A DNA stretch of 64,000 nt from Nevskia sp. (GTDB taxonomy: Bacteria > Pseudomonadota > Gammaproteobacteria > Nevskiales > Nevskiaceae): NCBI GenBank assembly GCA_021732745.1, contig JAKFUK010000003.1:1-64000 (forward strand), written 5' to 3'. Position numbers and translations under genes: made by a program. A model generated the notes under the pieces. It made no database searches, was not told the origin of the DNA, and worked only from the letters and a program-made list of their open reading frames with translations. Positions 1-64,000 of this stretch are shown here, piece after piece. The number at the start of each line of letters is the position of its first letter. The stretch's first letter is position 1.

Positions 1-128
1 TCAATTACTGTGAAATCGGGGGTTAGTCCGGTCATTTAGTGTATGAGTCCGATTAGTTGTTGTACCAAAGCCCCCTAAAAGTGCCCTAAAACGGGCCACT
101 AGTCCAGAATAATGCTGAAACCGACAGT
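1..128. other. AT-richer DNA of unknown origin fused to yifB
   Basis: This stretch is visibly less GC-rich than the rest of the window and holds no coding signal. The yifB reading frame has a TAA at 87-89, and family-like residues begin only near 129. Two short CCCTAAAA copies (near 73-80 and 84-91) and three AGTCC-type words occur here. It could be the edge of an insertion sequence or another rearrangement, but no transposase or complete terminal repeat is visible, so its identity stays open. Confidence 0.4.
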
Positions 129-800
129 GGCGGAAATCCGCGTCCTGGCGAAATTACTTTGTCGCATGGGGGCGTCCTTTTCTTGGACGAATTGCCGGAG
201 TTCGAGCGCAAGGTGCTGGAAGTGCTGCGCGAGCCGTTGGAAAGCGGCAAAATCACAATCTCGCGCGCCGCGCGGCAGGTCGATTTTCCTGCCCGTTTTC
301 AGCTGGTTGCAGCGATGAACCCCTGCCCTTGCGGGTACTTGGGTGATGCCGGCCCCGGTGCCGGGCGCTGCCGCTGCACGCCGGATCAGGTGGCGCGCTA
401 TCGCGGCCGACTGTCGGGGCCGCTGCTCGACCGCATTGATCTGCATGTCTTCGTGCCGCGTCTGGAACCGGCGGCGCTGGCTTCGGCGGCTCCGCCGGAC
501 AGCGAATCCAGCGCCGTGGTTCGCGACCGGGTCTGTGCCGCGCGTGCCCGGCAGTTGGCCCGCGCCGGCAAGATCAACGCCCTGCTCGGCCCGAAGGAAC
601 TCGATCGCGATGCCGTGCTCGATGACGCCAGCCGGCAATTGCTGCTGACCGCGATGAACCGGCTGGGCTTGTCTGCCCGCGCCTTTCATCGGGTGCTGAA
701 AGTGGCGCGGACCATTGCCGATCTGGCGGCAGCCGATCATCTGGCCGTGGCCCATGTTGCCGAAGCCTTGCGCTATCGGCCGGTCGATCAGGGCAGCTGA
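129..800 (+). pseudogene. comM: YifB/ComM-type Mg-chelatase-like AAA+ ATPase, C-terminal fragment
   Basis: The reading frame encodes about 223 residues matching the C-terminal half of the YifB/ComM family, which is normally about 500 residues long. Visible are GGNPRPGEITLSHGG leading into the Walker B segment LFLDELPEF, the sensor region with MNPCPCG, the arginine-containing LLDRIDLHV segment, and the C-terminal helical Mg-chelatase_C part (MNRLGLSARAFHRVLKVART). The N-terminal Lon-protease-like domain and Walker A are missing. Upstream of 129 the frame loses similarity and meets a stop. In related bacteria ComM is a helicase that extends heteroduplex during natural transformation. As it stands this copy cannot bind ATP normally, so it is probably inactive. 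It ends 13 bp inside the convergent porin-like gene. Confidence 0.8.
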
Positions 801-1507
801 CGGCCCCAGCGCCAGCGCAGGCCGATCAGGCCGCGCGGCCGGCGGGAATCGTCGATTTCGCGGCTACTGCCGGCAATCTGACCGTAAATGCTGACATCGG
901 CGAGCAATTGCTGGCTCAGCAGCAAGCTGTAATCGGCGTAGGCCGCGCCACCGCTGCGCGTGGCGGTGTGGCGGCGCACGCCATCGCCATCATTCCAGCC
1001 GAGCACGGCAGTCGCGTCGAAGCCCGCAGCGATCGGCAGCCGCCATTGTCCGGCAGCACGCCAGCCGACGGCACCGGTGCCGAAGTAATCCGGCGCGAAG
1101 GCAACGGCCAGACGCAGCGGGCCGGAATCGACGGCGGCCCAAGCTTCGGCCCAGTCGAGATCCCGCGCTTGCGGGCCGCCTCGATCGCCGCTGTAGACGC
1201 TGACATTGACGCCACCATCGACACTGACCGGAATCAGCTCGAACAGGACCAGCGAGCGCGCATATCCGGCGTAGAAATCGACTTGCGCATCACCGGCGCT
1301 GCGATTGTTCAGCAGGCGGCCACCGACAAAGGCGCGGCTGGCGAATCGGTAGTCGGCGCGGACGATTCCGGTCGGGCTGTTGTTCTGGACCACACCGCGA
1401 AACACCTCTTCGCTGGCAGCGCTGAGGCGCAGGTCGAGCGTGTCGGCGACCGCAGCAGGGCTGATCGCCAGCAGCAGCCACACTGGAAAGAATGCGCGGA
1501 TCGACAT
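788..1507 (-). CDS. TorF-family putative outer-membrane porin
   Basis: The 239-residue product starts with a signal peptide (MSIRAFFPVWLLLAISPAAVADT, cleavage near residue 21). It continues with alternating amphipathic strands and a SEEVFRGV motif near the mature N terminus that resembles the S-x-x-VFRG signature of the TorF/TIGR02001 family. It ends in an arginine/tryptophan-rich strand. The fold is expected to be a small beta barrel in the outer membrane; its substrate is unknown. It is monocistronic and converges with the yifB fragment, overlapping it by 13 bp. Family assignment rests on the N-terminal motif and overall composition only. Confidence 0.7.
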   Translation of the reverse strand: MSIRAFFPVWLLLAISPAAVADTLDLRLSAASEEVFRGVVQNNSPTGIVRADYRFASRAFVGGRLLNNRSAGDAQVDFYAGYARSLVLFELIPVSVDGGVNVSVYSGDRGGPQARDLDWAEAWAAVDSGPLRLAVAFAPDYFGTGAVGWRAAGQWRLPIAAGFDATAVLGWNDGDGVRRHTATRSGGAAYADYSLLLSQQLLADVSIYGQIAGSSREIDDSRRPRGLIGLRWRWGRQLP

Positions 1508-1625
1508 GGCGAGACTTTAGCGGACGCTGCGGCGGGAACCGGCCGATCGGCGCGGATCAAAACGGTGCCCAATGCAGGTGCGGGGCCAATCGCACTGTCC
1601 TGGTGCAAGCCTGATCGGCCGCCGG

Positions 1626-1657
1626 AAAAAGAAAAAGGCCGCACGAGGCGGCCTTTT
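1626..1657 (-). terminator. Intrinsic terminator of the 1680-2780 gene
   Basis: A perfect 10-bp stem (1633-1642 with 1648-1657) encloses a 5-nt loop. On the minus strand it is followed by TTTTTCTTTTT. It lies 23 bp past the stop codon of the outer-membrane protein gene. Confidence 0.85.
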
Positions 1658-1679
1658 CCGGGTGCAGCCTTGCCGCAGA

Positions 1680-2780
1680 TCAGAACTTGAAGATGCCCTT
1701 CACGGCGAAGTTGCCGCCGCTGTCCTTCAGGCCGTCGCCGTCGAGAAAGACGTCGTTGTTCGCGGTGTCGAAGCGCGATTCGGCAATGATGTCGAAGCTG
1801 GACGACGGCGACACCACCAGCGCCACGGTGTAGACCTTGTACTTGTCGACCGGGGCGTCGAACTTCGGACGGAATTCAGCAATTTCGACGCGACCGCGCA
1901 GGGCAACGAGGTCGGTGAACTTGTAGAAACCGTAGAACGCCGCGCCGCGCGTGGTGGCGATGCCCTTGAAATCGGCGATGTCGCCGTTGAAGGCGAGCGT
2001 CAGCTTTTCCGTCGGCGTCCACTGGGCGACGAGGTCGGTCAGGTTGGTGCGGGTGGTGAAGGTGTCGTCCGTCGACGCTGCAACCGGGAAGGTGCCGCCG
2101 AACTCGAAGTCATCGACGCCGAGATAGTTGGTCAGCGCCACCAGCACCGTCGAGGTCGGCGTCAGCGTGACGTTGGCTTCGAGGGTCTTCTGCTTGTTGG
2201 CATCGCGGGTGGATGCCTGCGGCGCGCTGTTGACCGCACCGAGGTTGAAGGTCAGCAGGTCGCTGGCCTTGTAGGTGACGCGCAGGCCGGTATGGAAGAA
2301 CGGCTGGGTGTTCTGGAACAGGAACGAACGCGACACGAACGGCGCGGCGTTGTCGGCCGTGACTTCGTAGCCGGCGAGCGAGCCGAAACGACCCGCGATC
2401 ACCGTGAAGCCGCCGCCGGCGTAGCTGACGTAGGCGGTCGGCAGGCTGAAGATCGAATCGTTGTCGCCGTAGTTGCCGTTGATGACCGTCGAATCTTCAC
2501 CGGCCAGCAGGTTGACCGTGGCACCGAAGCCGGATTCCGGCGCGTAGCCGAGCGTCAGCGAGGCCTGGTCGATGGTGAACGTGTCGGTCGGGCTGTCATA
2601 GGCGCGGTTGTTCAGCCGGTTGCCTTCGTTGTAGTTCACCGAGTACGAGGCGCTGGTATAGCCGCTGATCGAAATGCCGGACGCTTCCAGAATCGAACTC
2701 AGGGTCGGCGTATCGGCGAAAGCCATGCCGGGCAGGCAGGCCAGACCCGCAACAGACAACAGCTTTTTGTAATTGCTCAT
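1680..2780 (-). CDS. Outer-membrane beta-barrel porin (BBP2/OmpL-like)
   Basis: The start at 2780 is chosen because a strong ribosome binding site (AAGGAG) precedes it and a clean signal peptide follows (MSNYKKLLSVAGLACLPGMAFA). An in-frame ATG further upstream adds a basic stretch with no signal sequence. The mature protein of about 344 residues has strand after strand of alternating residues, a GISISGYTSASYSVNYN opening, loops rich in Asn/Asp/Gly, and a final FAVKGIFKF strand with C-terminal Phe, as outer-membrane barrels show. It resembles the porin_4/BBP2 group of putative porins. The solute is unknown. It has its own terminator and appears to be transcribed alone. Confidence 0.75.
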   Translation of the reverse strand: MSNYKKLLSVAGLACLPGMAFADTPTLSSILEASGISISGYTSASYSVNYNEGNRLNNRAYDSPTDTFTIDQASLTLGYAPESGFGATVNLLAGEDSTVINGNYGDNDSIFSLPTAYVSYAGGGFTVIAGRFGSLAGYEVTADNAAPFVSRSFLFQNTQPFFHTGLRVTYKASDLLTFNLGAVNSAPQASTRDANKQKTLEANVTLTPTSTVLVALTNYLGVDDFEFGGTFPVAASTDDTFTTRTNLTDLVAQWTPTEKLTLAFNGDIADFKGIATTRGAAFYGFYKFTDLVALRGRVEIAEFRPKFDAPVDKYKVYTVALVVSPSSSFDIIAESRFDTANNDVFLDGDGLKDSGGNFAVKGIFKF

Positions 2781-3000
2781 GACTCTCCTTCGAGTAGTGT
2801 GCGCTGAAAATGGCCAGCGCCGACGAAAAAGCATGGACCATGTCATACGCTTCATCGCGCTGATTTCATTGCTTTTTCCTCGAGCCATCTGCGCTGGAAC
2901 GGGGCGTCATGCTGCGAAGCAACATCGGAACACCCGGAATTCCGCAAAGACGCGCACCAAATTCGTGCATCACCGTTCGCAGCGGTGAACGCCGGGCATG

Positions 3001-3032
3001 AAAAAGGCGGCACCGGGGTTGCCGGTGCCGCC
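3001..3032 (-). terminator. Intrinsic terminator of the cytochrome c gene
   Basis: An 11-bp perfect GC-rich stem (3006-3016 with 3022-3032) with a 5-nt loop is followed on the minus strand by TTTTT (3005-3001). It lies about 30 bp after the stop of the cytochrome gene at 3063. Confidence 0.88.
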
Positions 3033-3062
3033 CGATCCGCAAATAGCGGCTGCCTGAGGCGA

Positions 3063-3539
3063 TCAGGCCCCGGCGCGTTGCAGCATCAGTTCGACGGCAG
3101 CCTTGATCTCGTCGTCGCTCAGATCAGCCTTGCCGCCGCGTGCCGGCATCGAATTCTTGCCCTTGATCGCGGAGGCCGCGAGGCCATCAAGACCACCGGC
3201 CGCGCCCTTGCGGGTGGTCCATGCCGCCTTGTCGGTGGGCTTCGGCGCTTCGAGCACGCCGGCGTCGTGGCAGGCGGCGCAGACCTGGGTGTAGGTCTGT
3301 TCGGCGGTCCAGGGCTCACGGGCGACGGTGGCGGTCTTCACCAGCAGGGCCGGATCGGTGATCACGGTGCCGATCGGCGCGGTGCGCGTGGCGACTTTCT
3401 TCAATTCCGCTTCGTTGGCGCTGTTCTCGCTCGGCGTCATGACCACGGCCAGCACGATGATGCCGATGGTGATGCCGAACAGCAGCGCCAGCACGCCGGC
3501 AAACGAAATCATGAACTTCTTGTCCTGGTCTTTGCTCAC
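3063..3539 (-). CDS. Membrane-anchored cytochrome c5-type protein
   Basis: The 158-residue protein has one N-terminal membrane segment (about residues 9-33) and a single haem c site, CAACH at 87-91. A NSMPARGG segment near 129-136 supplies the probable axial methionine. This is the layout of cytochrome c5/CytC555-like electron carriers tethered to the periplasmic face of the inner membrane. The anchor is probably uncleaved because no signal-peptidase motif follows it. A role between the bc1 complex and terminal oxidases or other acceptors is plausible, and bc1 genes occur at 35-38 kb, but the exact partner is not visible. Confidence 0.8.
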   Translation of the reverse strand: MSKDQDKKFMISFAGVLALLFGITIGIIVLAVVMTPSENSANEAELKKVATRTAPIGTVITDPALLVKTATVAREPWTAEQTYTQVCAACHDAGVLEAPKPTDKAAWTTRKGAAGGLDGLAASAIKGKNSMPARGGKADLSDDEIKAAVELMLQRAGA

Positions 3540-3807
3540 AACGGTCTCCGGGGCCGGCAGATGGGGAAGGCGAAAATTCGGTTATCGGATGCGGCACTGG
3601 ACGGGCAGACCGCCGGTCGCGTCACATCGCGGCTTCAGCCTCATTTTGGTGCACGAAGCCGACACCCGCATCAGTTTGGTTCAAGTGCCGCTGTCGATTC
3701 CGGAGCATGACGACAAGCCGGATCGCGAGCGGCGCAGGCACCAGCCCGAGCGACGCGACATTATAGAGAAGCGCGTCAGCCTGCGGGTTTGCCGCTAAAA
3801 GCGATGC
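3540..3807. other. Intergenic region upstream of the cytochrome c gene
   Basis: No gene is seen. A perfect TATAAT is present on the minus strand (3765-3760), but no matching -35 hexamer stands at the right distance, so it is not called as a promoter. The region leads into the long inverted repeat that begins at 3808. Confidence 0.4.
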
Positions 3808-4018
3808 TCACGCAGAGAACGCAAAGGACGCGGAGAAAGAGAAAGCGCAGAACCGTTTCTCGCCAAGCACGCCAAGTACGCCGAGGAAAAGCAGAGGCGA
3901 TTGTCGGTAACGTCTTTACTTTGGCGTTCTTGGTTGGCGTTCTTGGCGTACTTGGCGCGAAATTCCTTTTGCCTTCTCGATTCCGCTTTTCTCCGCGTCC
4001 TCTGCGTTCTCCGCGTGA
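3808..4018. repeat. Long imperfect inverted repeat, CGCAGAGAACGC family, copy 1
   Basis: The left arm (3808-3839) and right arm (3986-4018) are near-exact inverse copies of about 32 nt built from GCAGAGAACGC and GACGCGGAGAAA units. A second nested pair uses CGCCAAG/TACGCCAA units (about 3862-3888 and 3922-3960). The right end continues as GTGAGACCCGCTTT, which is shared with the copy at 27857-27952. The repeat lies just upstream of kdsD. It could form a large cruciform or RNA hairpin; whether it is mobile or regulatory cannot be told. Confidence 0.8.
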
Positions 4019-4089
4019 GACCCGCTTTATCGCGTTTGTCGATCGCCACCGCGAACCGCCGCCGGACGCTCGGTTACGATACGGCCCTC

Positions 4090-5088
4090 ATGGCAGATTC
4101 CACGCTCCCCTCGCCGGCCGACGACGCCGCGCTGCAAGACACGGCGCGCCGCGTGCTCGGCATCGAGCGCGATGCGCTGGACGCCCTGCTGCCGCGCATC
4201 GATGCGGGCTTCGCACGCGCCTGCCGACTGCTGATCGGCTGCCGAGGCCGCGTGGTGGTCACCGGCATGGGCAAGAGCGGTCATATCGGCGGCAAGATCG
4301 CCGCCACCCTGGCGTCCACCGGCACGCCGTCATTCTTTGTTCACCCGGGCGAAGCCAGTCACGGCGATCTGGGCATGATCACCCGCGATGACGCGGTGAT
4401 CGCCATCTCCAATTCCGGCGAAACCAGCGAAGTGCTGACCATCCTGCCGCTGATCAAGCGCATGGGTGTGCCGCTGGTGTCGATGACTGGTCGTCCAGGC
4501 TCCACGCTGGCGAAAGCTGCCGATGTCCATCTCGATGTTTCGGTCGAGCAGGAAGCCTGCCCGCTGAATCTGGCTCCGACCGCTTCGACCACCGCCACCT
4601 TGGCCATGGGCGATGCCCTGGCCGTGGCCCTGCTGGAAGCGCGCGGCTTCACGCCGGAGGATTTCGCGCTGAGCCATCCGGGCGGCACGCTGGGCCGGCG
4701 GCTGCTGCTGAAGGTCGGCGACCTGATGCATGCCGGCGAGCAGATTCCGAAGGTGCGGTCGGATGCGACCCTTTCCGCCGCCCTGCTGGAAATGACCCGC
4801 AAGGGCCTGGGCATGACGGCGGTGGTCGATGCCGATGACCGGGCGCTCGGCATCTTCACCGACGGTGACCTGCGCCGCGTGCTCGATGCCAATCTCGATG
4901 TCCGTACCTCGCCGATCACCAGCGTCATGACCCCGGGCGGCCGCAATATCCGTGCTGAACAGCTCGCCGCCGAGGCCGTGCATCTGATGGAGCGGCACCG
5001 GATCACCGTGCTGATGGTGCTGGACGACGAAAACCGCGTCGCCGGGGTGCTGCACATGCACGATCTGCTGCGCGCAGGGGTGGTCTGA
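4090..5088 (+). CDS. kdsD: Arabinose 5-phosphate isomerase
   Basis: The enzyme interconverts ribulose 5-phosphate and arabinose 5-phosphate, the first step to Kdo for LPS core. The 332-residue protein has an N-terminal SIS sugar-phosphate isomerase domain (GMGKSGHIGGKIAATLASTG near residue 57, SNSGET near 106) and two C-terminal CBS domains from about residue 205. The ATG at 4090 is chosen because it gives the normal family length; the frame continues upstream into the inverted repeat. Its stop overlaps the start of kdsC by one base (TGATG), so the two are translationally coupled at the head of the LPS operon. Confidence 0.95.
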   Translation: MADSTLPSPADDAALQDTARRVLGIERDALDALLPRIDAGFARACRLLIGCRGRVVVTGMGKSGHIGGKIAATLASTGTPSFFVHPGEASHGDLGMITRDDAVIAISNSGETSEVLTILPLIKRMGVPLVSMTGRPGSTLAKAADVHLDVSVEQEACPLNLAPTASTTATLAMGDALAVALLEARGFTPEDFALSHPGGTLGRRLLLKVGDLMHAGEQIPKVRSDATLSAALLEMTRKGLGMTAVVDADDRALGIFTDGDLRRVLDANLDVRTSPITSVMTPGGRNIRAEQLAAEAVHLMERHRITVLMVLDDENRVAGVLHMHDLLRAGVV

Positions 5089-5588
5089 TGCGCACCTTGA
5101 GCGAGCGCGCTCGCGACGTCCGCTGCGCGGTCTTCGATGTTGACGGCGTCATGACCGACTGCAAGCTCTATCTGGCCCCGGACGGCACGGAACTGAAAGC
5201 CGTCCACGTTCGCGATGGCCTGGGCCTGAAGCTCTTGATGCAGGCCGGCATCGAAGTGGCGGTGATTTCCGGCCGGCCGTCGGCGGCGATGCAGGCGCGC
5301 TTCGAATATCTCGGCATCAAACGCGTCTGGCTGAACGTCGAACACAAGCTGCCGGCCTGGGAAGAACTCAAAACCCAGCTCGGGCTCGCCGACGAACAGA
5401 TGATGATGATGGGCGACGACACCCCCGACCTGCCGCTGATGCAGCGCGCAGGTCTTGCGATGACGGTGGCCGATGCGCATCCGAAAGTGCTGGCGGTCGC
5501 CCATTGGGCGAGTCGGCTGGCCGGTGGCAATGGTGCCGTGCGCGATGCCGCCGACCTGCTCATCAACGCCCGGAGTGCCGCCTCATGA
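5088..5588 (+). CDS. kdsC: 3-deoxy-D-manno-octulosonate 8-phosphate phosphatase
   Basis: KdsC removes phosphate from Kdo-8-phosphate to give free Kdo. The 166-residue protein is a small C-type HAD phosphatase. It carries the nucleophile motif FDVDGVMTD near residue 17, the SGRPS motif 2 near 64, and GDDTPDLPLM as the metal-binding motif near 108. Length fits the tetrameric KdsC family without a cap domain. It overlaps kdsD by one base and lptC by four (ATGA). Confidence 0.95.
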   Translation: MRTLSERARDVRCAVFDVDGVMTDCKLYLAPDGTELKAVHVRDGLGLKLLMQAGIEVAVISGRPSAAMQARFEYLGIKRVWLNVEHKLPAWEELKTQLGLADEQMMMMGDDTPDLPLMQRAGLAMTVADAHPKVLAVAHWASRLAGGNGAVRDAADLLINARSAAS

Positions 5589-6142
5589 CCCGCATCGCCG
5601 TGGCGACGATCGCCGTCGCTGCCCTCGCCGGCCTGCTGTTCACCCTGAGCCGGATCGACGACATCGCGCTCGAACCTGCCGCCAGCGACGACAAACTGCC
5701 GCGCTACACGCTGAGCGGTGCCGAACTGACCCGTTTCGACGCCGCCGGACAACCGTCGATGAAGGCTACCGCCGCGACATTGGAATATTTCGATGACGAG
5801 TCGGCGCTCGCCACCACACTGGTGGTCGACGTGCTGTCCGGTGCGAAAACGCCCTGGCACATCGACGCGCCGACCGGTGCCCTGAGCCCCGGCAGCCGCG
5901 AGCTGAAGCTCAGCGGCGAGGTCGTCGCCAACGGACAATGGCCCGACAACGGCGAAGCGCTGGTGCTGCGCTCGCCGACCATGACCGTTGATCCGGATAC
6001 CCATGTGCTGCGTACCGATGCTGTCGTCCATGCCGATAGCCGCTCGCGCAAGGGCACGGCCGTCGGCATGGCCGCGAACTGGGAAAAACAAGACCTGCGC
6101 CTGCTGAACAACGTGAAAATGCGCTATGAAGCCACTCGCTGA
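5585..6142 (+). CDS. lptC: LPS export ABC transporter periplasmic protein LptC
   Basis: LptC is the bitopic inner-membrane component that takes LPS from LptB2FG and hands it to LptA. The 185-residue protein has a short cytoplasmic N terminus, one membrane helix (about residues 4-22), then a beta-jellyroll-like periplasmic domain with the typical HIDAPTG and KGTAVGMAANW segments. The start at 5585 overlaps the kdsC stop and puts the membrane helix at the very N terminus; a longer upstream start would run through kdsC. It overlaps lptA by 17 bp. Confidence 0.9.
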   Translation: MTRIAVATIAVAALAGLLFTLSRIDDIALEPAASDDKLPRYTLSGAELTRFDAAGQPSMKATAATLEYFDDESALATTLVVDVLSGAKTPWHIDAPTGALSPGSRELKLSGEVVANGQWPDNGEALVLRSPTMTVDPDTHVLRTDAVVHADSRSRKGTAVGMAANWEKQDLRLLNNVKMRYEATR

Positions 6143-6722
6143 ATTGAAAGCCTCGACCCTGCTGGCGGCGTTCGCCCTGCTGCCGCTGGCACTGTCCGCG
6201 CAGAACCTGCCGAAAGCGCCTTCGGTGGAGCGTGACAGCCTGGTCAAGCTGCCGAAACCAGCGGATTTGAAACCCACCGGCCCGGTGACGCTGACCTCGG
6301 ACAAGGCCGAACTGGTGCAGGGCAATTCGGCGGTCTATACCGGCAATGTCGTGCTGTCCTCCGACACCTTGAAGCTCGAAGGCGATCGCGTCGAACTCAA
6401 GCAGTACGCCGGTGGCCAGTACGAAGCGAAGATCACCGGCGGTCCGGCGAAGATGAACCATGCCGGCAACGGCGCGGAAAATCCGCCGGTCGCGGCGCGC
6501 GCCAAGACCCTGAACTACGACTCGCGCAGCGGGGTGCTCGATCTGATCAGCGAAGCTTTCGTGATGCGCGGTACCGACGAAATCACCGGCGACACCATCA
6601 AGTACGACGTCAACCAGCGGCGCATTCAGGCCTCCGGCGGCGAAGGCGGTCAGGTCAAGATCATCCTTCAGCCGTCCTCCGCAGAACCGGCTGCCGCACC
6701 CGCCAGCGGAACCTCACCATGA
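6126..6722 (+). CDS. lptA: LPS transport periplasmic protein LptA
   Basis: LptA polymerises into the periplasmic bridge that carries LPS to LptDE. The 198-residue precursor has a signal peptide (cleavage near residue 25, LALSAQ) and an OstA/LptA beta-jellyroll. Family segments include [32 protein letters not shown] and [20 protein letters not shown]. The Ala/Pro tail after residue 182 is low complexity. It begins inside lptC and its stop overlaps lptB by four bases. Confidence 0.93.
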
Positions 6723-7474
6723 GCACCGTTTCCGGCGGCGATCGCCCCCCTTCGGTGCTGCTGGCCCGCGATCTGGTCAAGCGCTACAAGAAGCGCACCG
6801 TGGTCAACGGCGTGTCGATCGACGTGCGCGCTGGCGAGATCGTCGGCCTGCTCGGCCCGAACGGCGCCGGCAAGACCACCTCGTTCTACATGGTGGTCGG
6901 CCTGGTGCCGGTCGATGGCGGCCGCATCGAACTCGACGGCCGCGACATCACCAAGCTGCCGATGCACGCCCGCGCCAAGGCCGGCATCGGCTATCTGCCG
7001 CAGGAAGCCTCGGTGTTCCGCAAGCTGTCGGTCGCCGACAACGTCATGGCCATCCTCGAACTCCGGGATGACCTCGACAACGCCGGCCGCAAGCGCGAGC
7101 TCGAACGCCTGCTCGAAGAGCTGCACATCACCCATGTTCGCGAAGGCTTGGGCATGTCGCTGTCCGGCGGCGAGCGGCGGCGAGCTGAAATCGCCCGGGC
7201 GCTGGCAGCCAATCCGCGCTTCATCCTGCTCGACGAGCCGTTCGCCGGTGTCGATCCGATCGCGGTGATCGACATCCAGGGCATCGTCCGGCACCTGTCC
7301 GAGCGCGGCATCGGTGTGCTGATCACCGATCACAACGTCCGCGAAACCTTGGGCATTTGCACCCGCGCCTACATCCTGGCGGCGGGCACGGTGATCGCCG
7401 AAGGCGCGCCCGCGCAGCTACTGGAGAACGAGACGGTGCGGCGGGTTTATCTGGGCGAGCAATTCCGGCTTTGA
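6719..7474 (+). CDS. lptB: LPS export ABC transporter ATP-binding protein LptB
   Basis: LptB powers LPS extraction from the inner membrane with LptF and LptG, which are not in this window. The 251-residue ATPase has Walker A GPNGAGKT (46-53), Q-loop LPQEAS, signature LSGGE (148-152), Walker B FILLDEP (168-174) and H-loop His205. The sequence matches the LptB subgroup closely, including [10 protein letters not shown]. It is the last gene of the kdsD-lptB operon and overlaps lptA by four bases. A 144-bp gap follows before rpoN. Confidence 0.96.
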
Positions 7475-7570
7475 GTCGCGCCTTGCGCGCGGTGCCGGAT
7501 GTGCGGTTCGGAAGCCGGATTCTGCTGGTTCCTGACCGAATCACTTTTCGATCATAACGGATCGCATTGA

Positions 7571-7603
7571 ATTTCGAGCAAGTACAATGCCAACACTCGA
7601 AAT
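7571..7603. promoter_or_regulatory. Inverted repeat in the rpoN leader
   Basis: ATTTCGAG (7571-7578) and CTCGAAAT (7596-7603) form a perfect 8-bp inverted repeat around a TACAAT hexamer, 16 bp before the rpoN start codon. It could be an operator or an mRNA hairpin near the weak ribosome binding site. No factor is recognised. Confidence 0.4.
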
Positions 7604-7618
7604 CATGAATCCGCGCGA

Positions 7619-9100
7619 ATGAAGCAGTCGCTGTCACTCAGAACCGGTCTTGCCCTGACCATGACGCCTGCGCTCCAGCAGGCGATCCGCTTGCTGCAGC
7701 TGTCGAGCCTCGATCTCCAGCTGGAAATCCGCCAGGCGCTGGAATCCAACGTGATGCTGGAAGCCGACGGCGAAGACGCCGAAGTCCAGACCATCGAGGA
7801 AGCGATGGCGGAGTCGGACAGCAAATCCGCTGTCGCCGAAGCTGGCTCGGCCGCTGAAACGGCCATCGAGATCGGTGGCGAGAACGTCATTCCCGAAGAA
7901 ATGCCGGTCGATGCCGACTGGGGCGACATCTACGACAGCGCCGGTTCCGCCGGCAGCGGCTCGGGCGAGGACGACGACGGCCTGCACGATTTCATGCAGG
8001 CCAACCTGCATGGCTCGCAATCGCTCAGAGACCATCTGACCTGGCAGGCCAGCATCGCGCCGTTCGACGAGGTCGATGCCGAAGTGGCGCTGCACATCAT
8101 CGACGCGATCAACGACGACGGTTATCTCGAAGACTGGGAAGGCGTGCGCGACCGGCTGGTCAGCGGCCAGAACATCCCGCTCGACCGCGTCGAGAAGGTG
8201 CTGCGCTCGGTGCAGGATTTCGATCCTTCCGGCGTTGCCGCCCGTGATCTGCCGGAATGCCTGCGCTTGCAGTTGCAGCAGTTCCCGCCCAAGACGCCTG
8301 GTCTGGCCGCCGCGTTCCGCGTGCTGGAAGCGCCGATGGCGATGCTGGCGCGTCACGACGAGACCGCGCTGATCAAGCTCACCGGGCTGCCGCTGGAAGC
8401 GCTGCGCGAAGGTCTGGCCCTCGTGCAGTCCTTGCAGCCGCATCCGGGACGCCCCTATCAGGCGCACGAGAGTGACTACATCGCCCCGGATGTCTTCGTC
8501 GGCAAGAAGAATGGCCGCTGGCGGGTGAGCCTGAACCCCGAGCACACGCCGAAGCTGCGGATCAACCAGCTGTACCAGGGCATGGTCAAGCGCGCGGACA
8601 CCTCGCGCGACCAGCTCACCATGAAGCAGCACCTGCAGGAAGCGCGTTATTTCATCAATTCGCTCGAAGCACGGAACGAAACCCTGCTCAAGGTTGCCCA
8701 ATGCATAGTCGAGGAACAGCGGGCGTTTCTCGACTACGGCGAAGAAGCGATGCGGCCGCTGGTGCTACGGGATGTCGCCGAACAGTTGGGAATTCATGAG
8801 TCAACGGTATCGCGCGCGACAGCAAACAAGTACATGCTGACGCCGAGAGGGCTTTACGAGCTGAAGTATTTTTTCTCCAGTCACGTCCAGACCACCGAAG
8901 GAGGTACCTGCTCCGCAACCGCCATCCAGGCCATGATCAAGCGGCTCATCGCTGCGGAAGATCCTGCCAAGCCGCTGTCCGATTCGACACTCGCCGAAAT
9001 GCTCTTGAAGGAAGGCATCCAGGTGGCGCGTCGAACGGTCGCAAAGTATCGCGAAGCGCTGCGCATTCCGCCGTCTCACGAGCGCAAGCCGATCGGCTGA
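7619..9100 (+). CDS. rpoN: RNA polymerase sigma-54 factor
   Basis: Sigma-54 directs RNA polymerase to -24/-12 promoters and needs AAA+ activators. The 493-residue protein has the N-terminal region I (LSLRTGLALTMTPALQQAI) and an acidic region II (about 60-120). A core-binding domain and a helix-turn-helix follow (HESTVSRATANKYM near 390). The RpoN box ARRTVAKYREAL lies near the C terminus. No strong Shine-Dalgarno sequence precedes the ATG. Its placement after lptB and before hpf, ptsN and rapZ is the standard order in many beta- and gammaproteobacteria and links sigma-54 with the nitrogen-type PTS. Confidence 0.97.
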   Translation: MKQSLSLRTGLALTMTPALQQAIRLLQLSSLDLQLEIRQALESNVMLEADGEDAEVQTIEEAMAESDSKSAVAEAGSAAETAIEIGGENVIPEEMPVDADWGDIYDSAGSAGSGSGEDDDGLHDFMQANLHGSQSLRDHLTWQASIAPFDEVDAEVALHIIDAINDDGYLEDWEGVRDRLVSGQNIPLDRVEKVLRSVQDFDPSGVAARDLPECLRLQLQQFPPKTPGLAAAFRVLEAPMAMLARHDETALIKLTGLPLEALREGLALVQSLQPHPGRPYQAHESDYIAPDVFVGKKNGRWRVSLNPEHTPKLRINQLYQGMVKRADTSRDQLTMKQHLQEARYFINSLEARNETLLKVAQCIVEEQRAFLDYGEEAMRPLVLRDVAEQLGIHESTVSRATANKYMLTPRGLYELKYFFSSHVQTTEGGTCSATAIQAMIKRLIAAEDPAKPLSDSTLAEMLLKEGIQVARRTVAKYREALRIPPSHERKPIG

Positions 9101-9217
9101 GCCCCGATCGCCGCCGCTGTTCATGGTCCGAAACCTGCAATGCATGTGTTCGACCCGATCGTCCCGCCGGAATCCCGGCAGGCACCCGGGCCGCCTTCCT
9201 GAAGAGGAGTTGCGTGT

Positions 9218-9541
9218 ATGAACCTGAACATTTCCGGTCATCATCTCGATCTCACGCCGGCGCTGCGCACTTACGTCACTGACAAGCTGAAGCGGGTCGA
9301 ACGTCACTTCGATCACCTGATCGACGCTGCCGTGATCCTGTCGGTCGACAACAAGCTTCAGCACAAGGCTGAAGCCACGCTGCACGCCCGAGGTACCAAT
9401 CTGCACGCCGAATCGGTGCAGGGCGACATGTACGCCGCGATCGACAACCTGATCGACAAGCTCGATCAGCAGACCCGGAAGTTCAAGGACAAGCTGCGTG
9501 ACCACCACGCGCGCGATGTGCAGAAGCACGCCATCAACTAG
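9218..9541 (+). CDS. hpf: Ribosome hibernation promoting factor, short form
   Basis: HPF binds the 30S decoding region in stationary phase and promotes 100S dimers. The 107-residue protein matches the short HPF/YfiA family: a beta-alpha-beta-beta-beta-alpha fold starting MNLNISGHHLDLTPALR and an AAIDNLIDKLDQQTRKFKDK helix. It lacks the C-terminal dimerisation domain of long HPF. A good ribosome binding site (GAAGAGGAG) lies 8-10 bp upstream. It follows rpoN and is closed by a strong terminator. Confidence 0.94.
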   Translation: MNLNISGHHLDLTPALRTYVTDKLKRVERHFDHLIDAAVILSVDNKLQHKAEATLHARGTNLHAESVQGDMYAAIDNLIDKLDQQTRKFKDKLRDHHARDVQKHAIN

Positions 9542-9567
9542 CACGGCGCTACACTAGCCGGGCTGCG

Positions 9568-9605
9568 AAAAAGCCCCGCTTTTCGAAGCGGGGCTTTTTC
9601 TTTTT
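9568..9605 (+). terminator. Strong intrinsic terminator after hpf
   Basis: A perfect 14-bp stem (9568-9581 with 9586-9599) closes a TTCG tetraloop and is followed by CTTTTT. It separates rpoN-hpf from ptsN, whose ATG is only 17 bp further on, so ptsN mRNA probably depends on some read-through or a promoter overlapping this hairpin. Confidence 0.93.
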
Positions 9606-9621
9606 CCGATCCGGACTCTTC

Positions 9622-10068
9622 ATGAAACTTGCCGAAATTCTCAACCCTGGCCGCGTTGCCGTCGGCGTCGCGGTCACCAGCAAGAAGCGCGCACTTGAAG
9701 AGATCGCCCGGCTGCTCGCCCTTGGTGCACCCAGTGTGGCTCCGGCCGACATCCTCGCCAGTCTGGCCGGCCGCGAGAAGCTCGGCTCGACCGGTCTGGG
9801 TCATGGCGTGGCGATTCCGCATGGCCGCATGGCCGGTGTGTCGACCAGCGTCGGCGCCTTCGTGCGGCTGAAGCACCCGGTCGACTACGACACCCACGAC
9901 GGCCAGCCGGTCGATCTGGTGTTCGGCCTCTTGGTACCGCAGAACGCCACCAGCGAGCACTTGCAGCATCTGGCGGCGATCGCCGAAAAATTCTCCGACG
10001 ACGACTTCTGCGCACAGATTCACGGCGCCCGCGACGACGCCGCGGTCTACGCCCTGCTCGCAGGCTGA
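9622..10068 (+). CDS. ptsN: Nitrogen-regulatory PTS EIIA component
   Basis: EIIA-Ntr is a phosphorylatable regulator that modulates potassium transport, stress and nitrogen functions rather than sugar uptake. The 148-residue protein has the PTS_EIIA type-2 fold with the phosphorylation site in GHGVAIPHG (His67). It lies directly before rapZ with a 20-bp gap. In many relatives an HPr kinase gene (hprK) stands between these two genes; here it is absent. Confidence 0.95.
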   Translation: MKLAEILNPGRVAVGVAVTSKKRALEEIARLLALGAPSVAPADILASLAGREKLGSTGLGHGVAIPHGRMAGVSTSVGAFVRLKHPVDYDTHDGQPVDLVFGLLVPQNATSEHLQHLAAIAEKFSDDDFCAQIHGARDDAAVYALLAG

Positions 10069-10088
10069 AGGCCGCCAGTCCGCCGACC

Positions 10089-10949
10089 ATGCGTCTGGTC
10101 ATCGTCAGCGGCCTGTCCGGTGCCGGCAAGTCCGTGGCCCTCAAGCAGTACGAGGATCGCGGCTACTACTGCATCGACAACATCCCGCTCGACCTGGTCC
10201 AGCCGCTGCTGACCCACGCGGTCGACAACCCCGGGCCGCGTTACCGCAAGCTCGCACTCGGGATTGATGCGCGCTGCGATCCGCTGGAAATCGAGCGTTT
10301 CCCGGCAGTGCTGGAAGCGCTGCGCGGCCAGGGCATCGACGTCCGCGTGCTGTTCCTGACCGCCGACGACAACGTCATCCTGCGCCGCTACAACGAGACC
10401 CGCCGCCGCCATCCGCTGGCCAGCGCCGAGGTTTCGCTGCTCGACGCGATCCGGCTTGAACGCAAGCTGCTGAAGCCGGTGGCCGATCTGGCCGACGTGC
10501 CGCTCGACACCACGTCCTTGAACCTCTACGACCTGCGCGCAGCGGTCGACGTGCATCTGCCGGAACCCGGCACCCGTGGCCTGTCGGTGCTGTTCCTGTC
10601 GTTCGGCTTCAAGAACGGCGGACCGGAAGGGGCGGATTTCGTCTTCGACGCACGCCTGCTGCCGAATCCGCACTGGGTACCGGACCTGCGGGCGCTCAAT
10701 GGCCGCGACGCCCCGGTGATCGACTGGTTCCGGGGCCAGAGCCTGGTCGAGGAATTCTTCGAGCACACCCGCGCCTATCTCGACCGCTGGCTGCCCGCCG
10801 TCGAAGCCCAGGACCGCGCCTATGTCACGGTCGCCATCGGCTGCACCGGCGGTCAGCATCGCTCCGTCTATCTGGTCGAGCGCATGAAGCAGGCCTTCGA
10901 CGGGCGCTTCCCGCAGATCGTGGTCAAACATCGGGAGTTGAACGCATGA
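10089..10949 (+). CDS. rapZ: RNase adapter protein RapZ
   Basis: RapZ is a nucleotide-binding protein; in Escherichia coli it binds small RNAs and guides RNase E to control glucosamine-6-phosphate synthase. The 286-residue protein has Walker A GLSGAGKS (8-15), a Walker B-like DDNVILRRYNETRRRHPL segment, and the C-terminal domain with IGCTGGQHRSVYL near residue 256, which forms the RNA and sugar-phosphate binding part. Whether it has the same sRNA targets here is unknown. It is followed 10 bp later by an EIIA gene, consistent with one PTS operon. Confidence 0.95.
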   Translation: MRLVIVSGLSGAGKSVALKQYEDRGYYCIDNIPLDLVQPLLTHAVDNPGPRYRKLALGIDARCDPLEIERFPAVLEALRGQGIDVRVLFLTADDNVILRRYNETRRRHPLASAEVSLLDAIRLERKLLKPVADLADVPLDTTSLNLYDLRAAVDVHLPEPGTRGLSVLFLSFGFKNGGPEGADFVFDARLLPNPHWVPDLRALNGRDAPVIDWFRGQSLVEEFFEHTRAYLDRWLPAVEAQDRAYVTVAIGCTGGQHRSVYLVERMKQAFDGRFPQIVVKHRELNA

Positions 10950-10959
10950 GGGCTGCGAG

Positions 10960-11361
10960 ATGACGGTCGGCGTGTTGCTGGTCACGCACGGCAAGCTCGG
11001 GCATCACCTGCTGGAAACCATGCAGGACATGATCGGCCCGCTGCCGCTCAATGCCGATGTGCTCGAAGTACGCCGCGTGCAGGCCACCGACGTGCTGCTG
11101 CTGCAAGGCCGGCGAATGATCGAGCGACTCGACAGCGGCTGTGGCGTGCTGATCCTCACCGATGCCTACGGCTCGACCCCGAGCAACATCGCCAGCCGTC
11201 TTTCCGAAGCGCCGCTGACCGAAGTGGTGGCCGGCATCAACCTGCCAATGCTGGTCGAGATCTTCAATTTCCCCAAGCGCGAACTGCCGGAAATGGTGGC
11301 GGCCGCGCTCGACGGCGGCCAGACCGGCGTCGTCTCGTTCAAGCATCCGGGCATGCCATGA
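10960..11361 (+). CDS. PTS EIIA component, mannose-family (regulatory)
   Basis: The 133-residue protein matches the EIIA-Man domain: VLLVTHG with phospho-accepting His10, ILTDAYGSTPSN, and GINLPMLVEIF. No EIIB, EIIC or EIID partner is in the window, so it more likely passes or senses phosphate in a regulatory chain than imports mannose. The placement between rapZ and ptsH is typical of incomplete PTS systems in beta- and gammaproteobacteria. Confidence 0.9.
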   Translation: MTVGVLLVTHGKLGHHLLETMQDMIGPLPLNADVLEVRRVQATDVLLLQGRRMIERLDSGCGVLILTDAYGSTPSNIASRLSEAPLTEVVAGINLPMLVEIFNFPKRELPEMVAAALDGGQTGVVSFKHPGMP

Positions 11362-11398
11362 ACCTCCTTCCCACGCTGTTCATCAGGACGCGCTCGCC

Positions 11399-11677
11399 GT
11401 GACGCAGACCGCCGAAAAGACTGTCGTCATCATCAACCGGCTCGGCCTGCACGCACGCGCCGCGTCGAAATTCGTGACCCTGGCGTCGAGCTACGAATCC
11501 GAGCTGACCGTCGAGAAGGACGGCAAGCAGGTGCCCGGCAAGAGCATCCTGAAAGTGATGATGCTGGCTGCCGCTCAGGGCAGCGTTCTCAAGCTCGTCG
11601 CCACCGGCCCCGACGCCGTCGAGGCGCTCGAAGCCCTGGCGGCGCTGATCGCCAATCGCTTCGACGAAGAAGCGTGA
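11399..11677 (+). CDS. ptsH: Phosphocarrier protein HPr
   Basis: HPr carries phosphate from EI to EIIA proteins. The 92-residue protein has the phosphorylated histidine in RLGLHARAA (His18) and a serine in GKSILKVMMLAA (Ser49) at the place used by HPr kinase in other bacteria. The start is GTG at 11399, the only good one in frame. It lies between the EIIA gene and ptsI; an unusual repeat-filled gap of 178 bp separates it from ptsI. Confidence 0.93.
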   Translation: MTQTAEKTVVIINRLGLHARAASKFVTLASSYESELTVEKDGKQVPGKSILKVMMLAAAQGSVLKLVATGPDAVEALEALAALIANRFDEEA

Positions 11678-11681
11678 GCGG

Positions 11682-11846
11682 CGTGAGGCGTGGGCCGCCC
11701 GTGAGGCGTGAGGCGAGAGGCGAGAGGCGGAACAGCCGCAGCGGTCGTATGTACCGCTCTGCTTTTGCGGTTTCACCTCACGCCTCACGCCTCTCGCCTC
11801 ACACCTCACGTAGAACGCCTCACGCCTCACCCCTCACGCCTCACGG
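11682..11846. repeat. Degenerate CCTCACG heptamer repeats in inverted orientation
   Basis: The gap between ptsH and ptsI is almost filled by units of GTGAGGC/GCGAGAGGC on the left (about 11682-11730) and their inverse CCTCACG/CCTCTCG on the right (about 11776-11846). The arms can pair as a long imperfect hairpin around a central segment that has no repeat. The right side reads as about nine heptamer-like units, the last ones close to the ptsI start. Confidence 0.85.
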
Positions 11847-11855
11847 AGCGCAGCG

Positions 11856-13589
11856 ATGAGCCTTTGGCTCAACGGCATCGGGGTTTCGCGCGGCATCGCG
11901 ATCGGCCGCGTCCAGAAGCTGTCGGGCGGCGATCTCGAAATCCCTGAATACACAATTGCCGAGGCCGACGTCGAGGCCGAGGTGAGCCGTTTCACCGACG
12001 CTCAAGCACGCGGTCGCGAGCAGTTGCAGCAGATTCGCAGCCAAGTGCCAGCCGGTATCGGCGGGGCCGAGAACGAGATCGCCGCGTTCATCGACACCCA
12101 TCTGTTGATGATGGAAGACCGCTCGCTGACCGATGCCGTGGTCGGCAGCATCCGCAGCAGCCGGATCAATGCCGAAGCCGCGCTCAAGCGCCAGCGCGAC
12201 GCGCTGATGGCGGTCTTCGAGCAGATGGACGACGCCTATCTGCGCGCGCGTCGCGACGACGTGCAGCATGTTTCCGCACGCATCCTGCGCATCCTGCTCA
12301 AAGAAGAGCGCAGCCTGCCGGTCGGCGAACCGGAAGCACCGACAGAACCCAACATCATCGTCGCCGACGACATCACGCCGGCCGACATCATCCTGCTGGC
12401 GCAGGCTGGTGTCGCCGCCTTCATCACTGAATACGGCGGCCCGCTGTCGCATACGGCGATTCTGGCGCGCTCGTACTCGATTCCGGCGATCGTCGGCCTG
12501 CACAACGCCCGTCGCCTGTTCAAGGACGGCGAAGCGGTGATCGTCGATGGCGATCTCGGCCATGCGCTTGCCGATCCGGACGCGCAGGCGCTGAGCTTCT
12601 TCCGCGCCAAGCGTGCCGGCCAGATCGAGCGCCGCGCCTCGCTGTCAGGCCTCAAAGACCGACCGGCAATCTCGCGCGATGGCACCAAGATTCGCCTGCT
12701 GGCCAACATCGAGCTCAGCGAAGACGCCACCCACGCCGCCGATCTCGGGGCGGAAGGTGTCGGCCTGTATCGCACCGAGTTCCTGTACATGAACCGCAAG
12801 ACGCTGCCGACCGAGGACGAGCAGTACGAGGCGTATTCGCGGGTGGTCGCCTCGGTGAAGGGTCCGATCACCATCCGCACGCTCGATCTGGGCGCCGACA
12901 AGCAGGTCGACAGTGGTGCGCGTTCCGGACCGACGCCGAACAATCCGGCGCTCGGCCTGCGTGCGATTCGCCTGTGCCTGAAGGAACCAGACCTGTTCCG
13001 CGCCCAGGTGCGGGCGCTGCTGCGGGCGTCGGCGCATGGCGATGTCCACATCATGCTGCCGATGATTTCGAGTGTGGCTGAGTACCGTCAGGCCAAGGCT
13101 TTCATCGACGCGACCCGGGAGCAGCTGGAGCGCGAAGGCCAGAAGATGGCCGCGCATGTGCCGATCGGCGCGATGATCGAAGTGCCGGCAGCGGCGCTCG
13201 CAGCACCCTTGCTGGCGCGCCATTGCAGCTTTTTCTCGATCGGCACCAACGATCTGATCCAGTACACGCTGGCCATCGACCGCGTCGACGACGAGGTCAA
13301 CTACCTCTACGACCCGCTGCACCCGGCCGTGCTGCGCCTGATCCGGATGACCATCGAAGCCGGCGATCGCGGCCGGATCCCGGTGGCGATGTGCGGCGAA
13401 ATGGCCGGCGATCCGCGCTATACGCGGCTGCTGCTGGGATTGGGGCTGACCGAGTTCTCGATGCACCCGGCGTCGGTGCTGGAGGTCAAGCGGATCATCA
13501 TCGAGAGCGATGTCCGCGCCCTGCGGGCGCAAGCGATGAATCTGCTCGAAACCGGTGATCCTCAAGCGCTGGAAACGCTGATGTCATGA
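11856..13589 (+). CDS. ptsI: PTS enzyme I (phosphoenolpyruvate-protein phosphotransferase)
   Basis: EI takes phosphate from PEP and gives it to HPr. The 577-residue protein has the HPr-binding helical domain, the swivelling His domain with GGPLSHTAI (His199), and the PEP-binding barrel with GLYRTEFLYMNR, SIGTNDLIQYTLAIDR and the catalytic cysteine in VAMCGEMAGD. No N-terminal GAF domain is present, so this is classical EI and not PtsP. With ptsN, EIIA-Man and HPr it forms a chain lacking any sugar permease. Confidence 0.96.
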   Translation: MSLWLNGIGVSRGIAIGRVQKLSGGDLEIPEYTIAEADVEAEVSRFTDAQARGREQLQQIRSQVPAGIGGAENEIAAFIDTHLLMMEDRSLTDAVVGSIRSSRINAEAALKRQRDALMAVFEQMDDAYLRARRDDVQHVSARILRILLKEERSLPVGEPEAPTEPNIIVADDITPADIILLAQAGVAAFITEYGGPLSHTAILARSYSIPAIVGLHNARRLFKDGEAVIVDGDLGHALADPDAQALSFFRAKRAGQIERRASLSGLKDRPAISRDGTKIRLLANIELSEDATHAADLGAEGVGLYRTEFLYMNRKTLPTEDEQYEAYSRVVASVKGPITIRTLDLGADKQVDSGARSGPTPNNPALGLRAIRLCLKEPDLFRAQVRALLRASAHGDVHIMLPMISSVAEYRQAKAFIDATREQLEREGQKMAAHVPIGAMIEVPAAALAAPLLARHCSFFSIGTNDLIQYTLAIDRVDDEVNYLYDPLHPAVLRLIRMTIEAGDRGRIPVAMCGEMAGDPRYTRLLLGLGLTEFSMHPASVLEVKRIIIESDVRALRAQAMNLLETGDPQALETLMS

Positions 13590-13603
13590 ACCGGCTGACC
13601 CGC

Positions 13604-13623
13604 AGGTCCGGATTCATCCGGAC
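13604..13623. repeat. Dispersed palindromic repeat AGGTCCGGATTCATCCGGAC, copy 1
   Basis: The 20-nt word is a near palindrome and is shared exactly with the arms of the inverted repeat at 23833-23896. It lies 15 bp after ptsI and may act as a hairpin 3' to the operon. Confidence 0.75.
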
Positions 13624-13646
13624 GCTTTCCCGGTCAATCGCAGCTC

Positions 13647-13733
13647 GTAGGGTGGGCAAGCTTCATCTGCCCACGCGTGCGTAACCGTTGACCCTTGGCG
13701 AATCGGTGGGCAAGTGAAGCCTGCCCACCCTAC
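13647..13733. repeat. Inverted repeat GTAGGGTGGGC...GCCCACCCTAC
   Basis: The 28-nt arms (13647-13674 and 13706-13733) are inverse copies with about four mismatches, separated by 31 bp. The element sits between the convergent ptsI and minE genes and its right end touches the minE stop codon (13737). Similar GTAGGGTGGGC words are common dispersed repeats in proteobacterial genomes. It could serve as a two-way terminator, but there is no T-run. Confidence 0.75.
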
Positions 13734-13736
13734 GGT

Positions 13737-14000
13737 TCAGCGCGGGCCGTCTTCCGGCAAGGTGATGTTCAGTTCCAGCACTTCCAGCCCATCCTCGCGC
13801 TGGACGTTGAACTGCACCGAATCGTCCGGCACGCGGATGTACTTGCGCACCACGGCGAGGATTTCCTCGCGCATCTGCGGCAGGTAGTTGGGGCCGTTCA
13901 TGCGGCCTTCGCGCTGGTAGGCGACGGCGACCATCAGCCGGTCCTTCGCGGTCTGCGCGGTGTTCTTTTTCTCGGTTCGAAAGATTTTCAGCCAATCCAT
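13737..14000 (-). CDS. minE: Cell division topological specificity factor MinE
   Basis: MinE stimulates MinD ATPase and drives pole-to-pole oscillation. The 87-residue protein has the family order: an N-terminal membrane/MinD-binding helix (MDWLKIFRTEKKNTAQTAKDRL), then the dimerisation domain with NYLPQMREEILAVVRKYI. A strong ribosome binding site (GGAGGCTGATC) precedes the ATG. It lies 2 bp after minD as the last gene of minC-minD-minE. Confidence 0.96.
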   Translation of the reverse strand: MDWLKIFRTEKKNTAQTAKDRLMVAVAYQREGRMNGPNYLPQMREEILAVVRKYIRVPDDSVQFNVQREDGLEVLELNITLPEDGPR

Positions 14001-14002
14001 GA

Positions 14003-14812
14003 TCAGCCTCCGAACAGCTTAGCCATGAAGCCCTTTTTCTGCTCGGTCATGAAGCGCATCGGCCGCTCTTCGCCGAGGAACCGGGCCACCAGATCGGTGT
14101 AAGCCTGTCCCGCTTCGCTGGCCGGGTCCTTGATCACCGGCTCGCCCGAGTTCGAGCTGGTCAGCACCGTCGAGGATTCTGGAATGATGCCGAGCAGCGG
14201 AATGGCGAGGATTTCCTTGACGTCGTCGACACTCAGCATCTCGCCCTTGTTGACCCGCGCGGCGTTGTAGCGGGTCAACACCAGGTGTTCCTTGACCCGC
14301 TGCTCGCCGATCTCGGCACGCCGCGATTTCGAAGCGAGGATGCCGAGCACACGATCGGAATCGCGCACGCTGGACACTTCCGGATTGGTCACCACCAGCG
14401 CTTCATCGGCGAAGTACATCGCCAGGAAAGCACCGCGCTCGATGCCGGCCGGCGAGTCGCAGATGATGTAATCGAAGTCCTGCGCCAGCTCTTTCAGCAC
14501 CCGCTCGACGCCCTCGGTCGACAGCGCGTCCTTGTCGCGGGTCTGGCTGGCGGCAAGGATGTGCAGGTTGTCGACGTTCTTGTCGCGGATCAGCGCCTGC
14601 TTCAGGTTCGCTTCGCCATTGATGACATTGACGAAGTCGTACACCACGCGGCGCTCGCAGCCCATGATCAGGTCGAGGTTGCGCAGGCCGACGTCGAAGT
14701 CGATGACGGCGGTCTTCTTGCCACGCATGGCAAGCCCGGTGGCGAACGAGGCGCTGGTGGTGGTCTTGCCGACTCCGCCCTTGCCCGAGGTGACGACGAT
14801 GATCTTGGCCAA
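14003..14812 (-). CDS. minD: Septum site-determining ATPase MinD
   Basis: MinD is the membrane-bound ATPase that recruits MinC and MinE. The 269-residue protein has the deviant Walker A GKGGVGKT (10-17), switch motifs, and the C-terminal amphipathic membrane-targeting helix (KKGFMAKLFGG). The start codon is TTG at 14812; GGAG sits about 7 bp upstream and the protein begins exactly where the family does, so this rare start is favoured. It lies 71 bp downstream of minC. Confidence 0.96.
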   Translation of the reverse strand: MAKIIVVTSGKGGVGKTTTSASFATGLAMRGKKTAVIDFDVGLRNLDLIMGCERRVVYDFVNVINGEANLKQALIRDKNVDNLHILAASQTRDKDALSTEGVERVLKELAQDFDYIICDSPAGIERGAFLAMYFADEALVVTNPEVSSVRDSDRVLGILASKSRRAEIGEQRVKEHLVLTRYNAARVNKGEMLSVDDVKEILAIPLLGIIPESSTVLTSSNSGEPVIKDPASEAGQAYTDLVARFLGEERPMRFMTEQKKGFMAKLFGG

Positions 14813-14883
14813 CGATGCTCCGTGCTGCTTGTCAGTTGCTGCGTGAACGGTGGACTGGCGATCGGGACCGCAATCGCAACAGC

Positions 14884-15585
14884 CTAGATTTTGTGTGCCT
14901 CGATCTTCAAGCGTCCGCCATCGAGCCAGGCCAGCGCCGGCTCGTTGACCGGCCCGGCCTTGATCTGCTCGGCCACCGCATAAATGCCAGCGATGGCGAT
15001 CAGTTCGGCGTCGAGCTTGCGGCAGAACACCCGGGCGCTTTCATCGCCCTTGACGCCGGCCAGCGCCCGGCCCGCGAGCTTGCCGTAGATATGAATGCAG
15101 CCGTCGGCAATCACTTCGGCACCCGGGCTGACCGTGTTCAGCACGATCAGGTCGCAATCTTCCGCATAGACCTGCTGGCCGGAGCGGATCGGATCGGACA
15201 CCACCTTGGCCGGCTTGCGCGCGGCGGCAACGATCACCGGCTCCGGCGGCGGTGCGACCGGACGAGCAGCCGGCGCTGCTGCGGTCTTGCCGTTGTCCTT
15301 CGATACCACCGGCAGGCCAGCGGCGCGCGCAGCATCAGCGAGTGGACCTTCGGAAACCGCCAACGGCTGAATGCCGACTTCGCGAAACGCCGCGAGCAGG
15401 GCTGAGAGATCGGCGTCGATGTCGCTGTCGATCACCACCGCCATGCCTTTCACGGCTTGCGGCATCTGGCGAACCATTTCCGCGAGCTGAGCGCGGATGC
15501 CGGCTGGATCGGCTTCAAGCACCCGCACGCGCGTGATCGGAAGCATGCGGCCCTTCAGTTCGAGGGCGGGGCGGGAACGGGTCAT
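14884..15585 (-). CDS. minC: Septum site-determining protein MinC
   Basis: MinC blocks FtsZ assembly away from midcell. The 233-residue protein has an N-terminal FtsZ-inhibiting domain (about 1-100), an Ala/Pro-rich linker (about 103-125), and the C-terminal beta-helix domain that binds MinD, with GQQVYAEDCDLIVLNTVSPG and ADGCIHIYGKLAGRALAG. It is the first gene of the min operon; divergent from the ATP-grasp gene with a 168-bp shared upstream region. Confidence 0.94.
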   Translation of the reverse strand: MTRSRPALELKGRMLPITRVRVLEADPAGIRAQLAEMVRQMPQAVKGMAVVIDSDIDADLSALLAAFREVGIQPLAVSEGPLADAARAAGLPVVSKDNGKTAAAPAARPVAPPPEPVIVAAARKPAKVVSDPIRSGQQVYAEDCDLIVLNTVSPGAEVIADGCIHIYGKLAGRALAGVKGDESARVFCRKLDAELIAIAGIYAVAEQIKAGPVNEPALAWLDGGRLKIEAHKI

Positions 15586-15753
15586 TTACGGGAGTGGAAA
15601 TCCTGTCGGCGAAGGCGCTGGAGCGGCGCGCCGTGGCCTATGTTTTGCGTAGGCAGGATGCTAGGTTAGTCATCAACCCCTTCAATATCAATGTTCCGGC
15701 CCGGACGGCGGAATCGCGCCCCCCACAGGATCGGAAATTCCCTGGACATCAGC

Positions 15754-17280
15754 ATGGCATTCGACTGGCGCCAATATCGTGGCGACGCCGCCTACGACGA
15801 ACTCTTCGACAACGCAGGCGGTGCGCGGCCTGCGGCCCGCAGTCTCGTCGAGTATCTCCAGAGCCTGTCGCAGAAAGATCTGGCCGATCGTCGCCTCGCG
15901 GCCGATCTGGCGATCAAGGTCATGGGCATCACTTTCACGGTGTACTCCGAAGGCAAGAACGTCGACCGCGCCTGGCCGTTCGACATCATTCCGCGGGTCA
16001 TCCCGAAGAAGGAGTGGGAGAAGACCGAGCGCGGCCTGAAGCAGCGGGTCACTGCGCTCAACCACTTCATCCAGGATCTGTACGGCAAGCAGCAAATCAT
16101 CAAGGACGGCATCTTCCCGGCCGAGATCCTGTCGGAATCGGTGAATTTCCGGCCGCAATGCGTCGGCGTGAAGCCGAAGCACGGCATCTGGGCGCACATC
16201 TGCGGTTCCGATCTGGTTCGCGATGGCGACGGTACGCTGTATGTGCTCGAAGACAATCTGCGAGTGCCGTCTGGTGTGTCCTACATGCTGGAGAACCGCG
16301 CAGTCATCAAGCGCATCTGGCCAGAGCTCTTTCACACCACCAACATCCTGCCGGTCGACGATTACACCGCCCAGCTCTACGACACACTGGTGGCGCTGAG
16401 CCCGCGTCCGGGCGACGCGCCGAACATCGTGCTGCTGACCCCCGGCATCTACAACTCGGCCTACTTCGAGCACGCCTATCTCGCGCAGCAGATGGGTGTG
16501 GAGCTGGTCGAAGGCACGGATCTGACGGTTGGCGATGACGATTGCACCTACATGCGCACGATCGACGGCTTGAAGCGGGTCGACGTCATCTACCGCCGCA
16601 TCGACGATCTGTTCCTCGATCCGGAAGCCTTCAATCCGGAGTCGATCCTCGGTGCCAAGGGCCTGATGCGCTCGTGGATCAAGGGCAAGGTCGGCCTGGC
16701 CAATGCGCCGGGTGCCGGTGTTGCCGACGACAAGGTCGTCTACGCCTACGTGCCGCAGATGATCAAGTATTACCTTGGCGAGGACGCGATCCTGCCGAAC
16801 GTGCCGAGCTACCTGTGCTTCGACAAGAAGCAGCGCGAGTACGTGCTGAAGAACCTCGACAAGCTGGTGGTCAAGCCGGCCAATGAATCCGGCGGCTACG
16901 GCATGATGATCGGCCCGAGAGTGGGCAAGGACGAGCACGCCAAGTTCAAGGCGCTGATCGAAGGCAATCCGCGCAATTACATGGCCCAGCCGACGTTGAG
17001 CCTGTCGACCGCGCCAACCATCTGCGACGAAGGCATCGAACCACGCCACCTCGACCTGCGGCCGTTCATCCTCAGCCGTGGTGAAAGCACCTATGTCACC
17101 ACTGGCGGGCTCACCCGTGTCGCGCTGGTCAAGGGTTCGCTGGTGGTCAACTCCTCGCAGGGCGGCGGCTCGAAGGACACCTGGATCGTCGATATCGACG
17201 ATGACACGCCGGCGGTCGTCACCTCGCCTGCTGCTGCCCAAGTCCAGTCCCAAACTCAGTCCCAGAAGGGAGCCGCCTGA
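15754..17280 (+). CDS. Circularly permuted ATP-grasp protein (COG2308 type)
   Basis: The 508-residue protein matches the CP_ATPgrasp family that travels with alpha-E proteins and Anbu: EKTERGLKQRVTALNHFIQD, VLEDNLRVPSGVSYMLENR, and a C-terminal part VVKPANESGGYGMMIGP that carries the ATP-contacting segment. Such proteins are thought to ligate amino acids or peptides with ATP; the substrate is unknown. The start at 15754 (MAFDWRQY) gives the family N terminus. The stop overlaps the alpha-E gene by one base (TGATG). The Ala/Gln-rich tail (about 490-508) is low complexity. Confidence 0.9.
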   Translation: MAFDWRQYRGDAAYDELFDNAGGARPAARSLVEYLQSLSQKDLADRRLAADLAIKVMGITFTVYSEGKNVDRAWPFDIIPRVIPKKEWEKTERGLKQRVTALNHFIQDLYGKQQIIKDGIFPAEILSESVNFRPQCVGVKPKHGIWAHICGSDLVRDGDGTLYVLEDNLRVPSGVSYMLENRAVIKRIWPELFHTTNILPVDDYTAQLYDTLVALSPRPGDAPNIVLLTPGIYNSAYFEHAYLAQQMGVELVEGTDLTVGDDDCTYMRTIDGLKRVDVIYRRIDDLFLDPEAFNPESILGAKGLMRSWIKGKVGLANAPGAGVADDKVVYAYVPQMIKYYLGEDAILPNVPSYLCFDKKQREYVLKNLDKLVVKPANESGGYGMMIGPRVGKDEHAKFKALIEGNPRNYMAQPTLSLSTAPTICDEGIEPRHLDLRPFILSRGESTYVTTGGLTRVALVKGSLVVNSSQGGGSKDTWIVDIDDDTPAVVTSPAAAQVQSQTQSQKGAA

Positions 17281-18215
17281 TGCTCTCCCGCGTCGCTGAA
17301 AACCTGTACTGGTTCGGTCGCTACATGCAGCGCGCCGAAAACACCGCGCGCCTGATCAACGTCAACGCCAACCTGATGCTCGACCTGCCGCGCCGGATGC
17401 CGCTGGGCTGGGCACCGCTGGTGGAGATCGTAGGTGCCGACCTGCGCTTCAAGGAGCTGTACGAGGAAGCCACCGAAGATAACGTGCTGCGTTTCCTGAT
17501 GATCGACCCGAAGAATCCGGGCTCGATTTTGTCGTCGCTGCACAGCGCCCGCGAAATCCTGCGCGTGTCGCGCGACACCATGCCGCGCGACACCTGGGAG
17601 CGGCTCAACGACCTGTTCTTCTATGTCAATGAACGCGGCGAATCGGCGATCCTGCGTGCCAGCCGCCAGGCTTTTGTCCAGCATGTGATCAGCGGCGCGC
17701 TGCTGGTCTACAGCGTGCTGACCAGCAACATGAGCCGCGATGTCGGCTTCCAGTTCCTGCGCATCGGCACCAACATCGAGCAGGCCGACATGACCACGCG
17801 CATCCTTGATGTGCGCACGGCCAAGCTGCTGAAACCGGACGACAAGCTCGATCTGACGCCTTTCGAGAACATCGTCTGGATGAGCGTGCTGCGTTCGCTT
17901 ACCGCTTACCAGATGTATCGCCGTCATCTGCGCACCCGCGTCAACGGCTCCGGCGTGCTGCGCTTTTTGCTGCAGAACCGGGAATTCCCGCGTTCAGTGA
18001 TGTTCTGCCTCGCCAATATCGCCTCGACCCTGCCGCATCTGCCCGGTGACCGTCGCATCGAGCGGACCATCGACCGCACCCGCGCCCTGATCCGCGACGC
18101 CAATGTCGACACCCTGCTGAAAACCCCGGATGGCGTGCCGGCGCTGATGGACGAAATCCAGATTGGCCTGGCCGACATGCATACGGCGGTCAGCGAGGCT
18201 TACTTCGGGGTTTGA
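17280..18215 (+). CDS. Alpha-E domain protein
   Basis: The 311-residue, mostly helical protein opens with MLSRVAENLYWFGRYMQRAEN, the hallmark of the alpha-E family (PF04168). It is always linked to circularly permuted ATP-grasp genes and often to Anbu and transglutaminase-like genes, as described for amidoligase systems. No catalytic motif is known; a scaffold or cofactor role is assumed. It overlaps the ATP-grasp gene by one base and is followed after 99 bp by a hydrolase gene. Confidence 0.9.
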   Translation: MLSRVAENLYWFGRYMQRAENTARLINVNANLMLDLPRRMPLGWAPLVEIVGADLRFKELYEEATEDNVLRFLMIDPKNPGSILSSLHSAREILRVSRDTMPRDTWERLNDLFFYVNERGESAILRASRQAFVQHVISGALLVYSVLTSNMSRDVGFQFLRIGTNIEQADMTTRILDVRTAKLLKPDDKLDLTPFENIVWMSVLRSLTAYQMYRRHLRTRVNGSGVLRFLLQNREFPRSVMFCLANIASTLPHLPGDRRIERTIDRTRALIRDANVDTLLKTPDGVPALMDEIQIGLADMHTAVSEAYFGV

Positions 18216-18314
18216 ACCCACTGTGCCGCCGTTCACGGCGGCGGTGCAGGACGCATCGTGTCGGGTGGGCCAACAGCGGTATTGTCGGAACTCCCCACCC
18301 CGGAGGAGCCGCCG

Positions 18315-19448
18315 ATGCCCACCCTGAAGCTGTTCTACGCGACCAACCGCCGGCACATCGGTGCAGACCGCTGGCAGCCGGAAGGCTACGACCAGAAATT
18401 CAGCACCGACAGCAGCGGCAACCTGCGCTTCGGCGAACTGACGATCGACGCCGACGAAGCGACGATCACCCGGCACCTTGCCAAGGATGGCGGTCGGATC
18501 GGCATCGGCGATGGCGAAAAACTGTCGGGCTACCTTGCCAAATGCGCCCGCACTGCCGCGATCCGGGCCTATCCCGATCCGGTGCAGGTCGACAAGAGCC
18601 TCGATATTCCGCGCGAGCAGATGGGCGCGCGCGGCATGTTCGCCGACGTGCAGGCGCTGATGAAGCAGACCTCCGACGTGCTGATCTACATCCACGGCTT
18701 CAATGTCGATTGGCACAACGCCGTCGGCTCGGCGCTGGCCCTGCAGACCATGCTGCGCAACCAGCCCGGGCGCGATCCGGAGCAGGACGTGGTCGTGGTG
18801 CTGTTCACCTGGCCTTCGGATGGCAAGGCGCTGCCTTGGGTGTCTTACAAGTCTGATCGGCGCGAAGCTGAAGCCTCCGGTGAGGCCATTGCCCGGGCGA
18901 TGATGATCCTGCTCGACTACCTGCGGCGGCTGCGCGGCAAGGATGCCTGCCAGCAGGACATCCATCTGCTCTGCCATTCGATGGGCAACTTCGTGCTGCA
19001 AAGCGCCCTGCCATGGATCGACAAGGTAGCGCTGGGCCGGAACCTGTCACGCATCTTCGGCCATGTGTTTCTTTGCGCGCCGGATGTCGACGACGATGTG
19101 CTGGAAGAAGGTCGGCCACTGGGCAAGCTGCACGAAATGGCGAGCAATATCACCGTCTACTACAACCAGGGCGACGCTGCGCTGCATATTTCCGACCACA
19201 CCAAGGGCAATCCCGAACGCCTCGGCTCCACCGGCCCTGCGCGGCCGGGGCTGCTGCATCAGAAGATTCACCAGGTCGACTGCTCGCCGATTGTCGCCGG
19301 CATCACCGAGCACAGTTACTACCAATGCGGGCGCGTCAATGCCGACATCCGCATGAGCATTGACGGCGTTGAATCCGATGCTTCACAACGACTTCGCGAG
19401 CGCGTCGCGAACTACAACAACGTCTGGAAGATGAAACCGGCTGGCTGA
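18315..19448 (+). CDS. DUF900-type alpha/beta hydrolase
   Basis: The 377-residue protein is an alpha/beta hydrolase of the DUF900 type (opening LKLFYATNRRH). The oxyanion segment is IYIHGFNVD near residue 130. The nucleophile elbow is LLCHSMGNF (Ser near 222). An acid is likely in CAPDVDDDV and a histidine in ITEHSYY near 340. A strong ribosome binding site (GGAGGAG, 18302-18308) fixes the ATG at 18315. No signal peptide is seen, so it is cytoplasmic. It lies downstream of ATP-grasp and alpha-E in the same direction and converges with Anbu, which suggests a shared pathway, but its substrate is unknown. Confidence 0.8.
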   Translation: MPTLKLFYATNRRHIGADRWQPEGYDQKFSTDSSGNLRFGELTIDADEATITRHLAKDGGRIGIGDGEKLSGYLAKCARTAAIRAYPDPVQVDKSLDIPREQMGARGMFADVQALMKQTSDVLIYIHGFNVDWHNAVGSALALQTMLRNQPGRDPEQDVVVVLFTWPSDGKALPWVSYKSDRREAEASGEAIARAMMILLDYLRRLRGKDACQQDIHLLCHSMGNFVLQSALPWIDKVALGRNLSRIFGHVFLCAPDVDDDVLEEGRPLGKLHEMASNITVYYNQGDAALHISDHTKGNPERLGSTGPARPGLLHQKIHQVDCSPIVAGITEHSYYQCGRVNADIRMSIDGVESDASQRLRERVANYNNVWKMKPAG

Positions 19449-19467
19449 GCAGGCAGCGCAGCCGTTT

Positions 19468-19494
19468 CAGGCCGGCCCTAACGCCGGCCTGTTT
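19468..19494. terminator. Hairpin between convergent hydrolase and Anbu genes
   Basis: A 9-bp GC-rich stem (19468-19476 with 19483-19491) is followed by TTT on the plus strand. The loop contains the Anbu stop codon (19478-19480). The T-run is short, so efficiency is uncertain. Confidence 0.55.
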
Positions 19495-20350
19495 CGTTGC
19501 CGTCGTCGATCGGCCACTGCGGCTGCCAGCCCTGCTGCAAGCCGCCCATCGTGCTGTCGGACGACTGACGCTGCTGCTGATTGCCGCCCGGATGCTGACC
19601 GAGCGGCAGCGACTGCTGCACTTCCCAGTCGAACTTCGGCAGGCCGCGCACCGCATTTTCGAGCTGTCGGCCCCAGCTGTCCTTGAGGCTGGCGTAGTAC
19701 GGCGTATCGAAGTCCAGGCGCAGCGAATGGCTGATCGCCAGGGCATCGCGCGGCAGGATCGCGACATCGACCGGCGGACCGACCGAGATGTTCGAGCGCA
19801 TCGTCGAATCCAGCGATACCAGCGCACAGCGAGCGGCATCTTCCAGCTTCACCTGGGTGCGCACGAAGCGATCGAGGATCGGCTTGCCGTACTTGATTTC
19901 ACCAATCTGCAGGAACGGCATTTCCGGGCTCGCGGCAATGCAGTTGCCGAGCGGATAGATCAGGTACAGCGCCGGATCCTCGCCCAGAATCTGGCCGCCG
20001 AGAATCAGGGTGGTTTCGACATTGACGCCGCCGTTCATGCCCTCGTTGGTGGCCTGCCGCTGGGCACGGACCGACAACTGGCCCAGGTATTCGGCGGCGT
20101 CGAACATGTGCCGCACGGTGCGCAAGCTCACCGCGACGTTGGGATCGTTCATCTCGCGCCGGGCGTAGGCCAGCACGTATTGCGTGGTCGCCAGATTGCC
20201 GGCCGACAGGATCACGAACACCCGCTCGCCAGGCACATCGAGCACATGCAGCTTGTTGTAGGTGCGTACATCGTCGACACCGGCGGCCGTGCGGGTATCG
20301 GCGGCGAAGACGAGGCCGTCGTTGACTTTGATTGCGACGCAATAGGTCAT
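19478..20350 (-). CDS. Anbu proteasome-like peptidase
   Basis: The product is an Ntn-hydrolase of the Anbu (ancestral beta subunit) group. The start at 20350 gives MTYCVAIKVNDGLVFAADTRT: after Met removal Thr1 would be the catalytic nucleophile, with Asp17-like and Lys residues following, as in proteasome beta subunits. LSAGNLATTQ and GEIKYGKPILDR are typical Anbu segments. At 290 residues it is longer than the usual 240-250 because of a Gln/Gly-rich tail (about residues 248-290). Anbu proteins assemble into open spiral or ring-like oligomers; substrates are unknown. It converges with the hydrolase, ATP-grasp and alpha-E cluster. Confidence 0.9.
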   Translation of the reverse strand: MTYCVAIKVNDGLVFAADTRTAAGVDDVRTYNKLHVLDVPGERVFVILSAGNLATTQYVLAYARREMNDPNVAVSLRTVRHMFDAAEYLGQLSVRAQRQATNEGMNGGVNVETTLILGGQILGEDPALYLIYPLGNCIAASPEMPFLQIGEIKYGKPILDRFVRTQVKLEDAARCALVSLDSTMRSNISVGPPVDVAILPRDALAISHSLRLDFDTPYYASLKDSWGRQLENAVRGLPKFDWEVQQSLPLGQHPGGNQQQRQSSDSTMGGLQQGWQPQWPIDDGNETGRR

Positions 20351-20498
20351 GGGATTCGGTGCGGGCCTGTTTTTTCGGTATGTGACGACGGGATACGCGG
20401 CCGCTCGCGGGTTCAAGCATAACTTGTGCCGCTGACAGGCGAAGGGCAAGCTCCTTGGCCCTTCATCGTCCATCTTTGCCTCTCTGCCCGCCACGTCC

Positions 20499-21098
20499 AT
20501 GAACCCATCCGTTATCGAGTTTTTCTGGGACCCCGCCAGCCCCTACACCTGGCTCGCCGCCACCCAGATCGAAGCGCTGGCCGCGCGCAGCAAGGCCACG
20601 ATTTCCTGGCGGCCGTTCGTGCTCGGCAAGGTATTCGAGGCCACCGGCAACCGCGCGCCGGCAACGGTTGCCGCGAAAGCCAAGCATCTGTTCAAGGATT
20701 TGCAGCGTTGGGCGCAACTTTACGAGCAGCCGCTGAATTTCCCGAAGGTGTTCCCGGTCAACTCGATCGCCGCGCTGCGCATGGCCTGCGCCGCCGATGC
20801 CAGCGGTGACGGCGGCCGCTTCGCGATGGCGGCGATGCGCGCCTACTGGGTCGATGGCGTCGACATCGGCAAGCCGGAAGCGCTGGTGACGGCAATGACG
20901 GCAGCCGGTTTCGATGGCGCGGCACTGCTTGAGGCCAGCCAGCAGCAGGAGGTGAAGGACCGCCTGCGCGCCAATACTGACGAAGCGATCAAGCGCGGTG
21001 CCTTCGGCGCGCCGAGCTTTTTCGTCGGCAATGACATGTTCTGGGGCAATGACCGGCTGGTGCTGCTGGAGCGGTTCTTGTCGTCGGAAGCGCGCTGA
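20499..21098 (+). CDS. 2-hydroxychromene-2-carboxylate isomerase-like DsbA-fold protein
   Basis: The 199-residue protein has the thioredoxin/GST-kappa-like fold of the HCCA isomerase family: FFWDPASPYTWLA with the conserved serine near residue 14, RPFVLGKVFEATGN, and the cis-proline segment GAPSFFVG near 170. In naphthalene degraders these enzymes use glutathione to isomerise hydroxychromene carboxylate. No other aromatic degradation gene is nearby, so its natural substrate is unclear. It diverges from Anbu with 148 bp between them and precedes the hpn genes. Confidence 0.8.
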   Translation: MNPSVIEFFWDPASPYTWLAATQIEALAARSKATISWRPFVLGKVFEATGNRAPATVAAKAKHLFKDLQRWAQLYEQPLNFPKVFPVNSIAALRMACAADASGDGGRFAMAAMRAYWVDGVDIGKPEALVTAMTAAGFDGAALLEASQQQEVKDRLRANTDEAIKRGAFGAPSFFVGNDMFWGNDRLVLLERFLSSEAR

Positions 21099-21218
21099 TC
21101 CCGATTCCGGACTGGCCCGGCGTCGGAGACAGGTGACCGCCGCCGTCCAGCCGCGTTCAGGCGGCTTCGGTACCATGTTGCATCGCACCACCCATCGCCG
21201 TCTCACGCGCCAGGCCCT

Positions 21219-22361
21219 GTGTCCGCTTCCTTGATCCAACCGGCACTCGGTTACCTGTTGTTATGCGCCACTGCCATCTACGCCGTGCTGGCGCTCGCGG
21301 CGCGTCAGCGCTGGCGACAGCGGATCGCGACGATTCCGCTGCCGACACCGACCACGCCGGTCACCGTGCTGAAACCGCTGTTCGGTGCCGAACCGCGCCT
21401 GTACGAGAACCTGCGCAGCTTCTGCGTCCAGGATCACCCGCAGTTTCAGTTGCTGTTCGGCCTGCACGCGGCCGATGACGCCGCGCTGCCGGTGGTCGAG
21501 CGGTTGAAAGCGGAGTTCCCGCTGCTGGACATCGGCGTGGTGATCGACCCCCGCATCCACGGCATCAATCTGAAAGTCGCCAATCTGATCAACCTGCTGC
21601 CCGAAGCACGGCACGGCTGGCTGCTGCTGGCAGACAGCGATATCGCCGCACCGCCGGATCTGCTGCGCCGGGTCACCGCACCGCTGGCGGATCGCCAAGT
21701 CGGCGTGGTCACCTGCCTGTATGGCGGACGCCCGGTTGGCCCACTCTGGGCACGCCTCGGCGGACAGTTCATCGACGACTGGTTCGCCCCCTCGGTCGCT
21801 TTGAGCCATGCCTTCGGCGGCCGTCGCTTCGCGTTCGGCGCGACCATCGCGCTGCGCCGCGAAGTGCTCGATCGCATCGGCGGCTTTGAAGCCCTGGCCG
21901 ATCATGTCGCCGATGACTGGTGGCTGGGCGAACTCACGCGCCGGGCGGGTTTTCGTACCGTGCTGTCGGAAGCGGCGGTCACCACCGATGTCATCGAAAC
22001 CCGTCTGAGCGACCTTGCCGCGCGGGAGTTGCGCTGGTTGCGCTCGATCCGCCGCATCGAACCGCTGGGTTACGCCTTCCTGTTCATCTGTTTCAGCAGC
22101 CCGATGATCGTCATCGGCGGCTGGCTGGCCGGCGGCGGCCCGCTGGCCGTGACCCTGGCGCTCGTGACCTTCGCGGCACGCCTCATGCTAGGGTTCGATC
22201 GGCAACGCAAGCCGCTGGATTCACTGAAGAACATGGCGCTGGTTCCGTTGCGCGACAGTCTTTCTCTGCTGCTCTGGACCACCGCCCTGGCCGGCCGCGT
22301 GGTGCGCTGGCGCGGTCGTCCGATGAAGATTGCGCCACTGGCCGCCCGTCGCCGTACTTGA
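21219..22361 (+). CDS. hpnI: Hopanoid glycosyltransferase HpnI
   Basis: HpnI adds N-acetylglucosamine from UDP-GlcNAc to bacteriohopanetetrol, starting the cyclitol or glucosamine head group. The 380-residue protein has an N-terminal membrane helix, a family 21-like glycosyltransferase domain with LLLADSDIAA and HVADDWWLGELTRR, an RELRWLRSIRR segment in place of QxxRW, and C-terminal membrane helices (about 285-350). The start is GTG at 21219. It is the first of four head-group genes; the core hopanoid genes (shc, hpnC-H) are not in this window. Confidence 0.88.
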   Translation: MSASLIQPALGYLLLCATAIYAVLALAARQRWRQRIATIPLPTPTTPVTVLKPLFGAEPRLYENLRSFCVQDHPQFQLLFGLHAADDAALPVVERLKAEFPLLDIGVVIDPRIHGINLKVANLINLLPEARHGWLLLADSDIAAPPDLLRRVTAPLADRQVGVVTCLYGGRPVGPLWARLGGQFIDDWFAPSVALSHAFGGRRFAFGATIALRREVLDRIGGFEALADHVADDWWLGELTRRAGFRTVLSEAAVTTDVIETRLSDLAARELRWLRSIRRIEPLGYAFLFICFSSPMIVIGGWLAGGGPLAVTLALVTFAARLMLGFDRQRKPLDSLKNMALVPLRDSLSLLLWTTALAGRVVRWRGRPMKIAPLAARRRT

Positions 22362-22371
22362 GGACGCATGC

Positions 22372-23826
22372 ATGGATGGATCCGCAGCCCCCTGCCTGAA
22401 AACGCTGTTCCTGCAAGCCCCGTCCTTCGATGGCTTCGACGGCGGTGCCGGTTCGCGCTACCAGGCCAAACGCGAGATCAAAAGCTTCTGGTACCCGACC
22501 TGGCTGGCTCAGCCGGCCGCGCTGGTGCCCGGCAGCCGGGTGCTCGATGCCCCGGCGGACGCGTTGTCGGTGGCGGCGACGCTGGACATCGCCGCCGCCT
22601 ACCAGCTGGTCATCATTCACACCTCCACCCCGTCGTTCCCGACCGACGCCAAGTTCGCCGAACTGCTGAAAGCGCGGGTGCCGGGCATCGTCATCGGCAT
22701 GGTCGGGGCCAAGGTCGCGGTCGATCCGGGTGGTTCGCTGAAGGCCTCAGAGGCGATCAGCTTCGTGGCGCGCGAGGAATTCGACTACACCTGCGCCGAA
22801 CTGGCCGCCAACCTCAAGCCCTGGGCGGAGATCAGCGGCATCAGCTATCGCGCAGCCGATGGCTCGCTCAAGCACAACGCGCCGCGCGCCACCATCGAAG
22901 ACATGGACGCCCTGCCCTTCGTGGCTCCGGTCTACCAGCGCGACCTTACGATCCGCAACTACTTCATCGGCTATCTCCAGCACCCGTATGTGTCGCTGTA
23001 CACGGGGCGTGGCTGCCGCTCCAAATGCACCTTCTGCCTGTGGCCGCAGACCGTCGGCGGCCACCGCTACCGGGTGCGTTCGGCCGCCAACGTCATCGAG
23101 GAAGCACGCTGGATCAAGGACCACATGCCGGAAGTGCGCGAGTTGATGTTCGACGACGACACTTTCACCGACAGCTCGAACATGGACCGGGTCCATGAAA
23201 TCGCCATCGGGCTCGGCAAACTGGGCTGGACCTGGAGCTGCAATGCCAAGGCCAACGTGCCTTACGAATCGTTGAAGCTGATGAAGGACAACGGCCTGCG
23301 GCTGCTGCTGGTCGGCTACGAATCCGGTGACGACCAGATCCTCCACAACATCAAGAAGGGCCTCAAAACCGACATTGCCCGGCGCTTCACCGAGGATTGC
23401 CGGCGGCTCGGCATCGTCATCCACGGCACTTTCATTCTCGGCCTGCCGGGCGAAACCCGGGAAACCATCGAAAAGACCATCGAATGGGCCAAGGACATCA
23501 ATCCGCACACCATTCAGGTATCGCTGGCAGCACCCTATCCGGGCACCACGCTTTACAAGCAGGCGATCGACAACGGTTGGCTGATCGAGAACGAGGCGGT
23601 GAATCTGGTCAATTCGCAGGGCGTGCAGCTCGCCGCGATCAGCTATCCGCACCTGTCGAAGGATGAAATCTTCCACGCGATGGAAGTGTTCTACCGGCGC
23701 TTCTACTTCCGGCCGTCGAAGATCTGGGAAATCGTCCGCGAAATGCTGACCGATTGGCAGATGTTGAAGCGGCGCTTGCGGGAAGGCGTTGAATTCTTTC
23801 GGTTTCTGCGGGCGCGCGAAGCATGA
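22372..23826 (+). CDS. hpnJ: Hopanoid radical SAM protein HpnJ
   Basis: HpnJ is thought to carry out the ring contraction that turns the glucosamine on bacteriohopanetetrol into the cyclitol ether. The 484-residue protein is a B12-domain-like plus radical SAM protein: the cluster motif GRGCRSKCTFC gives Cys215, Cys219 and Cys222, followed by DDDTFTD and GYESGDDQILHNIKKGLK. The ATG at 22372 has TTGAGGA upstream and gives the expected N terminus. It follows hpnI after 10 bp. Confidence 0.9.
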   Translation: MDGSAAPCLKTLFLQAPSFDGFDGGAGSRYQAKREIKSFWYPTWLAQPAALVPGSRVLDAPADALSVAATLDIAAAYQLVIIHTSTPSFPTDAKFAELLKARVPGIVIGMVGAKVAVDPGGSLKASEAISFVAREEFDYTCAELAANLKPWAEISGISYRAADGSLKHNAPRATIEDMDALPFVAPVYQRDLTIRNYFIGYLQHPYVSLYTGRGCRSKCTFCLWPQTVGGHRYRVRSAANVIEEARWIKDHMPEVRELMFDDDTFTDSSNMDRVHEIAIGLGKLGWTWSCNAKANVPYESLKLMKDNGLRLLLVGYESGDDQILHNIKKGLKTDIARRFTEDCRRLGIVIHGTFILGLPGETRETIEKTIEWAKDINPHTIQVSLAAPYPGTTLYKQAIDNGWLIENEAVNLVNSQGVQLAAISYPHLSKDEIFHAMEVFYRRFYFRPSKIWEIVREMLTDWQMLKRRLREGVEFFRFLRAREA

Positions 23827-23832
23827 CCCCCA

Positions 23833-23896
23833 TAGGTCCGGATTCATCCGGACTGCGCTGCGGGCCGGGCCGGGTGTCCGGATGAATCCGGACCTA
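23833..23896. repeat. Perfect 21-bp inverted repeat in the hpnJ-hpnK gap, copy 2 of GTCCGGATTCATCCGGAC family
   Basis: The arms at 23833-23853 and 23876-23896 are perfect inverse copies around a GC-rich 22-nt spacer. Each arm is itself a near palindrome and is shared with 13604-13623. The repeat fills nearly all of the gap inside an otherwise tight operon and ends about 11 bp before the hpnK start. Confidence 0.88.
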
Positions 23897-23907
23897 CGCG
23901 CTTGCCG

Positions 23908-24717
23908 ATGATCCAGCTGATCCTCAACGCCGACGATTTCGGCCTCCACGCCTCCGTCAACGAGGCTGTCGAGCAGGCCCATGTCGACGGCCTGCTGACC
24001 ACGGCCAGCCTGATGGTCGGCGCGCCGGCTGCTGCACAGGCGGTGGCGATCGCGAAACGGCTGCCGACCCTGGGCGTCGGCCTGCATCTGGTGCTGGCCG
24101 ATGGTCCGGCGGTGTCGCCGCGACGACTGATCCCCGATCTGGTCGACGCGGAAGGCCGCTTCGGCGATCACATGGTCCGGGACGGCTTTCGTTTCTTCTT
24201 CCTGCCGAAAGTCCGGGCGCAACTGACCGTCGAAATCCGCGCCCAGTTCGCGGCTTTCGCAGCCACTGGCCTCACCCTCGACCACGTCAACGCTCACAAG
24301 CATTTCCACCTGCATCCGACCGTGCTGAGCCTGGTGCTGGCGATCGGCCGTGAATACGGCTTGAACGCGGTACGGCTGCCGCATGAGCCGGGCACTGCCC
24401 CATTGCTGACACCGTGGATTGCACTGACCCGGCGGCGGCTGCGCAAGGCCGGCGTGCTGCACAACGACGCGATGTGGGGCTTGAGCAGTACCGGTGCCAC
24501 GGACGAAACCGCGCTGCTGGCCGCGATCGACCGGCTGCCGCCGGGATTGAACGAAATCTATCTGCACCCCGCCACCCGGCGCAGCCTGAGCCCGACGATG
24601 GCCGATTACCGCCACGACGACGAACTGGCCGCCCTGCTGTCGCCGCGCGTCCGAGCCGCCATCGTGCAGCGCGGCATCGTCACCGGCCGCTGGACCGATT
24701 TCGTCGAACGTCCATGA
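23908..24717 (+). CDS. hpnK: Hopanoid-associated sugar deacetylase HpnK
   Basis: HpnK removes the acetyl group from the GlcNAc-hopanoid made by HpnI. The 269-residue protein is of the YdjC/ChbG deacetylase family: LILNADDFGL at the N terminus (metal-binding Asp), LDHVNAHKHFHLHP near residue 130 (metal-binding histidines), and EIYLHPATRR. The ATG at 23908 is preferred over a TTG six bases upstream. Its stop overlaps hpnL by four bases (ATGA). Confidence 0.9.
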   Translation: MIQLILNADDFGLHASVNEAVEQAHVDGLLTTASLMVGAPAAAQAVAIAKRLPTLGVGLHLVLADGPAVSPRRLIPDLVDAEGRFGDHMVRDGFRFFFLPKVRAQLTVEIRAQFAAFAATGLTLDHVNAHKHFHLHPTVLSLVLAIGREYGLNAVRLPHEPGTAPLLTPWIALTRRRLRKAGVLHNDAMWGLSSTGATDETALLAAIDRLPPGLNEIYLHPATRRSLSPTMADYRHDDELAALLSPRVRAAIVQRGIVTGRWTDFVERP

Positions 24718-25700
24718 CGAAGTGGCTGCCGGCGCTGTTCGGCCTGCTCGGTCTGGGCCTGTTGATCGGCCTTGTTGCCCACAGCGGCAGCGCCGAAATC
24801 CTGGCGCTGCTGACCACGGCCGGCTGGGGCCTGCTATGGCTGATCCCGTTTCACATCCTGCCGATCGCCCTCGATGCCGAAGGCTGGCGGGTGCTGCTGC
24901 GCTATCGCGATCGCGCCGGCACCGCCACGCTGCCGTTCCTGTGGTGGATCGCCTCGGTGCGTGAAGCAGTGGGGCGACTGCTGCCGGTCGGCGGCGTCGG
25001 TGGCGAAGTGGTCGGCATTCGCCTGACCTTGTGGCGGGTAGCGGACGGCCCGGCGGTCACTGCCAGCGTGGTGATGGAAACCCTGCTGACCATCGTCAAT
25101 GTCTATCTGTTTGTTGCAACAGGACTTTTTCTGGTGCTGGCGCTAGACGGCGGCAGTCTGGCCGGATCATTGCTCGCCGGCCTTGCTGCGACCCTGCCGG
25201 TGCCGGTCCTGCTGTACTGGCTGCTGCGCCACGGTGCGCTGTTCGCGCGGATCGAGCGCGCGGTGGTCGGCATGCTTGGCGAGCAAAGCCGGGTCGCGGC
25301 CTTGTTCGGCGATGCCGGGCGGCTCGATGCCGAACTGCGTGCGCTGTTCGCAAGACCGCGCGCACTGCTCTTAAGCCTGCTCTGGCAGTTGGCCGGGATG
25401 GTGCTCGGTGCTTTCGAGGTATGGCTGGCGCTGCGCCTGCTGGGACAGCCGATCAGCCCGATCGCCGCAATCGCGCTGGAAGCGCTGGGGCTGTCGATCC
25501 GCCATTTCGCGTTTTTCGTGCCGGCCGGCCTCGGCGTGCAAGAAGCCGGCTTCGTGCTGTTCGGCCATCTGCTCGGCGTGCCGGCAGATGCGTCGATCGC
25601 GCTGTCTCTGGCCAAGCGGGTGCGCGAACTCGGCTACGGGATTCCGGCGCTGCTGTCCTGGCAGTGGGCGGAGACCCGCCGGGCGCTCTCGCGGAACTAG
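24714..25700 (+). CDS. hpnL: Hopanoid-associated membrane protein HpnL
   Basis: The 328-residue protein is a polytopic membrane protein of the lysylphosphatidylglycerol-synthase-like transmembrane (UPF0104) family, with about eight hydrophobic segments. GRLLPVGGVGGEVVGI near residue 89 and FFVPAGLGVQEAGFVLFG near 265 are the conserved amphipathic loops. The HpnL name comes from its place in hopanoid clusters; a function in moving or modifying tailored hopanoids is assumed, not shown. It overlaps hpnK by four bases and its stop overlaps the convergent TetR gene by four. Confidence 0.85.
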   Translation: MTKWLPALFGLLGLGLLIGLVAHSGSAEILALLTTAGWGLLWLIPFHILPIALDAEGWRVLLRYRDRAGTATLPFLWWIASVREAVGRLLPVGGVGGEVVGIRLTLWRVADGPAVTASVVMETLLTIVNVYLFVATGLFLVLALDGGSLAGSLLAGLAATLPVPVLLYWLLRHGALFARIERAVVGMLGEQSRVAALFGDAGRLDAELRALFARPRALLLSLLWQLAGMVLGAFEVWLALRLLGQPISPIAAIALEALGLSIRHFAFFVPAGLGVQEAGFVLFGHLLGVPADASIALSLAKRVRELGYGIPALLSWQWAETRRALSRN

Positions 25701-26344
25701 ACCGGCTTGGCAATCGCCCGCCAGAGCATGTCGAACAGCACATTGCCTTGCCTGGTCAGCGGCTCCTTCTGGCCCCGATGGATGTACATCTGCACCAGGC
25801 GGGCGATGACGCCGAAGATGTAGTCGAGCAGGATCTTTTCGTCGACCTCGTCGTTCAGCACGCCCTTGGCGCGGCCTTCGCCGAGCACGCGGATGAAGGT
25901 TCCGAATAACAATGGATTCTGGTAGTTGTCCTGCTTGCGCCAGGTGTTGACGTACACCGAAGACATGATCAGCTGGGCGACCTTCGGGTTCTTCTCGAAG
26001 AAGTCCAAAGTCACCCAGAACACCTTGCGGAACTTCTCCTTGAAGTCCTCGATGCCCTGCAGGTGGTCGATCATCCGGGTCGCCAGGCGGCCCAGCCAGG
26101 TGTCGAGACAGGAAAAAAGTAGGGCCTCCTTGCTGCCGTAGTACTTGTAGATTGTCTGCAGGGAGACATTCGCCCCGCGTGCGACCTCGATGAGGCCAAC
26201 GCGGTGAAATTCGCGCTCCGAAAAGATGTCCAGCACCGCCTGCTCGATGCGCGCGCGGGTATCGGGATCAAGCGCAGCACGGTCGGCGGTAAGCGCGCCA
26301 TCCCGGGTTCCATCCGCAGCACTGTTGCCGGCTTTCAAAGCCAT
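25697..26344 (-). CDS. TetR-family transcriptional regulator
   Basis: The 215-residue protein has an N-terminal helix-turn-helix (FHRVGLIEVARGANVSLQTIYKYYGSKE, about residues 46-73 in shorter motif terms ANVSLQTIYKYYGSKE) and an all-helical ligand domain with VFWVTLDFFEKNPKVAQLI. It is divergent from the thiolase gene. Two matching 14-bp near palindromes flank that divergent region (26362-26375 and 26507-26520), the first only 17 bp upstream of this gene, which suggests autoregulation and control of beta-oxidation. An acyl-CoA ligand is an inference from context. Confidence 0.85.
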   Translation of the reverse strand: MALKAGNSAADGTRDGALTADRAALDPDTRARIEQAVLDIFSEREFHRVGLIEVARGANVSLQTIYKYYGSKEALLFSCLDTWLGRLATRMIDHLQGIEDFKEKFRKVFWVTLDFFEKNPKVAQLIMSSVYVNTWRKQDNYQNPLLFGTFIRVLGEGRAKGVLNDEVDEKILLDYIFGVIARLVQMYIHRGQKEPLTRQGNVLFDMLWRAIAKPV

Positions 26345-26361
26345 TGTCTTGAACTCTTCAG

Positions 26362-26375
26362 GTAATGATCGTTAC
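26362..26375. promoter_or_regulatory. Putative TetR operator 1
   Basis: GTAATGATCGTTAC is a 14-bp near palindrome located just upstream of the TetR start codon. It matches the second site at 26507-26520 at 12 of 14 positions (GTAATGAnCrTTAC), which makes an operator for the neighbouring TetR protein likely. Confidence 0.6.
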
Positions 26376-26414
26376 GGGCCGAGCCGAATGGCCCTCGCCT
26401 GACATGTACAGGGT

Positions 26415-26443
26415 TTGACGCCCCTGCACATGGTCTTTATCCT
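26415..26443 (+). promoter_or_regulatory. Putative sigma-70 promoter of the thiolase gene
   Basis: TTGACG (26415-26420) and TATCCT (26438-26443) are separated by 17 bp, a good match to housekeeping consensus. The start would be near 26450, about 55 bp before operator 2 and about 180 bp before the thiolase ATG. Confidence 0.5.
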
Positions 26444-26506
26444 CGTCGCAACTACGATCTCGCGAACGTCTGCCGCTGCTGTCTGCAGCGCGATGCTCGG
26501 GGAATC

Positions 26507-26520
26507 GTAATGAACATTAC
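26507..26520. promoter_or_regulatory. Putative TetR operator 2
   Basis: GTAATGAACATTAC is a 14-bp palindrome with only its centre mismatched. It matches operator 1 and lies about 108 bp upstream of the thiolase start, downstream of the predicted promoter, where binding could block elongation or a nearer promoter. Confidence 0.6.
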
Positions 26521-26627
26521 CGAATGCTGCAACAACAGCGGCGAACGCCGCGAATTCGGGGCTGCAAACCGCTGCAAACCCACCCTCAACACCAGGCCGC
26601 CAGTTGGCCGACACCAGGGATTACCCG

Positions 26628-27833
26628 ATGACCGAAGCCTACATTTTCGACGCCGTGCGCACCCCGCGCGGCAAGGGCAAGAAGGACGGCAGCCTGCATG
26701 AAGTGACGCCGGTGCATCTGCTCGGCAACCTGTTCAACGCGCTGGAAAGCCGCAACTCGCTCGACACCTCGCAGGTCGACGACGTGGTGATCGGCTGCGT
26801 GACGCCGGTCGGCGAGCAGGGTGCCGACATCGCCCGCACCGCCGTTCTCTATTCCGGCTGGGCCGAGAACGTGCCGGGCGTGACCCAGAGCCGCTTCTGC
26901 GCCTCGGGCCTGGAATCGGTGAACCTCGCCGCGATGAAGGTGATGTCCGGCCAGGAAGACCTGATCGTCGCCGGTGGTGTCGAAAGCATGTCGCGCTGGC
27001 CGATGGGTTCGGATGGCGGAGCCTGGGCGATGGACCCGCGCATCAACGAACAGCTCGGCTTCGCCCCGCAGGGCATTGGTGCCGACCTGATCGCGTCGCT
27101 GGAAGGCTTCAGCCGCCATGATGTCGACGCCTTCGCCGTACGCTCGCAGCAGCTCGCCGCCAAGGCCTGGGCCGAAAAGCGCTTTGCGAAGTCGCTGATT
27201 CCGGTGCGCGATCTCAACGGCATGATCGTGCTCGACCATGACGAAACCGTGCGCGGCTCGACCACCACCGACGCGCTGGGCAACCTCAAAGCCAGCTTCG
27301 AGCAGATGGGCCAGATGGGCTTCGACTCGACTGCGCTGCGCAAGTACACGACGCTGGAGAAGATCAACCACGTCCATCACGCCGGCAACTCGTCCGGCAT
27401 CGTCGATGGCGCAGCCCTGATGCTCATCGGCTCGGAAGCCAAGGGCAAGGCGCTGGGCTTGAAGCCGCGCGCGCGCATCCGCTCGGTGGCGGTCATGGGC
27501 TCGGAGCCGACGATCATGCTGACCGGCATCGCCCCGGCTTCGGAAAAGGCGCTGCGCAAGGCCGGCATGAAGATCGGCGATATCGACCTTTTCGAGATCA
27601 ACGAGGCCTTCGCCGCCGTGGTCATGAAGGCCGCCCGCGCGCTGAACATCGACATGGACCGGGTCAACGTCAACGGCGGCTCGATCGCCATGGGCCATCC
27701 GCTGGGCGCCACCGGCTGCATCATCCTGGCCACCCTGCTCGACGAGCTGGAACGGCAGGACAAGCAGGTCGGCCTGGCATCGCTTTGCGTCGGTGCCGGC
27801 ATGGGCATCGCGACGATCATCGAGCGCGTCTGA
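26628..27833 (+). CDS. Acetyl-CoA acyltransferase (3-ketoacyl-CoA thiolase)
   Basis: The enzyme cleaves 3-ketoacyl-CoA in beta-oxidation. The 401-residue protein has the nucleophile in [10 protein letters not shown] (Cys91), [15 protein letters not shown] with the catalytic histidine, and SLCVGAGMG with the second cysteine. The ATG at 26628 ([15 protein letters not shown]) is the family start; the frame has a TTG 24 bp upstream. It pairs with the multifunctional enzyme gene downstream, although a 157-bp repeat-filled gap lies between. Assignment to FadA or FadI type is not certain. Confidence 0.93.
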
Positions 27834-27856
27834 GCTGGCGCTGAAGCAAAGGCGCA

Positions 27857-27952
27857 TCACGCAGAGAACGCGGAGCACGCAGAGAAAAACGTGAAGCAAA
27901 AGCGAGAAAAGCTTTACAGCTGTTCTCTGCGTTCTTTGCGTTCTCTGCGTGA
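27857..27952. repeat. Imperfect inverted repeat, CGCAGAGAACGC family, copy 2
   Basis: Arms at 27857-27886 and 27923-27952 are inverse copies of about 30 nt with few mismatches, made of GCAGAGAACGC units. The right end runs on as GTGAGACCCGCTTTC, as in copy 1 (3808-4018). The element sits between thiolase and the multifunctional enzyme gene, 38 bp before the latter's ATG. Confidence 0.83.
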
Positions 27953-27990
27953 GACCCGCTTTCGTCACCCCTGAATTTCGAGAACGACAC

Positions 27991-30135
27991 ATGAGCGCAG
28001 TACAAATGACGGTCGATGCCGATGGCATCGCCACCTTGACGATGGACCTGGCCGACCGGCCGATGAATGTGCTGAACGAAGCGCTGATGGCCCCGTTCGC
28101 CGAGTACATCGCCAAGATCGAAGCCGACGCGGCGATCAAGGGCGTGATCATCACGTCCGCGAAGCGCGAATTCCTTGCGGGTGCCGACATCGACATGGTG
28201 TTCGGCATCACCGATCCGAAGCAGGCCTTTGAAGTCGCCGAGCAACTCAAGAAGATGCTGCGCCGCCTGGAACTCTGCGGTCGCCCGGTCGTCGCCGCGC
28301 TGAACGGCACCGCGCTGGGCGGCGGTCTGGAAGTCGCGCTCGCGTGCCATTACCGCGTGGCGATCGCCGATCCCAAGGCCAAGTTCGGCCTTCCGGAAGT
28401 GAAGCTGGGCCTGCTGCCCGGCGGCGGCGGCACGCAGCGTCTGCCGCGCATGATCGGCATCCAGGCCTCGCTTCCCTTGATGCTGGAAGGCAAGGAACTG
28501 AACGCCGAAGTCGCGAAGCAGCAGGGCATCATCAACGAGCTGGCCGTCGACCGCGCCGAGATGCTCGACAAGGCCAAGTCCTGGTGCTTGGCGAACCCGA
28601 AGCCGGTGCAGCCCTGGGACGACAAGAAGTTCCGCTGGCCGGGCGGTGATTCGCGCAGCCCGGCCGTGGTGCAGATGCTGGCCATCGCGCCGTCGATGGC
28701 GGCTGCCAAGACGCAGGGCAACTACCCGGCGGCAACCAACATCATGTCCTGCGTCTACGAAGGCGGCATCGTCGACTTCGACTCCGGCTGCCGCATCGAG
28801 TCGCGCTACTTTGCGAATTTGGTGGTCTCGCAGGTCAGCAAGAACATGATCGGAACCCTGTGGTTCCAGCTCAATTCGATCAACAAGGGCAAGTCGCGTC
28901 CGGAAGGCATCCCGAAGTCGAAGGTCAGCAAGCTCGGCATCCTCGGCGCCGGCATGATGGGCGCGGGCATCGCCTATGTGTCGGCCAAGGTCGGCATCGA
29001 GTGCGTGCTGCTTGACTCGACGATCGAAGCCGCTGAGAAGGGCAAGGCCTATTCGGCCAACCTGCTCGACAAGTCGATCAAGAAGGGCAAGGAAACCCCG
29101 GCCAGCAAGGGCGTGTTCCTCGACCGAATCAAGGCGACCACCGACTACGCCGACCTCGCCGGCTGCGATCTGGTGATCGAAGCGGTGTTCGAGGATCGCG
29201 CCATCAAGGCCGACGTGACCAGGAAGACCGAGGCGGTGATTCCGGCCACGGCGACCTTTGCATCGAACACTTCGACCCTGCCGATCACCGGCCTCGCCGC
29301 TGCCTCGGTGCGTCCGGAGCAGTTCATCGGCCTGCACTTCTTCTCGCCGGTCGACAAGATGCCGCTGGTCGAAATCATCATGGGCGAAAAGACCAGCCAG
29401 GAGACGCTGGCCAAGGGCTTCGACTACGTCCAGCAGATCAAGAAGACGCCGATCGTGGTCAACGATTCGCGCGGCTTCTACACCAGCCGTTCGTTCGCGA
29501 CCTACGTCAACGAAGGGCTGGCGCTGCTCGCCGAAGGCCAGCATCCGCGTTCCATCGAGATGGCGGGCCTGAAGGCCGGTATGCCGGTGGGCCCGCTGGC
29601 GCTGCAGGACGAGGTGTCGATGTCGCTGTCGCTGCACGTCATGACCCAGACCCGCAAGGACTACGCCGACGAAGGCAAGACCTATGCAGCCTCGGCCAGC
29701 GAGCCGGTGGTGCTGAAGATGGTCAAGGAGCTGGACCGTCCGGGCAAGAAGGCCGGAAAGGGTTTCTACGACTATCCGGCCGAAGGCACCAAGGGCGAAA
29801 AGATGCTCTGGCCGGGCCTGGCGCAGGCCTTCCCGCTGGCCGATGTGCAGATTAGCCAGCAGGAAATGATCGACCGCATGATGTTCGCGCAGGCCAACGA
29901 GGCGGCCCGCTGCTTCGAGGAGAACGTGGTGATGACGGTGGCGGACACCAACATCGGCTCGATCTTCGGCTGGGGCTTTGCGCCGCATCAGGGCGGTGCG
30001 CTGCAATTCATCAACGCCTATGGCCCGGCGAAGTTTGTCGCCCGTGCCGAAACGCTGGCCGCGAAGTACGGCCCGCGCTTCAAGCCGGCAGCCTTGCTCG
30101 TGAAGATGGCGGCGGAAGGCAAGCGCTTCGAGTAA
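27991..30135 (+). CDS. Multifunctional enoyl-CoA hydratase/3-hydroxyacyl-CoA dehydrogenase
   Basis: The 714-residue protein carries both middle steps of beta-oxidation. The N-terminal crotonase domain (about 1-190) has NGTALGGGLEVALACH and FGLPEVKLGLLPGGGGTQ with the two catalytic glutamates. The dehydrogenase part begins near residue 310 with the NAD site LGILGAGMMGAGIAY and has GLHFFSPVDKMPLVEII (catalytic His) near 448, followed by the helical C-terminal domains. It is the FadJ/FadB type. The ATG at 27991 gives the family N terminus (MSAVQMTVDADGIATLTM). A terminator follows the gene. Confidence 0.93.
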   Translation: MSAVQMTVDADGIATLTMDLADRPMNVLNEALMAPFAEYIAKIEADAAIKGVIITSAKREFLAGADIDMVFGITDPKQAFEVAEQLKKMLRRLELCGRPVVAALNGTALGGGLEVALACHYRVAIADPKAKFGLPEVKLGLLPGGGGTQRLPRMIGIQASLPLMLEGKELNAEVAKQQGIINELAVDRAEMLDKAKSWCLANPKPVQPWDDKKFRWPGGDSRSPAVVQMLAIAPSMAAAKTQGNYPAATNIMSCVYEGGIVDFDSGCRIESRYFANLVVSQVSKNMIGTLWFQLNSINKGKSRPEGIPKSKVSKLGILGAGMMGAGIAYVSAKVGIECVLLDSTIEAAEKGKAYSANLLDKSIKKGKETPASKGVFLDRIKATTDYADLAGCDLVIEAVFEDRAIKADVTRKTEAVIPATATFASNTSTLPITGLAAASVRPEQFIGLHFFSPVDKMPLVEIIMGEKTSQETLAKGFDYVQQIKKTPIVVNDSRGFYTSRSFATYVNEGLALLAEGQHPRSIEMAGLKAGMPVGPLALQDEVSMSLSLHVMTQTRKDYADEGKTYAASASEPVVLKMVKELDRPGKKAGKGFYDYPAEGTKGEKMLWPGLAQAFPLADVQISQQEMIDRMMFAQANEAARCFEENVVMTVADTNIGSIFGWGFAPHQGGALQFINAYGPAKFVARAETLAAKYGPRFKPAALLVKMAAEGKRFE

Positions 30136-30157
30136 GCGCTGCCGCATTCGGCTGGCA

Positions 30158-30203
30158 CCGAAAGGCGCGGAGACGACGAGTCTTCCGCGCCTTTCGGCTT
30201 TCT
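30158..30203 (+). terminator. Intrinsic terminator after the beta-oxidation genes
   Basis: A perfect 14-bp stem (30158-30171 with 30184-30197) with a 12-nt loop is followed by CTTTCT. It closes the thiolase/multifunctional enzyme unit 23 bp after the stop. Confidence 0.82.
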
Positions 30204-30261
30204 GGTGCGATAGTTGCTGCCACCGGCGCTGATACCAGCGCCTTTTCTTTCAGGAAATCAG

Positions 30262-32031
30262 ATGTTTCTATCGCGCAATGCGGTCGTGGCGGTGCTCGCG
30301 ACGCTGCTGTCCCTGCCCGCGCTGGCGGCCGAAGCCCTGACCACCGTTGCCGAGCGCAGCGGCTTTCTTGAAACCGGTCGCTACGACGAAGTGCCGACGC
30401 TGTGCGCTGCTTACGCCGCGAAATACCCGGACGCCGTGCGCTGCGAAACCTTCGGTACCAGCCCCGAAGGTCGGCCGATGATGCTGATGATCGTCAGTCG
30501 TGGCGGTGCGTTCACCGCCGGCGCTGCGAAGGCAGACAAGCGGCCGGTGCTGCTGATCCAGGGCGGCATCCATGCCGGGGAGATCGACGGCAAGGACGCC
30601 GGCTTTCTCGCCCTGCGCGAAATGCTCGACGGCAAGGTAGCCAAAGGCGCGCTGGACAAGCTGGTGCTGCTGTTCGTGCCGGTGTTCAACGTCGACGGTC
30701 ACGAGCGTTTCGGGGCCTGGAACCGGCCCAATCAGCGCGGGCCGCGCGAGATGGGCTGGCGCACCACGGCGCAGAACCTGAACCTGAATCGCGATTATGT
30801 GAAGGCCGACGCGCCGGAAATGCAGGCCATGCTCGGCCTGATCCAGCGCTGGGACCCGATTCTCTACGCTGATCTCCACGTCACCGACGGCGCGCAGTTC
30901 GAGCACGACGTGTCGTTCAACATCGAGCCGCTGCACGGCAACGACGACGATCTGCGCGCCCAGGGCAAGGCCTTGCGCGCCGGCCTCTTGAAAAAGCTGA
31001 CGGCGGCCGTCTCGCTGCCACTGGGTTTCTATCCCTCGTTCGTGGAAACCGACAACCCGGCTTCCGGTTTCGAGGAAGGCTTGCCGCCGCCGCGCTTTTC
31101 GCATGCCTATGCCGCACTGCGCAACCGCATCGGCCTGCTGGTCGAAACCCATGCCTGGAAGGATTATCCGACGCGGGTGCGGATCACCCGCAACAGCATC
31201 ATCGCGATGGTCGAACTCGCGCAGCAACAGGGCCAGCGCTGGCTGGCCGCAGCGGCCAGCGCCGATGCCCGCAGCGCGCAACTCGGCGGGCAAGCGCTGG
31301 CGGTGAGCTGGGAAGCGTTTGGCGCGGCGCGGACCATCGCCTTTCGCGGCTACGCCTACACGCGGATGCTGTCGGAGATCTCCGGTCAGTTGGTGACCCG
31401 CTACGACGAAACCCGGCCGCAGGTCTGGAACATTCCGCTGCGCGACCAGATTCGGCCAAGCCTCGAAGTGCGGGTTCCGAAAGCCGGCTATCTGGTGCCG
31501 GCCGCGCTGGCGGCGATGGTCGCCGAAAAGCTCGTGCTGCACGGCATCCGCTACCGGACGCTTGAGCAGCCGCTACCGGCCGCCAAGGTCGATGCTTTCC
31601 GAGCCGACAGCGTCGAGCGCACGGCGGATTCCTTTGAAGGCCGGCAACTGCTGAGCCTGAAAGGGACCTGGCAGCCGGAAACGCGGGCCATTCCGGCCGG
31701 ATCGCTGTTCGTGCCGATCGCCCAGCCGCTGGCGCGGGTGGCTGTGGCCCTGCTCGATCCACAGGCACCGGACGCACTCGCCGCCTGGGGTTTCTTCACC
31801 GCCGCCTTCGAGCGCAAGGAGTACCTGGAGGACTACGTCACCGAGGACATCGCCCGCGCCCAGCTCGCCGCAGACCCAGCCCTGAAAGCGGCATTCGCGG
31901 CAAAACTGGCCGCCGATCCCGCCTTCGCAGCGAGTGCGGCGCTGCGTCTGGCATTCTTCGCGCGGCGTCACGCCTCCTGGGACGAGCGCCTGAACCTGTA
32001 TCCGGTGCTGCGCAGCGATACCGCGCCGTGA
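30262..32031 (+). CDS. Secreted M14-family zinc carboxypeptidase
   Basis: The 589-residue precursor has a signal peptide (cleavage after LAALA near residue 25). The M14 peptidase domain shows the zinc motif GGIHAGEIDG (His and Glu), the substrate segment NLNRDYVKAD, the second zinc histidine in YADLHVTDG, and the catalytic glutamate in LVETHAWKDYP. A C-terminal part from about residue 400 has no recognised domain. The ATG at 30262 follows AGGAAATC. It probably acts in the periplasm or outside on peptides; the exact substrate is unknown. It is preceded by the terminator at 30158 and is transcribed independently. Confidence 0.85.
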   Translation: MFLSRNAVVAVLATLLSLPALAAEALTTVAERSGFLETGRYDEVPTLCAAYAAKYPDAVRCETFGTSPEGRPMMLMIVSRGGAFTAGAAKADKRPVLLIQGGIHAGEIDGKDAGFLALREMLDGKVAKGALDKLVLLFVPVFNVDGHERFGAWNRPNQRGPREMGWRTTAQNLNLNRDYVKADAPEMQAMLGLIQRWDPILYADLHVTDGAQFEHDVSFNIEPLHGNDDDLRAQGKALRAGLLKKLTAAVSLPLGFYPSFVETDNPASGFEEGLPPPRFSHAYAALRNRIGLLVETHAWKDYPTRVRITRNSIIAMVELAQQQGQRWLAAAASADARSAQLGGQALAVSWEAFGAARTIAFRGYAYTRMLSEISGQLVTRYDETRPQVWNIPLRDQIRPSLEVRVPKAGYLVPAALAAMVAEKLVLHGIRYRTLEQPLPAAKVDAFRADSVERTADSFEGRQLLSLKGTWQPETRAIPAGSLFVPIAQPLARVAVALLDPQAPDALAAWGFFTAAFERKEYLEDYVTEDIARAQLAADPALKAAFAAKLAADPAFAASAALRLAFFARRHASWDERLNLYPVLRSDTAP

Positions 32032-32195
32032 ACTGCGGCCGTCAACTTGAGGCCGGACAGCGCCCGATCGGCTCCGTTCATCGGTCAAACGCGTCTGTCG
32101 TTGACCCATCGCAACGAAAGCATCCCAATACGCGTACTAGCTTCCACTGAAGTCTTGAATCACCGACTACCGTCCTCCTCACCATCGCCATCGAC

Positions 32196-33518
32196 ATGAC
32201 GAAAATCCAGACTCGCCGCGCCTCCGCGCTGCTTTCCCCGCTGCGATCAGCCGCCGTCGGGCTGATGCTCGCCGCCACCAGCGTGGCCGCCCACGCGCAG
32301 TCCGGCTCACCGCTGTCGCCGGGCCGTTTGACGGTGGGTTGCCCGTTCGTGACCAACACCTCGGAGGAGCGCAACACCGGCTTCCTCGACGACAACGCCT
32401 CCTACGGTATCGCCCAGATTCCGCTGTCGGTGCCGGATGGCGCTTCGATCCGCATCGAAGGCCTGTATTCGCAGGTGCGCTATTTCTCGCTGCAGTCATA
32501 TGACGGCGCACGCGGCGGCAATTACATCGACGCCATCGCCGATGCCCGCATCGCGGCCAATGGCGGCGGCGCGCTGAATGCCAATCCCGCCCTGCTGCCG
32601 ACCGCCAGCTACGGCACCGGCTACACCGTGCAACTGCGTTTTACCGATCCGCCGGCCGATCCGGCCCAGCGCGCGCCGAACACCTTGTATGTCGGCGCGC
32701 CCGATCCCCGGGTCAGCCCGACGCGCGTCGCCAAGCAGATCATTTACCGCATCTATCTGCCGAATCCGGGCACCAGCGACTTCGGCAACACCGCGATTCC
32801 GCGCCTGTTCTACACCGGCCCGACCGGCGAAATCGCCTTCGAGAACACCCCGGACCGCCGCCGCTGCGATCGCATCGAACGCGCTTCGCAAAGCACTCGC
32901 GCCGTCAATCCGGCCGTCATCCCGGGCCGCAACATCATTTTCGAGCCGATCACCCGCACCCAGGATCAGGTGCTGTACCCGAACGGCGATTCCAACTATC
33001 TGCGCGCCGCATCCTCGCTCAACCACGGCGATGTGGTGGTCATCCGCACGCTGCCGTTCCGGGCACCGCCATTGCCGCCGCTGCTGCGCGCCGACGGCGA
33101 ACCGGATGTCCATTACCTGTCGCTCTGCCACTACGGGCTCGGCACCTCGGCGGTGGCCTCGTGCTTCGCCGATCGCGATACCGTGGTCCAGCCGGACGGC
33201 TATGAAGTGCATGTGATTTCCACCCTCGCCGCTCGGCCGACAGCGGCCACCCGGGCGCGCCTGGTGAACTGGCAGATGTGGGGCGAAACCCGCAGCGAGC
33301 TGATCGTGCTGCGGCAGCTCCTGGCGCGTCCCGGCTTCGGCGGCGACTACCTTCGCGCCGTCAACAACCCGGAACTGCCGCTGGCCTTGACGCTCGGCGG
33401 CTTCGCGCCGGAAATCACCTACTGCCGCAGCGCGGTGTTCGACGCCAATGCCAATGCCGGCAGCAGCGCGCTGATCAACGCCTGCCGCGCGGAATTTGCC
33501 GCCAACCGTCGGCCCTGA
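32196..33518 (+). CDS. Secreted protein of unknown function
   Basis: I do not recognise a family with certainty. The 440-residue precursor has a long signal peptide (about 1-35, ending VAAHAQ). The mature part has RIEGLYSQVRYFSLQSYDG, which recalls the strand patterns of DUF1214/DUF1254-like proteins, and several cysteines (for example GCPF near 49, SLCHYG, ASCF, TYCRS, NACRAE) that could form disulfides outside the cytoplasm. No catalytic motif or membrane segment is visible. It follows the carboxypeptidase after 164 bp and is convergent with the TrpF-like gene. No strong ribosome binding site precedes the ATG. Confidence 0.7.
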   Translation: MTKIQTRRASALLSPLRSAAVGLMLAATSVAAHAQSGSPLSPGRLTVGCPFVTNTSEERNTGFLDDNASYGIAQIPLSVPDGASIRIEGLYSQVRYFSLQSYDGARGGNYIDAIADARIAANGGGALNANPALLPTASYGTGYTVQLRFTDPPADPAQRAPNTLYVGAPDPRVSPTRVAKQIIYRIYLPNPGTSDFGNTAIPRLFYTGPTGEIAFENTPDRRRCDRIERASQSTRAVNPAVIPGRNIIFEPITRTQDQVLYPNGDSNYLRAASSLNHGDVVVIRTLPFRAPPLPPLLRADGEPDVHYLSLCHYGLGTSAVASCFADRDTVVQPDGYEVHVISTLAARPTAATRARLVNWQMWGETRSELIVLRQLLARPGFGGDYLRAVNNPELPLALTLGGFAPEITYCRSAVFDANANAGSSALINACRAEFAANRRP

Positions 33519-33543
33519 AGCCTGACGCCTTCGGCCGGGGCGC

Positions 33544-34200
33544 TTAGCCTTGGCCGAGGGCAGCGAAGAAGGCGCGCAGCTTGTCGGCGTCAAGCCGGCC
33601 ATCGCTGCGCACGCCGCTGCAAAGATCAACCCCGAATGGCTCGACAGCCGCAACCGCCTCCGCGACGTTGGCCGGCGTCAGGCCACCCGCCAGAAACAGC
33701 GGCAGGCCGCATTGCTCGCGAATGCGGCGGCTCAGACGCCAGTCGTGGGTTCGGCCGGTGCCGCCGAGTTCCTTGACCGCCAGCCGCTGATTGCCGGAAT
33801 CGAGCAGCAGCGCATCGACCAGCGATGCCGCCGCCAGCGCCTCGGTAACCGATTCCTCGTCGATGACGTGGATCACCTGCACGAGTTTCACCGCTGGCAG
33901 CCGGGTACGCAGTTGGCGCAATTCGGCATGCGGAACGTGATCGCAGAGTTGCAGCACGGTGGTCGCGCACAGCGCGTGCTGGCCGATGATCGATTCGGCA
34001 TCGACGCGGCTGGTCAGCAGGAAGCTGGCGACCGGCGGTGGAATGCTGCGCGCGATGTCGGCGATCAACGCATCGCTGATGACACCGGGGCCGCTGGGCA
34101 TGGCCGAGACCAGACCGACGGCATCGGCACCGGCGGCGATTGCCATCCGGGCTTCGTCGGCATTGGCGATGCAGCAGACCTTGACCCGGGTCCGCAGCAC
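33544..34200 (-). CDS. Divergent TrpF-like (phosphoribosylanthranilate isomerase family) protein
   Basis: The 218-residue protein has the TIM-barrel layout of TrpF: RVKVCC near the N terminus (Cys9 in the place of the catalytic cysteine of KICGIT), LLLDSGNQ (general acid Asp), GGTGRTHDW, FLAGGLTPANV and GVDLCSGV at the phosphate site. It departs from housekeeping TrpF: the glycine after the cysteine is Cys, and the usual SPR segment is replaced by VSAMPSGPGVI. The start is GTG at 34200. It lies 4 bp after sspB; no other trp gene is near. It may be an isomerase of another substrate. Confidence 0.75.
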   Translation of the reverse strand: MLRTRVKVCCIANADEARMAIAAGADAVGLVSAMPSGPGVISDALIADIARSIPPPVASFLLTSRVDAESIIGQHALCATTVLQLCDHVPHAELRQLRTRLPAVKLVQVIHVIDEESVTEALAAASLVDALLLDSGNQRLAVKELGGTGRTHDWRLSRRIREQCGLPLFLAGGLTPANVAEAVAAVEPFGVDLCSGVRSDGRLDADKLRAFFAALGQG

Positions 34201-34204
34201 GCGC

Positions 34205-34624
34205 TCAGGCTTCCGGATCGCCCGACTTGACGATGCGCAGCTTCGGCCGGCCGGCCGGTTTGAGCGCTTCCGGCGTCGGTTCCGGCAGCGCGGCTTCAGC
34301 CGCTTCCGGCTCGCCGAATACCAGACCTTCGCCGTTCTCGCGGGCGTAGATCGCCAGCACGGCACCACTCGGCACCACGATGTCGTAGGGCCGGCCACCG
34401 AAACGCGCCGAGAAGAAAATCGGATCGTTCTCGATGTTCAGCTCTCGGACCGCCATGCCGCCGATATCCAGCGCAATGCGGCCGTCCTTGACGAACGGCA
34501 TCGGCACGGTCACGCCCGGCTGATCAGCGGCAACCAGCAGATAGGGCGTGTAGCCGTTGTCGAGCGTCCACTGGTAGATCGCGCGGATCAGGTACGGCCG
34601 ACGGGATTTGGACGGGCTCGCCAT
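34205..34624 (-). CDS. sspB: ClpXP protease specificity-enhancing factor SspB
   Basis: SspB is the adaptor that brings ssrA-tagged peptides to ClpXP. The 139-residue protein has the conserved N-terminal peptide-binding domain (RPYLIRAIYQWTLDNGYTPY, FFSARFGG) and a Pro/Ala-rich linker. It ends in a short basic-hydrophobic tail, LRIVK, the kind of segment that binds ClpX. It follows sspA after 9 bp as in most gammaproteobacteria. Confidence 0.95.
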   Translation of the reverse strand: MASPSKSRRPYLIRAIYQWTLDNGYTPYLLVAADQPGVTVPMPFVKDGRIALDIGGMAVRELNIENDPIFFSARFGGRPYDIVVPSGAVLAIYARENGEGLVFGEPEAAEAALPEPTPEALKPAGRPKLRIVKSGDPEA

Positions 34625-34633
34625 CGAAAATTC

Positions 34634-35311
34634 TCAGCCGCGACGGCGGCTAGCGCCCGACGGCGGCAAGGCGGACGGATGGAAACAGCGCTGGAAACCC
34701 GGCCGCGCAAACATCCGCGCGGCGTAGGCGGTGACACTCGCGGCTTCCGGCGGCAAGGCCAGACCGGCCATCTGCACGCGGCGCAGCAGCACCGCCCAGG
34801 CGGTATCGGCCAGCGAGCATTCCGGGCCCAGGATGTGGCCACGCGCCGGGAAGAATCGCGCGCCGGCCTTGAGGCCTTCGATCAGCTGCTTGCGCGCGGC
34901 ATTGGCTTCCGCACCGGTGCCGGCCATCGCCACCGCCAGCGGAAACAGTTCGTGCTCGATGCGGTGCACGCTCATGCGCACGCGGGCACGACCCGCCGGT
35001 TCCTGCGGCATCAGCGGCGGATGCGGGTAGCGCTCGTCGAGGTATTCGACAATCACCCGGGCGCTGGAAATCACGCCCTCGCGATCAGCCAGCGTCGGCA
35101 AGGACTGCGCCGGATTCAGCACCAGGAAGTCCTCGTCGACCTTGCCCGGCATGATCACCTTGATGACGGCGGTGTCGACATCCTTCTCGGCGAGCACCAG
35201 GCGCGCCCAGTCGCCGTGCAGCGAGTCGGGGGAGACGTAAAGCGTCAGGCCCGCATTGGCGGCGGGCTTGATCGGGGGCATCGGCACTCTTGCTCGCAGA
35301 CGCAGGGCCAT
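34634..35311 (-). CDS. sspA: Stringent starvation protein A (GST-like)
   Basis: SspA is a glutathione-transferase-fold protein that associates with RNA polymerase under starvation. The 225-residue protein has a thioredoxin-like N-terminal domain (LYVSPDSLHGDWARLVLAEKDV, NPAQSLPTLADREGVISSARVI) and an all-helical C-terminal domain. The conserved VLAEKDV and LPTL segments fit SspA. Starts at 35311 or 35281 are both possible; neither has a strong ribosome binding site. The C-terminal stretch after about residue 210 is basic and Ser/Gly-rich. It lies between petC and sspB, the usual gammaproteobacterial context. Confidence 0.88.
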   Translation of the reverse strand: MALRLRARVPMPPIKPAANAGLTLYVSPDSLHGDWARLVLAEKDVDTAVIKVIMPGKVDEDFLVLNPAQSLPTLADREGVISSARVIVEYLDERYPHPPLMPQEPAGRARVRMSVHRIEHELFPLAVAMAGTGAEANAARKQLIEGLKAGARFFPARGHILGPECSLADTAWAVLLRRVQMAGLALPPEAASVTAYAARMFARPGFQRCFHPSALPPSGASRRRG

Positions 35312-35359
35312 GTCAGACCCTGCGCGCTGCGTGAACTGAAAGGTCGGGCGTCAGGATGC

Positions 35360-36127
35360 TCAATGAACGTCGCGCCAGAATTCCTTCTTCAGCAGGTAGG
35401 TCAGTACCAGCAGGCCGAACAGATAGAGCATCACTTTCAGGCCGAGCGAGATGCGGGCCTGCTTGCCCGGCTCTGCCGCGTAGTCCATGAAGTTGACGAT
35501 ATCGGTCACGAAGGCTTCGTACTCCGACGGCTTGAGGCTGCCGGCAGTGACCTGCTCGAAGGCGCTGCCGCCGCCATGACCACCGCCATGCCCGCCTTCG
35601 GCCGCGTGTTCGGCTTTCTTCTGCCAACCCTGAAGTTCCCAGAGCACATGCGGCATCGAGGCACCGGCCAGCACCGTGTTGTTGACGCCGAGCGGGCGGG
35701 TTTCGTCGAGATAGAAGCTCAGCAGGTAGCTGTACACCCAGTCGGCACCGCGAGCGCGGGTTTCCAGCGACAGATCCGGCGGCACGCGGCCGAACCACTG
35801 TTCCGAAGCGGCCGGCATGGCGACCTTGATCTGGTCGCCAAGCTTGTCGCTGGTGAACATCAGATTTTTCTTCAGGACATCGTCCGGGATGTTCAGATCC
35901 TGGCCGATGCGGTTGTAGCGCAGGTACTTCATGCCGTGACAGCCCGAGCAATAGGCCATGAAGTTGCGTGCGCCGCGCTGCACCGAGGCCACATTGCCGG
36001 AATCGGCCGTGAACGGCAGCAGATTGCCACCCGAGTTGGCAGCGGCGAGATTGGCGACGATGACACCGGCCGCCACCACGGCGGCGCGGGCAAAACGAGT
36101 CAGGCTGGCATTCATGAGCGGCTTCAT
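35360..36127 (-). CDS. petC: Cytochrome c1 of the bc1 complex
   Basis: Cytochrome c1 passes electrons from the Rieske protein to soluble cytochrome c. The 255-residue precursor has a signal peptide (about 1-30), a haem c site CSGCH (60-64), the PPDLSLETRARG segment, a His/Gly-rich loop (EGGHGGGHGGGSA near 180), and a C-terminal membrane anchor (LGLKVMLYLFGLLVLTYLL). The ATG at 36127 overlaps the cytochrome b stop by four bases. Confidence 0.94.
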   Translation of the reverse strand: MKPLMNASLTRFARAAVVAAGVIVANLAAANSGGNLLPFTADSGNVASVQRGARNFMAYCSGCHGMKYLRYNRIGQDLNIPDDVLKKNLMFTSDKLGDQIKVAMPAASEQWFGRVPPDLSLETRARGADWVYSYLLSFYLDETRPLGVNNTVLAGASMPHVLWELQGWQKKAEHAAEGGHGGGHGGGSAFEQVTAGSLKPSEYEAFVTDIVNFMDYAAEPGKQARISLGLKVMLYLFGLLVLTYLLKKEFWRDVH

Positions 36128-37377
36128 TCGGTCACCCGATCCGGCACGGGCTTGGTCTTGTCGATCTTCGAGTACCACGGCATCAACAGGAAGAACGCGA
36201 AGTAGATGATCGTGCCGATCTGGGAGATCAGCTGCACGGTGTCGCTCGGCGGCTGCAGGCCGTAGTAGTTCAGGATCACGAAGTTGATCGCGAACACGGT
36301 GAGAGCGGTCTTCGACAGCACGCCCTTGTAGCGGATCGACTTGACCTTGGACTTGTCGAGCCAAGGCACGAAGAACAGGATCACGACCGCAGCACCCATC
36401 ACGATCACGCCCCAGATCTGGGTGCCGGCGAACGACGGGGTGGCACGCAACATCGCGTAGTAGGTACCGAAATACCAGGCCGGCGTGATGTGTTCCGGCG
36501 TATTGGTCTGGCTGGCCGGGGTGAAATTCGGCGCTTCCAGGAAGTAGCCGCCACCGTCCGGCATGAAGAACAGCACGGCGCAGAAGATGATCAGGAAGCC
36601 GGCGACGCCGACCATGTCCTTGACCGTGTAATACGGGTGGAACGGGATGCCGTCGAGCGGGATGCCGGTGGCCGGATCCTTCTTCTTCTTGATCTCGACA
36701 CCGTCCGGGTTGTTCGAGCCAACCTCATGCAGCGCCAGGATGTGGGCGACCACGAGACCGACCAGCACGAACGGCAGGGCGATGACGTGGATCGAGAACA
36801 AGCGGTTCAGGGTGGCGTCCGAAGGCACGAAATCCCCCTGGATCCAGACCACCAGCTCCGGCCCGATGAACGGGATGGTGCCGAACAGGTTGATGATCAC
36901 CGCCGCACCCCAGTAGCTCATGTTGCCCCAGGGCAACACGTAGCCGCAGAAGGCTTCGGCCATCAGCACCAGGAAGATCAGCGATCCGAACACCCAGATC
37001 AGCTCGCGCGGCTTCTGGTAGGAGCCGTACATGAGCCCGCGGAACATGTGCAGGAACACCACCACGAAGAACGCCGAGGCGCCGGTGGAATGCATGTAGC
37101 GGATGACGTTGCCCCAGGGCACGTCGCGCATGATGTATTCGACCGAGTCGAACGCCGTTTCGGCACCCGGCTTGTAATGCATGGTCAGGAAGATGCCGGT
37201 CAGCAGCTGGTTGACCAGCACCAGCAGCGCGAGCGAGCCGAAGAAGTACCAGAAGTTGAAGTTCTTCGGCGCGTAATACTCCGACAGATGCTCCTTCCAC
37301 ATCTTGGTGAGCGGGAAGCGATCGTCGATCCAACCGAGCGCGCCGGTTGTCTTGTACGGGTTAGGCGTGATGGCCAT
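36124..37377 (-). CDS. petB: Cytochrome b of the bc1 complex
   Basis: Cytochrome b carries the two b haems and both quinone sites. The 417-residue protein has the eight hydrophobic segments, four haem histidines in helices two and four (RYMHSTGASAFFVVVFLH and SIHVIALPFVLVGLVVAHI), the GYVLPWGNMSYWG motif, and PDHWYP-like Qo region in the form PFHPYYTVKD and PEHITPAWYF. It lies 86 bp downstream of petA and overlaps petC. Confidence 0.96.
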   Translation of the reverse strand: MAITPNPYKTTGALGWIDDRFPLTKMWKEHLSEYYAPKNFNFWYFFGSLALLVLVNQLLTGIFLTMHYKPGAETAFDSVEYIMRDVPWGNVIRYMHSTGASAFFVVVFLHMFRGLMYGSYQKPRELIWVFGSLIFLVLMAEAFCGYVLPWGNMSYWGAAVIINLFGTIPFIGPELVVWIQGDFVPSDATLNRLFSIHVIALPFVLVGLVVAHILALHEVGSNNPDGVEIKKKKDPATGIPLDGIPFHPYYTVKDMVGVAGFLIIFCAVLFFMPDGGGYFLEAPNFTPASQTNTPEHITPAWYFGTYYAMLRATPSFAGTQIWGVIVMGAAVVILFFVPWLDKSKVKSIRYKGVLSKTALTVFAINFVILNYYGLQPPSDTVQLISQIGTIIYFAFFLLMPWYSKIDKTKPVPDRVTE

Positions 37378-37463
37378 GGCGAACTATCCGTGAAAGGTGG
37401 AAATCTTCGGATCGCGGCCGGGCGGTAAACCCGGTCCACGATCCAGCCGGCGAAAAGCCGGCT

Positions 37464-38057
37464 TCAGGCTGTCTTCGGGTCTTCGCCGATGACGACGACG
37501 GTGTCGCCTTCGTAGCGATGTGGCGGCACGACGATGTTGGTCGGCGCCGGCACACCCTTGTAGACGCGACCCGCGAGATCGAACTTCGAGCCGTGGCAGG
37601 GGCAGAAAAAGCCGCCCTGCCAGTTGGTGTCGATTTCCGGTGCCGGATGGTCGGCACGCAGGATCGGCGAGCAACCCAGATGGGTGCAGACGCCCTTCAT
37701 GACCATGAATTCCGGCTTCAGCGCACGCGACTTGTCGGTGATGTAAGCCGGCTGCTGCTGCGTCTTCGAGTCCGGATCGACCAGCGAACTCGCGACCTTG
37801 TCGAGGCTGGCGAGCATTTCCGGCGTGCGCCGCACGATCCAGATCGGCTGGCCGCGCCACAGATAGGTGGCGCGCATGCCCGGCTCAAGCGTGGAGATAT
37901 CGGCGATCACCGGCGCACCCAGCGCGCGAGCGCGAGCGGAGGGCTTCAGCGAAGCGAGGAACGGCCAGGCAACAGCAGCGGCACCAGCAGCGCCGAAGAC
38001 CGAAGTGGCAGCGGTGAGGAAGCGACGACGGTTGCCGTCGACACCTTCATTGCTCAT
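37464..38057 (-). CDS. petA: Rieske iron-sulfur subunit of the bc1 complex
   Basis: The 197-residue subunit carries the 2Fe-2S cluster. It has a twin-arginine-type N-terminal anchor (NRRRFLTAATSV, then a hydrophobic stretch to about residue 36). The cluster motifs are CTHLGC (124-129) and CPCHGS (152-157). The start at 38057 gives the expected N terminus. It is the first gene of petA-petB-petC on the minus strand. Confidence 0.95.
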   Translation of the reverse strand: MSNEGVDGNRRRFLTAATSVFGAAGAAAVAWPFLASLKPSARARALGAPVIADISTLEPGMRATYLWRGQPIWIVRRTPEMLASLDKVASSLVDPDSKTQQQPAYITDKSRALKPEFMVMKGVCTHLGCSPILRADHPAPEIDTNWQGGFFCPCHGSKFDLAGRVYKGVPAPTNIVVPPHRYEGDTVVVIGEDPKTA

Positions 38058-38133
38058 TGTGTGTGCGACCTTTCGAGTGCTTGGTGAACAAGCGGATTCA
38101 GGGGATTGGCCGTGCGGCCGCAAAACTCCGCCA

Positions 38134-39138
38134 TTATAACGGCCGCTTGAAGGGATCGTCATCAGAAGTTGTGATCGCGTCCGTCTGCGGACCCGCATCG
38201 AGATGGCAGGCACGCCCTCTCCTCGCCTCGTCGATTCGCAGGATCGGTGCCAGTTCGCGGCATTGCGGCAGCACCTGTTCGCAACGCGGCGCGAACGCAC
38301 AGCCGGGCGGCCGGCGCGCCGGATCGGGCGGCTGGCCGGCGATGGTCGGCAGTCGCGCCGGTCGCGGGCCGCTCAGATTCGGGCGCGTGGCGAGCAGCGC
38401 TGCCGTGTACGGATGCCTCGGGTTCGCCAGCACTGCGGCCGTCGGCCCGGACTCGACGATCCGCCCGGCATACATCACCGCCATCCGCTCGCAATGCCCG
38501 GATACGACACCGAGATCGTGGGTGATCAGCAGCAGCGCCAGCCCCAGCTCGCGGCGCAGTTCGTCGAGCACCGCCAGCACCTCGGCCTGTACGGTGACAT
38601 CGAGGGCGGTGGTCGGCTCGTCGGCGATCAGCAATTCCGGCTTGGCCAGCAGCGCCATCGCGATCAGCACCCGCTGGCGCATGCCGCCGGAGAACTCGTG
38701 CGGGAACTGCGCGAGTCTTCGTCGGGGATCGGCGATCCTGACTGCGTCGAGCATCATTGCCGCTTCACGCAGTGCGTCGGCACGGCTCGCGCCGCGATGC
38801 TGTTCCAGCACTTCGGCCATCTGCACGCCGATGCTCAGATAAGGATTCAGGCTGCTCATCGGGTCCTGGAAGACCATCGAGATGCGGCTGCCGCGAAGCT
38901 GATCGAGCGCCGCCCTGCCCGCGCCGATCAGTTCCTGTTGCTCGAAACGGATCGAGCCTTCGATGTGTGCTGTCGCGGGCAGCAAGCCCAGCACGGCGAG
39001 CGCGGTCTGGCTCTTGCCGGAGCCGGATTCGCCGACCAGTCCCAGCGACTCGCCCTTGGCGATCGCGAAGCTGACGCCATCGAGCACGGTGACGGCGCGA
39101 TGGCGCACGCGCAGGTTTTCGACGCTCAGCACGCTCAT
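38134..39138 (-). CDS. Oligopeptide/dipeptide ABC transporter ATP-binding protein
   Basis: The 334-residue ATPase is of the OppD/DppD type: Walker A GESGSGKS near residue 36, Q-loop VFQDPMSSLNP, signature FSGGMRQR near 150, Walker B LLIADEP, and the C-terminal oligopeptide-transport extension with cysteines (GCAFAPRCEQVLPQC). It overlaps the permease gene by four bases. No OppF/DppF partner follows; the next gene downstream is petA. The transporter may use this ATPase as a homodimer or borrow a second from elsewhere. Confidence 0.9.
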   Translation of the reverse strand: MSVLSVENLRVRHRAVTVLDGVSFAIAKGESLGLVGESGSGKSQTALAVLGLLPATAHIEGSIRFEQQELIGAGRAALDQLRGSRISMVFQDPMSSLNPYLSIGVQMAEVLEQHRGASRADALREAAMMLDAVRIADPRRRLAQFPHEFSGGMRQRVLIAMALLAKPELLIADEPTTALDVTVQAEVLAVLDELRRELGLALLLITHDLGVVSGHCERMAVMYAGRIVESGPTAAVLANPRHPYTAALLATRPNLSGPRPARLPTIAGQPPDPARRPPGCAFAPRCEQVLPQCRELAPILRIDEARRGRACHLDAGPQTDAITTSDDDPFKRPL

Positions 39139-39956
39139 CGGCGCGGCTCGTCCAGGGCAGCGCGCAAGGCGTCACCGAGCAGATTGAAGGCCAGCAAAGT
39201 CAGCACCAGAAAGACGGCCGGAAAGATCAGCCCCCAGGGTGTGGCTTCCATCGCCCGCGCACCATCGTTGACCAACGCCCCCCAGCTGGTCGCCGGTTCC
39301 TGGATGCCCAGCCCCAGAAAGCTCAAGAAGGATTCGACCAGGATCGCCTGCGGAATGGTCAAGGTGGCGCAGACAATCACCACGCCGAGCAGGTTCGGCA
39401 GCACATGGCGAACCAGGATCGCGGCATTGCCGAGCCCGGACACGACCGCCGCATCGACAAATGGCTGGCGGCGCAGCGCCAGCGTCTGGCCGCGAACGAT
39501 GCGCGCCATGTCCAGCCAGCTGACCGCACCGATCGCCACGAAGATCAGCAGCCAGTGGCGGCCGAACAGCACCATCAGCAGGATCACGAAGAACATGAAC
39601 GGCAGCGCGTAGAGGATGTCGACGATGCGCATCATCACGGCATCAATTCGCCCGCCGAACCAGCCGGCCGTAGCCCCCCAGACGATACCGATCGCCAGCG
39701 ACACCAGGGTCGACACGAAGCCGACCGCCAGCGATAGCCGCCCGCCGACGCAGACTCGCGCGAACAGGTCGCGGCCGAGATCGTCGGTGCCGAAAATGTG
39801 CGCGGCACTCGGGGCGGCGCCCCAATCGGCATCGAAGTCGATGGCATCGAACGGTTGCGGTGCCAGCCAGGGGCCGACGACGGCGAGCAACACGATCAGC
39901 AGCAGGATTGCCGCCGGCACGGCGATCGCCGGACGTTTCAGCAGCGCTCCGCTCAT
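39135..39956 (-). CDS. Oligopeptide ABC transporter permease (OppC type)
   Basis: The 273-residue inner-membrane protein has the N-terminal membrane helix of OppC/DppC proteins, FGTDDLGRDLFARV, five further hydrophobic segments, and the ATPase-contacting EAA-like loop (AAVVSGLGNAAILVRHVLPN). The start at 39956 overlaps the preceding permease by four bases; the frame continues upstream only as a shadow of that gene. Confidence 0.92.
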   Translation of the reverse strand: MSGALLKRPAIAVPAAILLLIVLLAVVGPWLAPQPFDAIDFDADWGAAPSAAHIFGTDDLGRDLFARVCVGGRLSLAVGFVSTLVSLAIGIVWGATAGWFGGRIDAVMMRIVDILYALPFMFFVILLMVLFGRHWLLIFVAIGAVSWLDMARIVRGQTLALRRQPFVDAAVVSGLGNAAILVRHVLPNLLGVVIVCATLTIPQAILVESFLSFLGLGIQEPATSWGALVNDGARAMEATPWGLIFPAVFLVLTLLAFNLLGDALRAALDEPRR

Positions 39957-40870
39957 TCGAGCCGCGCCTGCGGATCGAGCGCGCCGTAAGCGAGATCGAC
40001 CAGAAAATTGAAGGCGATCACCAGCGCGCCGTAGAACAGCACCACGCCGAGCACCAAGGTGTAATCGCGATTCAGCGCGCCTTGAACAAAGTAGCGGCCG
40101 ATGCCGGGAATACCGAACACCTGCTCGACCACCACCGAGCCGGTCATCAAGCCCGCCGCCGCCGGGCCGAGCCACGAAACCACCGGCAGCAGCGCTGGTT
40201 TGAGTGCATGGCGGAACACGATCAGCCGCTCCGGCAGCCCCTTGGCGCGGGCGGTGCGAATCCAAGGCGCAGCCAGCACTTCGCCGAGCGCACCGCGAGT
40301 CAGCCTTGCGATGGCGGCCAGTTGCGGCAAGGCAAGTGCGACCGCCGGCAGCAGCACGGACGCTGGTCCGTCCCAGCCCCCGGCTGGCAGCCAGGGAAGC
40401 TGAAGCGCGAAGACCAGGATCAGCACCGGTGCCACGACATATGACGGCAGCGACAGCCCGACCAGCGCCAGCACCATGACGCTGCGGTCGAGCCAGCCGT
40501 CGCGGCGCATCGCCGCCAGCGCGCCGAGCGCAACACCGCCGATCAGGGCCAGCAGCAGCGCAGCAGCTCCGACCGCCGCCGACACCGGCGCGCCATCGGC
40601 GATCAGGCTGGCGACGCTGCGGCTTTCGTACTGCAACGATGGCCCCAGATCGCCTTGCACGAGACCGCCGAGATAGCGGCCGAACTGCATCCACGCCGGT
40701 TCGTCGAGATGGAACTGCGCGGCCAGCCGCGCCTCGATCTCCGGCGCCAGGCTGCGCTCGCTGTCGAACGGTCCGCCGGGCGCGGCATGCATCAGGAAAA
40801 AGCTCAAGCCGACGAGCACGAACAGCGTCGGCACCGCGGTCAGCAGGCGCATCGCCGCACGGTTCAGCAT
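39953..40870 (-). CDS. Oligopeptide ABC transporter permease (OppB type)
   Basis: The 305-residue protein has the OppB/DppB N-terminal helix (PTLFVLVGLSFFLMHAAPGG), about six membrane segments, and the EAA-like loop IRTARAKGLPERLIVFRHAL. PGIGRYFVQGALNRDY is typical near the C terminus. It lies 9 bp downstream of the binding-protein gene and overlaps the next permease by four bases. Confidence 0.93.
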   Translation of the reverse strand: MLNRAAMRLLTAVPTLFVLVGLSFFLMHAAPGGPFDSERSLAPEIEARLAAQFHLDEPAWMQFGRYLGGLVQGDLGPSLQYESRSVASLIADGAPVSAAVGAAALLLALIGGVALGALAAMRRDGWLDRSVMVLALVGLSLPSYVVAPVLILVFALQLPWLPAGGWDGPASVLLPAVALALPQLAAIARLTRGALGEVLAAPWIRTARAKGLPERLIVFRHALKPALLPVVSWLGPAAAGLMTGSVVVEQVFGIPGIGRYFVQGALNRDYTLVLGVVLFYGALVIAFNFLVDLAYGALDPQARLE

Positions 40871-40879
40871 CGTGTGATC

Positions 40880-42502
40880 TCAGCGCCCACTCAGCCGAAG
40901 ATCCTTCGAGTAATGCCAGTCGAGGATGTTGTCCTGCCAGCCTCCGACTCGCGGCTTGACCAGATGCTTGGAGGCATAGAAGTAGATCGGCAGGATCGGC
41001 GCGTCGTCGAGCATCTTCCGTTCGGCGGCTTCCAGCTTCGCCCGCCGCAGCGCCGGATCGCTCGCTTGCGCAGCTTCGAGCAGCAGCGCGTCATAGCCGG
41101 CATCGGCGTAGCCGGAATCGTTGCGCGGGTGGCGGCTGTCGAGGATCTCGGCGAAGCCCTGCGCGTCGTCGCTGTCGGCGATCCAGGTGTTGCGGAAGGC
41201 CTGGGTGTCGCGGCGCTCGCGGCGATGTCGCAGGAACACCTTCCACTCCTCGTTGACCAGCTTCACGTCCGCACCGAGCACCTGCTTCCACATCGCCGCG
41301 ATCACCACGGCAATCCGCTTGTGATCGTCCGACGTGTTGTAGCGAATCTCGACTTGCACCGGCTTGTCCGCCGAATAGCCGGCTGCCGCATACAGCCGCC
41401 GCGCTTCGGCTTCGCGCCGGGCACGCGGCCAGTGCGCCCATTCGGGAACCTGCGGCCTGTAGTCGCGAATGCCCGGCGGGATGTAGCTCCAGGCCGGTGT
41501 GGCGAGATCGTGCAGCACCTTGGTCGCGATCACCGGGCGGTCGATCGCCAGCGACAGCGCCTGCCGCAGCGGCTTGTTGCCGGCGAACGGCGGCCGCGTC
41601 AGGTTCAGGCCGTAGAAATAGCTGCCGAGATAAGTGGCGACATGCAGCTCGCCGCCGAGCGTGCGGCGAATCCAGTCGGCCTGCGTCGCCGGGATCGAGG
41701 TCGTGACATCGAGCTCACCGGCGCGGTAGCGCTTCAGTTCGGAGTTCAGATCCTCGGTCGGCAGGTAGATGAGCCTGTCGATCGCCGTCTGCCGATCGTT
41801 CCAGTAGGCGGGATTGCGCGCCAGCGCGATACGCGATTGCAAGACCCATTCTGTGAGCCGATAGGCACCGTTGCCGATCCTGGCGTCGGGCTTCGGCGGC
41901 CGCGCGAGGTCGGCAGGATGAATCGGCGACGCCGCCGGGTGCGCCAGCAGCGACAGCAGATTCGGCATCGGCCGGTCGAGACGAATGCTCAGCGTTCCGA
42001 CGTCATCGGCATGCAGGCCAAGCGCTGACGGCGGCAGTCGTCCGGCGATCACCTCGCTGCCGTGTTCGATGGCAGCAAACAGCTTGGCGTAACCGGAAGC
42101 CGTCGCCGGATCGAGCAGGCGGCGCAGGCCGGCGGCGTAATCACTGGCCGTCAGCGGATCGCCGTTGGACCAGCGCAGGCCTGCACGCAGGCTCAGGCGC
42201 AGCGCGCGACCGTCGTCCTGCCACTGCCAGGACGCCGCAGCGGCGGGAATGATGTCGCCGCTCGGCGAGACGCCGGTCAGCCCTTCGTAAAGATCGCGCA
42301 GCACATTGCCGGCACTGACGCCGGTCGCTTTCTGCGGGTCCAGCGATTCCGGCTCGGTGCCGTTGCCGATGACGAGCGTCTGCGGGTCGGCGGCGATTGC
42401 TGCACCGGCGAGTGCCGCGAGCGCGAACAGCCCCGCCCTGAGCGTGGCGAGCACGCCGGCCCGCTTATTTGAGGCGCCGAACCCTGAAGCGCGGCCCGCC
42501 AT
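40880..42502 (-). CDS. Oligopeptide-binding protein (SBP family 5)
   Basis: The 540-residue precursor is a periplasmic family-5 substrate-binding protein: GTEPESLDPQKATGVSAGNV at the mature N terminus, DGRALRLSLRAGLRWSNGDP, and EDLNSELKRYRAGELDV. It resembles OppA/MppA peptide binders. The signal peptide ends near AAIAAD. The ATG at 42502 overlaps the upstream gene by 38 bp; a GTG at 42454 would avoid the overlap and leave a neat signal sequence, so either start is possible. It heads the transport genes. Confidence 0.88.
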   Translation of the reverse strand: MAGRASGFGASNKRAGVLATLRAGLFALAALAGAAIAADPQTLVIGNGTEPESLDPQKATGVSAGNVLRDLYEGLTGVSPSGDIIPAAAASWQWQDDGRALRLSLRAGLRWSNGDPLTASDYAAGLRRLLDPATASGYAKLFAAIEHGSEVIAGRLPPSALGLHADDVGTLSIRLDRPMPNLLSLLAHPAASPIHPADLARPPKPDARIGNGAYRLTEWVLQSRIALARNPAYWNDRQTAIDRLIYLPTEDLNSELKRYRAGELDVTTSIPATQADWIRRTLGGELHVATYLGSYFYGLNLTRPPFAGNKPLRQALSLAIDRPVIATKVLHDLATPAWSYIPPGIRDYRPQVPEWAHWPRARREAEARRLYAAAGYSADKPVQVEIRYNTSDDHKRIAVVIAAMWKQVLGADVKLVNEEWKVFLRHRRERRDTQAFRNTWIADSDDAQGFAEILDSRHPRNDSGYADAGYDALLLEAAQASDPALRRAKLEAAERKMLDDAPILPIYFYASKHLVKPRVGGWQDNILDWHYSKDLRLSGR

Positions 42503-43067
42503 CGAGAATGCGCATCCAGTAGGAACCGATCAGGTTGCGATCGAGTTTGACCCTTGGATTGCTGCCGAAGTACTCGAATTCGCGGTCGTCGATGACGGTC
42601 CAGGTCTGGCCGTTGTCGAGCGGAAAAATCAAGCCGCGATAAACACCGTCAACATTGACGATGGCCTGCGCGGTGATTTCCTTCGGTTCCTGGGGCGCGG
42701 CCCTGGGAATCGCCACGGCACCGAAGTTGTCGACCGGGGCCGGAGCTGCTGGTGCAGCCGCCACTGGCGGTGCCGGTCGCGGCGGGGCGGACGGCATGGG
42801 TGCCACCTCGGTGACAGCAGGTGGCGCAATCGGCGGCGCCACGGCCGCGGGCGCGACAGGTGCCGGCGGCGCTGAAGCCGGCGCGCGGTCCAGCGCATCG
42901 AAGCAGCGCAGCCGCGCCGCGTTGTCAGTGATCGCGCGGCAACTCGCGAAATCCTGCCCGGCAGCCTGTGCAACGGGAATCATGCTGCCGGACAGCAACG
43001 CCAGCATCAGCAGATGCGCAGGCAAGCGGGCGCAGGCAGCAGCAGATCGAGTGGTGCGGAGCATCAT
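42465..43067 (-). CDS. Small secreted protein with C-x-x-I...RLRCFD motif, unknown function
   Basis: I do not recognise the gene by name. The 200-residue precursor has a signal peptide (ending VAQAAG) and the segment DFASCRAITDNAARLRCFDALD, a two-cysteine motif seen in assorted small periplasmic proteins. A Pro/Ala-rich linker of about 60 residues follows. The C-terminal domain of about 80 residues (GVYRGLIFPLDNGQTWTVIDD) looks like a small beta fold. GAGG precedes the ATG at 43067. Its end overlaps the binding-protein gene, so it may be co-transcribed with the transporter. Confidence 0.7.
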   Translation of the reverse strand: MMLRTTRSAAACARLPAHLLMLALLSGSMIPVAQAAGQDFASCRAITDNAARLRCFDALDRAPASAPPAPVAPAAVAPPIAPPAVTEVAPMPSAPPRPAPPVAAAPAAPAPVDNFGAVAIPRAAPQEPKEITAQAIVNVDGVYRGLIFPLDNGQTWTVIDDREFEYFGSNPRVKLDRNLIGSYWMRILDGGPRFRVRRLK

Positions 43068-43120
43068 CGAAAACCTCGGATTCGGGGCACGGCGCAAGCT
43101 GCCGCAGCGGTCAAACGAGT

Positions 43121-44332
43121 CTACAGGCTGCCATCCGGCACAGCGTCGTTGTAACGGTCCATCGCCGCCATGACGGCCGAAATCATCTCGCGTTCGGCAG
43201 TGCTCAGACGCGGGTTCCAGACATCGAAGATGAACACGTAGCGATCGTCATCACTATCGTTCCAGGCTTCGTGCTCGATGGTGTCGTCGAACACCCAGGC
43301 CTCACCTTCCCGCCATTGCCGCGTCTCGTTGCCGACCCGGAAACCGCAAGCCGGCGGCACGATCAGCGGCAGATGCACCACCAGCCGGACATTGGCGACC
43401 CCGGTATGCGGCGGAATGCGGGTGTGCGGTCGCAGCAGGGAAAACATGGCGGCCGGCATGCGGCCCGGGGCCTGTGGCTGCGGCAGATTCGCCAGCGCCG
43501 CCATGGTGATCGGGCAGCGCGCGGCATGATCGTCGACGCGCTGACCGCGATAGAACAGGTGGTAGGCGCTCCAGCGTGGCGAACGATTCAGCGCCGCCCA
43601 TTGGTCCAGCGGCACGCCGTCCGGATAGGCGATGTAGGGGGTGAAGTCGGCATCGCCGACCATGACTGCGCGAAGTTCATCGCGAATGTTCGCGGTTTCG
43701 GCTTCCAGTCCAGCCAGCCACGGGAAATCTTCGCGTGCGTGGAATTCGATCGCCGGCAATCCCGGGTAGCAGTAGTCGGTCGGCTGCTGGCTGTAGAGGC
43801 GGCGGGTGCCGAGTGTCGCGTCGATGAACAAGTCGATCCTTCGGCTTTCGATGTCCCCGGCAGCGGCTTGCCGTGCGCCGAGGTCCGCGCGGACGTGGCG
43901 GCCCAGGTCGGCGATATAGGCTTGATAAACCTGCTGCGCATGGCGCAGCGCGGCGTCGGTCGCGGCATCGACACGGCTGCCTTGCGGTGCCTGCGCGATC
44001 GCTCGTCCGTATTGCACCGCAGCGGCACGTTTCTGATCCATGCGTTCGAGCAGCGAGCCTTTCAGCAGCAGCCCGAGAAATGCTTTCGGCTCGAGCGCCA
44101 GTGCCGCATCCACCGATTGCAGGGCGGCCTTGATATCGCCGATCGCGCGCTGAACGCCAGCCAGGTTCAGCCAGAGTGGGACATCACGTAGGTCAAGTGC
44201 GGTCGCCGCGCGCAAGGCGTCGACGGCTTCGGCCGTCTGCCCCGCAGCGATCATCCGTCGCGCGTCCGCCTTCAGCGCCGCCAGTTGTCGCAGGCGATCC
44301 GGATCGTGGACGGCGGCAGGAATTTCGGTCAC
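43121..44332 (-). CDS. TPR-containing aspartyl/asparaginyl beta-hydroxylase (AspH family)
   Basis: The 403-residue protein has an N-terminal tetratricopeptide-like helical region (about 1-130, with WLNLAGVQRAIGDIKAALQ and FLGLLLKGSLLERMDQ). The C-terminal AspH domain is a 2-oxoglutarate/iron(II) oxygenase: metal histidines His309 (RIPPHTG) and His354 (TIEHEAWN) are 45 residues apart as in known AspH enzymes, with the RxxxHLP-type segment RLVVHLPLIVP between. No signal peptide is seen. It lies downstream of the TonB-dependent receptor on the same strand with a terminator between; a shared role is inferred. Confidence 0.87.
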   Translation of the reverse strand: MTEIPAAVHDPDRLRQLAALKADARRMIAAGQTAEAVDALRAATALDLRDVPLWLNLAGVQRAIGDIKAALQSVDAALALEPKAFLGLLLKGSLLERMDQKRAAAVQYGRAIAQAPQGSRVDAATDAALRHAQQVYQAYIADLGRHVRADLGARQAAAGDIESRRIDLFIDATLGTRRLYSQQPTDYCYPGLPAIEFHAREDFPWLAGLEAETANIRDELRAVMVGDADFTPYIAYPDGVPLDQWAALNRSPRWSAYHLFYRGQRVDDHAARCPITMAALANLPQPQAPGRMPAAMFSLLRPHTRIPPHTGVANVRLVVHLPLIVPPACGFRVGNETRQWREGEAWVFDDTIEHEAWNDSDDDRYVFIFDVWNPRLSTAEREMISAVMAAMDRYNDAVPDGSL

Positions 44333-44350
44333 GCAGGCATCTCGTCAGAT

Positions 44351-44386
44351 CAAAAAAAACGGCGGGTCAGTTGCCTGACCCGCCGT
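44351..44386 (-). terminator. Intrinsic terminator after the TonB-dependent receptor
   Basis: A perfect 12-bp stem (44359-44370 with 44375-44386) with a 4-nt loop is followed on the minus strand by an eight-T run. It lies 30 bp past the receptor stop and 19 bp before the AspH start, so AspH transcription would need read-through or its own promoter. Confidence 0.9.
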
Positions 44387-44415
44387 CATCTTAACGACTG
44401 CTGGTGCTGTGAAGC

Positions 44416-47400
44416 TTAGAACTCCAGCACGATGTTGGCGTACAGGAACCGACCCAGCGAGTCATAAACCTGCGGGAAGGTGTTGCCGTTGCCGACGACC
44501 GGCGGCAGGGTCGGGCCGCCGATGATCGGCGGATCGTTGTCGAGCAGGTTCTGCGCGCCGACACGGAAAGTGTAGGAGCCCGAGAACGTGATCGCTGCCG
44601 ACATGTCGAGATAGCTTTCCGCGCCAATGCGACGATCAAGATCGTTCGCCGTCGTTGCGGCGTCGGCACTGGCGTGGCCGATGTAGCGCCATGCCGCCGA
44701 CAGACGAACCTGGCTGTCGAGCAGCGCCGGCGTCGGCACCGCATAGGTGGCGCGGAAGCGGTGACGCCAGTTCGGCGACGGCACGCCGCACTGAACGCCA
44801 AAATTGCCGCCGCAGCTGAACGTCGACGTCGAGTCGCCCGGGATCGGAGTGACGTCGATTTCCAGCACGCGCGTGCCGACGATATCGAAGGTCACCGTAC
44901 CAGCCTGACTACCGAGGCCGAGATCGGCCAGGCGCAGACGGTAGTTCGCCGCGAGATCGATACCCTTCGAGGTCAGCTGACCGGTGTTCTGCGTGGTGTT
45001 GACCACGAAGCCGCCGTTGCCGATCCACAGGCTGCCGAAGGCTGGGCCGGCAGTGGCGTCACGCTGAATCAGGTTGCACAGCGCGCCGCGCTCGTAGCAG
45101 GCCTCGATGATGGTGTCGCCGCCGTAGCCGCCAATGAAACCATTGACTTCGATCGAATAGTAATCGAGCGAAATCGACAGATCCTTTACGAAGGTCGGCT
45201 GAAACACGAAGCCGCCGGTGTAGGTATCTGCCCGCTCCGAAGCCAGGCCCGGCGACGTGCCGAACTGGGCGTTGTACTGATCCGCCGGGTTCAGGAGAAT
45301 CGTGCCGTACAGGCCCGGGTTCGCCGCGATCAACGGATCCTGTGCGCACTGGGCGGCCGTTGCCGAAGCTTCGCCCACCTGCAGCGTCGCGTCGCCGTTG
45401 TTCGCCGTTCCCGCGCAGGGATCGGCGCTGACGCCCAAGCCCACGAAGGTCGGGTTGATGATTTCACCGATGTTCGGTGCGCGGACGGCGCGGTTGAAGC
45501 CACCACGGAAGCGGATGTCCTTCACCGGTGCCCATTCGCCGCTCACCTTGTAGGTGTCGGTCGACGAGGTCTGCGTGTAATCCGAGAAGCGATAGGCAGC
45601 TTCGATACCCAGCTTGTGGAAGCCCGGCTGGTTCTCGATCAGCGGAATGCTGATTTCAGCGAACAGTTCCTTGACCTGGAAGGCACCCGAGATCGGCAGC
45701 GTCGGCGCGCCCTGGCCGGCGAGATCGCCGGTCTGGAACGAGACGTCGGATTCCAGGAAAGCGGATTCACGACGGTATTCAGCACCGAAGGAGATGCCGA
45801 CGCCGTTCTCCGCAAACGGCGACTGCAAGCCGTATTCGCCGAGCAGACCCTGAATCGAGCCGGTGGCAACCTGCTGCGTGGTACCACCCACCTGCAAGCC
45901 GGGGACCTGAAGGTAGTTCAGGACCGCAGGGTCGACGCGCTGGCCATTGAACACGTTGAACGGCAAGCAGTTGGCGTCGGTGCCGTCGAGGACCGAACGG
46001 CAAACCGCATTGCCGGCACCGTCATCGACCACATCGAGGGCGCGGCGTGCACGGGTCAGTGAAAACTCGTTGCGGTAGATCTGCGAGTAGACCGTGGCAC
46101 CGTACTGGATCGAGGTGTCGTAGCTCCAGGCCTTTGCAAAGTCGCCCTTGACGCCAAACACGGCGCGATAGGCGGTGTAGCGCAGGTTGTTGTCGCGACC
46201 ACCGCCTTCGACGTTGCGGCGAAGCACGGCGATCGGCACCGGCGCGGTGCTTGCGCCGAACAGCTGCGTGCGCTGCAGATCGCTCAGCAGCGGGTTGTCC
46301 GGAGAAACGAACACGGTTTCACCGAAGACACCAGAAGGTGCGATGACGGCGTTGGTGCGGGTGTCGTTGAACAGCAGCTGCGTGTAGACATCCGCCGCGT
46401 CGTTGAACTTGTAGTGCGCAAAGCCGCCGAGGCCGTAGCGCTCCTGATTGCGCTGGAAGAAGTTGAACGGCGCGAAGTTGAATGCATCGGTCGCAGCGTT
46501 GTAGGCGCGGAATCCGCCGGTCGTGGTGTCGACCGTGAACAATGCCGGCAGACCCGGGGCACCACCGTTGATGAAGACCGACGGGAACGACGTCGCGGAA
46601 CCGCCGCAAAGGTAGCTCGAGCTGCCCGAATTGTTGAACGTGCAGGAGCTGAAATCGCGGCGATCCTGGGTGACCGGATCCAGCTGCAGGTAGTTCGCGA
46701 AAACGGTGGCGTTGCCCTTGCCGTCACCCGAATTCACGCCGAGGGTGATCGAAACGCTGTGACCCTGACCGTCGAACTGGTTCTCGTCCGGCAGCGGGAA
46801 ACCGCGGCGCTCGACGATCGCCGCCGAGGAATTGCTGTTCTTGTGCTGGTAGCCGCTGCGCTGATAGTCAATCTTGACGCCTTCAAAATCCTTGGTCAGC
46901 TGGAAGTTGACGACGCCGGCGATGGCGTCCGAACCGTAAACGGCCGAGGCACCACCGGTGAGCACTTCGATTCCTTCAATGAGCTGAGCCGGGATGAAGT
47001 TCAAATCCGCCGCGCTGCCGCCGATACCGCCGGCCTGCACGCGCTTGCCGTCGATCAGAACCAGGGTTCTGGCGGCACCGAGGTTGCGCAGGTCCGCCGT
47101 TGCGGTACCGTCCGAACCATTGGAAATATTGCCGCCCTGACCCGCGAAAAACGCAGGGTTGTTGTTCAGCAAGTCTTCGACGCGCGTCGTGCCCTGGAAC
47201 TTCAGTTCTTCCTTGCCGATCACCACAACCGGGCTGTTGCTGGTCAAGTTCGGCGACTTGATGCGCGAACCGGTGACCTGCACGCTGCCGAGCTGCTTGA
47301 CCTTGCCCGGATCTTCAGTGGTCTGGGCTACTTCTGTCGCCGCAGCCCCAGCCTGGGCGACTTCAACTTCCTGGGCGTACGCGTTGCCGGCAAGCGAACC

Positions 47401-47466
47401 GACACCAACGACGAACGCAAATCGCGCTGCTAGGCGCAGCCGACCGTCTGCACTCAAATTCATCAT
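44416..47466 (-). CDS. TonB-dependent outer-membrane receptor
   Basis: The 1016-residue precursor has a signal peptide (ending NAYAQ near 32), an N-terminal spacer, and a plug domain (about 60-190: QVTGSRIKSPNL, DLRNLGAARTLVLIDGKRV, GGASAVYGSDAIAGVVN). The long beta barrel ends with Phe (YANIVLEF). It belongs to the large receptors of Caulobacter/Xanthomonas type whose substrates are often oligosaccharides or peptides. Several cysteine pairs (for example CTFNN...YLCGG, CAGTANN, ACYERGALC) suggest disulfide-held loops. Upstream is a possible promoter (47547-47576); downstream a strong terminator and the AspH gene. Confidence 0.92.
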   Translation of the reverse strand: MMNLSADGRLRLAARFAFVVGVGSLAGNAYAQEVEVAQAGAAATEVAQTTEDPGKVKQLGSVQVTGSRIKSPNLTSNSPVVVIGKEELKFQGTTRVEDLLNNNPAFFAGQGGNISNGSDGTATADLRNLGAARTLVLIDGKRVQAGGIGGSAADLNFIPAQLIEGIEVLTGGASAVYGSDAIAGVVNFQLTKDFEGVKIDYQRSGYQHKNSNSSAAIVERRGFPLPDENQFDGQGHSVSITLGVNSGDGKGNATVFANYLQLDPVTQDRRDFSSCTFNNSGSSSYLCGGSATSFPSVFINGGAPGLPALFTVDTTTGGFRAYNAATDAFNFAPFNFFQRNQERYGLGGFAHYKFNDAADVYTQLLFNDTRTNAVIAPSGVFGETVFVSPDNPLLSDLQRTQLFGASTAPVPIAVLRRNVEGGGRDNNLRYTAYRAVFGVKGDFAKAWSYDTSIQYGATVYSQIYRNEFSLTRARRALDVVDDGAGNAVCRSVLDGTDANCLPFNVFNGQRVDPAVLNYLQVPGLQVGGTTQQVATGSIQGLLGEYGLQSPFAENGVGISFGAEYRRESAFLESDVSFQTGDLAGQGAPTLPISGAFQVKELFAEISIPLIENQPGFHKLGIEAAYRFSDYTQTSSTDTYKVSGEWAPVKDIRFRGGFNRAVRAPNIGEIINPTFVGLGVSADPCAGTANNGDATLQVGEASATAAQCAQDPLIAANPGLYGTILLNPADQYNAQFGTSPGLASERADTYTGGFVFQPTFVKDLSISLDYYSIEVNGFIGGYGGDTIIEACYERGALCNLIQRDATAGPAFGSLWIGNGGFVVNTTQNTGQLTSKGIDLAANYRLRLADLGLGSQAGTVTFDIVGTRVLEIDVTPIPGDSTSTFSCGGNFGVQCGVPSPNWRHRFRATYAVPTPALLDSQVRLSAAWRYIGHASADAATTANDLDRRIGAESYLDMSAAITFSGSYTFRVGAQNLLDNDPPIIGGPTLPPVVGNGNTFPQVYDSLGRFLYANIVLEF

Positions 47467-47823
47467 GGATTCTCCCTACGTTAAGTTCTTTTGACAGGCC
47501 GAGGGAACGAGTCTTCGCTCGCCGCATCGGATTTGTGACCATTTGAAGAATAGGCTTGCAGTCAAATCAACGTCAAGGAAATCAAGGTCAGTAGGGCCAT
47601 CAAGACCCATTCTTCGGGCTGAGCCTACAAGCGCAAAAGCTGTGCCATGAACGCCGAAGCTATCGTCGTAGGGCTGGCTCCCGATCAGGCGCCGATCGGC
47701 GAGAAACCAGTCAAATCAGCGCACTCACGCCGCTTCGACAATTTTCACCATCTCCTCGGGCTGCTGCATGCCTTCGCGACCACGGCTTCGGTCAAGCATG
47801 GAAGATTCAAATTTCTTGAAGCC
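47467..47823. other. Intergenic region between rplQ terminator and receptor
   Basis: No gene is supported. On the minus strand a 23-codon frame with ATG near 47792 ends ...GMQQPEEMVKIVEAA before a stop; it may be a leftover C terminus or chance. The rest holds the receptor's putative promoter and leader with the GGGAG ribosome binding site. Confidence 0.4.
47547..47576 (-). promoter_or_regulatory. Possible sigma-70 promoter of the TonB-dependent receptor
   Basis: On the minus strand TTGACG (47576-47571) and TATTCT (47552-47547) are 18 bp apart. This gives a leader of about 75 bp before the receptor start. Only the sequence match supports it. Confidence 0.4.
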
Positions 47824-47857
47824 AAAAACAAAAAAGAGCGCCGAAGCGCTCTTTTTT
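47824..47857 (-). terminator. Intrinsic terminator after rplQ
   Basis: The stem 47830-47841 with 47846-47857 closes a TTCG tetraloop (minus strand) and is followed by a T-rich run. It ends the alpha operon, 17 bp past the rplQ stop. Confidence 0.92.
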
Positions 47858-47873
47858 TACATCTCACCAGTGA

Positions 47874-48269
47874 TCAGGCGTCGCCGCCTTCTCCTGCTGC
47901 CGACGACCCGGCCGGGCGATCCACCAACTCGACATACGCCATAGGCGCGTTGTCGCCGGGACGGAAGCCGCAGCGCAGAATGCGAAGATAGCCGCCCGGA
48001 CGCGCCGAATAACGCGGTCCCAATTCCAGAAACAGCTTCTGAGTCATCGGACGATCGCGCAGGCGATTGAACACGATGCGGCGATTGGCAACGCTGTCTG
48101 CCTTCGCCCGGGTGATCAACGGCTCGGCGACGCGGCGAAGCTCCTTCGCCTTCGGCACCGTGGTGCGGATCAGCTCATGCTGGAACAGGGACACGGCCAT
48201 GTTCTGCATGTCGGCCTTGCGGTGGCTGGTGGTACGGCCGAGACGGCGGCCTGCGACTTTATGGCGCAT
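47874..48269 (-). CDS. rplQ: Ribosomal protein L17 (bL17)
   Basis: The 131-residue protein has the L17 opening [19 protein letters not shown] and [22 protein letters not shown]; the last about 12 residues form a Gly/Ala/Glu tail. It is the last gene of the alpha operon and is followed by a strong terminator. A 100-bp gap filled with GTGGCTAGTG-type repeats separates it from rpoA. Confidence 0.97.
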
Positions 48270-48284
48270 GTTTTAACTCTGTTA

Positions 48285-48364
48285 TCAGTGGCTAGTGGCC
48301 GATGGCCAGTTCGCTCGGTTTGTTTGACTAGCACTAACCACGGGTCACTGACCAATGGTCACAG
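48285..48364. repeat. CAGTGGCTAGTG-type repeat, rplQ-rpoA gap
   Basis: Units CAGTGGCTAGTGG, GATGGCCAGT on the left and their inverse CACTAACCA, GTCACTGACCA, TGGTCAC on the right form an imperfect inverted arrangement that fills most of the gap. The same units recur at 49374-49404, 53163-53187, 56347-56400 and 57659-57739. Confidence 0.75.
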
Positions 48365-48369
48365 GTTCT

Positions 48370-49356
48370 TCAGGCAGCGACCTTCGGCGACGACCAGTTG
48401 TCGAGCTTCATGCCGAGTTCAAGCTCATGCGACTTGAGCGCTTCCTTGATCTCGTTCAGCGACTTCTTGCCAAGATTCGGCGTCTTCATCAGCTCGGTTT
48501 CGCCACGCTGCACGAGATCGCCGATGTAATAGACGTTTTCGGCCTTGAGGCAGTTGGTCGAACGCACACCGAGCTCCAGATCGTCGATCGGACGGAACAG
48601 GATCGGATTCAGATCCGGCTTGCCCGGCTTGCTGATGCTCTCTTCCTCGCCTTCGGCGAAGTCGACGAACACCGCGAGCTGATCACGCAGGATGCGGGCC
48701 GCAAAACGAACCGCATCACCGGCGTCAATACCGCCGTTGGTGTCGACATCGAGAATCAGCTTGTCCAGATCGGTGCGCTGTTCGACACGCGCGCGCTCGA
48801 CCGAATAGCTCACCCGGCGAACCGGGCTGTAAGAAGCATCGAGCTGCAGCGAACCGATCGCCGATCCTTCGTCTTCGTTGTTCTGGGCGCGAGCAGCCGC
48901 CGGCTGGTAGCCGCGACCACGCGTGACCTTCAAGGTCATGCTGATCTTGCCGCCCGTGAGGTTGGCGATGACCATTTCCGGATTGACGATTTCGACATCG
49001 TGGTCGAGCTGGATATCGGCAGCCGTGATCGGGCCCTTGCCGCTTTTCTCGAGCTTGAGCACCGCCGAATCCCGCGCGTTCATGCGAACCGCGATGTTCT
49101 TGATGTTCAGCAGAATGTCGATGACATCTTCCTGCACGCCTTCGATCGCGCTGTACTCGTGCACCACACCGTCGATCTGCGCTTCGGTCACTGCTGCGCC
49201 GGGAACCGACGACAGCAGAATCCTCCGCAGGGCATTGCCGAGCGTGTGGCCGAAGCCGCGCTCAAGCGGTTCAAGCGTGATCCGGGAACGATGAGCGGAA
49301 ATCTGCTCGACATCGACGACGCGCGGCTTCAGAAAATTGGCGACGGAACCCTGCAT
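48370..49356 (-). CDS. rpoA: RNA polymerase alpha subunit
   Basis: The 328-residue subunit has the N-terminal dimerisation domain ([25 protein letters not shown] in shorter form: [14 protein letters not shown]), a Gly/Ser/Glu linker, and the C-terminal DNA/activator-binding domain ([31 protein letters not shown]). The ATG at 49356 is used because GAGGTG stands upstream and the family starts MQGSV. A 112-bp gap with repeats separates it from rpsD. Confidence 0.98.
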
Positions 49357-49373
49357 GTAAACACCTCTTGAAG

Positions 49374-49456
49374 CAGTGGCTAGTGACCAGTGACGCATGG
49401 CCAATAGAAAAACAAAACGACGACAGCGAACGACCGGCCTCTAAACCAGTGGCCAT
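49374..49456. repeat. CAGTGGCTAGTG-type repeat, rpoA-rpsD gap
   Basis: CAGTGGCTAGTGACCAGTGAC begins the block (49374-49394, written here as overlapping units CAGTGG, CTAGTGACC and AGTGAC); ACCAGTGGCCAT closes it near 49445-49456. It shares units with the other ribosomal-gap repeats. Confidence 0.65.
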
Positions 49457-49468
49457 CGATAGCTGCTT

Positions 49469-50089
49469 TTACTTGGAGTAAAGCTCAACGACCAGATTCT
49501 CGTTGATGTCCTGCACGATCTGATCGCGCTCCGGAAGCGCCTTGAACACGCCCTTGAGCGCCTTCTCGTCCACTTCCAGCCATTCCGGCAGACCGATCTG
49601 GGCAGCGACCGACAACGCTTGGGTGATGCGCGTCTGGTTGCGCGACTTCTCGCGAACCTGGACCACGTCACCGACCTGGATGCTGTAGGAAGGGATGTTG
49701 ACGCTCTTGCCGTTGACCAGAATCGCCTTGTGCCCAACCAGCTGGCGGGCTTCGGCGCGCGTGGCAGCAAAACCCATGCGGTAGACGACGTTGTCGAGGC
49801 GCTGTTCGAGGAAGCGCAGCAGATTCAGACCGGTGGCGCCCTTGGAGCGCGTGGCCTTCTGGTAGTAGTTGCGGAACTGGCGTTCCAGCAAACCGTACAT
49901 CTGCTTCAGCTTCTGCTTCTCGCGAAGCTGGAGTGCGTAATCCGACAGGCGCTGCTTGCGCGCGCCGTGCTGGCCGGGGGGCGTGTCGAGCTTGCACTTC
50001 GAATCAAGTGAGCGACCGCGGCTCTTGAGCAGCAGGTCAGTGCCGGCGCGGCGGGCGAGTTTGCAGGTGGGACCGATATAACGTGCCAT
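49469..50089 (-). CDS. rpsD: Ribosomal protein S4 (uS4)
   Basis: The 206-residue protein starts [19 protein letters not shown] and carries the S4 RNA-binding domain ([31 protein letters not shown]). It has no zinc cysteine cluster, as in most proteobacteria. In Escherichia coli S4 represses the alpha operon. It lies 12 bp downstream of rpsK. Confidence 0.98.
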
Positions 50090-50101
50090 TTCGATCTCTC
50101 C

Positions 50102-50506
50102 TTAAACGCGGCGACGCTTGGACGGACGGCAGCCGTTATGCGGAATCGGCGTCACGTCAGTGATGTTGGTGACCTTGAAGCCGGCGGCGTTCAGCGAACG
50201 CACAGCCGATTCGCGACCCGGGCCAGGGCCCTTGATGCGAACTTCGAGGTTCTTGACGCCATGCTCGGCAGCAGCGGTGGCGGCACGTTCGGCAGCGATC
50301 TGCGCTGCGAACGGCGTCGACTTGCGCGAGCCCTTGAAACCGCAGGCACCGGCAGTCGACCACGACAGGGCGTTGCCCTGGCGATCGGTGATCAGGACGA
50401 TCGTATTGTTGAAGGAAGCATGAACGTGCGCGACGGCATCCGACACGTTCTTCTTGACGCGCTTGCGAGCCTTGGCGGCTGCAGCAGCGGCGGAGGTATT
50501 GGCCAT
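50102..50506 (-). CDS. rpsK: Ribosomal protein S11 (uS11)
   Basis: The 134-residue protein has [34 protein letters not shown] and the C-terminal [15 protein letters not shown]. The N terminus is Ala-rich. It lies 28 bp downstream of rpsM in the usual order. Confidence 0.98.
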
Positions 50507-50534
50507 GAGTCTGGGAATCCTGCGAGGCTAGGCT

Positions 50535-50891
50535 TTACTTGCGGATGGCTTTGCGCGGACCCTTCCGGGTGCGGGCATTGGTACGGGTGCGCTGGCCGCG
50601 GACCGGCAGACCACGCCGATGACGCAGACCGCGGTAGCAACCCATGTCCATCAGGCGCTTGATGCTCATCGACACTTCGCGACGAAGATCGCCTTCGACG
50701 GCAAATTTGGCGATCTCGGCACGCAGCTGATCGAGCTCACCTTCCGTCAGCGTCTTGAGCTGAACCGAAGGGGTGATCCGCGCGGCTTCGCAGATCTTCT
50801 TGGCGCGGGTCGCGCCGATACCGTAGATCGACTGCAGCGCGATCACGGTGTGCTTGTTGGCCGGGACATTGACGCCCGCAATACGTGCCAT
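50535..50891 (-). CDS. rpsM: Ribosomal protein S13 (uS13)
   Basis: The 118-residue protein starts [19 protein letters not shown], has the helix-two-turn-helix [16 protein letters not shown], and ends with the basic tail [27 protein letters not shown] precedes the ATG. It begins a subsection of the alpha operon with its own likely promoter (50937-50966). Confidence 0.98.
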
Positions 50892-51165
50892 CGAAAACCT
50901 CGTTGATTTAAATCACAGCGGCGCAGTGAGCCGCAGAGTGTACCGGACTTGCCTCAGGCTTATCAAACCAAAGGTTAAGCTGCCAAGGTCGGCGCTATGC
51001 GCGCCGTTCCTCTCCGTAACCGACAGCATTCAGTGGCTGGAAGAAATCCACCCATCGTTACCGGGTGAATCTGCCCGAGGGCGATGCAACAGACCGGTTC
51101 TCGAAGAATCCGGTTTCGCATGCCCGATAAAATCCGGGCAGTGCATGGAATTCTCTACAGGCGCT
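50892..51165. other. Leader region between rpmJ and rpsM
   Basis: A 274-bp gap inside the ribosomal block without a gene. It contains a good promoter (next entry) and several short hairpins, for example around 51090-51112 and 51115-51140. In Escherichia coli the alpha operon leader binds S4; this region is in the corresponding place but no sequence match can be shown. Confidence 0.5.
50937..50966 (-). promoter_or_regulatory. Putative promoter of the alpha operon (rpsM)
   Basis: On the minus strand TTGATA (50966-50961) and TACACT (50942-50937) stand 18 bp apart. The start would be about 40 bp upstream of the rpsM ATG. It would let rpsM-rpsK-rpsD-rpoA-rplQ be transcribed apart from secY. Confidence 0.6.
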
Positions 51166-51279
51166 TCAGCCCTGGCGCTGTTTGTGGCGCAGGTCCGAAC
51201 ACATCACGCGAACCACGCCGTTGCGGCGAACAACCTTGCAGTTGCGGCAGATTTTCTTGACGGAAGCACGTACTTTCAT
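51166..51279 (-). CDS. rpmJ: Ribosomal protein L36 (bL36), zinc-binding form
   Basis: The 37-codon gene encodes [19 protein letters not shown] and ends [10 protein letters not shown]. It has the zinc ribbon ligands Cys11, Cys14, Cys27 and His32, so it is the zinc-containing form. It lies between secY and rpsM as is normal. The start at 51279 is the only ATG and the stop TGA is at 51168-51166. Confidence 0.97.
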
Positions 51280-51330
51280 GGCGCGATCTCTACAACCGGT
51301 TACCCGGCAGATTCAGGGGTGGATTGACGT

Positions 51331-52680
51331 TCAGCTCGGCCGAACGACGCCGGGACGACCCGCGTTGTTGCCGCTCAGGGCCTTCAAATTCGCTTTCTTC
51401 AACAAGCCGTCGTACTGATGCGACATCAGATGCGCCTGCAACTGCGCCATGAAATCCATCACCACAACCACCGTAATCAGCAGCGAAGTACCGCCGAAGG
51501 TAAACGGAACATTCAGATAGGTAACAAGAAACTCCGGCGTCAAGCAGACGGCGGTGATGTAGATGGCGCCGGCGACCGTCAAGCGCGTCAGGACGTTGTC
51601 GATGTACTTCGCGGTTTGCAGCCCCGGGCGAACGCCCGGAACGAAAGCACCCGACTTCTTCAAGTTCTCGGCCGTTTCGCGGGAATCGAACACCAGCGCC
51701 GTGTAGAAAAAGCAGAAGAAAATCATCATCAGCGCGTACAGCATGGTGTACAGCGGCTGCCCGGGCGACAGCGCATTGGCAAACTGCTGCATGAAACCGC
51801 TACCGCCTTCCCCGCCAAAGAAACGAACCATCGACGCCGGGAACAGGATGATGCTCGACGCAAATATCGGCGGAATCACACCCGCCATGTTCAGTTTCAG
51901 CGGCAGATGCTGGGTCTGGGCCGCGAACAGTTTCCGCCCCTGCTGACGACGGGCATGGTGAATCGGAATACGCCGCTGAGCGCGCTCGACGAACACCACA
52001 AACGTCGTCACCACCACCACCAGGCCCAGCACCAGGATCGCCACCAACGGATTCAGCGAGCCTTCGCTGATCAACTGAGCCGTGGCCCCGATCGCCTGTG
52101 GCATGGACGACACGATGCCGGCGAAAATCAGCATCGACATGCCGTTACCGATGCCGCGCTCAGTGATCTGCTCGCCCAACCACATCAGGAACATCGTGCC
52201 GGTGACCAGACTGACGGTGGCGGTAAAGATGAAACCGAAACCCGGCGCCAACGCGACACTGCTCTGCAAGGCGTAGGACGCGCCCAAAGCCTGAAACAAG
52301 GCCAAGGCCAGGGTGCCGTAGCGCGTGTACTTGGTCAGCTTGCGGCGACCAGCCTCGCCTTCCTTCTTCAATTCCTTCAGCTGCGGCATCGTCGCGCCCA
52401 TCAACTGCACGATGATCGAAGCCGAAATGTAAGGCGTGACGCCGAGCGCAAAAATCGACAAACGCTCAAGCGCGCCACCCGAGAACATGTTGAACATGTC
52501 CAGGATCGTGCCCTTCTGCTGGTCAAACAACTGCGCCAGCTTGGCCGGATCAATGCCCGGCACCGGAATGAACGAACCAATGCGATAGACGATCAGCGCA
52601 CCGATCAGGAACAGGATGCGATTACGCAGTTCCCCGATCTTGCTTAAGTCCGGCATCATGCCGCCGGGAGTCTTGGCCAT
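51331..52680 (-). CDS. secY: Protein translocase subunit SecY
   Basis: SecY forms the protein-conducting channel with SecE and SecG. The 449-residue protein has ten hydrophobic segments, [14 protein letters not shown] and [24 protein letters not shown] near the N terminus, the cytoplasmic loop with the conserved arginine ([17 protein letters not shown]), and the C-terminal cytoplasmic tail. It lies between rplO and rpmJ, the end of the spc operon. Confidence 0.98.
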
Positions 52681-52716
52681 GGGATTCGCCTGGAAAAAAC
52701 GAAGCGGGACAGTCGC

Positions 52717-53151
52717 TTATTCGGCGACGCTGCCGCCAGCGGCAACGATCGCTTCGCGCGCGCCCTTGGTGACGCCGACACCAGAAATGCTGACCTTGCG
52801 GGTCAATTCGCCAGACTTGATCAACTTCGCCTGCAGCATCTGCGACTGAACCACGCCGGCCGCCTTGAGCACCGACAGGTCAATCTCGACTTCGGTCATG
52901 CGCTCGATATCCGACAGACGAATCTCAGCCGTCAGCTTGCCGATCGCAGAAGTAAAACCGCGCTTCGGCAGGCGACGCTGGATCGGCATCTGGCCGCCTT
53001 CGAAACCGATCTTGCCGCGGCCACCCTTGCGGGCGCGCTGGCCTTTGTGACCGCGACCCGCAGTCTTGCCCATGCCGGAGCCGATACCACGGCCCACGCG
53101 AACGCGTGCGGTCTTGGCACCTTCGGCAGGCTTGATCGTGTTCAGTTTCAT
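52717..53151 (-). CDS. rplO: Ribosomal protein L15 (uL15)
   Basis: The 144-residue protein starts [20 protein letters not shown] and has [19 protein letters not shown] with [17 protein letters not shown]. It lies 36 bp upstream of secY and 98 bp downstream of rpmD, a gap with repeats. Confidence 0.98.
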
Positions 53152-53162
53152 GAAAGCAGTTT

Positions 53163-53187
53163 CCAGTGATCAGTGGCCAAAGGCCGG
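53163..53187. repeat. CAGTGATCAGTGG-type repeat, rplO-rpmD gap
   Basis: CCAGTGATCAGTGGCC and AAAGGCCGG lie just upstream of rplO and match the units of the other ribosomal-gap repeats. It is the shortest of the series. Confidence 0.55.
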
Positions 53188-53249
53188 TAACAATTCAAAA
53201 ACGCGAAGCAACATCAGCCCATCGGCAGTTCGCCAACGATGGGTGCGCT

Positions 53250-53438
53250 TCAGACTTCTTCAATCTTCAACATGAAGCCGATCTTGTTGACCATGCCCAT
53301 GTTCTCGACGGTCGCCGGAATGACGATCGACGAATGCATGCGGGTCAGACCGAGGCCACGCACGCAAGCGCGATGAGCCTGGAGACGACCGAAGACGCTC
53401 CTGACGAGCGTGATTTTGACTTGCTTAGTATCGCTCAT
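53250..53438 (-). CDS. rpmD: Ribosomal protein L30 (uL30)
   Basis: The 62-residue protein has KITLVRSVFGRLQAHRACVRGLGLTRMHSSI in the family's order (LVRS, GLGL, VNKIGFML). It is followed by a 98-bp gap before rplO and lies 17 bp downstream of rpsE. Confidence 0.95.
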   Translation of the reverse strand: MSDTKQVKITLVRSVFGRLQAHRACVRGLGLTRMHSSIVIPATVENMGMVNKIGFMLKIEEV

Positions 53439-53455
53439 GACGATTCCTTAGATCC

Positions 53456-53971
53456 TTAACCGAGGATTTCTTCGAGCGTCTTGCCACGCTTGGCGGCAAT
53501 CTCGGAAGGCATGTTCAGACGGCGCAGCGCATCGACCGTTGCGCGCACCATGTTCATCTTGTTGCGCGAGCCGAACGATTTGGCGAGCACGTTCTGCACG
53601 CCAGCGACTTCGAACACCGCTCGCATCGCGCTGCCGGCAATGACGCCAGTACCGTCGGAGGCGGGCTTCATGAACACGCGGGAGGCACCGTGGATGCCCC
53701 AGATCTCGTGCTGAAGGGTCGAACCCTTCAGTTCGACGGTGATCATGTTCTTGCGGGCCTTCTCCATCGCCTTCTGGATGGCGACAGGCACTTCACGCGC
53801 CTTGCCGTAACCGAAGCCGACCTTGCCAGCGCCGTCGCCAACCACCGTCAACGCGGTGAAGGTGAACTGCTTGCCGCCCTTGACCGTCTTGGAGACGCGG
53901 TTGACTGCAACCAGCTTCTCCTTGAAGTCGCCGTTCTGCGAGTCGTCGAAATTGTAGTTGGTGTTCGCCAT
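53456..53971 (-). CDS. rpsE: Ribosomal protein S5 (uS5)
   Basis: The 171-residue protein has the double-stranded-RNA-like domain with [20 protein letters not shown] and [19 protein letters not shown], and the C-terminal ribosomal fold with [16 protein letters not shown]. It lies between rplR and rpmD. Confidence 0.98.
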
Positions 53972-53976
53972 TTGCC

Positions 53977-54333
53977 TTAAAACTCCAGACCAGCTTCACG
54001 AGCGGCGTCGGCCAGCGCCTTGATGCGGCCGTGATACTGAAAGCCCGAACGATCGAACGCGACCTTCGTGATACCGGCGGCCTTGGCGCGCTCGGCGATC
54101 GTGGCACCGACCTTCTTTGCGGCGTCGACATTGCCAGTCGCATCGAGACCTTCGGCAACGACCTTCTCGACAGTCGACGCGGCAACCACCGTGTGGCCGG
54201 CATCACCCGAGATGATCTGCGCGTAGATATGACGCGGCGTACGGTGCACCGACAGGCGGTGCGTGCCCAGCTCTGCGATCTTGGCGCGCGTACGGCGTGC
54301 GCGACGCAGACGGGATTCTTTCTTCGGGCTCAT
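53977..54333 (-). CDS. rplR: Ribosomal protein L18 (uL18)
   Basis: The 118-residue protein starts [19 protein letters not shown] and ends [20 protein letters not shown] followed by EAGLEF. The start at 54333 is chosen because it gives the normal length; the frame runs further upstream without ribosomal similarity. It is 97 bp from rplF. Confidence 0.97.
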
Positions 54334-54430
54334 AAAACGTATTCCAATGACAGATTCAAGTGACCTTTCGAGTGGCCGGGTAACGGGATGAAGATGAAGA
54401 TTCCCGACACTGACCACTGCTTCACTACGA

Positions 54431-54961
54431 TTACTTCTTCTTCGCTTCCTTCAGAACAATCTTCTCGTCCGAGTAGCGAACACCCTTGCCCTTGTAAGGC
54501 TCTGGTGGGCGATAGCTGCGCAGCGTCGCGGCAATCTGGCCGACCATGTGCTTGTCAGCACCCTGGATGACCACTTCGGTCTGCGTCGGCACGGTGATCG
54601 TGATCCCATCCGGCACCATGAAGTCCACCGGGTGAGACAGACCCACTGCCAGATTCAGCTTCTTGCCGGTCAGGGTGGCGCGATAGCCAACGCCGACCAG
54701 AATCAGCTTCTTCTCGTAGCCCTTGGTCACGCCCAGCACCATGCTCGCGACCAGCGCGCGCACGGTACCCGACAGAGCCGCCGACGCCTTGATGGACGCC
54801 TCGGCAATGGTGACGACACCGTTGTTGAACTCTACCTGCACTTCCTTGGGAAGCGGCAGGGTCAGCGTCGACTTGGGACCCTTGACACTCAATTCGGTCG
54901 CCGAGCTCTTGAACTCGACTCCAGCCGGAATGATGACCGGCATTTTCGCTACGCGAGACAT
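54431..54961 (-). CDS. rplF: Ribosomal protein L6 (uL6)
   Basis: The 176-residue protein has [18 protein letters not shown] at the start, [18 protein letters not shown] in the middle and [18 protein letters not shown] at the end, the normal L6 layout with two related domains. It is 15 bp from rpsH. Confidence 0.98.
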
Positions 54962-54976
54962 GTTCGGAATTCCCTG

Positions 54977-55372
54977 TTAGGCGACGATGCAGACAACTTC
55001 GCCGCCCTGACCGGCAGCGCGCGCCTTGCGGTCGCTGACGATGCCCTTCGACGTTGAAATGATTGCAACGCCGAGGCCGGCGAGCACGCGCGGCAGCTCG
55101 TCACTGGCCTTGTAGACGCGCAGCGAAGGTTTGCTGATGCGGTCCAGACGCTCGATGACCGGCTTGCCCTGGAAGTACTTCAGGACGACGGTGATCTTCT
55201 TCTTCTGGCCTTCGGTGGCAACCGAATACTCGCCGATGTAGCCCTCTTCCTTCAGCACGGCCGCAATGGCTTCGCGCTGCTTCGAGGACGGCGAGGTGAT
55301 GAACTTCTTGTTGGCCGACTGCCCGTTGCGGATGCGGGTCAGGAAGTCGCCGATCGGATCGTTGATGCTCAT
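54977..55372 (-). CDS. rpsH: Ribosomal protein S8 (uS8)
   Basis: The 131-residue protein starts [18 protein letters not shown] and ends with the [20 protein letters not shown] segment of S8. In Escherichia coli S8 is the spc operon repressor. A 96-bp gap separates it from rpsN. Confidence 0.98.
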
Positions 55373-55468
55373 TGATTTCTATCCAGTGGAGTTGGCCGGT
55401 GGTCCACCAAACGCTGTATGCGTCTTGGTGCCTCGCCGACAACTGGGGTACAACGAAAGCGGTACGAC

Positions 55469-55774
55469 TTACCAGCTGGCCTTCTTCAGGCCCGGGATTT
55501 CGCCGCGACATGCAGCTTCGCGCAGCTTCGTGCGTGACAGACCAAACTTGCGATAGACGCCACGCGAACGACCGGTGACATTGCAGCGGTTGCGCTGACG
55601 AGTCGGGCTCGAGTCGCGCGGCAGCTTCTGCAGGCTGTCGACAGCAGCCATGCGATCTTCGTACGACGCATTCGGATCGACGATCGTCGCCTTCAGCGCC
55701 TTGCGCTTCTTGGCAAATTTCTTGGCGAGCTCGAGGCGGTTCTTCTCGCGCTCCAGCATGTTGGTCTTGGCCAT
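55469..55774 (-). CDS. rpsN: Ribosomal protein S14 (uS14), zinc-free form
   Basis: The 101-residue protein is the long S14 without the CxxC zinc motif: [19 protein letters not shown] and the C-terminal [20 protein letters not shown] plus [10 protein letters not shown]. It lies 15 bp from rplE. Confidence 0.97.
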
Positions 55775-55789
55775 GGATCGGACTCGGTC

Positions 55790-56329
55790 TTACTTGCGGA
55801 ACGGAAAGCTGAACGAGTCAAGAAGGGCCCGGCCCTCCTCGTCGTTCTTCGCCGTGGTGGTGATGGTGATGTTCATGCCGCGGATGGCATCGACTTTGTC
55901 GTAGTCGATTTCCGGGAAGATGATCTGTTCGGTGATGCCGAAGTTGTAGTTGCCTTGGCCGTCGAAGCCGCTGGCCTTCAGACCACGGAAGTCACGAATG
56001 CGCGGCAGCGCGATCGAGATCAGACGCTCCAGGAATTCGTACATCTGCTGGCTGCGCAGGGTGACCTTGACACCGACCGGATAGTTCTCGCGCACCTTGA
56101 AGGCCGCAATCGAGATACGGGTCTTGGTGACGACCGGCTTCTGGCCGGCGATCGCGGTCATGTTGGCCACCGCATGCTCGATGACCTTCTTGTCCGAGGT
56201 CGCTTCGCCCACGCCCATGTTCAGCGTGATCTTGGTGATCTTCGGGGTCGCCATCGCGTTGCACTTCAGCTTTTCGCGAAGCGCCGGAGCGACGGTGTTC
56301 TGGTAATACGTCTGCAAATTGGCGGCCAT
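55790..56329 (-). CDS. rplE: Ribosomal protein L5 (uL5)
   Basis: The 179-residue protein starts [20 protein letters not shown]; conserved parts are [27 protein letters not shown] and [20 protein letters not shown]. The start at 56329 gives family length; the frame extends upstream into the gap. Confidence 0.98.
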
Positions 56330-56346
56330 GACTCTGTTTCCGTTAT

Positions 56347-56400
56347 CTGTGGCTGGTTCTGGTGAGGGCGGATGGTGATCCGCATTGTTCACTGGTCACC
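56347..56400. repeat. GTGGCTGGTTCTGGTGA-type repeat, rplE-rplX gap
   Basis: GTGGCTGGTTCTGGTGA on the left and GTTCACTGGTCACCAAC on the right are related to the CAGTGGCTAGTG units of the other gaps and stand in inverse orientation around GGATGGTGATCCGC. Confidence 0.55.
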
Positions 56401-56415
56401 AACGACTACTGCGAA

Positions 56416-56742
56416 TTAAGCGTCCAGAACTTCCTGGTTGGACTTGAAGAAACGCACCTTGCGACGGGCTTCGCCTTCGCCGAGGAACTTGAAGCCAACG
56501 CGGTCGCCCTTGCCGGTCTTCGCGTTGAACAGCATCACGTTCGACGCATCGAGCGGCATTTCCTTCTCGACGATGCCGCCGCTGACGCCAGCCTGCGGAT
56601 TGCCCTTCTGGTGCTTCTTGGCCAGGTTCAGGCCTTCGACAATGATCTTGCCGTCATCCTGGACCACCGACACGGTGCCGCGACGGCCCTTGTCCTTGCC
56701 CGTGATGACAATGATTTCGTCGCCTTTTTTGATCTTGCGCAT
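56416..56742 (-). CDS. rplX: Ribosomal protein L24 (uL24)
   Basis: The 108-residue protein has the KOW motif [20 protein letters not shown] near the N terminus and [20 protein letters not shown]. It lies 17 bp from rplN and 86 bp from rplE. Confidence 0.97.
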
Positions 56743-56759
56743 GATTTTGCTCTACTGCT

Positions 56760-57125
56760 TCAGAGGACTTCGGGGGCCAGCGAAATGATGCGCATGAAGC
56801 GCTCGCGCAGCTCGCGGGTCACCGGTCCAAAAATACGGGTACCGATCGGCTCCAGCTTGGTGGTCAGCAGCACCGCCGCGTTGGTGTCGAAGCGGATGGT
56901 CGAGCCATCCGGACGACGCACGCCCTTCTTGGTGCGAACCACGACGGCGTCGTGCACTTCGCCCTTCTTGACCTTGCCGCGCGGGATTGCATCCTTGACG
57001 GTGACCTTGATCAGGTCGCCGACGCAAGCGTAACGACGATGCGTCGAACCCTTGACCTGGATGACCTGAACGATCTTGGCGCCGCTGTTGTCAGCGACCA
57101 TCAACATTGATTCCTGCTGAACCAT
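56760..57125 (-). CDS. rplN: Ribosomal protein L14 (uL14)
   Basis: The 121-residue protein starts [20 protein letters not shown] and has [20 protein letters not shown] and [20 protein letters not shown]. It lies 5 bp from rpsQ. Confidence 0.98.
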
Positions 57126-57130
57126 GGCGC

Positions 57131-57439
57131 TTAGACTCCGGCCTTCGCAGCAGCTTCACGCTGCTGGAGTTCGCTGGCGCTCTCGAGAACTTCAACGAGG
57201 CGGAAAAACTTCGAACGCGACAGCGGACGCGTCTCGACGATGGCAACGAGGTCACCCTCGTGGCACTGGTTCGTCTCGTCGTGCGCGTGCAGCTTCGTCG
57301 TCTTGCGCAGGAGCTTCCCGTACAGCGGATGCTTCACGGTGCGCTCGACGGCGACGGTGATGGTCTTGTCCATCTTGCTGCTGACGACGCGGCCGACAAT
57401 CCGGCGGCTCGCTGCAACCACTTCGGTAACTTCGCTCAT
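57131..57439 (-). CDS. rpsQ: Ribosomal protein S17 (uS17)
   Basis: The 102-residue protein has [20 protein letters not shown] and [20 protein letters not shown], the S17 core. A C-terminal extension ([17 protein letters not shown]) makes it slightly longer than the usual 85-90. Its start overlaps the rpmC stop by four bases. Confidence 0.97.
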
Positions 57440-57654
57440 GACGCCTTCGCCTGCGTTTGGGCCAGCTGCTGCATGACGGTCTTGACGCGGGCAATCTTCT
57501 TGCGCACATCGTGGACCAGGTTCGACTGGGTCAGCTGGCCAACAGCGGCCTGCATGCGCAGGTTGAACTGCTCCTTGCGCAGTGCTGCCAATTCAGTCTT
57601 TAGATCGGCTGCGGACTTGCCCCGCAGCGACTTCACAAATTCGGTGGTCTTCAT
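57436..57654 (-). CDS. rpmC: Ribosomal protein L29 (uL29)
   Basis: The 72-residue helical protein has [20 protein letters not shown] and [17 protein letters not shown]. It overlaps rpsQ by four bases. The 88 bp between it and rplP are filled by a repeat. Confidence 0.96.
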
Positions 57655-57658
57655 AACT

Positions 57659-57739
57659 CAGTGTCTGGTGACGAGTGGCTAGTGATTGGTAAACGCGGGG
57701 ACTTTTGACTAGCCACCAGTCACCAGTCACCGACCACTG
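57659..57739. repeat. CAGTG...GGCTAGT inverted repeat, rpmC-rplP gap
   Basis: The left arm (57659-57683) and the right arm (57708-57739) are inverse copies made of GTGACTGGTG and GTGGCTAGT units, with insertions on the right. This is the clearest member of the series seen in ribosomal gaps. It stands inside a block where genes normally lie within a few bases. Confidence 0.8.
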
Positions 57740-57742
57740 TTG

Positions 57743-58156
57743 TTACAGAATCGTCCGATGCACGAAGGTGGTCTTGACCGGCAGCTTTGCGGCCGCGAGC
57801 TTGAAAGCCTCGCGCGCATCGACTTCCGAAACACCTTCGAGCTCATACAGCATCTTGCCCGGCTGGATCTTGGCAACCCACCACTCGACGTTACCTTTGC
57901 CCGAACCCATTCGAACTTCGAGCGGCTTGCGAGTGACAGGAACGTCCGGGAAGATCCGGATCCACATCTTGCCGCCACGCTTCACATAACGAGTGATGAC
58001 GCGACGGGCAGCTTCGATCTGGCGAGCGGTCAGCGCACCGCGCTCCGTCGACTTCAGACCGAATTCGCCAAACGACACTTTATTGCCGTTCTGCGCTAGG
58101 CCACGATTGTGGCCCTTCTGCTGCTTTCTGAATTTGGTTCGCTTCGGCTGCATCAT
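57743..58156 (-). CDS. rplP: Ribosomal protein L16 (uL16)
   Basis: The 137-residue protein starts [20 protein letters not shown] and has [20 protein letters not shown] and [20 protein letters not shown]. It lies 35 bp from rpsC. Confidence 0.98.
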
Positions 58157-58191
58157 GGCAGCACTCTCCTAATATCTGGCGTGAAGGACGA

Positions 58192-58881
58192 TCAGGCGGA
58201 TGCCGGCTCGCCGGCCTCTTCCTTCTTGCCGACGTGACGATCGGTTTCAAACACTTCGCCGTTGAACACCCAGACCTTGACGCCGATGACGCCGTAGTTG
58301 GTCTTGGCTTCGGCAGTGCCGTAGTCGATGTGGGCACGCAGGGTATGCAGCGGCACGCGACCTTCGCGATACCACTCGGTACGTGCGATTTCGGCACCGT
58401 TCAGACGGCCACCGACCTGGATCTTGATGCCGCCCGCACCGAGGCGCATGGCATTGGTCACGGCGCGCTTCATGGCGCGGCGAAACATGATGCGGCGCTC
58501 GAGCTGCTGGGCAACGCTTTCGGCGATCAGCTTCGAATCGAGCTCCGGCTTGCGGATTTCCTCGACCGAGATGTGCACCGAGTCAGGCTTGAGCGTCATC
58601 AGCTTCGACACTTCCTGACGCAGCTTCTCGATGTCCTCGCCCTTCTTGCCGATGACGATGCCGGGACGCGCGGTGTGGATCGTGACGCGCGCTGACTTCG
58701 CCGGGCGGTCGATTTGGATGCGGCTGACCGAGGCCTGCGCCAGCTTCTTGAACAGGAATTCACGCACCAGGCGGTCCTTGTTCAGGTTGTCGGCATAAGC
58801 ACCGCGTTCGGCGTACCAGTTCGACGTCCAGGCCGTCGAGATGCCAAGACGGAACAGATTCGGATTGATCTTGTGACCCAT
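58192..58881 (-). CDS. rpsC: Ribosomal protein S3 (uS3)
   Basis: The 229-residue protein starts [18 protein letters not shown], has the KH domain ([20 protein letters not shown]), and the C-terminal [20 protein letters not shown]. The final segment ([11 protein letters not shown]) is a short acidic tail. It is 14 bp from rplV. Confidence 0.98.
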
Positions 58882-58895
58882 GAATACTCTTCCCG

Positions 58896-59237
58896 TTAAC
58901 CCTTGGTGCCGTCGGAGACGCGAATCGTCACATGACTCGTGCGCTTCAGGATGCGATCGGCGCGGCCCTTGGCTCGCGGACGAATACGCTTCATCGTCGG
59001 ACCTTCATCGACGAAGATCTCTGAGATCTTCAGCTCGTCGACATCGGCACCGTTGTTGTTTTCGGCATTGGCAATCGCCGACTCCAGCACCTTGCGGATG
59101 ATGCCGCTGGCACGGTTCTGCGAGAACTTGAGCAGATTGAGCGCCATGTCGACCTTCTGGCCGCGGACCTGGTCGGCAACCAGACGCGCCTTGTGGGGCG
59201 AGAGACGGACGAACTTGAGAACAGCCTGAGTTTGCAT
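58896..59237 (-). CDS. rplV: Ribosomal protein L22 (uL22)
   Basis: The 113-residue protein has [40 protein letters not shown] and the exit-tunnel loop before [19 protein letters not shown]. It is 10 bp from rpsS. Confidence 0.98.
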
Positions 59238-59247
59238 GTCTGTCTCC

Positions 59248-59523
59248 TTAGCTCGACTTCTTGTCGCCGGCCGTATGGCCCTTGAACGTACGGGTCGGCG
59301 AGAACTCGCCCAGCTTGTGGCTGATCATGTTTTCGGTGATGAACACCGGGACATGGAGACGGCCGTTGTGAACCTGCATGGTCAGACCGACCATGTCCGG
59401 GCTGATCATCGAACGGCGGGACCAGGTCTTGATCGGCTTCTTGACTCGCGACCCCTGGGCATCGGACACCTTCTTTGCGAGATGGTGATCGATGAACGGG
59501 CCTTTCTTGACGGAACGCGACAT
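59248..59523 (-). CDS. rpsS: Ribosomal protein S19 (uS19)
   Basis: The 91-residue protein starts [19 protein letters not shown] and has [20 protein letters not shown] and [20 protein letters not shown]. It is 36 bp from rplB. Confidence 0.98.
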
Positions 59524-59559
59524 GACGGGCTCTCGGAAATTCGTGCAATAAAACGCGGT

Positions 59560-60390
59560 TTACTTCTTGTGGCGGCTACGGACGATGAACTTCTCGGTCC
59601 GCTTGTTGTTGCGGGTCTTGAGACCCTTCGCCTTCTGGCCCCACGGCGACACCGGATGCGGGTTGCCCTGACCGGACTTGCCTTCACCACCGCCGTGCGG
59701 ATGGTCGACCGGGTTCATGACCACACCACGCACGGTCGGACGAATGCCCTTCCAGCGCTTGGCGCCAGCCTTGCCGTAATGGCGCAGATTGTGTTCGCTG
59801 TTCGACACCTCGCCGAGCGTTGCGCGGCACTCGGTGTGCACCAGGCGCATTTCACCGCTGCGCAGGCGTACCGTCGCGTACTGGCCTTCACGCGCCACCA
59901 GCTGCACGGCGGCACCGGCGGAGCGCGCGAGCTGCGCACCCTTGCCCATGCGCAGCTCGATGCAGTGGATGGTCGAGCCGACCGGGATGTTGCGGATCGG
60001 CAGGCTGTTGCCCGGCTTGATCGGCGCATCAGTACCCGACTGGATCGCGTCTCCAACGCTCACGCCCTTCGGCGCGATGATGTAACGACGCTCGCCATCC
60101 TTGTAGAGCAACAGCGCGATGTGGGCGCTGCGGTTCGGATCATATTCAACGCGCTCGACCTTGGCCGGAATACCGTCCTTGTCGCGCTTGAAGTCGATCA
60201 GGCGATAGTGCTGCTTGTGACCGCCGCCCTGATGACGCGTCGTGATGTGACCGTGGTTGTTGCGGCCACCGTTCGAGTGCTTGGATTCGAGCAGCGGCGC
60301 ATACGGACGACCCTTGAACAGCTCCGGGTGCGTCACCGAAATCACATGACGGCGACCGGGGCTGGTCGGCTTCATTTTCTGGAGTGGCAT
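59560..60390 (-). CDS. rplB: Ribosomal protein L2 (uL2)
   Basis: The 276-residue protein has the conserved [37 protein letters not shown] and the peptidyl-transferase segment [17 protein letters not shown]. It starts [18 protein letters not shown]. It is 15 bp from rplW. Confidence 0.98.
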
Positions 60391-60405
60391 TTCTCGTCGC
60401 TCCGA

Positions 60406-60723
60406 TTAGCTGTTGGCGCCAGCCAGGAAATCAATTTCCTGACCTTCGGCGAGCTTGACGTAGGCTTTCTTCCAGTCGGAACGAACGCCGGCTGCGCCAC
60501 CGAAGCGCTTGACCTTGCCCTTCACGTTCAGGGTGCGAACTGCTTCGACCTTGACGTTGAACAGCTTTTCAATGGCGTTCTTGATTTCCGGCTTCTTCGC
60601 ATCGCGAAGCACCTTGAACACCGCTTCGTTGTTCTTCTCGGCAGCGCGCGTGCTCTTCTCCGACACCACCGGTGCCAGGATCAGCTGGTGCAGGCGCTCG
60701 CCTGAAATCTTGATCTTGCTCAT
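60406..60723 (-). CDS. rplW: Ribosomal protein L23 (uL23)
   Basis: The 105-residue protein has [20 protein letters not shown] and [20 protein letters not shown], the L23 core that docks signal recognition particle and trigger factor at the tunnel exit. It overlaps rplD by four bases. Confidence 0.97.
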
Positions 60724-61325
60724 GACAGCCAGGCCTCCAGCTTCTTGACGGCCGGGGCGGTCAGAAGCACCTTCTTGAATGACAGCAGCGAGACCGGGTT
60801 GATGCCGTTGACGTCAACCACGTTCACACGGTGCAGGTTGCGCGCCGACAGGAACAGGTTGTGGTCAAGGGTATCGGTCACGATCAGGATGTCGTTCTCG
60901 CCCACGATGCTCAGCTTTTCGACCAGCGACTTGGTCTTCGCGGCTTCCACCGTGAAGGAGTCGGCGACGATCAGCGAACCGTTGCGATTCAGTTCGGAGA
61001 TGATCGAGCGGATTGCGCCGCGATACATCTTCTTGTTGACCTTCTGCGAGAAGTCACGCGGCACGGCGGCGAACGTCTTGCCGCCACCACGCCACAGCGG
61101 GCTGCGAATCGAGCCGGCGCGAGCCTGACCCGTGCCCTTCTGCTTCCAGGGCTTCTTGCCGCCGCCACGAACCATGGCCTTCGACTTCTGCGCCTTGGTG
61201 CCCGCACGACCGCCGTTCAGATAGGCGGTCACGACCTGGTGCACCAGCGCTTCGTTGTAGTCGGCACCGAAAACGGTGTCGGCCACAGCGAGCGTGTTGT
61301 TGCTTGAGTGGAGTTGGAGATCCAT
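60720..61325 (-). CDS. rplD: Ribosomal protein L4 (uL4)
   Basis: The start at 61325 ([16 protein letters not shown]) gives 201 residues, the length of the Escherichia coli protein, and aligns with its N terminus; an in-frame ATG 15 bp upstream is also present. [20 protein letters not shown] and [20 protein letters not shown] are the tunnel-loop segments. In Escherichia coli L4 represses the S10 operon. Confidence 0.97.
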
Positions 61326-61347
61326 GTTGCCCAGTCCCATTAACTAC

Positions 61348-61983
61348 TTACTTGACCGTCGGATGCACGACGACGTCGGCACCCTTGTGTCCGGGCACGG
61401 CGCCCTTGACGAGCAGCAGATTGCGCTCGACGTCGATACGGACCACGTCCAGATTCAGGGCGCTGATGTTGTCCGAACCCATGTGGCCGGCCATCTTCTT
61501 GCCTTTCCAGACCTTGCCCGGGCTCTGGCGCTGACCGATGGAGCCCGGCACGCGATGCGACAGCGAGTTACCGTGGCTGGCACGACCGCCGCCGAAATTC
61601 CAGCGCTTCTGAACGCCTGCGAAGCCCTTGCCGATGCTCACGCCTGCCACGTCGACGGCCTTGACGCCTTCGAACGAGACAACGGTGATTTCGGAACCGG
61701 GGACCAGATCGGCACCCTGGCTGTCATTGAGACGGAATTCCCAGAGACCGCGACCCGCAGCAACACCGGCCTTCTTGTAATGGCCCGCGAGCGGCTTGGA
61801 AACGTGACTGGACTTCTTCTCGCCTGCGGTGACCTGCACGGCGCGATAGCCGTCGGTTTCCACAGTCTTGACTTGAGTGACGCGATTCGGAGAGCACTCG
61901 ATCACGGTGACCGGGATCGACTCGCCGGCTTCCGTGAACACGCGGGTCATGCCCGCTTTACGCCCAACAATACCAATAGTCAT
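61348..61983 (-). CDS. rplC: Ribosomal protein L3 (uL3)
   Basis: The 211-residue protein starts [20 protein letters not shown] and has [20 protein letters not shown] and [20 protein letters not shown]. The start at 61983 fits the family; the frame extends 45 bp further. It is 22 bp from rplD's alternative start. Confidence 0.98.
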
Positions 61984-61999
61984 TTGTCTGATCCTCGCC

Positions 62000-62317
62000 T
62001 TAGTTGACGCGAATCTGGACTTCGACACCGGCCGGAAGATCGAGCTTCGACAAAGCGTCGACGGTCTTCTCGGTGGGGTCGATAATCTGCATCAGCCGCT
62101 TGTGCGTACGAATTTCGTACTGGTCACGGGCTGACTTGTCAGCGTGCGGCGACACCAGGATGGTGTAACGCTCCATGCGGGTCGGCAGCGGAATCGGTCC
62201 GCGGACGACGGCACCGGTGCGCTTCGCGGTTTCGACGATCTCGCGAGCCGATTTATCGATCAAACGATGATCGAAGGCTTTGAGCCGAATGCGAATCGAT
62301 TGGCTGGTTGCGGCCAT
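62000..62317 (-). CDS. rpsJ: Ribosomal protein S10 (uS10)
   Basis: The 105-residue protein has [20 protein letters not shown] and [20 protein letters not shown]. The ATG at 62317 is preferred to a TTG 12 bp upstream because GAGTGAGAG lies just before it. S10 is also the NusE antitermination factor. It is the first gene of the S10 operon and has a promoter at 62384-62412. Confidence 0.97.
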
Positions 62318-62383
62318 GCTCTCACTCAAGTCTTAAAGAACGTCCCGGTAACCGGATGGCTAACGGGGAACTAAGGGGCGCGA

Positions 62384-62412
62384 ATTATATCGACCCCACT
62401 ACCCTGCTGCAA
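62384..62412 (-). promoter_or_regulatory. Promoter of the S10 operon
   Basis: On the minus strand TTGCAG (62412-62407) and a perfect TATAAT (62389-62384) are 17 bp apart. The predicted start lies about 60 bp before rpsJ. This is the best sigma-70 promoter in the window. Confidence 0.8.
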
Positions 62413-62417
62413 CACCG

Positions 62418-62457
62418 TTTTGAAAGTATTTCGTCAAACAGCGAAGAAACTTTCAAA
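62418..62457. repeat. Inverted repeat upstream of the S10 promoter
   Basis: TTTTGAAAGTATTTCG (62418-62433) and CGAAGAAACTTTCAAA (62442-62457) are inverse copies with one insertion and one mismatch around an 8-nt spacer, directly upstream of the -35 hexamer. It could be a binding site or an A/T-rich hairpin. Confidence 0.6.
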
Positions 62458-62474
62458 GCGACAAAACCACCAGG

Positions 62475-62514
62475 GAAAAGAAACCCCCGCGAGCCTTCTG
62501 AAGGCTCGCGGGGG
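62475..62514 (-). terminator. Intrinsic terminator after tuf
   Basis: A near-perfect 15-bp GC-rich hairpin (62484-62498 with 62500-62514, apical bases left unpaired) is followed on the minus strand by TTTCTTTT. It separates fusA-tuf from the S10 operon. Confidence 0.88.
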
Positions 62515-62525
62515 CCTGTGACGAC

Positions 62526-63722
<1,197 letters not shown>

Positions 63723-63765
63723 CGAAATATCCTCTAATCCGACTCAAGTTCAGTACAGCGTGGGG

Positions 63766-64000
63766 TTAAGACTTTTTCGCCAGTGCGGCCGCGACATTCG
63801 ACGGCGTTTCCTGGTACTTCTTGAATTCCATGGTGTAGGTCGCACGGCCCTGGCTCATCGAGCGCAAGGTCGTCGAGTACTGGAACATTTCTGCGAGCGG
63901 CACTTCAGCCTTCAGGGCCTTGATGCCACCGACATCGTCCATGCCGAGGATCACGCCACGGCGACGATTGAGATCGCCCATGACGTCGCCCATGTAGTCT
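63766..64000 (-). CDS. fusA: Elongation factor G, C-terminal end (partial)
   Basis: The window edge cuts this gene; only about 78 C-terminal codons are present. The end ([53 protein letters not shown]) is domain V of EF-G, the ribosomal translocase. It precedes tuf in the str operon order. Confidence 0.95.

What the first reader, a model, noticed from the sequence alone, without database searches (positions are those of the whole stretch)
43121..47466. TonB-dependent receptor paired with a TPR-AspH oxygenase
A 1016-residue receptor with cysteine-paired loops is followed by a 2-oxoglutarate oxygenase of AspH type joined to tetratricopeptide repeats. The histidine pair (309 and 354) keeps AspH spacing. 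The oxygenase lacks a signal peptide, so it would act in the cytoplasm, either on an imported ligand or on a protein bound by its TPR part. A strong terminator between the genes argues for differential expression rather than no link.
Basis: partly seen in the sequence, partly recalled or inferred. Interest (0 to 1): 0.55.

Follow-up and report, generated by a model that had tools for sequence, protein, structure and literature searches.

The report
Receptor paired with its own hydroxylase
A bacterial outer-membrane nutrient receptor travels through evolution together with a cytoplasmic enzyme built like the human protein hydroxylase AspH, which suggests that the bacterium chemically edits this receptor, or what it imports.

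Summary
In detail: a 1016-aa TonB-dependent receptor (44416-47466, -) is followed by a 403-aa TPR + AspH-fold oxygenase (43121-44332, -), with a 13-pair terminator between. The pairing is not chance. Of 79 TPR-AspH loci from alpha-, beta- and gammaproteobacteria, 62 hold a receptor in the held flank, 59 within 5 kb; 53 of 60 pairs fall in one receptor clade. In the window's own genus, receptor and enzyme swap together between constant flanking genes: two genomes keep rplQ-receptor-small protein-opp but have a foreign receptor and no enzyme. 59 of 79 loci carry further sulfotransferase, AspH or other 2-oxoglutarate oxygenase genes. The enzyme has human AspH architecture and an intact iron/2-oxoglutarate site, but the residues that grip the substrate aspartate in human AspH (Lys666, Arg688) are replaced by uncharged ones in 89 of 89 sequences, so aspartate hydroxylation is unlikely. 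Best reading: a receptor-dedicated, TPR-guided cytoplasmic peptide hydroxylase, most likely acting on the receptor precursor; modification of the imported ligand is the main rival. No substrate is shown. The terminator is a general trait of these receptor genes. New variant of a known kind.

The parts
44416..47466 (-). TonB-dependent receptor, 1016 aa, clade I (five conserved Cys pairs)
   Evidence: Pfam Plug + barrel over cut-off; clade trees; Cys conservation
44358..44387 (-). intrinsic terminator, 13-pair stem, then six T; directly after the receptor and about 20 bases before the enzyme start
   Evidence: hairpins of this kind after 11 of 11 receptors whose next same-strand gene is AspH-like and in 18 of 18 hand-picked gaps, three of them without the enzyme
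43121..44332 (-). TPR + AspH-fold 2-oxoglutarate oxygenase, 403 aa, GTG start; the only PF05118 match in the genome held
42465..43097 (-). small secreted protein (CYSP): signal-like N-terminus, Cys - R-L-x-Cys-[FY]-D motif, Pro/Ala linker, C-terminal small beta-barrel; longest ORF, start uncertain
   Evidence: HMM matches in 36 of 79 loci; alignment A3; model pLDDT 78.6; no Pfam family over cut-off
40880..42502 (-). OppA-type peptide-binding protein (SBP_bac_5)
   Evidence: 251.7 bits
39953..40870 (-). OppB-type permease
39135..39960 (-). OppC-type permease (approximate extent inside ORF 39135-40694)
   Evidence: position and similarity to relatives' loci; not scanned against Pfam
38134..39138 (-). 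OppD-type ABC ATPase
   Evidence: read from sequence and similarity to relatives' loci; not scanned against Pfam
47547..47576 (-). sigma-70-like promoter of the receptor (TTGACG-18-TATTCT), alignable in six loci with and without the enzyme
   Evidence: one search found as many promoter-like sites as shuffles give, so conservation is the argument
47631..47647 (-). TGGCAC-N5-TTGCGC element, sigma-54-like, conserved in the six aligned upstream regions
   Evidence: sigma-54 consensus recalled

Best explanation
The enzyme is a dedicated accessory of one clade of TonB-dependent receptors. It is a cytoplasmic Fe(II)/2-oxoglutarate peptide hydroxylase whose TPR arm holds an unfolded polypeptide while the oxygenase domain hydroxylates a residue that is probably not aspartate. 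Its most likely substrate is the receptor precursor itself, before export by Sec; at many other loci sulfotransferases and further oxygenases would add other marks, so that receptor loops carry modifications suited to the ligand. The receptor probably serves peptide uptake together with the Opp importer encoded behind it. Shown: conserved linkage, co-inheritance and cassette swapping of receptor and enzyme; fold; conserved Fe/2OG residues; loss of the Asp-binding residues; company of other modifying enzymes. Inferred: peptide substrate, receptor as substrate, peptide ligand. My step-wise odds: functional link 0.85, non-aspartate target 0.65, receptor as substrate 0.45.
For: (1) 62 of 79 TPR-AspH loci hold a receptor matching my profile in the held flank, 29 within 1 kb and 59 within 5 kb; 857 plug matches in 72.3 Mb of 12 host genomes would give roughly 7% and 17% (my estimate). 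(2) 53 of 60 pairs (59 within 3 kb, one at 5.3 kb) have a receptor of one clade, against 7 of 20 receptors lying further off in the same loci; node support 0.999 and 0.983; distances correlate at r=0.755, 0 of 2000 permutations. (3) Cassette swap at one locus: G005 and G016 keep rpsD 99/96% and OppB 89/82% but have receptors of 31/33% identity from another clade and no enzyme; G010 keeps rpsD 96%, rpoA 94%, OppB 81% but has receptor 26% and enzyme 35%. (4) Co-occurrence in 61 genomes: both 10, enzyme only 1, receptor only 3, neither 47; Fisher p=3e-8, kinship not corrected. (5) 12 of the 17 loci without a near receptor, plus L089, were followed into their genomes: 13 of 13 encode a receptor closest to clade I elsewhere, 11 clearly, G080 a fragment, G076 only at 35% identity. 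(6) 59 of 79 loci carry another sulfotransferase, AspH or other 2OG oxygenase gene, 40 a sulfotransferase. (7) Fe/2OG residues and Arg686 are kept in 89 of 89, Lys666 and Arg688 are lost.
Against: No substrate is shown. 17 of 79 loci have no such receptor in the held flank, 10 of them with full 10-kb flanks. Clade-I receptors exist without the enzyme: in G049 no modifying enzyme was recognised in the fetched 20 kb, in G043 only a weak TPR match, and in G004 another 2OG oxygenase is next to it. These receptors lost no residue that marks a target: their deviations from conserved columns (6, 6, 3) lie inside the range of enzyme-linked ones (median 4, max 13, n 58). Cassette swapping fits a ligand-modifying enzyme equally well. 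Seven of 60 pairs have receptors outside the clade. Point (5) has no control with enzyme-free genomes of the same groups. The profile that found receptors was built from linked receptors of relatives, which favours clade I.
Confidence: 0.45

Rival explanations
1. The enzyme hydroxylates the imported ligand (a peptide) in the cytoplasm after uptake by receptor and Opp, as a first step of its use.
For: Opp genes follow the enzyme in the window, and at least two Opp-like genes lie in 12 of 79 loci in three proteobacterial classes; genes that I read as TonB and ExbD lie in 7 and 6 loci; receptor and enzyme swap together while Opp stays, as expected if the ligand changes.
Against: Sulfotransferases, in 40 of 79 loci, spend PAPS (recalled) and make little sense in catabolism; the same opp locus exists without the enzyme in G005 and G016.
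Confidence: 0.25
2. The enzymes build a secreted peptide or metal-binding compound whose re-uptake is the receptor's task, as in methanobactin clusters (receptor + sulfotransferase + MATE exporter; recalled).
For: Oxygenases and sulfotransferases beside a receptor; a protein that I take for a MATE transporter (read by eye, not scanned) in 4 of 79 loci.
Against: Little room for a precursor gene between the window's genes; the upstream gap aligns mainly in the terminator and promoter blocks; I saw no exporter beside the window pair. Short ORFs were not searched systematically.
Confidence: 0.12
3. The enzyme modifies the adjacent small secreted Cys protein (CYSP) or OppA.
For: CYSP is in 36 of 79 loci, within 100 bp of the query enzyme in 13 of the 33 copies listed; Asp67 after the second Cys is invariant in 38 of 38.
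Against: CYSP and OppA persist at the same locus in G005 and G016 without the enzyme; the motif resembles the start of VasI (weak), so it is not special to this family; 43 of 79 loci lack CYSP in the held stretch.
Confidence: 0.08
4. It is a lipid hydroxylase of OlsC/LpxO type that merely sits beside the receptor.
For: Best NCBIfam matches are OlsC (92.8 bits) and LpxO (55.3 bits).
Against: Far under both cut-offs (450, 500); TPR arm; 14 of 14 single-domain PF05118 relatives keep Arg688 and lack Arg686, the reverse of the TPR family; best fold match is human AspH.
Confidence: 0.05
5. Chance or hitch-hiking neighbourhood without functional link.
For: Receptor genes are abundant and one clade may simply keep its surroundings; part of the distance correlation is shared species history.
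Against: Cassette swap, co-occurrence, and receptor presence in trans when unlinked.
Confidence: 0.05

Closest known systems
Human aspartate/asparagine beta-hydroxylase AspH (5apa, 5jqy)
   Same: TPR + oxygenase order; oxygenase domain Z 23.5, rmsd 2.1 over 188 residues; two-His iron site; Ser668, His690, Arg735 and Arg686 equivalents
   Different: No signal or membrane part seen; Lys666, Arg688 and Gln627 equivalents replaced; genetic partner is an outer-membrane receptor, not EGF domains
OlsC / LpxO lipid hydroxylases (PF05118)
   Same: Same domain family
   Different: Far under NCBIfam cut-offs; 14 single-domain PF05118 proteins of relatives show the opposite pattern at the Arg686/Arg688 positions (whether these are OlsC or LpxO was not tested)
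PiuA-PiuC receptor/2OG-oxygenase pair of Pseudomonas (recalled, not tested)
   Same: A TonB-dependent receptor next to a 2OG oxygenase
   Different: PiuC belongs to another oxygenase family without TPR (recalled)
Methanobactin operons (recalled; PMC3621798 seen only in a search listing)
   Same: Receptor grouped with a sulfotransferase and tailoring enzymes
   Different: No precursor peptide gene or exporter seen beside the window pair

Membership tests
Pfam PF05118 Asp_Arg_Hydrox | score over the gathering cut-off | tested here: met
   154.5 against 22.6 bits
AspH-type protein Asp/Asn beta-hydroxylase | TPR domain N-terminal to the oxygenase domain | tested here: met
   AlphaFold model and PDB comparison
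AspH-type protein Asp/Asn beta-hydroxylase | two-His iron site and 2OG-binding Ser668, His690, Arg735 | tested here: met
   89 of 89 sequences
AspH-type protein Asp/Asn beta-hydroxylase | Lys666 and Arg688, placed to salt-bridge the substrate Asp (PMC6817910, passages seen) | tested here: not met
   Lys666 -> M/F/L/I/V/Y and Arg688 -> V/T/L/I in 89 of 89
AspH-type protein Asp/Asn beta-hydroxylase | hydroxylation of Asp/Asn in EGF-like domains with a Cys3-4 disulfide | not testable with these tools
   needs an enzyme assay
OlsC / LpxO | NCBIfam equivalog cut-off | tested here: not met
   92.8 of 450 and 55.3 of 500 bits
TonB-dependent receptor | Plug and beta-barrel domains over cut-off | tested here: met
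   73.4 (cut-off 23.9) and 87.4 (cut-off 27) bits
Named receptor families (BtuB, FepA, CirA, FecA and others) and SusC/RagA | NCBIfam cut-off | tested here: not met
   BtuB 86 of 836 bits; SusC/RagA 23.5 of 368 bits; each of the 21 families listed is under its cut-off
Oligopeptide ABC importer Opp (genes behind the enzyme) | SBP_bac_5 and permease domains over Pfam cut-off | tested here: met
   OppA 251.7 bits, OppB 124 bits; by NCBIfam OppA is under its cut-off (418.1 of 947) and OppB just under (375.9 of 388)

The most novel reading that the evidence does not exclude
Proteobacteria have a cytoplasmic system that chemically edits TonB-dependent receptors before export: interchangeable TPR- or Sel1-guided hydroxylases and sulfotransferases, swapped together with the receptor as cassettes, which write a receptor-specific set of residue modifications in the loops that bind the ligand.
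Probability: 0.4. Interest if true: 0.88.

Novelty: new variant of a known kind. Interest (0 to 1): 0.62.

Why it matters
TonB-dependent receptors are numerous outer-membrane proteins (857 plug matches in 12 host genomes), and I know of no enzymatic modification of them (recalled; eight paper searches ran, several with capped listings, and what was listed showed nothing on this link). A clade of receptors that is co-inherited across three classes with an AspH-like hydroxylase, often with sulfotransferases as well, makes that possibility directly testable by mass spectrometry in named isolates such as Caulobacter ginsengisoli, Duganella sp. CF517 or Roseateles toxinivorans. It would also show what bacterial TPR-AspH enzymes are for, and that the AspH fold was retuned to a non-aspartate target.

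Tried and rejected
Docking motif: a receptor signal region like M(K/N)LSx(D/E)G(K/R)LRxA is shared, with variation, by 14 of the 15 linked receptors of relatives read, but linked receptors of other lineages have other N-termini, and the enzyme-free receptors of G005 and G016 keep it; rejected as an enzyme docking site. Target residue by loss: Pro502 is P in 61 of 62 clade-I receptors at enzyme loci (one gap) and Val in the two enzyme-free receptors of G043/G049; those two are near-identical, so this is one event, and Pro is also in 17 of 26 outside the clade; no evidence. Terminator as special regulation of the pair: it is a general feature of these receptor genes. Regulatory RNA: four Rfam matches at E up to 1 in 42000-48500, none near its gathering score. 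Fold of CYSP: only weak matches, Z up to 3.7. Plasmids: 37 records match the enzyme, 4 over at least 80% of it, best 52.3% identity. Literature: one search required only one of its terms and so listed 5 of 8,837 TonB papers, which says nothing about PF05118; some searches listed 10 of 38, 15 of 91 and 10 of 50. No preprints and few subscription papers are held.

Rows dropped and limits: the 79 loci hold duplicate organisms (L076, L077, L078, L081 and L084 match genomes also reached as G015, G008, G007, G013 and G036; L112/L122 and L090/L154 share a genome); they were not removed from the counts. Two of 79 loci had no ORF covering 60% of the match and are missing from the 89-sequence enzyme set, which is 77 loci, 11 loci of relatives and the window. 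Receptors under 750 aa among the 79 loci were left out of the trees; of the window genome's other receptors 17 were placed. In the co-occurrence table, the window genome is one of the 61; five genomes with only distant enzymes (G006, G010, G012, G017, G035, 34-37% identity) count as 'neither', and so do G005 (41% over the first 386 residues only) and G016 (37%), whose receptors the tree puts outside clade I; in most genomes no more than 13 receptor candidates were scored. 12 of the 17 receptor-less loci were followed into their genomes; L081, L094, L096, L107 and L128 were not. At least one receptor-less locus (L085) holds a receptor-like gene of another type about 7 kb off that my profile missed (read by eye). 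Gene calling in the loci was by a simple rule of my own, so starts are uncertain and short genes can be missed.
Full report
WHAT IS THERE. On the - strand the window holds, in this order: ribosomal genes, a receptor gene (44416-47466), a terminator (44358-44387), a TPR-AspH gene (43121-44332), a gene for a small secreted protein (42465-43097, here called CYSP) and opp peptide-importer genes (OppA 40880-42502, OppB 39953-40870, then OppC- and OppD-type genes). The enzyme gene starts about 20 bases after the terminator's T run, which leaves no room for a promoter between them. In one search no other terminator-like site with more than a 5-pair stem lies between the enzyme and position 40000, so enzyme, CYSP and opp may form one unit fed by read-through (inference). 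Close relatives of the window are deposited as Nevskia and Nevskiaceae MAGs. The genome held has one PF05118 match, 24 plug-domain matches, two sulfotransferase (PF13469) and two PF13759 matches.

THE ENZYME. AlphaFold gives a confident model (mean pLDDT 90.4). Its best solved relatives are the human AspH structures: oxygenase domain 5apa, Z 23.5, rmsd 2.1 over 188 residues, 34% identity; the full TPR-oxygenase chains also lead the list, but with rmsd near 14, which I read as a different domain angle. TPR plus AspH is therefore the human architecture and not new in itself. Mapping through the phmmer alignment: Ser668, His679, Arg686, His690, His725 and Arg735 of human AspH correspond to Ser298, His309, Arg316, His320, His354 and Arg364, and are kept in 89 of 89 TPR-AspH sequences. 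The human structure paper (PMC6817910, passages seen) says that Arg735 and Ser668 bind one end of the 2-oxoglutarate analogue and His690 and Arg688 the other, that the substrate Asp is placed to salt-bridge Arg688 and Lys666, and that Arg686 is placed to bond the substrate backbone. Lys666 is M, F, L, I, V or Y and Arg688 is V, T, L or I in 89 of 89; Gln627 is A, T, G, S or I. As control, 14 of 14 single-domain PF05118 proteins of relatives keep Arg688 and lack both Arg686 and Lys666. So the TPR branch has its own signature: iron and 2-oxoglutarate residues and backbone grip kept, acid grip lost. Because Arg688 also touches the 2-oxoglutarate analogue in the human enzyme, co-substrate binding must differ somewhat too. 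I infer a peptide substrate with a non-acidic target.

THE PAIRING. In 61 genomes (the window's and 60 relatives) the full-length enzyme (41% identity or more) and a clade-I receptor (about 40% or more over most of its length) occur together in 10, enzyme alone in 1 (G013, whose enzyme lies near a contig start), receptor alone in 3, neither in 47 (Fisher p=3e-8, kinship not corrected; borderline cases are told under Tried and rejected). A scan of genome contigs with the enzyme alignment gave 79 loci in alpha-, beta- and gammaproteobacteria. 62 of 79 hold a receptor matching my profile in the held flank: 29 within 1 kb, 30 at 1-5 kb, 3 at 5-10 kb (one of these, L089, of another receptor type); 17 have none, of which 10 have full flanks. 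In 12 host genomes there are 857 plug matches in 72.3 Mb, one per 84 kb, so roughly 7% and 17% would be expected within 1 and 5 kb. Twelve of the 17 receptor-less loci, plus L089, were followed into their genomes: 13 of 13 encode a receptor closest to clade I elsewhere, 11 clearly, G080 only a fragment beside its other enzyme copy, G076 only at 35% identity; no enzyme-free control was run for these groups.

CO-INHERITANCE. In a tree of 99 receptors, most of those near the enzyme, from three classes, group together, and the 17 other receptors of the window genome that were placed lie outside. Of 60 pairs (59 with the receptor within 3 kb, L042 at 5.3 kb) 53 have a receptor of that clade and 7 do not; of 20 receptors lying further off in the same loci 7 are in the clade. 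Five of the seven exceptions form a second receptor group whose enzymes are also a separate branch (support 1.0). Pairwise distances of enzyme and receptor correlate at 0.755; none of 2000 permutations reached this; part of this is shared species history.

THE NATURAL EXPERIMENT. At the locus rplQ - receptor - (enzyme) - CYSP - opp, flanking identity to the window tells the species distance. G011 and G015: OppB 92%, receptor 72/74%, enzyme 71%. G005: rpsD 99%, OppB 89%, but receptor 31% and no enzyme. G016: rpsD 96%, OppB 82%, receptor 33%, no enzyme; G002 at the same OppB distance (82%) has receptor 50% (over 638 residues; its gene is split) and enzyme 56%. G010: rpsD 96%, OppB 81%, receptor 26%, enzyme 35%, plus a TPR-sulfotransferase. 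The receptors of G005 and G016 group (support 1.0) with receptors of Duganella and Pseudoduganella genomes outside clade I. So receptor and enzyme are exchanged together while opp stays, and CYSP stays in G005 and G016, which ties the enzyme to the receptor (or to its ligand) rather than to CYSP or Opp.

COMPANY. Beside the query enzyme, 59 of 79 loci hold another sulfotransferase, AspH, 2OG-Fe_Oxy_5 or P4H-type gene by my domain profiles; a sulfotransferase is in 40 loci (68 genes). Ten neighbours from the relatives' loci (not from the 79) were scanned with Pfam: four TPR-sulfotransferases, two TPR-2OG-Fe_Oxy_5, one weak Sel1 + 2OG oxygenase, one AspH-sulfotransferase fusion, one lone 2OG oxygenase and one lone sulfotransferase. 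At least two Opp-like genes lie in 12 of 79 loci: five gammaproteobacterial (Nevskia kin), four alphaproteobacterial and three betaproteobacterial; TonB and ExbD genes (named by eye) lie in 7 and 6 betaproteobacterial loci. This points to peptide uptake (inference).

AGAINST. Three clade-I receptors have no TPR-AspH: for G049 no modifying enzyme was recognised in the fetched 20 kb, for G043 only a weak TPR match, and that of G004 sits beside another 2OG oxygenase. Enzyme-free receptors show no special residue loss. Nothing here shows hydroxylation of anything.

TERMINATOR. Of 11 receptors among the 79 loci whose next same-strand gene is AspH-like, 11 are followed by a strong hairpin with a T tail, but so are 59 of 74 receptor genes in general, against 49 of 620 other genes. 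It fits a highly expressed receptor followed by low-level partners and is not specific to the pair.

VERDICT. I put functional coupling at 0.85, a non-aspartate target at 0.65, and the receptor precursor as substrate at 0.45. The paper searches that ran (open-licence PMC papers only, several listings capped) listed nothing on a TonB-dependent receptor with an AspH-type enzyme beyond one comparative-genome paper that holds both phrases (PMC10040529, listing only), so novelty is provisional.

Noticed in passing
window 47631-47647 and 47547-47576: Two conserved promoter-like elements upstream of the receptor: TGGCAC-N5-TTGCGC (sigma-54-like, consensus recalled) and TTGACG-18-TATTCT (sigma-70-like), alignable in six loci with and without the enzyme.
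   Followed up: partly
window 42465-43097 and 36 of 79 loci: CYSP, a small secreted family without a Pfam match over cut-off: Cys helix hairpin weakly like the start of VasI plus a small C-terminal barrel.
   Followed up: partly
L110:7246-8349 and five other loci: A family near TPR-AspH loci (6 of 79) whose scanned member is a retropepsin-like aspartyl protease.
   Followed up: no
L043:13079-14932: A natural fusion of an AspH-type domain with a sulfotransferase in one protein; my domain profiles recognised none in the 79 loci.
   Followed up: no
L098: A MAG labelled Klebsiella pneumoniae carries a locus very like that of an uncultured proteobacterium (L095), with near-identical receptors; the label is probably wrong.
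   Followed up: no
L036:6057-9130: The receptor of G002 is split into two ORFs (403 and 622 aa); frameshift or assembly error not resolved.
   Followed up: no
L037:14022-14912: A transposase-like gene (read by eye) lies between rplQ and the receptor in G025, so the locus is open to insertion.
   Followed up: no
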